Positions 1-12,055 of a stretch of DNA of 12,055 bases are shown here, piece after piece. The notes below the pieces were generated by a model that had not been told where the DNA came from, ran no database searches, and saw nothing but the letters and a program-made list of their open reading frames with translations. The stretch comes from Muribaculaceae bacterium (lineage in GTDB: Bacteria > Bacteroidota > Bacteroidia > Bacteroidales > Muribaculaceae). A program made the position numbers and the translations under genes. Each line of letters starts with the position of its first letter. Positions within the stretch are counted from its first letter, which is position 1. Location: NCBI GenBank assembly GCA_017619255.1, contig JAFZSS010000029.1, forward strand, positions 1 to 12,055. Direction: 5' to 3'.

Positions 1-356
1 CCGGCGGCAACGCTCTCAAGTTCTACAGCAGCGTGCGACTCGACATCCGCCGTCTGGCACACATCAAGGACGGCGAACGCGTACTGGGTGCGCAGACGCG
101 CGTCAAGGTGGTGAAGAACAAGGTTGCCCCACCCTTCCGCAAAGCCGAGTTTGATGTCGTCTACGGCCAGGGAATCAGCCGCGAGAGCGAGATTCTCGAC
201 ATGGGCGTTGAGGCTGGTATCATCAAGAAGAGCGGCGCATGGTTCAGCTGGCAGGACCTCCGCCTGGGCCAAGGCCGCGAAGCCGCCAAGCAATACCTCA
301 TCGACAACCCCGACACCGCCGACGCCATCGCGGCGCTGTTGCAAGCCACCACTTGA
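1..356 (+). CDS. recA: RecA recombinase, C-terminal part (5' end outside window)
   Basis: The open frame runs in from the left edge (reading from base 3) and ends at TGA 354-356, giving 117 residues. It opens with [17 protein letters not shown], a hallmark of the RecA core, followed by [14 protein letters not shown] and [12 protein letters not shown]. These are the conserved end of the ATPase core and the start of the C-terminal domain. The tail ([22 protein letters not shown], read in pieces) matches the GAWYSY...GQG pattern of bacterial RecA. RecA forms ATP-dependent filaments on single-stranded DNA, performs strand exchange and triggers LexA-type self-cleavage. The Walker A and B motifs lie upstream of the window. 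The gene is the last of its transcription unit: a strong hairpin terminator lies about 100 bases downstream and the next gene is convergent. The identification is essentially certain. Confidence 0.97.
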
Positions 357-374
357 GCCCCACAATCTAATACC

Positions 375-407
375 ATGAAAACCACTTTTATTTATCAAAC
401 AACTTAA
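375..407 (+). other. Ten-codon ORF after recA (possible remnant gene start)
   Basis: ATG 375 opens a ten-codon frame (MKTTFIYQTT, stop TAA 405-407) between recA and its terminator. Its leader and first codons (CTAATACCATGAAAACC) closely resemble the start of the portal-like gene (CTAATACACCATGAAAAC, about 2635-2652), and TAATACC also precedes the gene at 4080. It could be a decayed gene start or simply a typical Bacteroidales A-rich leader arising by chance. There is no evidence that it is translated. Confidence 0.15.
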
Positions 408-445
408 ACAACATGTAAGACAACAGGATCAACTTTTTTGATGGG

Positions 446-494
446 GCAAAAGACAAGATGAGGGTGCGCCATTCGGGCACACCCTCTCTTTTGC
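446..494 (+). terminator. Intrinsic terminator downstream of recA
   Basis: The inner stem pairs GAGGGTG (460-466) with CACCCTC (480-486). A mismatch follows, then GCC (468-470) pairs with GGC (476-478) around loop ATTCG. A U-rich run TCTTTT (487-492) follows. An outer arm GCAAAAGA (446-453) also matches TCTTTTGC (487-494), so the structure could act from both sides. It lies between recA and the convergent methyltransferase gene, as expected for a terminator. Confidence 0.75.
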
Positions 495-499
495 TATCA

Positions 500-524
500 G
501 AAATGCCACCCAACCGGATGGCAT
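500..524 (-). terminator. Possible weak terminator downstream of the methyltransferase gene
   Basis: ATGCCA (503-508) and TGGCAT (519-524) form an inverted repeat, extended by CC/GG past one mismatch, with loop AACC. On the minus strand it is followed by a short TTT. It sits 15 bases past the methyltransferase stop codon. The U-run is short, so terminator strength is uncertain. Confidence 0.4.
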
Positions 525-538
525 TATATATATTGTAC

Positions 539-1258
539 TTATTGTTTTGCTTTTCGGGTGAGACGGGCCAGATAGTCGTAGTGGGGGCCGCGCACCAGGA
601 TATCGCTGTGGAAACCGTGGGCGGCAGCCTGCTCGCGCAGGGTTTCTGGGTCGATAAAGAGCCAGGGGAATGGCTCACCCTTGATGTCACGGTACTGCAT
701 CTGATAGGTCAGCTCGCCATAGTAGCCATCGATGCCCGTGAGGTCGATAAAGCCGTCCTCGTCCTCAAAGACATAACAGATGTCGCTGGAGTCGCACAGC
801 AGTTGGCCGCCGGGTGCCAGCAAGTGGTCCACCTGCATGAAGAAGGCAGGCAGCCGGGAGAGCGTGCCCACGATGCCGATGCCGTTCATCAGCATCAGGA
901 TGGTGTCATATTGGCCGTCGAGGGTGAAAAAGTCCTGCTCACGCACATCTTTGACACCGCGCTCCCGCATTGTTGCCACTGCCAGAGGCGAGATGTCTAT
1001 GGCCGTGACGCGCTTTTCCATCGCCTGCAGTGCCAAGGCATGACAGCCGGCACCCGCCCCCACATCGAGGATGGCGCCAGTGGCGACTTGCAGCGCCTCG
1101 CGCTCAACGACGGGCATCTCCTCGAGCCGGCGGAAGAGCGTGGCGACGGGAATCTCGTCCTCGTCGAACATCGGCGAGAACACACGCAGGCGCGCCGCCC
1201 TACCCTCGCGGTGGTAGTCGGCGATGGCCTGTCCCATCGGGTAGTGGTCGTTTTTCAT
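539..1258 (-). CDS. Class I SAM-dependent methyltransferase, substrate unknown
   Basis: This is a 239-residue protein with a Rossmann-type methyltransferase core. Motif I is LDVGAGAG at residues 64-71, which binds SAM. An acidic strand end VTAIDIS follows (Asp88, expected to contact the ribose), then a motif around QYDTILMLMNGIGIVG and a LLAPGGQLL segment typical of the family. The N-terminal 60 residues are helical and the C-terminal part (GYYGELTYQMQY...) probably shapes the substrate site. The ATG at 1258 is preferred. It overlaps the stop of the upstream flavoprotein gene by one base (TAATG), which implies translational coupling, whereas the longer frame begins only at a GTG inside that gene. 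The substrate cannot be told from sequence; a small molecule or a protein are both possible. No signal peptide is seen, so it should be cytoplasmic. Confidence 0.85.
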   Translation of the reverse strand: MKNDHYPMGQAIADYHREGRAARLRVFSPMFDEDEIPVATLFRRLEEMPVVEREALQVATGAILDVGAGAGCHALALQAMEKRVTAIDISPLAVATMRERGVKDVREQDFFTLDGQYDTILMLMNGIGIVGTLSRLPAFFMQVDHLLAPGGQLLCDSSDICYVFEDEDGFIDLTGIDGYYGELTYQMQYRDIKGEPFPWLFIDPETLREQAAAHGFHSDILVRGPHYDYLARLTRKAKQ

Positions 1259-1878
1259 TAACGGATGAAATGTGTGCCTTGCCAGGGCTCGTATTCGGGC
1301 GTTTGGGCCGAGCCCGTACTCAGCTGGCGAATCATCCACGCCATGTTCTGGGCCATGGTCCGCATGGTCTGCATACCCTCGTCGTCGAGGCGCACCTCGC
1401 CTGGCTCACGGCCGTAGGCGATGTTCCAATACTGAGAAGTCACCAACGGCATATTCACCATCTGGAACGGCATCTGCAGCGTCTGGAACGCTGCTGTGGC
1501 GCCACCACGGCGGCATACTGCAACAGCGGCAGCGGGTTTGCCCTTCACCTTGGCACCGGCAAAGAGCATACGGTGAATCAGGTTCATCACCGAGCCTGTT
1601 GGAGTACCGTAGTACACGGGGGATCCCACAATGAGGCCGTCGGCCTCGTTCATTTTGTCGATGACCTCGTTGCAGAGGTCATCATTAAACGCGCAGTGGC
1701 CGTCATTGGCACGCACGCAACCACCACAAGAGATGCAACCGCGCACGGGCTTGGTGCCGATCCATACAATTTCGGTGGTGAAGCCCTGTTCTGTCAGGGC
1801 CTTTGCAGCCTCGCTGAGGGCAAAAAAGGTGTTGCCCTTCTCATGAGGCGAGCCATTAATCAATAAGACTTTCTTCAT
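1258..1878 (-). CDS. Flavodoxin-fold NAD(P)H-dependent oxidoreductase with iron-sulfur-type Cys motif
   Basis: The protein has 206 residues. The N-terminus MKKVLLINGSPHEKGNT is the beta strand plus FMN phosphate-binding loop of the flavodoxin-like NADPH-dependent FMN reductase family. GSPVYYGTPTG (residues 85-95) is the second FMN-contacting loop. Cysteines at 48, 51, 54 and 62 form CX2CX2CX7C. This fits the compact CX2CX2CX4-7C motif that binds a 4Fe-4S cluster in iron-sulfur flavoproteins (Isf family), so electron transfer through FMN and a cluster is likely; the physiological partner is unknown. The start is ATG 1878 (CAT at 1876-1878). It overlaps the methyltransferase start by one base, so the two genes are probably co-expressed. 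The upstream spacer is a low-complexity repeat with no clear promoter. Many plain flavin reductases keep some of these cysteines, so the cluster itself is inference. Confidence 0.85.
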   Translation of the reverse strand: MKKVLLINGSPHEKGNTFFALSEAAKALTEQGFTTEIVWIGTKPVRGCISCGGCVRANDGHCAFNDDLCNEVIDKMNEADGLIVGSPVYYGTPTGSVMNLIHRMLFAGAKVKGKPAAAVAVCRRGGATAAFQTLQMPFQMVNMPLVTSQYWNIAYGREPGEVRLDDEGMQTMRTMAQNMAWMIRQLSTGSAQTPEYEPWQGTHFIR

Positions 1879-1885
1879 ATCGTTT

Positions 1886-1955
1886 TTAGTTTCTAGTCCC
1901 TAGTCCTTAGTTTCTAGTGATAATTGCTAACAGCTAATTGCTAATAACTAATTAA
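1886..1955. repeat. Low-complexity spacer with two short tandem or direct repeats
   Basis: TTAGTTTCTAGT occurs at 1886-1897 and again at 1907-1918, separated by CCCTAGTCC. Next to it TAATTGCTAA occurs at 1921-1930 and 1935-1944, a 14-base unit repeated about 2.5 times (TAATTGCTAACAGC, TAATTGCTAATAAC, TAATTAATC). The spacer is AT-rich, unlike the GC-rich genes, and its end contains the stop codon (CTA 1948-1950) of the neighbouring minus-strand gene. It has no coding potential. It resembles slippage-derived intergenic filler of a kind seen in Bacteroidales genomes. Confidence 0.7.
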
Positions 1956-2478
1956 TCTTTGTCATGTGATAACCCATCGCCTTGAGTTGCACTGCCATGC
2001 CCATCTGGTACATCGTCTGCAGGCAAGCGACATAGGCCTTGAAGGCGTCCACCGTGCCCGGCTCGATGTCCTGGCTGTAGAGGGCACGCTTCACCCGCTC
2101 GGCACAATCGCCCACGAGTGTCTGCATCTGCTCGGCGGCGTCGCCATGAAGGTCGAGCACCTCGTCGAGGATGTACTCGTCGAGATGGTCATAACCCCGC
2201 TTGTCTCGCAGCATGAGGTACAAATCCTCCTGCTTGTCATACCGCTCCCAGTCGGTATCCCAGAACTTGGCGACCGCCATGGCGATAAGCATCATCCACC
2301 CCAGCGATGCCACGGGATAGTTGGAAAACTCACGAGCGCCGTCGGGCAGGTAGGCCTCGGCGATGGCAGGCCACTTCGCCTCCACATCGGGGCACTCGGG
2401 CAGCCGCTCATCAACAGCGTCATGTTTCAATAAGAAGCTATGCAAATCACTTAATAACGCAGTGGCAAATCTCTCCAT
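1948..2478 (-). CDS. Conserved-looking Bacteroidota protein of unknown function, mostly helical
   Basis: The protein has 176 residues and no function I can assign. Visible features are a helical N-terminus (MERFATALLSDLHSFLLKHD), a central hydrophobic segment NYPVASLGWMMLIAMAVAKFW (about 53-73), then WERY, LRDKRGYDHLDEYI and a helical C-terminus. The central hydrophobic stretch is bounded by charged segments and is more likely a buried helix than a membrane span. No signal peptide is seen. The start is taken at ATG 2478. The longer frame starts at a TTG (2508) that lies inside the putative promoter box (2506-2513), so it would not be transcribed. The pattern looks like a widespread Bacteroidales conserved hypothetical protein. 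It is the first gene of a probable minus-strand unit with the flavoprotein and methyltransferase, although a 69-base repeat spacer intervenes. Confidence 0.8.
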   Translation of the reverse strand: MERFATALLSDLHSFLLKHDAVDERLPECPDVEAKWPAIAEAYLPDGAREFSNYPVASLGWMMLIAMAVAKFWDTDWERYDKQEDLYLMLRDKRGYDHLDEYILDEVLDLHGDAAEQMQTLVGDCAERVKRALYSQDIEPGTVDAFKAYVACLQTMYQMGMAVQLKAMGYHMTKIN

Positions 2479-2505
2479 AAAAGGTCTTTTGGTTTTTCGC
2501 GGGCG

Positions 2506-2538
2506 CAAAGGTAATTAAAAATGGTTGATTCACAACAA
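2506..2538 (-). promoter_or_regulatory. Bacteroides-type promoter for the helical hypothetical gene
   Basis: On the minus strand TACCTTTG (2513-2506) matches the Bacteroides -7 consensus TAnnTTTG. A TTG-rich element (TTGTTGTG, 2538-2531) lies 17 bases upstream, near the -33 position. Transcription would start near 2499, giving a leader of about 20 bases before ATG 2478. Confidence 0.6.
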
Positions 2539-2566
2539 CTTTAACTGATTTTTTTGCATTGTGCTT

Positions 2567-2605
2567 TTTGACATGGTGAAGCCTGAACACGGCAATGTAA
2601 TTTTG
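2567..2605 (+). promoter_or_regulatory. Probable Bacteroides-type promoter of the phage-like cassette
   Basis: TAATTTTG (2598-2605) is a perfect match to the -7 box TAnnTTTG and would start transcription near 2612, about 33 bases before the portal-like ATG. A TTTG (2567-2570, within TTTTTGACA) lies upstream, but the spacing of 27 bases is longer than usual, so the -33 assignment is weak. It is divergent from the promoter at 2506-2538. Confidence 0.5.
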
Positions 2606-2644
2606 CAGCGTCGATAAGACAAAACCGATAACACCTAATACACC

Positions 2645-4075
2645 ATGAAAACACCAACCATCAACGAACAACACACCCGCGTGCTACGGGCTGCCTATCA
2701 AGCCTGGATGCGAGCCACAGGACTGCGACAGGCACGATTGAGGAACAAGCGCTTCACCTACGGCGACCAGTGGGGCGACCCGGTGAAGGACCATCAGGGC
2801 CGCATCATGACCGAGGGCGAGCACCTGGCAAGCCAGGGCTGCGAAAGCATCACCAACAACCTGATCAGACAACTGGTGAAAACCATCGTCGGCCGTTTCA
2901 GGTCACAATACATCCAGCATGAGGGGGACAAGATGGAGACGCCGTTGGATACCATCAACGAGGAGAATGAACTAGACGAACTCGACAGCCGCGCACTGGA
3001 GGAATTCCTCATCTCGGGATGCTGCTTCCAGCGCGTCGACACACGCCACGATCCCGGCGAGAGTGAACGCGTGACCGTCGAGAATGTGAATGTCAACAAG
3101 ATGTTCATCGGGCCCATGAACGATCCGCGCGCCTGGGACTGTGAACTCATTGGGCATCTGCACGACCTGAACATTGCTCAACTGCTCAGACGCGTAGCCG
3201 ACGGCAACCCACGCAAGGCAGCATGGGTACGGCGCCTCTACACCGATAACGCCGAGAGCCGTCAAGTCGATTTCATCACACGGTTGGGTGCCGACTCTCA
3301 ACTGGGGACCGACTTCTGGCATGCCAGTGACGGCAAGTGCCGCGCCATCGAGGTGTGGACCCTCGAGAGCCGCGAGGTCATCGTGTGCCACAATCGGCAC
3401 GAGGGCACGCTCACCGTGGAGCCAGCGCCTGTGGGACGACGCATGAAGAGCAGGCCTGAAGTCACCACCCGTTGGGACATCGCCACTGTGTGGCACTGCC
3501 GGTGGTTCAGCCCCATGGGCGACCTGCTGTGTGAATATGACTCACCCTGGAAACACGGCAGCCACCCGTTTATCATCAAACTCTACCCGCTCACCGACGG
3601 CGAGGTGCATGCCGTCGTCGAGGACATCATCGACACACAGAAACATGTCAACCGCATGATTTCCCTGCTCGACCAGGTGATGCGGACCAGTGCCAAGGGC
3701 GTATTGCTCTTCCCCGAGACCGCGCTGCCCGACGGATGGACCTGGGAGGACGCCCGACGCATCTGGTCCAGCGCCAACGGCCTGTTGCCCTACAATCCGC
3801 GCTACAGCGACGCCAAGCCTGAACAAATCAGTGCCAACGGCACCAACATCGGCGCCTACCAGATGATTGAGCTGCAGATGAAACTGTTTGAGGAAATCAG
3901 CGGTGTGAGCGGTGCTTTGCAAGGCAAAGACCCGACCGTAAACAGCGCCAACGCCTATCAGTTGCAAAGCGAGAACGCCAACATCGCCCTGAGCGATGTG
4001 TTTGAGACCTTTGAAACCTTCCGCCGCCAACGCGATCGCAAAATCACATTACTTATCAACCATCTAAACGATTAA
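2645..4075 (+). CDS. Phage portal-like protein (P22-type)
   Basis: The protein has 476 residues and a complete frame. The N-terminus carries a helix, then RNKRFTYGDQWGD (residues 33-45), the YGDQW-like signature common in portal proteins, and NNLIRQLVKTIVGRF. Mid-protein WHCRWFSPMGDLLCEYDSPW and HPFIIKLYPLTDGEVHAVVEDI resemble portal wing and stem regions. QKHVNRMISLLDQVMRTSAKG resembles the long tunnel helix, and the ending GVSGALQGKDPTVNSANAYQLQSEN then a charged helix is typical of portals. Portals are dodecameric rings at a capsid vertex through which DNA passes. Phage P22 portal is about 725 residues, so the long C-terminal barrel is absent; many other portals are of this size. ATG 2645 follows an A-rich leader and a -7 box. 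The gene downstream is 4 bases away. Base composition matches the neighbouring host genes. No terminase gene adjoins it, which is unusual. The family call rests on pattern recognition. Confidence 0.72.
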   Translation: MKTPTINEQHTRVLRAAYQAWMRATGLRQARLRNKRFTYGDQWGDPVKDHQGRIMTEGEHLASQGCESITNNLIRQLVKTIVGRFRSQYIQHEGDKMETPLDTINEENELDELDSRALEEFLISGCCFQRVDTRHDPGESERVTVENVNVNKMFIGPMNDPRAWDCELIGHLHDLNIAQLLRRVADGNPRKAAWVRRLYTDNAESRQVDFITRLGADSQLGTDFWHASDGKCRAIEVWTLESREVIVCHNRHEGTLTVEPAPVGRRMKSRPEVTTRWDIATVWHCRWFSPMGDLLCEYDSPWKHGSHPFIIKLYPLTDGEVHAVVEDIIDTQKHVNRMISLLDQVMRTSAKGVLLFPETALPDGWTWEDARRIWSSANGLLPYNPRYSDAKPEQISANGTNIGAYQMIELQMKLFEEISGVSGALQGKDPTVNSANAYQLQSENANIALSDVFETFETFRRQRDRKITLLINHLND

Positions 4076-4079
4076 TACC

Positions 4080-4484
4080 ATGAACGAAGAGAACATTCTC
4101 AATGAACCGGCAATGCCGACAACGGTAACGCCACCGCCCTTTTGCCCGAGTGAACAACAACAGGAAGTGCAATCCCAAGAGCCGAGCGCCTCCCTCACCC
4201 TTGAAGAGCGCATCCATGCGCTCGGCCTTGACGAGAGCGCCACCGGCAAGCTGCTCAAGCTGACTACCGGCCTGGATTCCCGTGACTTCACAACCGCACT
4301 GCTTGAAACCCTCGCCCGAGGAGTCAACCACGACGAGGATGTCCAGAATGCTGATGCCGCCGGTTACCTGCGCGGCCGCAACGAGAAAATCGAAGCCGTC
4401 CTGCATCAGCGACCTCAAGACGAGGAAGAGCCTGAAAGCACTCCCGTCTTTCCCCGTTACTGCCGCCGCAGTATCTGGGACTAA
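4080..4484 (+). CDS. Small acidic protein in scaffold position of the phage-like cassette
   Basis: The protein has 134 residues and I do not recognise its family. Residues 1-38 are disordered-looking and rich in Pro, Gln and Glu. Residues 39-110 are predicted helical, with a leucine-rich segment (LTLEERIHALGLDESATGKLLKL, read in pieces) and NADAAGYLRGRNEKIEAVL. Residues 112-121 are acidic (QDEEEPES). The last fourteen residues, TPVFPRYCRRSIWD, are basic and aromatic. It starts 4 bases after the portal-like stop, in a TAATACC-ATG leader, so it is certainly in the same transcript. Between a portal and a capsid gene the expected product is a scaffolding protein, which is typically helical, acidic and equipped with a basic C-terminal capsid-binding tail. 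That role is an inference from position and composition only; a chaperone or cargo adaptor are alternatives. Confidence 0.75.
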   Translation: MNEENILNEPAMPTTVTPPPFCPSEQQQEVQSQEPSASLTLEERIHALGLDESATGKLLKLTTGLDSRDFTTALLETLARGVNHDEDVQNADAAGYLRGRNEKIEAVLHQRPQDEEEPESTPVFPRYCRRSIWD

Positions 4485-4494
4485 GCATGTAGAG

Positions 4495-4608
4495 TGAGAA
4501 TTTAGAAATTAGGAGTTTCATCTCTCTTCAAGCCGCCCAACCCCATCTATTCTCTCTACTCTAATATCTATACTCTTTTCTCTATTATCTATTATCTAAA
4601 TCAAATTA
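4495..4608. repeat. Pyrimidine-rich low-complexity spacer inside the cassette
   Basis: The 132 bases between the scaffold-like and capsid-like genes contain no gene. From about 4545 it is a string of TCTAT/TCTCT-type words (TCTATTATCTATTATCTAA at 4581-4599), preceded by GAATTTAGAAATTAGGAG (4498-4515). No TAnnTTTG box is visible. It resembles in character the repeat spacer at 1886-1955 and looks like host-type intergenic filler, unusual inside a phage morphogenesis operon. Confidence 0.6.
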
Positions 4609-4616
4609 TCAAAACC

Positions 4617-6026
4617 ATGAACATCAACAGTTTTACCAAGGCGTTGCGTTGGATGCGACGCCACAAGAAGTTAGTCATCTTTGTCATCACCATGATTCTC
4701 ATCGCCATCTTGTCATCGTGCCTCATGGGCGCGCAAGCCAGTGGCGCCACTATGGCTGTGGGCATGCTCATCGCCGGCGTTGAAGACGGCAAGCATGTCG
4801 TTGACGGTCCCTTGACCACCGACCTCACCCGTGAGGGTTCTCCCGACCTGTTGCTCAACGAGATTGACCAACAGATCGTGAAAATCCGACCCATGTCCAC
4901 ACCCATTGACCAGATTTCGCGCTATGGCGGCAGCAAACATGCCGGCAGCATGGTAGTGGATTACTACAGCGTGGACACAAAGGCGACCAAAGCCAAACTG
5001 ACCGCTGATGTCGCCGAGTCGTCGCCCTCGGCAGGCGATGATGCCCCCATGGTCGTTATCAGCACCAGCAACAACGACATCTTTGACCCCACCGACACGA
5101 TTCTCGTGCAGAACACTTCGGGCTATGAGGCCGACGGAGAGACCGAGAGCGACCAGGACCTGATGCTCTATGTCGTGAACCGTGATGCCAACGGCGTGAC
5201 GGTCATGGCAGTCAACGGACTCACCATCAACGGTGTGAAAGGCTGTTTCCCCGAGATCACATCAGGAAGCACTCTCGTGCGCATGGGGCGTGCCGCCAGC
5301 GAACTCGATGTGCAGTCCCCACAGTTTGAGTCCTTGCCCAAGAAGAGCCGCAACCTGTGCCAGATCTTCAAGATGCAGGTCGAGCAGTCCACGCTGCAAC
5401 GCCTGTCCAACAAGGAGGTGGGCTGGACGATGAGCGACCAGGAGGAAGCTGCGGTCTATGACATGCGCCTGGGCATGGAGAAATCCTACCTCTTCGGCGT
5501 GGCACGACAAATGTGGGATGCCAACAAGAAAGAGTATGTCTATTTCACCGGCGGCATCTGGAATCAAGCAGGCAAGGAGTTTTATCTCGAAGCCATGACA
5601 GAGTTGACCGAGGCCAAGATGGTGGACCTGATGCGCGACGCCTTCACCGGCAACACGGGCAGCAAGCGCAAGATTCTGATTGGCGGCAGCGGCCTCATCA
5701 GCAAAATCAGCAAGCTCGACTACACCCGTGTCATCACCGCCGGCCAGCATGTGAGCAAATGGGGCATCGATTTCACTGAGTTGCGATCGAAGTTCGGTTG
5801 CCTGTATGTGCTGCTCAGCGAGGTGTTTGACGAGGTGGGCATGACCAACGACGGCATCGTCATCGACCCCGAGTATATCCAGAAGTACACCCACATCCCC
5901 TTCAGCACCGAACAGCTCAACCTCAAGAAGAGCGGAGTGCGCAATGTGGACGCGCTGGTGATGACCGAGGCATCATGCCTGGTGCTGCGCTACCCCAAGG
6001 CGCACATGCGCATCACGAGCCGATGA
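4617..6026 (+). CDS. Phage major capsid-like protein (HK97 fold, DUF5309-like) with N-terminal membrane/lipoprotein signal
   Basis: The protein has 469 residues. From residue about 75 onward it follows the pattern of HK97-fold capsid proteins of the DUF5309/SU10 type: STPIDQISRYGGSKHAGSM (94-112), a central KSRNLCQIFKMQVEQS strand-helix region, then DMRLGMEKSYLFGVARQ. KWGIDFTELRSKFGCLYVL, DGIVIDPEYIQKY and the ending TEASCLVLRYPKAHMRI follow, typical of the A-domain and C-terminus. Such proteins build icosahedral shells. The first 43 residues are unlike a capsid: a basic stretch (RWMRRHKK, 11-18), a hydrophobic run 19-32, then LSSC (32-35), which fits a lipobox with Cys35. ATG 4617 is chosen because AT-rich noncoding sequence ends in AAAACC just before it. 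Internal Met37 or Met46 would give a plain cytoplasmic capsid but have no AT-rich leader. The stop overlaps the peptidase start (ATGA), so the two are translationally coupled. The capsid call is by pattern. Confidence 0.72.
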   Translation: MNINSFTKALRWMRRHKKLVIFVITMILIAILSSCLMGAQASGATMAVGMLIAGVEDGKHVVDGPLTTDLTREGSPDLLLNEIDQQIVKIRPMSTPIDQISRYGGSKHAGSMVVDYYSVDTKATKAKLTADVAESSPSAGDDAPMVVISTSNNDIFDPTDTILVQNTSGYEADGETESDQDLMLYVVNRDANGVTVMAVNGLTINGVKGCFPEITSGSTLVRMGRAASELDVQSPQFESLPKKSRNLCQIFKMQVEQSTLQRLSNKEVGWTMSDQEEAAVYDMRLGMEKSYLFGVARQMWDANKKEYVYFTGGIWNQAGKEFYLEAMTELTEAKMVDLMRDAFTGNTGSKRKILIGGSGLISKISKLDYTRVITAGQHVSKWGIDFTELRSKFGCLYVLLSEVFDEVGMTNDGIVIDPEYIQKYTHIPFSTEQLNLKKSGVRNVDALVMTEASCLVLRYPKAHMRITSR

Positions 6027-6421
6027 AATACTTCACCATCCCCGAACTGATCCGCTCTGAGACCGCCCGCCATCTGGACATCGACAACACTCCTCCCGCC
6101 AGTGCCGTTACGGCGCTTCACGCCTTGGTGGACAATGTGCTGGACCCGCTGCGTGAGGCGTGGGGAGGTCCCATCAGGGTCAACAGCGGCTATCGCTGTC
6201 CTAAGTTGAACAGACTGGTAGGTGGCACGCCCAACAGCCAGCACCAGCGCGGCGAGGCCGCCGACATCACCGTCGGCTCCCGCTCTGCCAACCGCCGCTT
6301 GCTGGCGCTCATCAAGCGGCTCGACCTGCCCGTTGACCAGTGCATCGACGAGAAAGGTTGCCGCTGGATTCATGTGAGCCACCGCCCCGGCCACAACCGC
6401 CGCCTCTACATGATATTCTGA
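6023..6421 (+). CDS. M15-family zinc peptidase (peptidoglycan D,D- or L,D-type), endolysin-like
   Basis: The protein has 132 residues. It shows the compact M15 architecture (Peptidase_M15_3-like): VNSGYRCPKLNRLVGG (53-68), SQHQRGEAADI (72-82) with zinc ligands His74 and Asp81 in the HxxGxAxD motif, and WIHVSH (115-120) with ligand His117. Asp109 or Glu110 may act as the catalytic acid/base. Such enzymes cut cross-links or stem peptides in peptidoglycan; phage versions serve in lysis, host versions in wall remodelling. The ATG at 6023 shares ATGA with the capsid-like stop, so it belongs to the same operon. An upstream ATG in this frame (5975) lies well inside the capsid gene and is unlikely. 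There is no signal peptide or membrane segment, so it would need a holin-like partner, lysis from within, or packaging to reach the wall. A strong terminator follows. Confidence 0.9.
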   Translation: MKYFTIPELIRSETARHLDIDNTPPASAVTALHALVDNVLDPLREAWGGPIRVNSGYRCPKLNRLVGGTPNSQHQRGEAADITVGSRSANRRLLALIKRLDLPVDQCIDEKGCRWIHVSHRPGHNRRLYMIF

Positions 6422-6462
6422 TGGTAAGAAGACGAATGGTAAACAATTAAGTGTCCCTTGAC

Positions 6463-6505
6463 AAGGCAAGACCCCGACGCTTAGCGTCAGAGTCTTGCCT
6501 TTTTT
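6463..6505 (+). terminator. Strong intrinsic terminator ending the phage-like cassette
   Basis: AAGGCAAGAC (6463-6472) pairs with GTCTTGCCTT (6492-6501). Inside it GACGC (6476-6480) pairs with GCGTC (6484-6488) around loop TTA. The U-run T6500-T6505 overlaps the end of the stem. The orientation fits the plus-strand cassette; the minus strand lacks a U-run, so it is probably one-directional. Confidence 0.88.
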
Positions 6506-6527
6506 CGTTGATCACAAGTTAACTGGC

Positions 6528-7640
6528 TTACAGATGCTTCTCCGCCAGCTCCCGAACGGCACGGGCGACGCGCATAAGCGTGCCATCGCTGTCCATAGCT
6601 ACTTCATGTGGGAGACCATCGCTCACGGCGATTGCGTTGACAAGCCCGGTGGCCAATAGATCAAAGCCAGGGTCTATCATGCCACAGATGGCAGCCACGG
6701 GGATACCGCGGTCACGCGCCATTGTGATAACGCAACCCGGTCCCTTGCCCATCAGTGTCTGGGCATCCAGTCGTCCCTCTCCAGTGATGACCAGGTCGGC
6801 GCCTTCCAGCGCCTCATCAAGGCCGTTTTGAGCAAGCACATAAGGCGCTCCAGGCAACAGGTGGCAATCCAGCAGATGCATCATCAAGGCAGGTATACCT
6901 CCCGCAGCGCCACAACCGGGGCGGTGGGCAATTTCCTCACCGATAATGTCCGCGACATGGGTCATACCGCGTTCCAGCTGCTCCACCTGCTCGGGAGAAG
7001 CGCCCTTTTGCGGAGCAAAGATGCTTGCCGTGCCGCGCTCACCACACAAGGGATTGTCAACATCGGTCAACAAGGTGAAGCGGCAGTCCCGCACAGCCTG
7101 AGGAATCCCCAGCGTCTCAATATGGGCGATTTTCTCCAGCGATTCACCACTGGGATAGAGGTGATGACCATCGGCATCGAGGAACTCTGCCCCCAACGCG
7201 CACATGATACCCATCGCCGCGTCACATGTCGCCGAGCCGCCCAGCCCCAACACAATATCACGGCTCCCCCGCTCCATCGCGTCACGCATCAGCAGGCCCG
7301 TCCCCAGCGTTGTCGCACGCATCACATCACGCTGGCCGTCGGGCACCAACGCCAAGCCACTGGCGGCAGCCACCTCGATGAGGGCAGTACCGTCGTCACA
7401 CAGGAAATAGGACGCCAAGACCGGCTCTAACTGCAACAATGGTGCGGTCGTGGGCGCTGTGATCCATTGCCCCTGACGATTGGCTGCAAGCACCCGGGTC
7501 GTGCCGTCACCGCCGTCGGCGACCGGGACACACACCGTCGTTATATCACCGAGACCGCGCAAACTCTCTTGCGCGGCCTCATTAAGTTGCTGGGCTGTTG
7601 CCGAGCCCTTGAATTTGTCAAATGCCAGGACGACTTTCAT
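6528..7640 (-). CDS. glxK: Glycerate kinase (GarK/GlxK family)
   Basis: The protein has 370 residues, close to the roughly 380 of E. coli GarK/GlxK. It phosphorylates D-glycerate with ATP, in this family usually giving 2-phosphoglycerate, and feeds glycolysis. Diagnostic segments are the N-terminus MKVVLAFDKFKGSATA, PVADGGDGTT (39-48), the glycine-rich VLGLGGSATCDAAMG, LLTDVDNPLCGERGTASIFAPQKGA, RPGCGAAGGIPA, and ADLVITGEGRLDAQTLMGKGP near the C-terminus. ATG 7640 lies 15 bases after the stop of the coiled-coil lipoprotein gene, so it is probably the last gene of that operon. It faces the phage-like cassette convergently across a terminator. No signal peptide is present, so it is cytoplasmic. 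Family assignment is secure; the choice between symbols garK and glxK is arbitrary here. Confidence 0.95.
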   Translation of the reverse strand: MKVVLAFDKFKGSATAQQLNEAAQESLRGLGDITTVCVPVADGGDGTTRVLAANRQGQWITAPTTAPLLQLEPVLASYFLCDDGTALIEVAAASGLALVPDGQRDVMRATTLGTGLLMRDAMERGSRDIVLGLGGSATCDAAMGIMCALGAEFLDADGHHLYPSGESLEKIAHIETLGIPQAVRDCRFTLLTDVDNPLCGERGTASIFAPQKGASPEQVEQLERGMTHVADIIGEEIAHRPGCGAAGGIPALMMHLLDCHLLPGAPYVLAQNGLDEALEGADLVITGEGRLDAQTLMGKGPGCVITMARDRGIPVAAICGMIDPGFDLLATGLVNAIAVSDGLPHEVAMDSDGTLMRVARAVRELAEKHL

Positions 7641-7655
7641 CTCCCACGGGTATCG

Positions 7656-8543
7656 TTAATCAATCTTGATAACAAGGAAATTGGATTTCTCCCAGAAACG
7701 GGCGGCATTCAAGATGTGCAGGGTCTTGACATTGCCATGTTCAACGATTTCATAGGAGTCCTTGGGATGATTGGTCATCAGTTCGGCCTTCTTGCTGTGC
7801 AAGGGAATCTCACTGAGGGTGCGGCGGTCAGCCTTGGTGAAATAAGACATCTCAAAGTCACCCTCCAGAATCTTGGTCTTGCGCAAGAAACCGCTGTCAA
7901 TGATCTTGTTGTTCTTGAGTTCCTTCTTGGAGCCGATAACATAATAACAGGCGTTGAGATTCGTCACCTCGTTAGTGAGGGCCTTGGTCTCCTGCTGGGC
8001 CTCTTCCTTCTCCTTGACAACGGCCTGGTTGACGGTATTGAGCGAGTCCACACTCTGATTGAGGTTCTTAATCTGGATGTGGGCAGCAGCCAGCTGGTCG
8101 GTCAGTTTGTCGATGTCCTTCTGCTGGGTCTCGAGCTGTCGCTTGAGGTTGTCAATCATGTCCTGCATGCTACGGTTGTAGTTGGTGGACTGTTTCAAGC
8201 GCTTCTCCAGCTCGGCCAGACGGGCCTTGTGCTTGTTGATGGCCTGCTGAATGAGCACGATGTCGTTGCGCAGTTGTTTCTTGCGGTCGGGGGTCTCCAC
8301 ATTCAGGTTGTCCACCGACACGATATCTTCCATCTCCTTAATCTGTGTCATGCCTTCTGAGATATCAGCCATGAGTTGCATGAGGCTGTCTTTCTCGGCA
8401 TTGGCGGTATTGATGGAATCCTGAAGGACGGCGTTAATCGAATCCTTGCGCATGGCCTCTTTCTCGGCCTTGCCTTTACCCTCACATGAGGGTAATATAG
8501 CCAGGATAGCCATCAGCCATACGAGATAAAGAATCTTTTTCAT
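7656..8543 (-). CDS. Coiled-coil lipoprotein of unknown function, Bacteroidota type
   Basis: The protein has 295 residues. It begins with a lipoprotein signal: MKKILYLVWLMAILAILPSC, lipobox LPSC with Cys20, so the mature protein is lipid-anchored in the envelope. After it, EGKGKAEKEAM is charged, lacking the acidic export signal seen right after Cys in many surface lipoproteins. Residues about 25-185 form a long coiled coil with heptad-like Leu/Ile spacing (LAELEKRLKQ, MIDNLKRQLETQQKDIDKL). The C-terminal 100 residues look globular: ACYYVIGSKKELKNNKII, FTKADRRTLSEIPLHSKKAELMTNHP, SYEIVEHGNVKTLHI, FWEKSNFLVI. The start was set at ATG 8543 because the signal peptide begins there; the longer frame from 8594 adds 17 residues ahead of it. 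It lies 59 bases behind rsmI and 15 bases ahead of glycerate kinase. The sequence suggests a periplasmic spacer or scaffold. I do not know its function. Confidence 0.88.
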   Translation of the reverse strand: MKKILYLVWLMAILAILPSCEGKGKAEKEAMRKDSINAVLQDSINTANAEKDSLMQLMADISEGMTQIKEMEDIVSVDNLNVETPDRKKQLRNDIVLIQQAINKHKARLAELEKRLKQSTNYNRSMQDMIDNLKRQLETQQKDIDKLTDQLAAAHIQIKNLNQSVDSLNTVNQAVVKEKEEAQQETKALTNEVTNLNACYYVIGSKKELKNNKIIDSGFLRKTKILEGDFEMSYFTKADRRTLSEIPLHSKKAELMTNHPKDSYEIVEHGNVKTLHILNAARFWEKSNFLVIKID

Positions 8544-8602
8544 ACCTATCTGGATTAAATTGTTGTCAAACTTTACTGTGCTTGTCTCTATCAATGATAA
8601 AA

Positions 8603-9337
8603 TTAAACTTTAGCGTTCTTACCCTTGAAAGCGGCATACTTGTCCACCTTGACAGTCGCTGCCGGCGGGCAGCCTGCAACGACGACGACAATCTCGCCGC
8701 GCGGCGCGTTATCGGTGAAATAAGCGACCAACTCGTCAAGCGTGCCGTTGTGCGTCGTGTTGTGCAGCTTGCTGATTTCGCGCACCACACTGGCCTCGCG
8801 GTCTCCGCCGAAGGCTTGTGCGAACTGTTGCAGGGTCTTCAACAAGCGTACAGGCGACTCGTAGAACACCATCGTCAACTGCTGCCCACTGAGCTCATCG
8901 AGGAGCGTGGCACGCCCTTTCTTGGGAGGCAGGAAGCCCACAAAGACGAAACGGTCGCAGGGCAGGCCCGAATTGACCAGCGCCGGAACAAAGGCAGTCG
9001 CTCCGGGCAAGGTCTCGACCTCAACGCCCTGACGCCGGCACTCACGCGAGAGCAGGAAACCAGGGTCACTGATGCCCGGAGTGCCCGCATCGCTGATGAG
9101 CGCCATCACCGCGTCCCCCAGCAACTGAGTGACCACGGCGCTGACGGCCTCGTGTTCGTTGAACTTGTGATGACTGCGCATGGGCGTGGCAATGCCGAAA
9201 TGCTTGAGCAGCACGCCGCTGGTGCGGGTGTCCTCGGCAAGGATGATGTCCACCGACTTGAGCACCTCGATGGCACGAGGCGTCATGTCGTCAAGGTTCC
9301 CCACCGGCGTGGGCACGATGTATAGCTTGCCAGCCAT
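8603..9337 (-). CDS. rsmI: 16S rRNA (cytidine1402-2'-O)-methyltransferase RsmI
   Basis: The protein has 244 residues. It is a tetrapyrrole-methylase-fold enzyme: LYIVPTPVGNLDDMTPRAIEVL (5-26, read in pieces), AEDTRTSGVLLKHFGI, SDAGTPGISDPG (82-93, the SAM-binding loop diagnostic for RsmI), LPGATAFVPAL, FVGFLPPKKGRA and REISKLH. RsmI 2'-O-methylates C1402 of 16S rRNA in the ribosomal P site, acting with RsmH on the same nucleotide. E. coli RsmI is 286 residues; this one lacks part of the C-terminal extension. The ATG at 9337 begins 15 bases after the stop of the acidic Pro/Glu-rich gene, so the two are very probably co-transcribed. Cytoplasmic. Identification is secure. Confidence 0.96.
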   Translation of the reverse strand: MAGKLYIVPTPVGNLDDMTPRAIEVLKSVDIILAEDTRTSGVLLKHFGIATPMRSHHKFNEHEAVSAVVTQLLGDAVMALISDAGTPGISDPGFLLSRECRRQGVEVETLPGATAFVPALVNSGLPCDRFVFVGFLPPKKGRATLLDELSGQQLTMVFYESPVRLLKTLQQFAQAFGGDREASVVREISKLHNTTHNGTLDELVAYFTDNAPRGEIVVVVAGCPPAATVKVDKYAAFKGKNAKV

Positions 9338-9352
9338 TGTAAAAGGGAATAG

Positions 9353-10348
9353 TTACTTCTGGAAATGGTTGCGGACAATGTTCATGAAGTCCTGTACAAC
9401 CTCGTTCTCACGGTCCCAATGGAGTTGGCTGAAGAAGTAGAGCTCGGCATTGCCGTAGCTATTCATCATCTCGATGTGCTCGATGGCCGTGTTCATCGCG
9501 CTGGCACTGCCGGCAAACAACTCGCGCTGGAAGCGGAAACGGTCGTTCAGCGAAATCGCCTTGCGGATGTCCTTGGACAAGTGGCGCTGCAACTTCTCGT
9601 CAACGCGCAGGGGTTGGGCGGGTTCCTCTTCCTCCACCTCAGGGAACTCAGTAGGCACGGGAGGCATGGGCATCTCGTCCTCGGGTTCGGGCAGGTAATC
9701 ATAGTCGCTCTCGATGAACTCCACGCTGATGTCGGGCTCGTCATCGGCCTCCGGCACTAACTCGGGGTCGGGCTCGGGCACCGGCTCATCATTGATGGTC
9801 TCGTGGACGGGAGCAGGAGCGGCAGGAGTCTCCTCAGCAGGTTGGAAAGCAGGAGGTGTTGGCTGGGGATTGAAGACAGGGGGTGTCTGAGAAGCAACAA
9901 GCTCATCCTCAGCCTCGATAAACTCGACGGTGATGTCCTCGTCCGGCTCGCGCTCTGAAACGGGAACCTCATTGGGATCCACTACATCGTGCTTGGGCTC
10001 CTCGTAGTTCAGGGTGAATACTTCCTTGAATTCCTCGCCATTGTCATGCTGCCAAGTCTCATCGGCATCGTAATCCTCCTCAGGCAGACGCTCGGTAGTG
10101 GGCGCAGCTTCAGGCTCGGACTCTGATTCCGGCTGTGCAGCGGGAGCTGAGACATCGGCTGTCTCTTGCGCTGTGACAGGCTGTGGTGTTATCTCCACAC
10201 CACACATCTCGGCTAACTCGCGCACCTTGCGCTGAATCTTATTGGTAATGACATCGGGCGTGTTCTCCTCACCCAAACGGCGGGTGACGAGCATCAGTCC
10301 TTCTATCTCATACACATGAGAGAGCATTTTCTCAATCGACATGTTCAT
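9353..10348 (-). CDS. Acidic Pro/Glu-rich linker protein with conserved-looking C-terminal domain, unknown function
   Basis: The protein has 331 residues and no assignable function. Residues 1-50 are a helical domain (SIEKMLSHVYEIEGLMLVTRR). Residues 51-250 are a long, very acidic, proline-rich, presumably disordered linker. It holds two near-copies of a short motif, DEDITVEFIEAEDE (136-149) and EPDISVEFIESDYD (204-217). Residues 250-331 form a compact domain with SKDIRKAISLNDRFRFQRELF, MNTAIEHIEMMNSYGNAE and LHWDRENEVVQDFMNIVRNHF, which resembles a domain widespread in Bacteroidales hypothetical proteins. No signal peptide is present. It starts at ATG 10348; an in-frame ATG two codons later is an alternative. 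It is the first gene of the rsmI operon, 15 bases from rsmI. The architecture (two small domains joined by a charged tether) suggests a cytoplasmic adaptor, but this is inference. Confidence 0.85.
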   Translation of the reverse strand: MNMSIEKMLSHVYEIEGLMLVTRRLGEENTPDVITNKIQRKVRELAEMCGVEITPQPVTAQETADVSAPAAQPESESEPEAAPTTERLPEEDYDADETWQHDNGEEFKEVFTLNYEEPKHDVVDPNEVPVSEREPDEDITVEFIEAEDELVASQTPPVFNPQPTPPAFQPAEETPAAPAPVHETINDEPVPEPDPELVPEADDEPDISVEFIESDYDYLPEPEDEMPMPPVPTEFPEVEEEEPAQPLRVDEKLQRHLSKDIRKAISLNDRFRFQRELFAGSASAMNTAIEHIEMMNSYGNAELYFFSQLHWDRENEVVQDFMNIVRNHFQK

Positions 10349-10410
10349 AATTGTCTGTTATTCTGTTGCTTAGCGACAATGCGCCAAGGATTTGTCTTAC
10401 TATTAACCTG

Positions 10411-10440
10411 CAAGTTTAGGTATTTTTTTTGAATCACCAA
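10411..10440 (-). promoter_or_regulatory. Possible promoter for the rsmI operon
   Basis: On the minus strand TAAACTTG (10418-10411) matches TAnnTTTG at all but one position, and TTGG (10440-10437) lies 18 bases upstream near -33. It would start transcription about 55 bases before ATG 10348. The imperfect box makes this tentative. Read-through from the PBP4 gene, 92 bases upstream, is an alternative. Confidence 0.35.
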
Positions 10441-11889
10441 CTATTTTCCCTCGAAAAGATTGCAAAGGAAGGTGCCTATCTGATCCTTGATGCTGGCACG
10501 CGAGCAGGTGAAATTATTGACCAGCACGGCAAAGGCATAGTGGGGATTGTCGGCGGGATAATAGCCAACAAAGCACTGCACATGGCGCATGCTGCCCGAC
10601 TTGAGCACGATGCGCTCACTCAACGGGTTGTTCTTGAGGGTTTCACCGACGCGGTCCGATGCGGTGGGCATCAGGTCGCACAACCGCACGCCGTCAAAGC
10701 TGCGATGGGCCATCATCGTGAGCATGTCGCCAAAGAAGTTGACCGAGGCCTTATTGGCTCTTGCCAATCCGCTGCCATCACGCATGAACAATGGCTCGGT
10801 ATTCACACCCTGCAGTTCCAGCCAATGCTTGACCGCCTCGACACCGATGGCATCAAGGTCGCTGGGCATGTTCTCCTGACCCTTGAGCTCCCATTCGCGC
10901 GCACCGATGGCACGCAACAAGGCATGGGCAAACATGTTGTCGCTGCGATCCAGCAGCGAGGTGATAATCTCGGTCAATTCGGGCGACTTGTGCAACACGA
11001 GCAGGGAGCGTTCAGCCTGACTGACTTCATCACGAGCCGTGGCATAGTAGTCATAGCGTATTTCACTGCTGCGCAACAAGGCACGCTCGACACTATCGAC
11101 CAGCATCGGTGCCGGCGTGGGGTTGGCATAGGTGTCGCGGTAAGACTTGGTGGAAGACGAGTTACCCGTAAGCACCAATGCCGGAACACTGTAATCCAAA
11201 TAGGGCGTCACATTGTTGCGATTGCGATGAGAGCGGCAACGGCTGATGACCTTCACTCCAGGCACGGAAGGCTTGATGGAAGATTGCGTCAAGCGGCCAC
11301 GAGAGTCAAGGGTGAATGACACTGTCATCAGGTTGTCATGGAAATTCAGGGCATGAACAGCAGTGCCGTAGTCATAGGCCAAATCTTCCACTTCCCACTC
11401 GTTGTGATAGTAAGGATAACCGTAATAAGTGTCATCGGCGATGACCATACCCTCGACACGGGTGATGCCACGGGCTTGCAAGGCTGCGATAATTTCGTCA
11501 ACGATGTTAGCCTGATTGGGCAGATACACCGAGCCCAGCGTGGGGTCCCCCAAGCCACGGATGACGATATTGCCCTTGAAACAGGCGTCCACCACCTCGC
11601 CGTCAAGATAGACAGGCGTCTCGAAGAGGAAATGCGGGCCCATCAAGCCCAAAGCGGCCGATGACACCACCGTCTTCATCGTCGAAGCGGTGATGTTGGC
11701 CTGGTCTTGGCGGAAGCCGGCAATGGCTTTCGCCGAATCCAGGTCCACGACGGTCACGCCCACCGCGGCATAACGCAACGAACTGTGGGAAACAAACAGG
11801 TCCACCGCCTCCTGAGCGGTATAAGCCATAAGCGGTAATGTAGCGATCAGCGCTAACAGTGTCGACAGCAGGGTTCTTCTCTTGATCAT
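10441..11889 (-). CDS. dacB: D-alanyl-D-alanine carboxypeptidase/endopeptidase, PBP4 (DacB) type
   Basis: The protein has 482 residues, the usual size for PBP4-type class C penicillin-binding proteins. It begins with a Sec signal peptide (MIKRRTLLSTLLALIATLPLMA, cut near Ala22). Active-site motifs are all present: STMK at 69-72 with nucleophile Ser69, SDN at 316-318, and KSG at 430-432. Family landmarks are FKGNIVIRGLGDPTL, VEGMVIADDTYY, NEWEVEDLAYDYG and RDGSGLARANKAS. It removes the terminal D-Ala of peptidoglycan pentapeptide and cuts D-Ala-mDAP cross-links in the periplasm. The start was set at ATG 11889 because the signal peptide begins there; the frame stays open further upstream to about 12048 but that part overlaps the preceding gene. 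It follows that gene by 28 bases, so they are probably co-transcribed. Identification is secure. Confidence 0.95.
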   Translation of the reverse strand: MIKRRTLLSTLLALIATLPLMAYTAQEAVDLFVSHSSLRYAAVGVTVVDLDSAKAIAGFRQDQANITASTMKTVVSSAALGLMGPHFLFETPVYLDGEVVDACFKGNIVIRGLGDPTLGSVYLPNQANIVDEIIAALQARGITRVEGMVIADDTYYGYPYYHNEWEVEDLAYDYGTAVHALNFHDNLMTVSFTLDSRGRLTQSSIKPSVPGVKVISRCRSHRNRNNVTPYLDYSVPALVLTGNSSSTKSYRDTYANPTPAPMLVDSVERALLRSSEIRYDYYATARDEVSQAERSLLVLHKSPELTEIITSLLDRSDNMFAHALLRAIGAREWELKGQENMPSDLDAIGVEAVKHWLELQGVNTEPLFMRDGSGLARANKASVNFFGDMLTMMAHRSFDGVRLCDLMPTASDRVGETLKNNPLSERIVLKSGSMRHVQCFVGYYPADNPHYAFAVLVNNFTCSRASIKDQIGTFLCNLFEGK

Positions 11890-11917
11890 TATTCTGATTC
11901 CGGTTTTGTTGTTCTGG

Positions 11918-12055
11918 TTAATTGAATTTGCGGCCTGAAGGACGACGAATATATCGGCGCCAGGCATACGGGCGGCGACGGCGCAGATAGCCCATGTCCT
12001 TCTGGTGGGCATAGGCCTCGCGCTCAAACGACAGATTGGCGTATGCATTGCCGCG
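11918..12055 (-). CDS. C-terminus of a Bacteroidota protein of unknown function (5' end outside window)
   Basis: The minus-strand frame entering from the right edge ends at TAA (TTA 11918-11920) and gives 45 residues. It contains NLSFEREAYAHQKDMGYL followed by a basic, aromatic tail RRRRPYAWRRYIRRPSG. The FEREAY...YL..R.P.AW pattern recalls the tail of a recurrent Bacteroidetes hypothetical family. I cannot name the function from this fragment. It is just upstream of the PBP4 gene and probably in its transcript. Confidence 0.6.
   Translation of the reverse strand, partial: RGNAYANLSFEREAYAHQKDMGYLRRRRPYAWRRYIRRPSGRKFN

Follow-up and report, generated by a model that had tools for sequence, protein, structure and literature searches.

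Gene transfer agents (GTAs) are known to be functional in Alphaproteobacteria, a sulfate reducer, an archaeon and a spirochaete, and those of the Rhodobacterales, Bartonella and Brachyspira are described as caudoviricete-derived and vertically inherited, with the genes of RcGTA, and probably of BhGTA, dispersed over several loci (PMC9662315). A functional GTA has lately been added from Faecalibacterium; FpGTA is described as the product of a gut bacterium with two separate operons and short-tailed-phage-like products, of which a 10.5 kb operon unites the terminase, portal, scaffold and capsid genes, and both particles and DNA were observed (PMC12946183). PBSX of Bacillus subtilis, according to a mouse-gut transductomics study, is a single defective prophage which packages host DNA and kills rather than transfers; the same study lists 46 contigs whose coverage was of the generalized-transduction or GTA-like kind and names Bacteroidetes as the largest taxon, with 83 of the 186 contigs that had some mobilisation pattern (PMC7667829). 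Searches of an open-access library, preprints excluded, brought up no such agent from the Bacteroidales.

Here we consider a stretch of 12,055 nucleotides from a Muribaculaceae bacterium (hereafter the window), which on the best explanation of its genes would hold one locus of a particle gene set that is dispersed over two or more places in the genome and descends from a short-tailed phage akin to the Bacteroides phage BS-TP4 (PQ571277). The capsid and portal proteins match BS-TP4 and two further Bacteroides phages, BKO1-TP3 and BF1-TP2, with 35-41% identity. An earlier note on this DNA had described four intact plus-strand genes for a portal-like, a small acidic and a capsid-like protein and a peptidase, set among ordinary host genes of similar base composition, and this description held: the open reading frames are intact, the proposed identities agree with Pfam and phrog families (weakly for the acidic protein), with family profiles matching both portal and capsid when these two were checked, and the G+C content of the locus resembles that of the neighbouring genes (Table 1). 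To the left lie the C-terminus of RecA (3-356), a methyltransferase, an FMN reductase and one gene without an assigned function, to the right glycerate kinase and further host genes; no integrase or phage replication genes were seen among the window genes scanned, which sets the locus apart from a contiguous satellite or prophage. For relatives, the comparison covered their neighbourhoods, with genes called by a simple longest-frame picker, against the window and BS-TP4 proteins.

Table 1. Features of the head locus in the window, with the evidence for each
Feature	Position	Strand	Evidence
Portal protein, P22 type	2645..4075	+	Pfam P22_portal 3.7e-20; phrog_156 2.2e-45
Small acidic protein, scaffold position	4080..4484	+	phrog_22323 0.0011 (weak); putative scaffold role from position and family
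Major capsid protein, SU10 type	4617..6026	+	Pfam SU10_MCP 6.3e-52; phrog_26635 4.3e-93
M15 peptidase, endolysin family	6023..6421	+	PF08291 8.9e-19; phrog_894 endolysin 2.1e-34
Bipartite long-spacer promoter-like element of the portal operon	2563..2611	+	Conservation, spacing counts and pattern search; putative function

The portal profile match stops at position 443 of 594 and that of the BS-TP4 portal to the profile extends to 569, while a search of the PDB with the portal sequence gave a single irrelevant match (E 0.62). The family weakly matched by the acidic protein is that of BS-TP4 gp10, the gene of which lies directly upstream of the BS-TP4 capsid gene. The capsid protein carries a hydrophobic segment at its N-terminus, and its profile matches a phage VP1 capsid in the PDB (2.8e-10); its structure model, with a mean pLDDT of 56.6, was too poor for a fold search. 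The peptidase gene could also be read as a longer frame (5975-6421), yet the start at 6023 is more likely, because it gives an ATGA overlap with the capsid stop and because the resulting frame of 132 aa is the one called in several relatives.

Whereas the earlier note saw a cassette without terminase or tail, this is true of the locus and not of the genome. BS-TP4 gp7, which has matches among terminase families and a weak one to T4 gp17 (2.5e-4), was searched in 148 family genomes including that of the window, and there located an intact large terminase of 635 aa at 3672-5579 of contig C42, 5.8 kb long (phrog_2, 2.2e-19). Its gene comes after one for a protein of 663 aa (1651-3642) belonging to the same family as BS-TP4 gp26. 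A model of the structure of this 663 aa protein (mean pLDDT 87, pTM 0.77) found phage tail, portal-tail, nozzle or virion entries in all of its first 15 matches in the PDB, among them HRP29, E1004, T7, Pa223, SU10, P22, GP4 and Sf6, with TM-scores by query of 0.32-0.49 and rmsd of 14-42 over gapped alignments, that is, at the level of fold only; an alignment of the family searched against PDB sequences gave no match. At that level the model points to a tail nozzle of the T7/P22 type. In 49 aligned host copies of the terminase, picked, as for the tree, as long matches, the Walker, coupling and nuclease residues are kept, with gaps at the nuclease motifs in two or three rows. A connector-like protein, F3, is found elsewhere in most relatives (127 of the 148 genomes), although the same search did not find it in the window's genome or in the close relative G137; comparison with phage gp12 or gp13 by hhalign did not establish a relationship, and the F3 profile weakly matches a gp13-like gene of one prophage (8.1e-5). 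A nozzle-like protein, F4, reached only 76% against gp26 by hhalign, and a small protein, F6, occurs in 52 of the 148 genomes; we identified no small terminase, holin or tail fibres.

Relatives of the gene set are about as widespread as rpoB in this gut and rumen family. Among the 148 genomes, mostly metagenome bins, relatives of the capsid were found in 139, of the portal in 141, of the terminase in 138 and of the nozzle in 139, counts that take in genomes whose sole match is of prophage type; rpoB was found in 135, and the ordinary phage capsid family PF05065 in 18. Judged copy by copy among the matches listed, at least 129 capsid, 121 portal, 124 terminase and 128 nozzle rows are of host type. 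Capsid, portal and terminase are all missing from two genomes of one genus (g26). At the level of the order, capsid and terminase each match 19 of 237 genomes, an identical set, which comprises family f1 and six further families as well as a single genome whose copy is phage-like. By the earlier note, an occurrence of these genes only inside complete prophages would have told against its reading, but they are not so restricted: true prophages, such as G062:C56 with its BS-TP4-like gene order, carry more distant copies and coexist with the host-type genes.

The genes are, moreover, mostly scattered over the chromosome. Among the matches listed, 108 genomes had all four of the capsid, portal, terminase and nozzle genes located, and in 99 of them these lie at two to four places (two in 44, three in 37, four in 18), with nine having them at one place (15 kb); different contigs are here counted as separate places, although contig ends might conceal neighbours. 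The commonest layout among these matches, seen in 36 genomes, has capsid and portal together and separate from nozzle and terminase. In the one-contig genome G143 the terminase starts at 937,076, the portal at 1,358,434 and the capsid at 1,893,624, so that 957 kb separate the terminase and capsid starts. By geometry only, a set so arranged would be unable to package its own complete genes, as is characteristic of a GTA, and as any DNA short enough for a phage head would be too short to hold them all, host DNA would be the cargo.

Trees were built from 50 capsid, 50 portal and 49 terminase host rows of 23 genera, the phage rows being only BS-TP4 and one prophage. In all three trees a branch with support 100 divides the host rows from the phage rows. 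Changes of genus label number 24, 22 and 22 in the capsid, portal and terminase trees respectively, against a minimum of 22 and an average of about 41 for shuffled labels, and an identical group of 14 genomes from six genera forms a clade in each (support 99, 90 and 98), even though the genes lie mostly apart. For 24 genomes the capsid, portal and terminase distances correlate mutually (0.59, 0.32 and 0.34), and their correlations with the distances of one rpoB domain are -0.12, 0.11 and 0.24, none significant. Vertical inheritance thus holds at the level of the genus, and deeper congruence with the one rpoB domain is not significant. Median pairwise dN/dS in loci of the window type is 0.127 for the portal, 0.184 for the capsid, 0.164 for the M15 peptidase and 0.319 for the acidic protein, far below the value near 1 which would have told against the earlier reading; seven neighbouring host genes give 0.064-0.146. 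The four genes of the window are under purifying selection. That the core genes have been kept together in evolution though they lie apart argues for selection on a particle and not on a linked element.

A further question is how such dispersed genes might be expressed in concert. The element in front of the portal operon consists of GCTTTTTG, then 27 bases, then TAATTTTGCAGCGT, and this bipartite arrangement is kept across 35 aligned loci. Boxes of the form TTTG and TAnnTTTG spaced by 26-27 bases precede 34 of 41 portal operons (almost exclusively at related loci of the window type), three of six nozzle genes and eight of 930 host genes that open an operon, for which the usual spacing is 19 and 20 bases (74 of 930). 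A weight matrix trained solely on 33 portal promoters of the window type, with the 99th percentile of the host genes as threshold, scored above it for 23 of 27 acidic-protein genes of other loci, where these begin a scaffold-capsid operon with no portal gene in front, and for two of six nozzle genes (those of the window's genome and of G137). One of six other portal genes passed, that one on a contig of the window type, and all terminase (0/7), capsid (0/31 and 0/25), F3 (0/2) and M15 (0/3) genes fell below the threshold. A strict pattern search of 61 genomes of the window's genus returned 63 sites in 36 genomes and, with the pattern reversed, zero; the remaining 25, G143 included, have no site. 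Of the 63 sites, 37 have the start of a particle gene no more than 700 bases away (25 portal, six acidic-protein, three nozzle, and one each of capsid, F3 and M15-portal), a rule of 250 bases giving fewer, and the other 26 have none. As the pattern was written with the portal, acidic-protein and G137 nozzle sites in view, independence is limited to the remaining two nozzle sites and to those of F3, M15 and capsid. Further genes, DnaB-like ATPases among them, stand behind the same promoter type. In part, then, a shared promoter type appears to precede several dispersed particle operons in the window's genus.

How are these observations best explained? The earlier note had also considered a terminase-free kit, a satellite or a nanocompartment, and these proposals are not supported, because contig C42 carries a nozzle and a terminase with its catalytic motifs and most relatives keep a connector-like protein as well. 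A terminase-free capsid module is in keeping with a window that carries no terminase gene, but it was dropped once a terminase was matched in the window's own genome; with that enzyme present in most of the family, and with portal and nozzle kept, such a module now seems scarcely credible. An encapsulin or another nanocompartment, as a capsid shell that lacks machinery for packaging DNA, was likewise rejected, given the terminase, the portal in the same operon and the nozzle. Equally hard to credit are old prophage remnants that have yet to decay: the phage origin is clear, but the constraint on all four genes, the genus-faithful trees, internal stops in only a few of the listed matches and a near-universal presence against the 18 genomes with PF05065 are at odds with undecayed remnants. 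A true phage or satellite lineage, still mobile and integrating often, can point to the prophages of the same lineage mentioned above; host-type genes that are scattered among host genes, track the genus and, in trees with two phage sequences, group together away from both make it very improbable.

Two other readings share the premise of domestication. A particle of the PBSX kind, which would pack host DNA and kill competitors with no gene transfer, draws on the same gene evidence as a GTA and on the precedent of PBSX itself, for which packaging of 13 kb host fragments and a bacteriocin-like action are described (PMC7667829); the sequence holds nothing that separates it from a GTA, and we consider it unlikely, though to be taken the most seriously of the alternatives. 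Somewhat more doubtful is a particle or DNA-handling machine with some other job, such as DNA release in biofilms, a phage decoy or a stress function, for which one may cite the conserved packaging genes and the DnaB-like ATPases and other genes behind the same promoter type; the joint retention of terminase, portal, capsid and nozzle suggests instead particles that are filled and tailed.

We therefore return to the reading that we hold to be probable, namely that a short-tailed phage was independently domesticated and now serves as a DNA-packaging particle under the control of its host, most probably as a gene transfer agent. The earlier suggestion of a domesticated, GTA-like head module thus finds agreement in the near-universal distribution, the purifying selection, the trees and the flanking host genes. 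The families and folds of portal, capsid, terminase and nozzle show the tailed-phage origin that is characteristic of GTAs. The particle gene set looks host-owned, because nearly every genome of the family has it and because it is constrained, passed on along genus lines, scattered and, in one genus, partly served by one promoter type, and packaging of host DNA would be its simplest job, because terminase, portal, capsid and nozzle are conserved with no contiguous genome of their own. A host regulator would turn on the dispersed operons together, the scaffold and capsid proteins would assemble the head on the portal, and the terminase would pack it with host DNA; nozzle and connector would then close the head as a short tail, the M15 peptidase might aid release of the particle, and neighbouring cells would receive the DNA. 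We give about even chances to the fuller proposition of an ancient, independently domesticated short-tailed GTA common to seven Bacteroidales families, one of them dominant in the mammalian gut and rumen, with even its core head genes dispersed and switched together by a dedicated promoter class, which may underlie some of the unassigned packaging of host DNA by mouse-gut Bacteroidetes. If true, many gut Bacteroidales could package, and perhaps exchange, chromosomal DNA by means of a host-owned particle, and the existing mouse-gut read sets may already permit a test.

Of the systems compared, BS-TP4 shares with the host set not only capsid and portal but also a homologous terminase, a weakly matching acidic protein and a relative of the nozzle; it differs in having its genes together on a single contiguous phage genome and in its longer portal, whereas the host copies are scattered and form a separate clade in three trees. 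In RcGTA most structural genes lie in one cluster. Compared by description only, the GTAs of the Rhodobacterales, Bartonella and Brachyspira belong to other phyla, and in the set described here capsid, portal and terminase themselves lie apart; FpGTA, likewise compared by description only, belongs to the Bacillota. PBSX is a domesticated particle that packages host DNA, as the host set would be, and, again by description only, it differs in being one prophage and in killing rather than transferring.

The capsid gene of the particle gene set, which is itself found in many genomes, is interrupted in one IMG/VR contig by an element of ~38 kb that carries a large serine recombinase, and in two other genomes a short insert, similar to the ends of this element, occupies the same capsid codon and disrupts the frame. 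The ~38 kb element is possibly a mobile element targeting the particle's capsid gene. Capsid copies also occur in six more Bacteroidales families (f19, f25, f57, f64, f83 and f102), where they share 50-58% identity with the capsid of the window, a match as close as that of many copies from the window's own family.

Features of the particle loci and of the genes behind the promoter type
Feature	Location	Remarks
~38 kb element	L002 and L003 (IMG/VR contig IMGVR_UViG_3300011002_000616)	inside capsid gene, near codon 252
Large serine recombinase of the element	L002:8434-9894	Resolvase 7.4e-17; phrog_95 integrase 2.2e-44
Short insert	L076, L078, near 10753-10801	codon ~252
RecA C-terminus	window 3-356	upstream of module
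Hydrophobic segment, capsid N-terminus	window 4617-4725	LSSC at its end
ATPase and DUF genes after promoter type	L244, L254, L274 and L249, L250, L253, L257	

The bipartite long-spacer promoter type that precedes the portal operon is, in some genomes of the window's genus, followed by AAA_25/DnaB-like ATPases and by proteins matching DUF7833 or DUF6291, part of these matches lying under Pfam's cut-off; such genes are candidate additional members of the regulon. One genome, G385, contains five nearly identical promoter-like sites (L256, L258, L259, L260 and L261) with no long frame close downstream, which apparently represent a small repeated sequence.

A relative of the RecA stretch likewise lies upstream in some related loci, for example L004, L013, L020, L076 and L078. 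The capsid protein itself begins with a hydrophobic segment ending in a lipobox-like motif; a hydrophobic start is absent in several other genera and is present also in the Bacteroides phage BS-TP4, a contiguous relative of the particle gene set.
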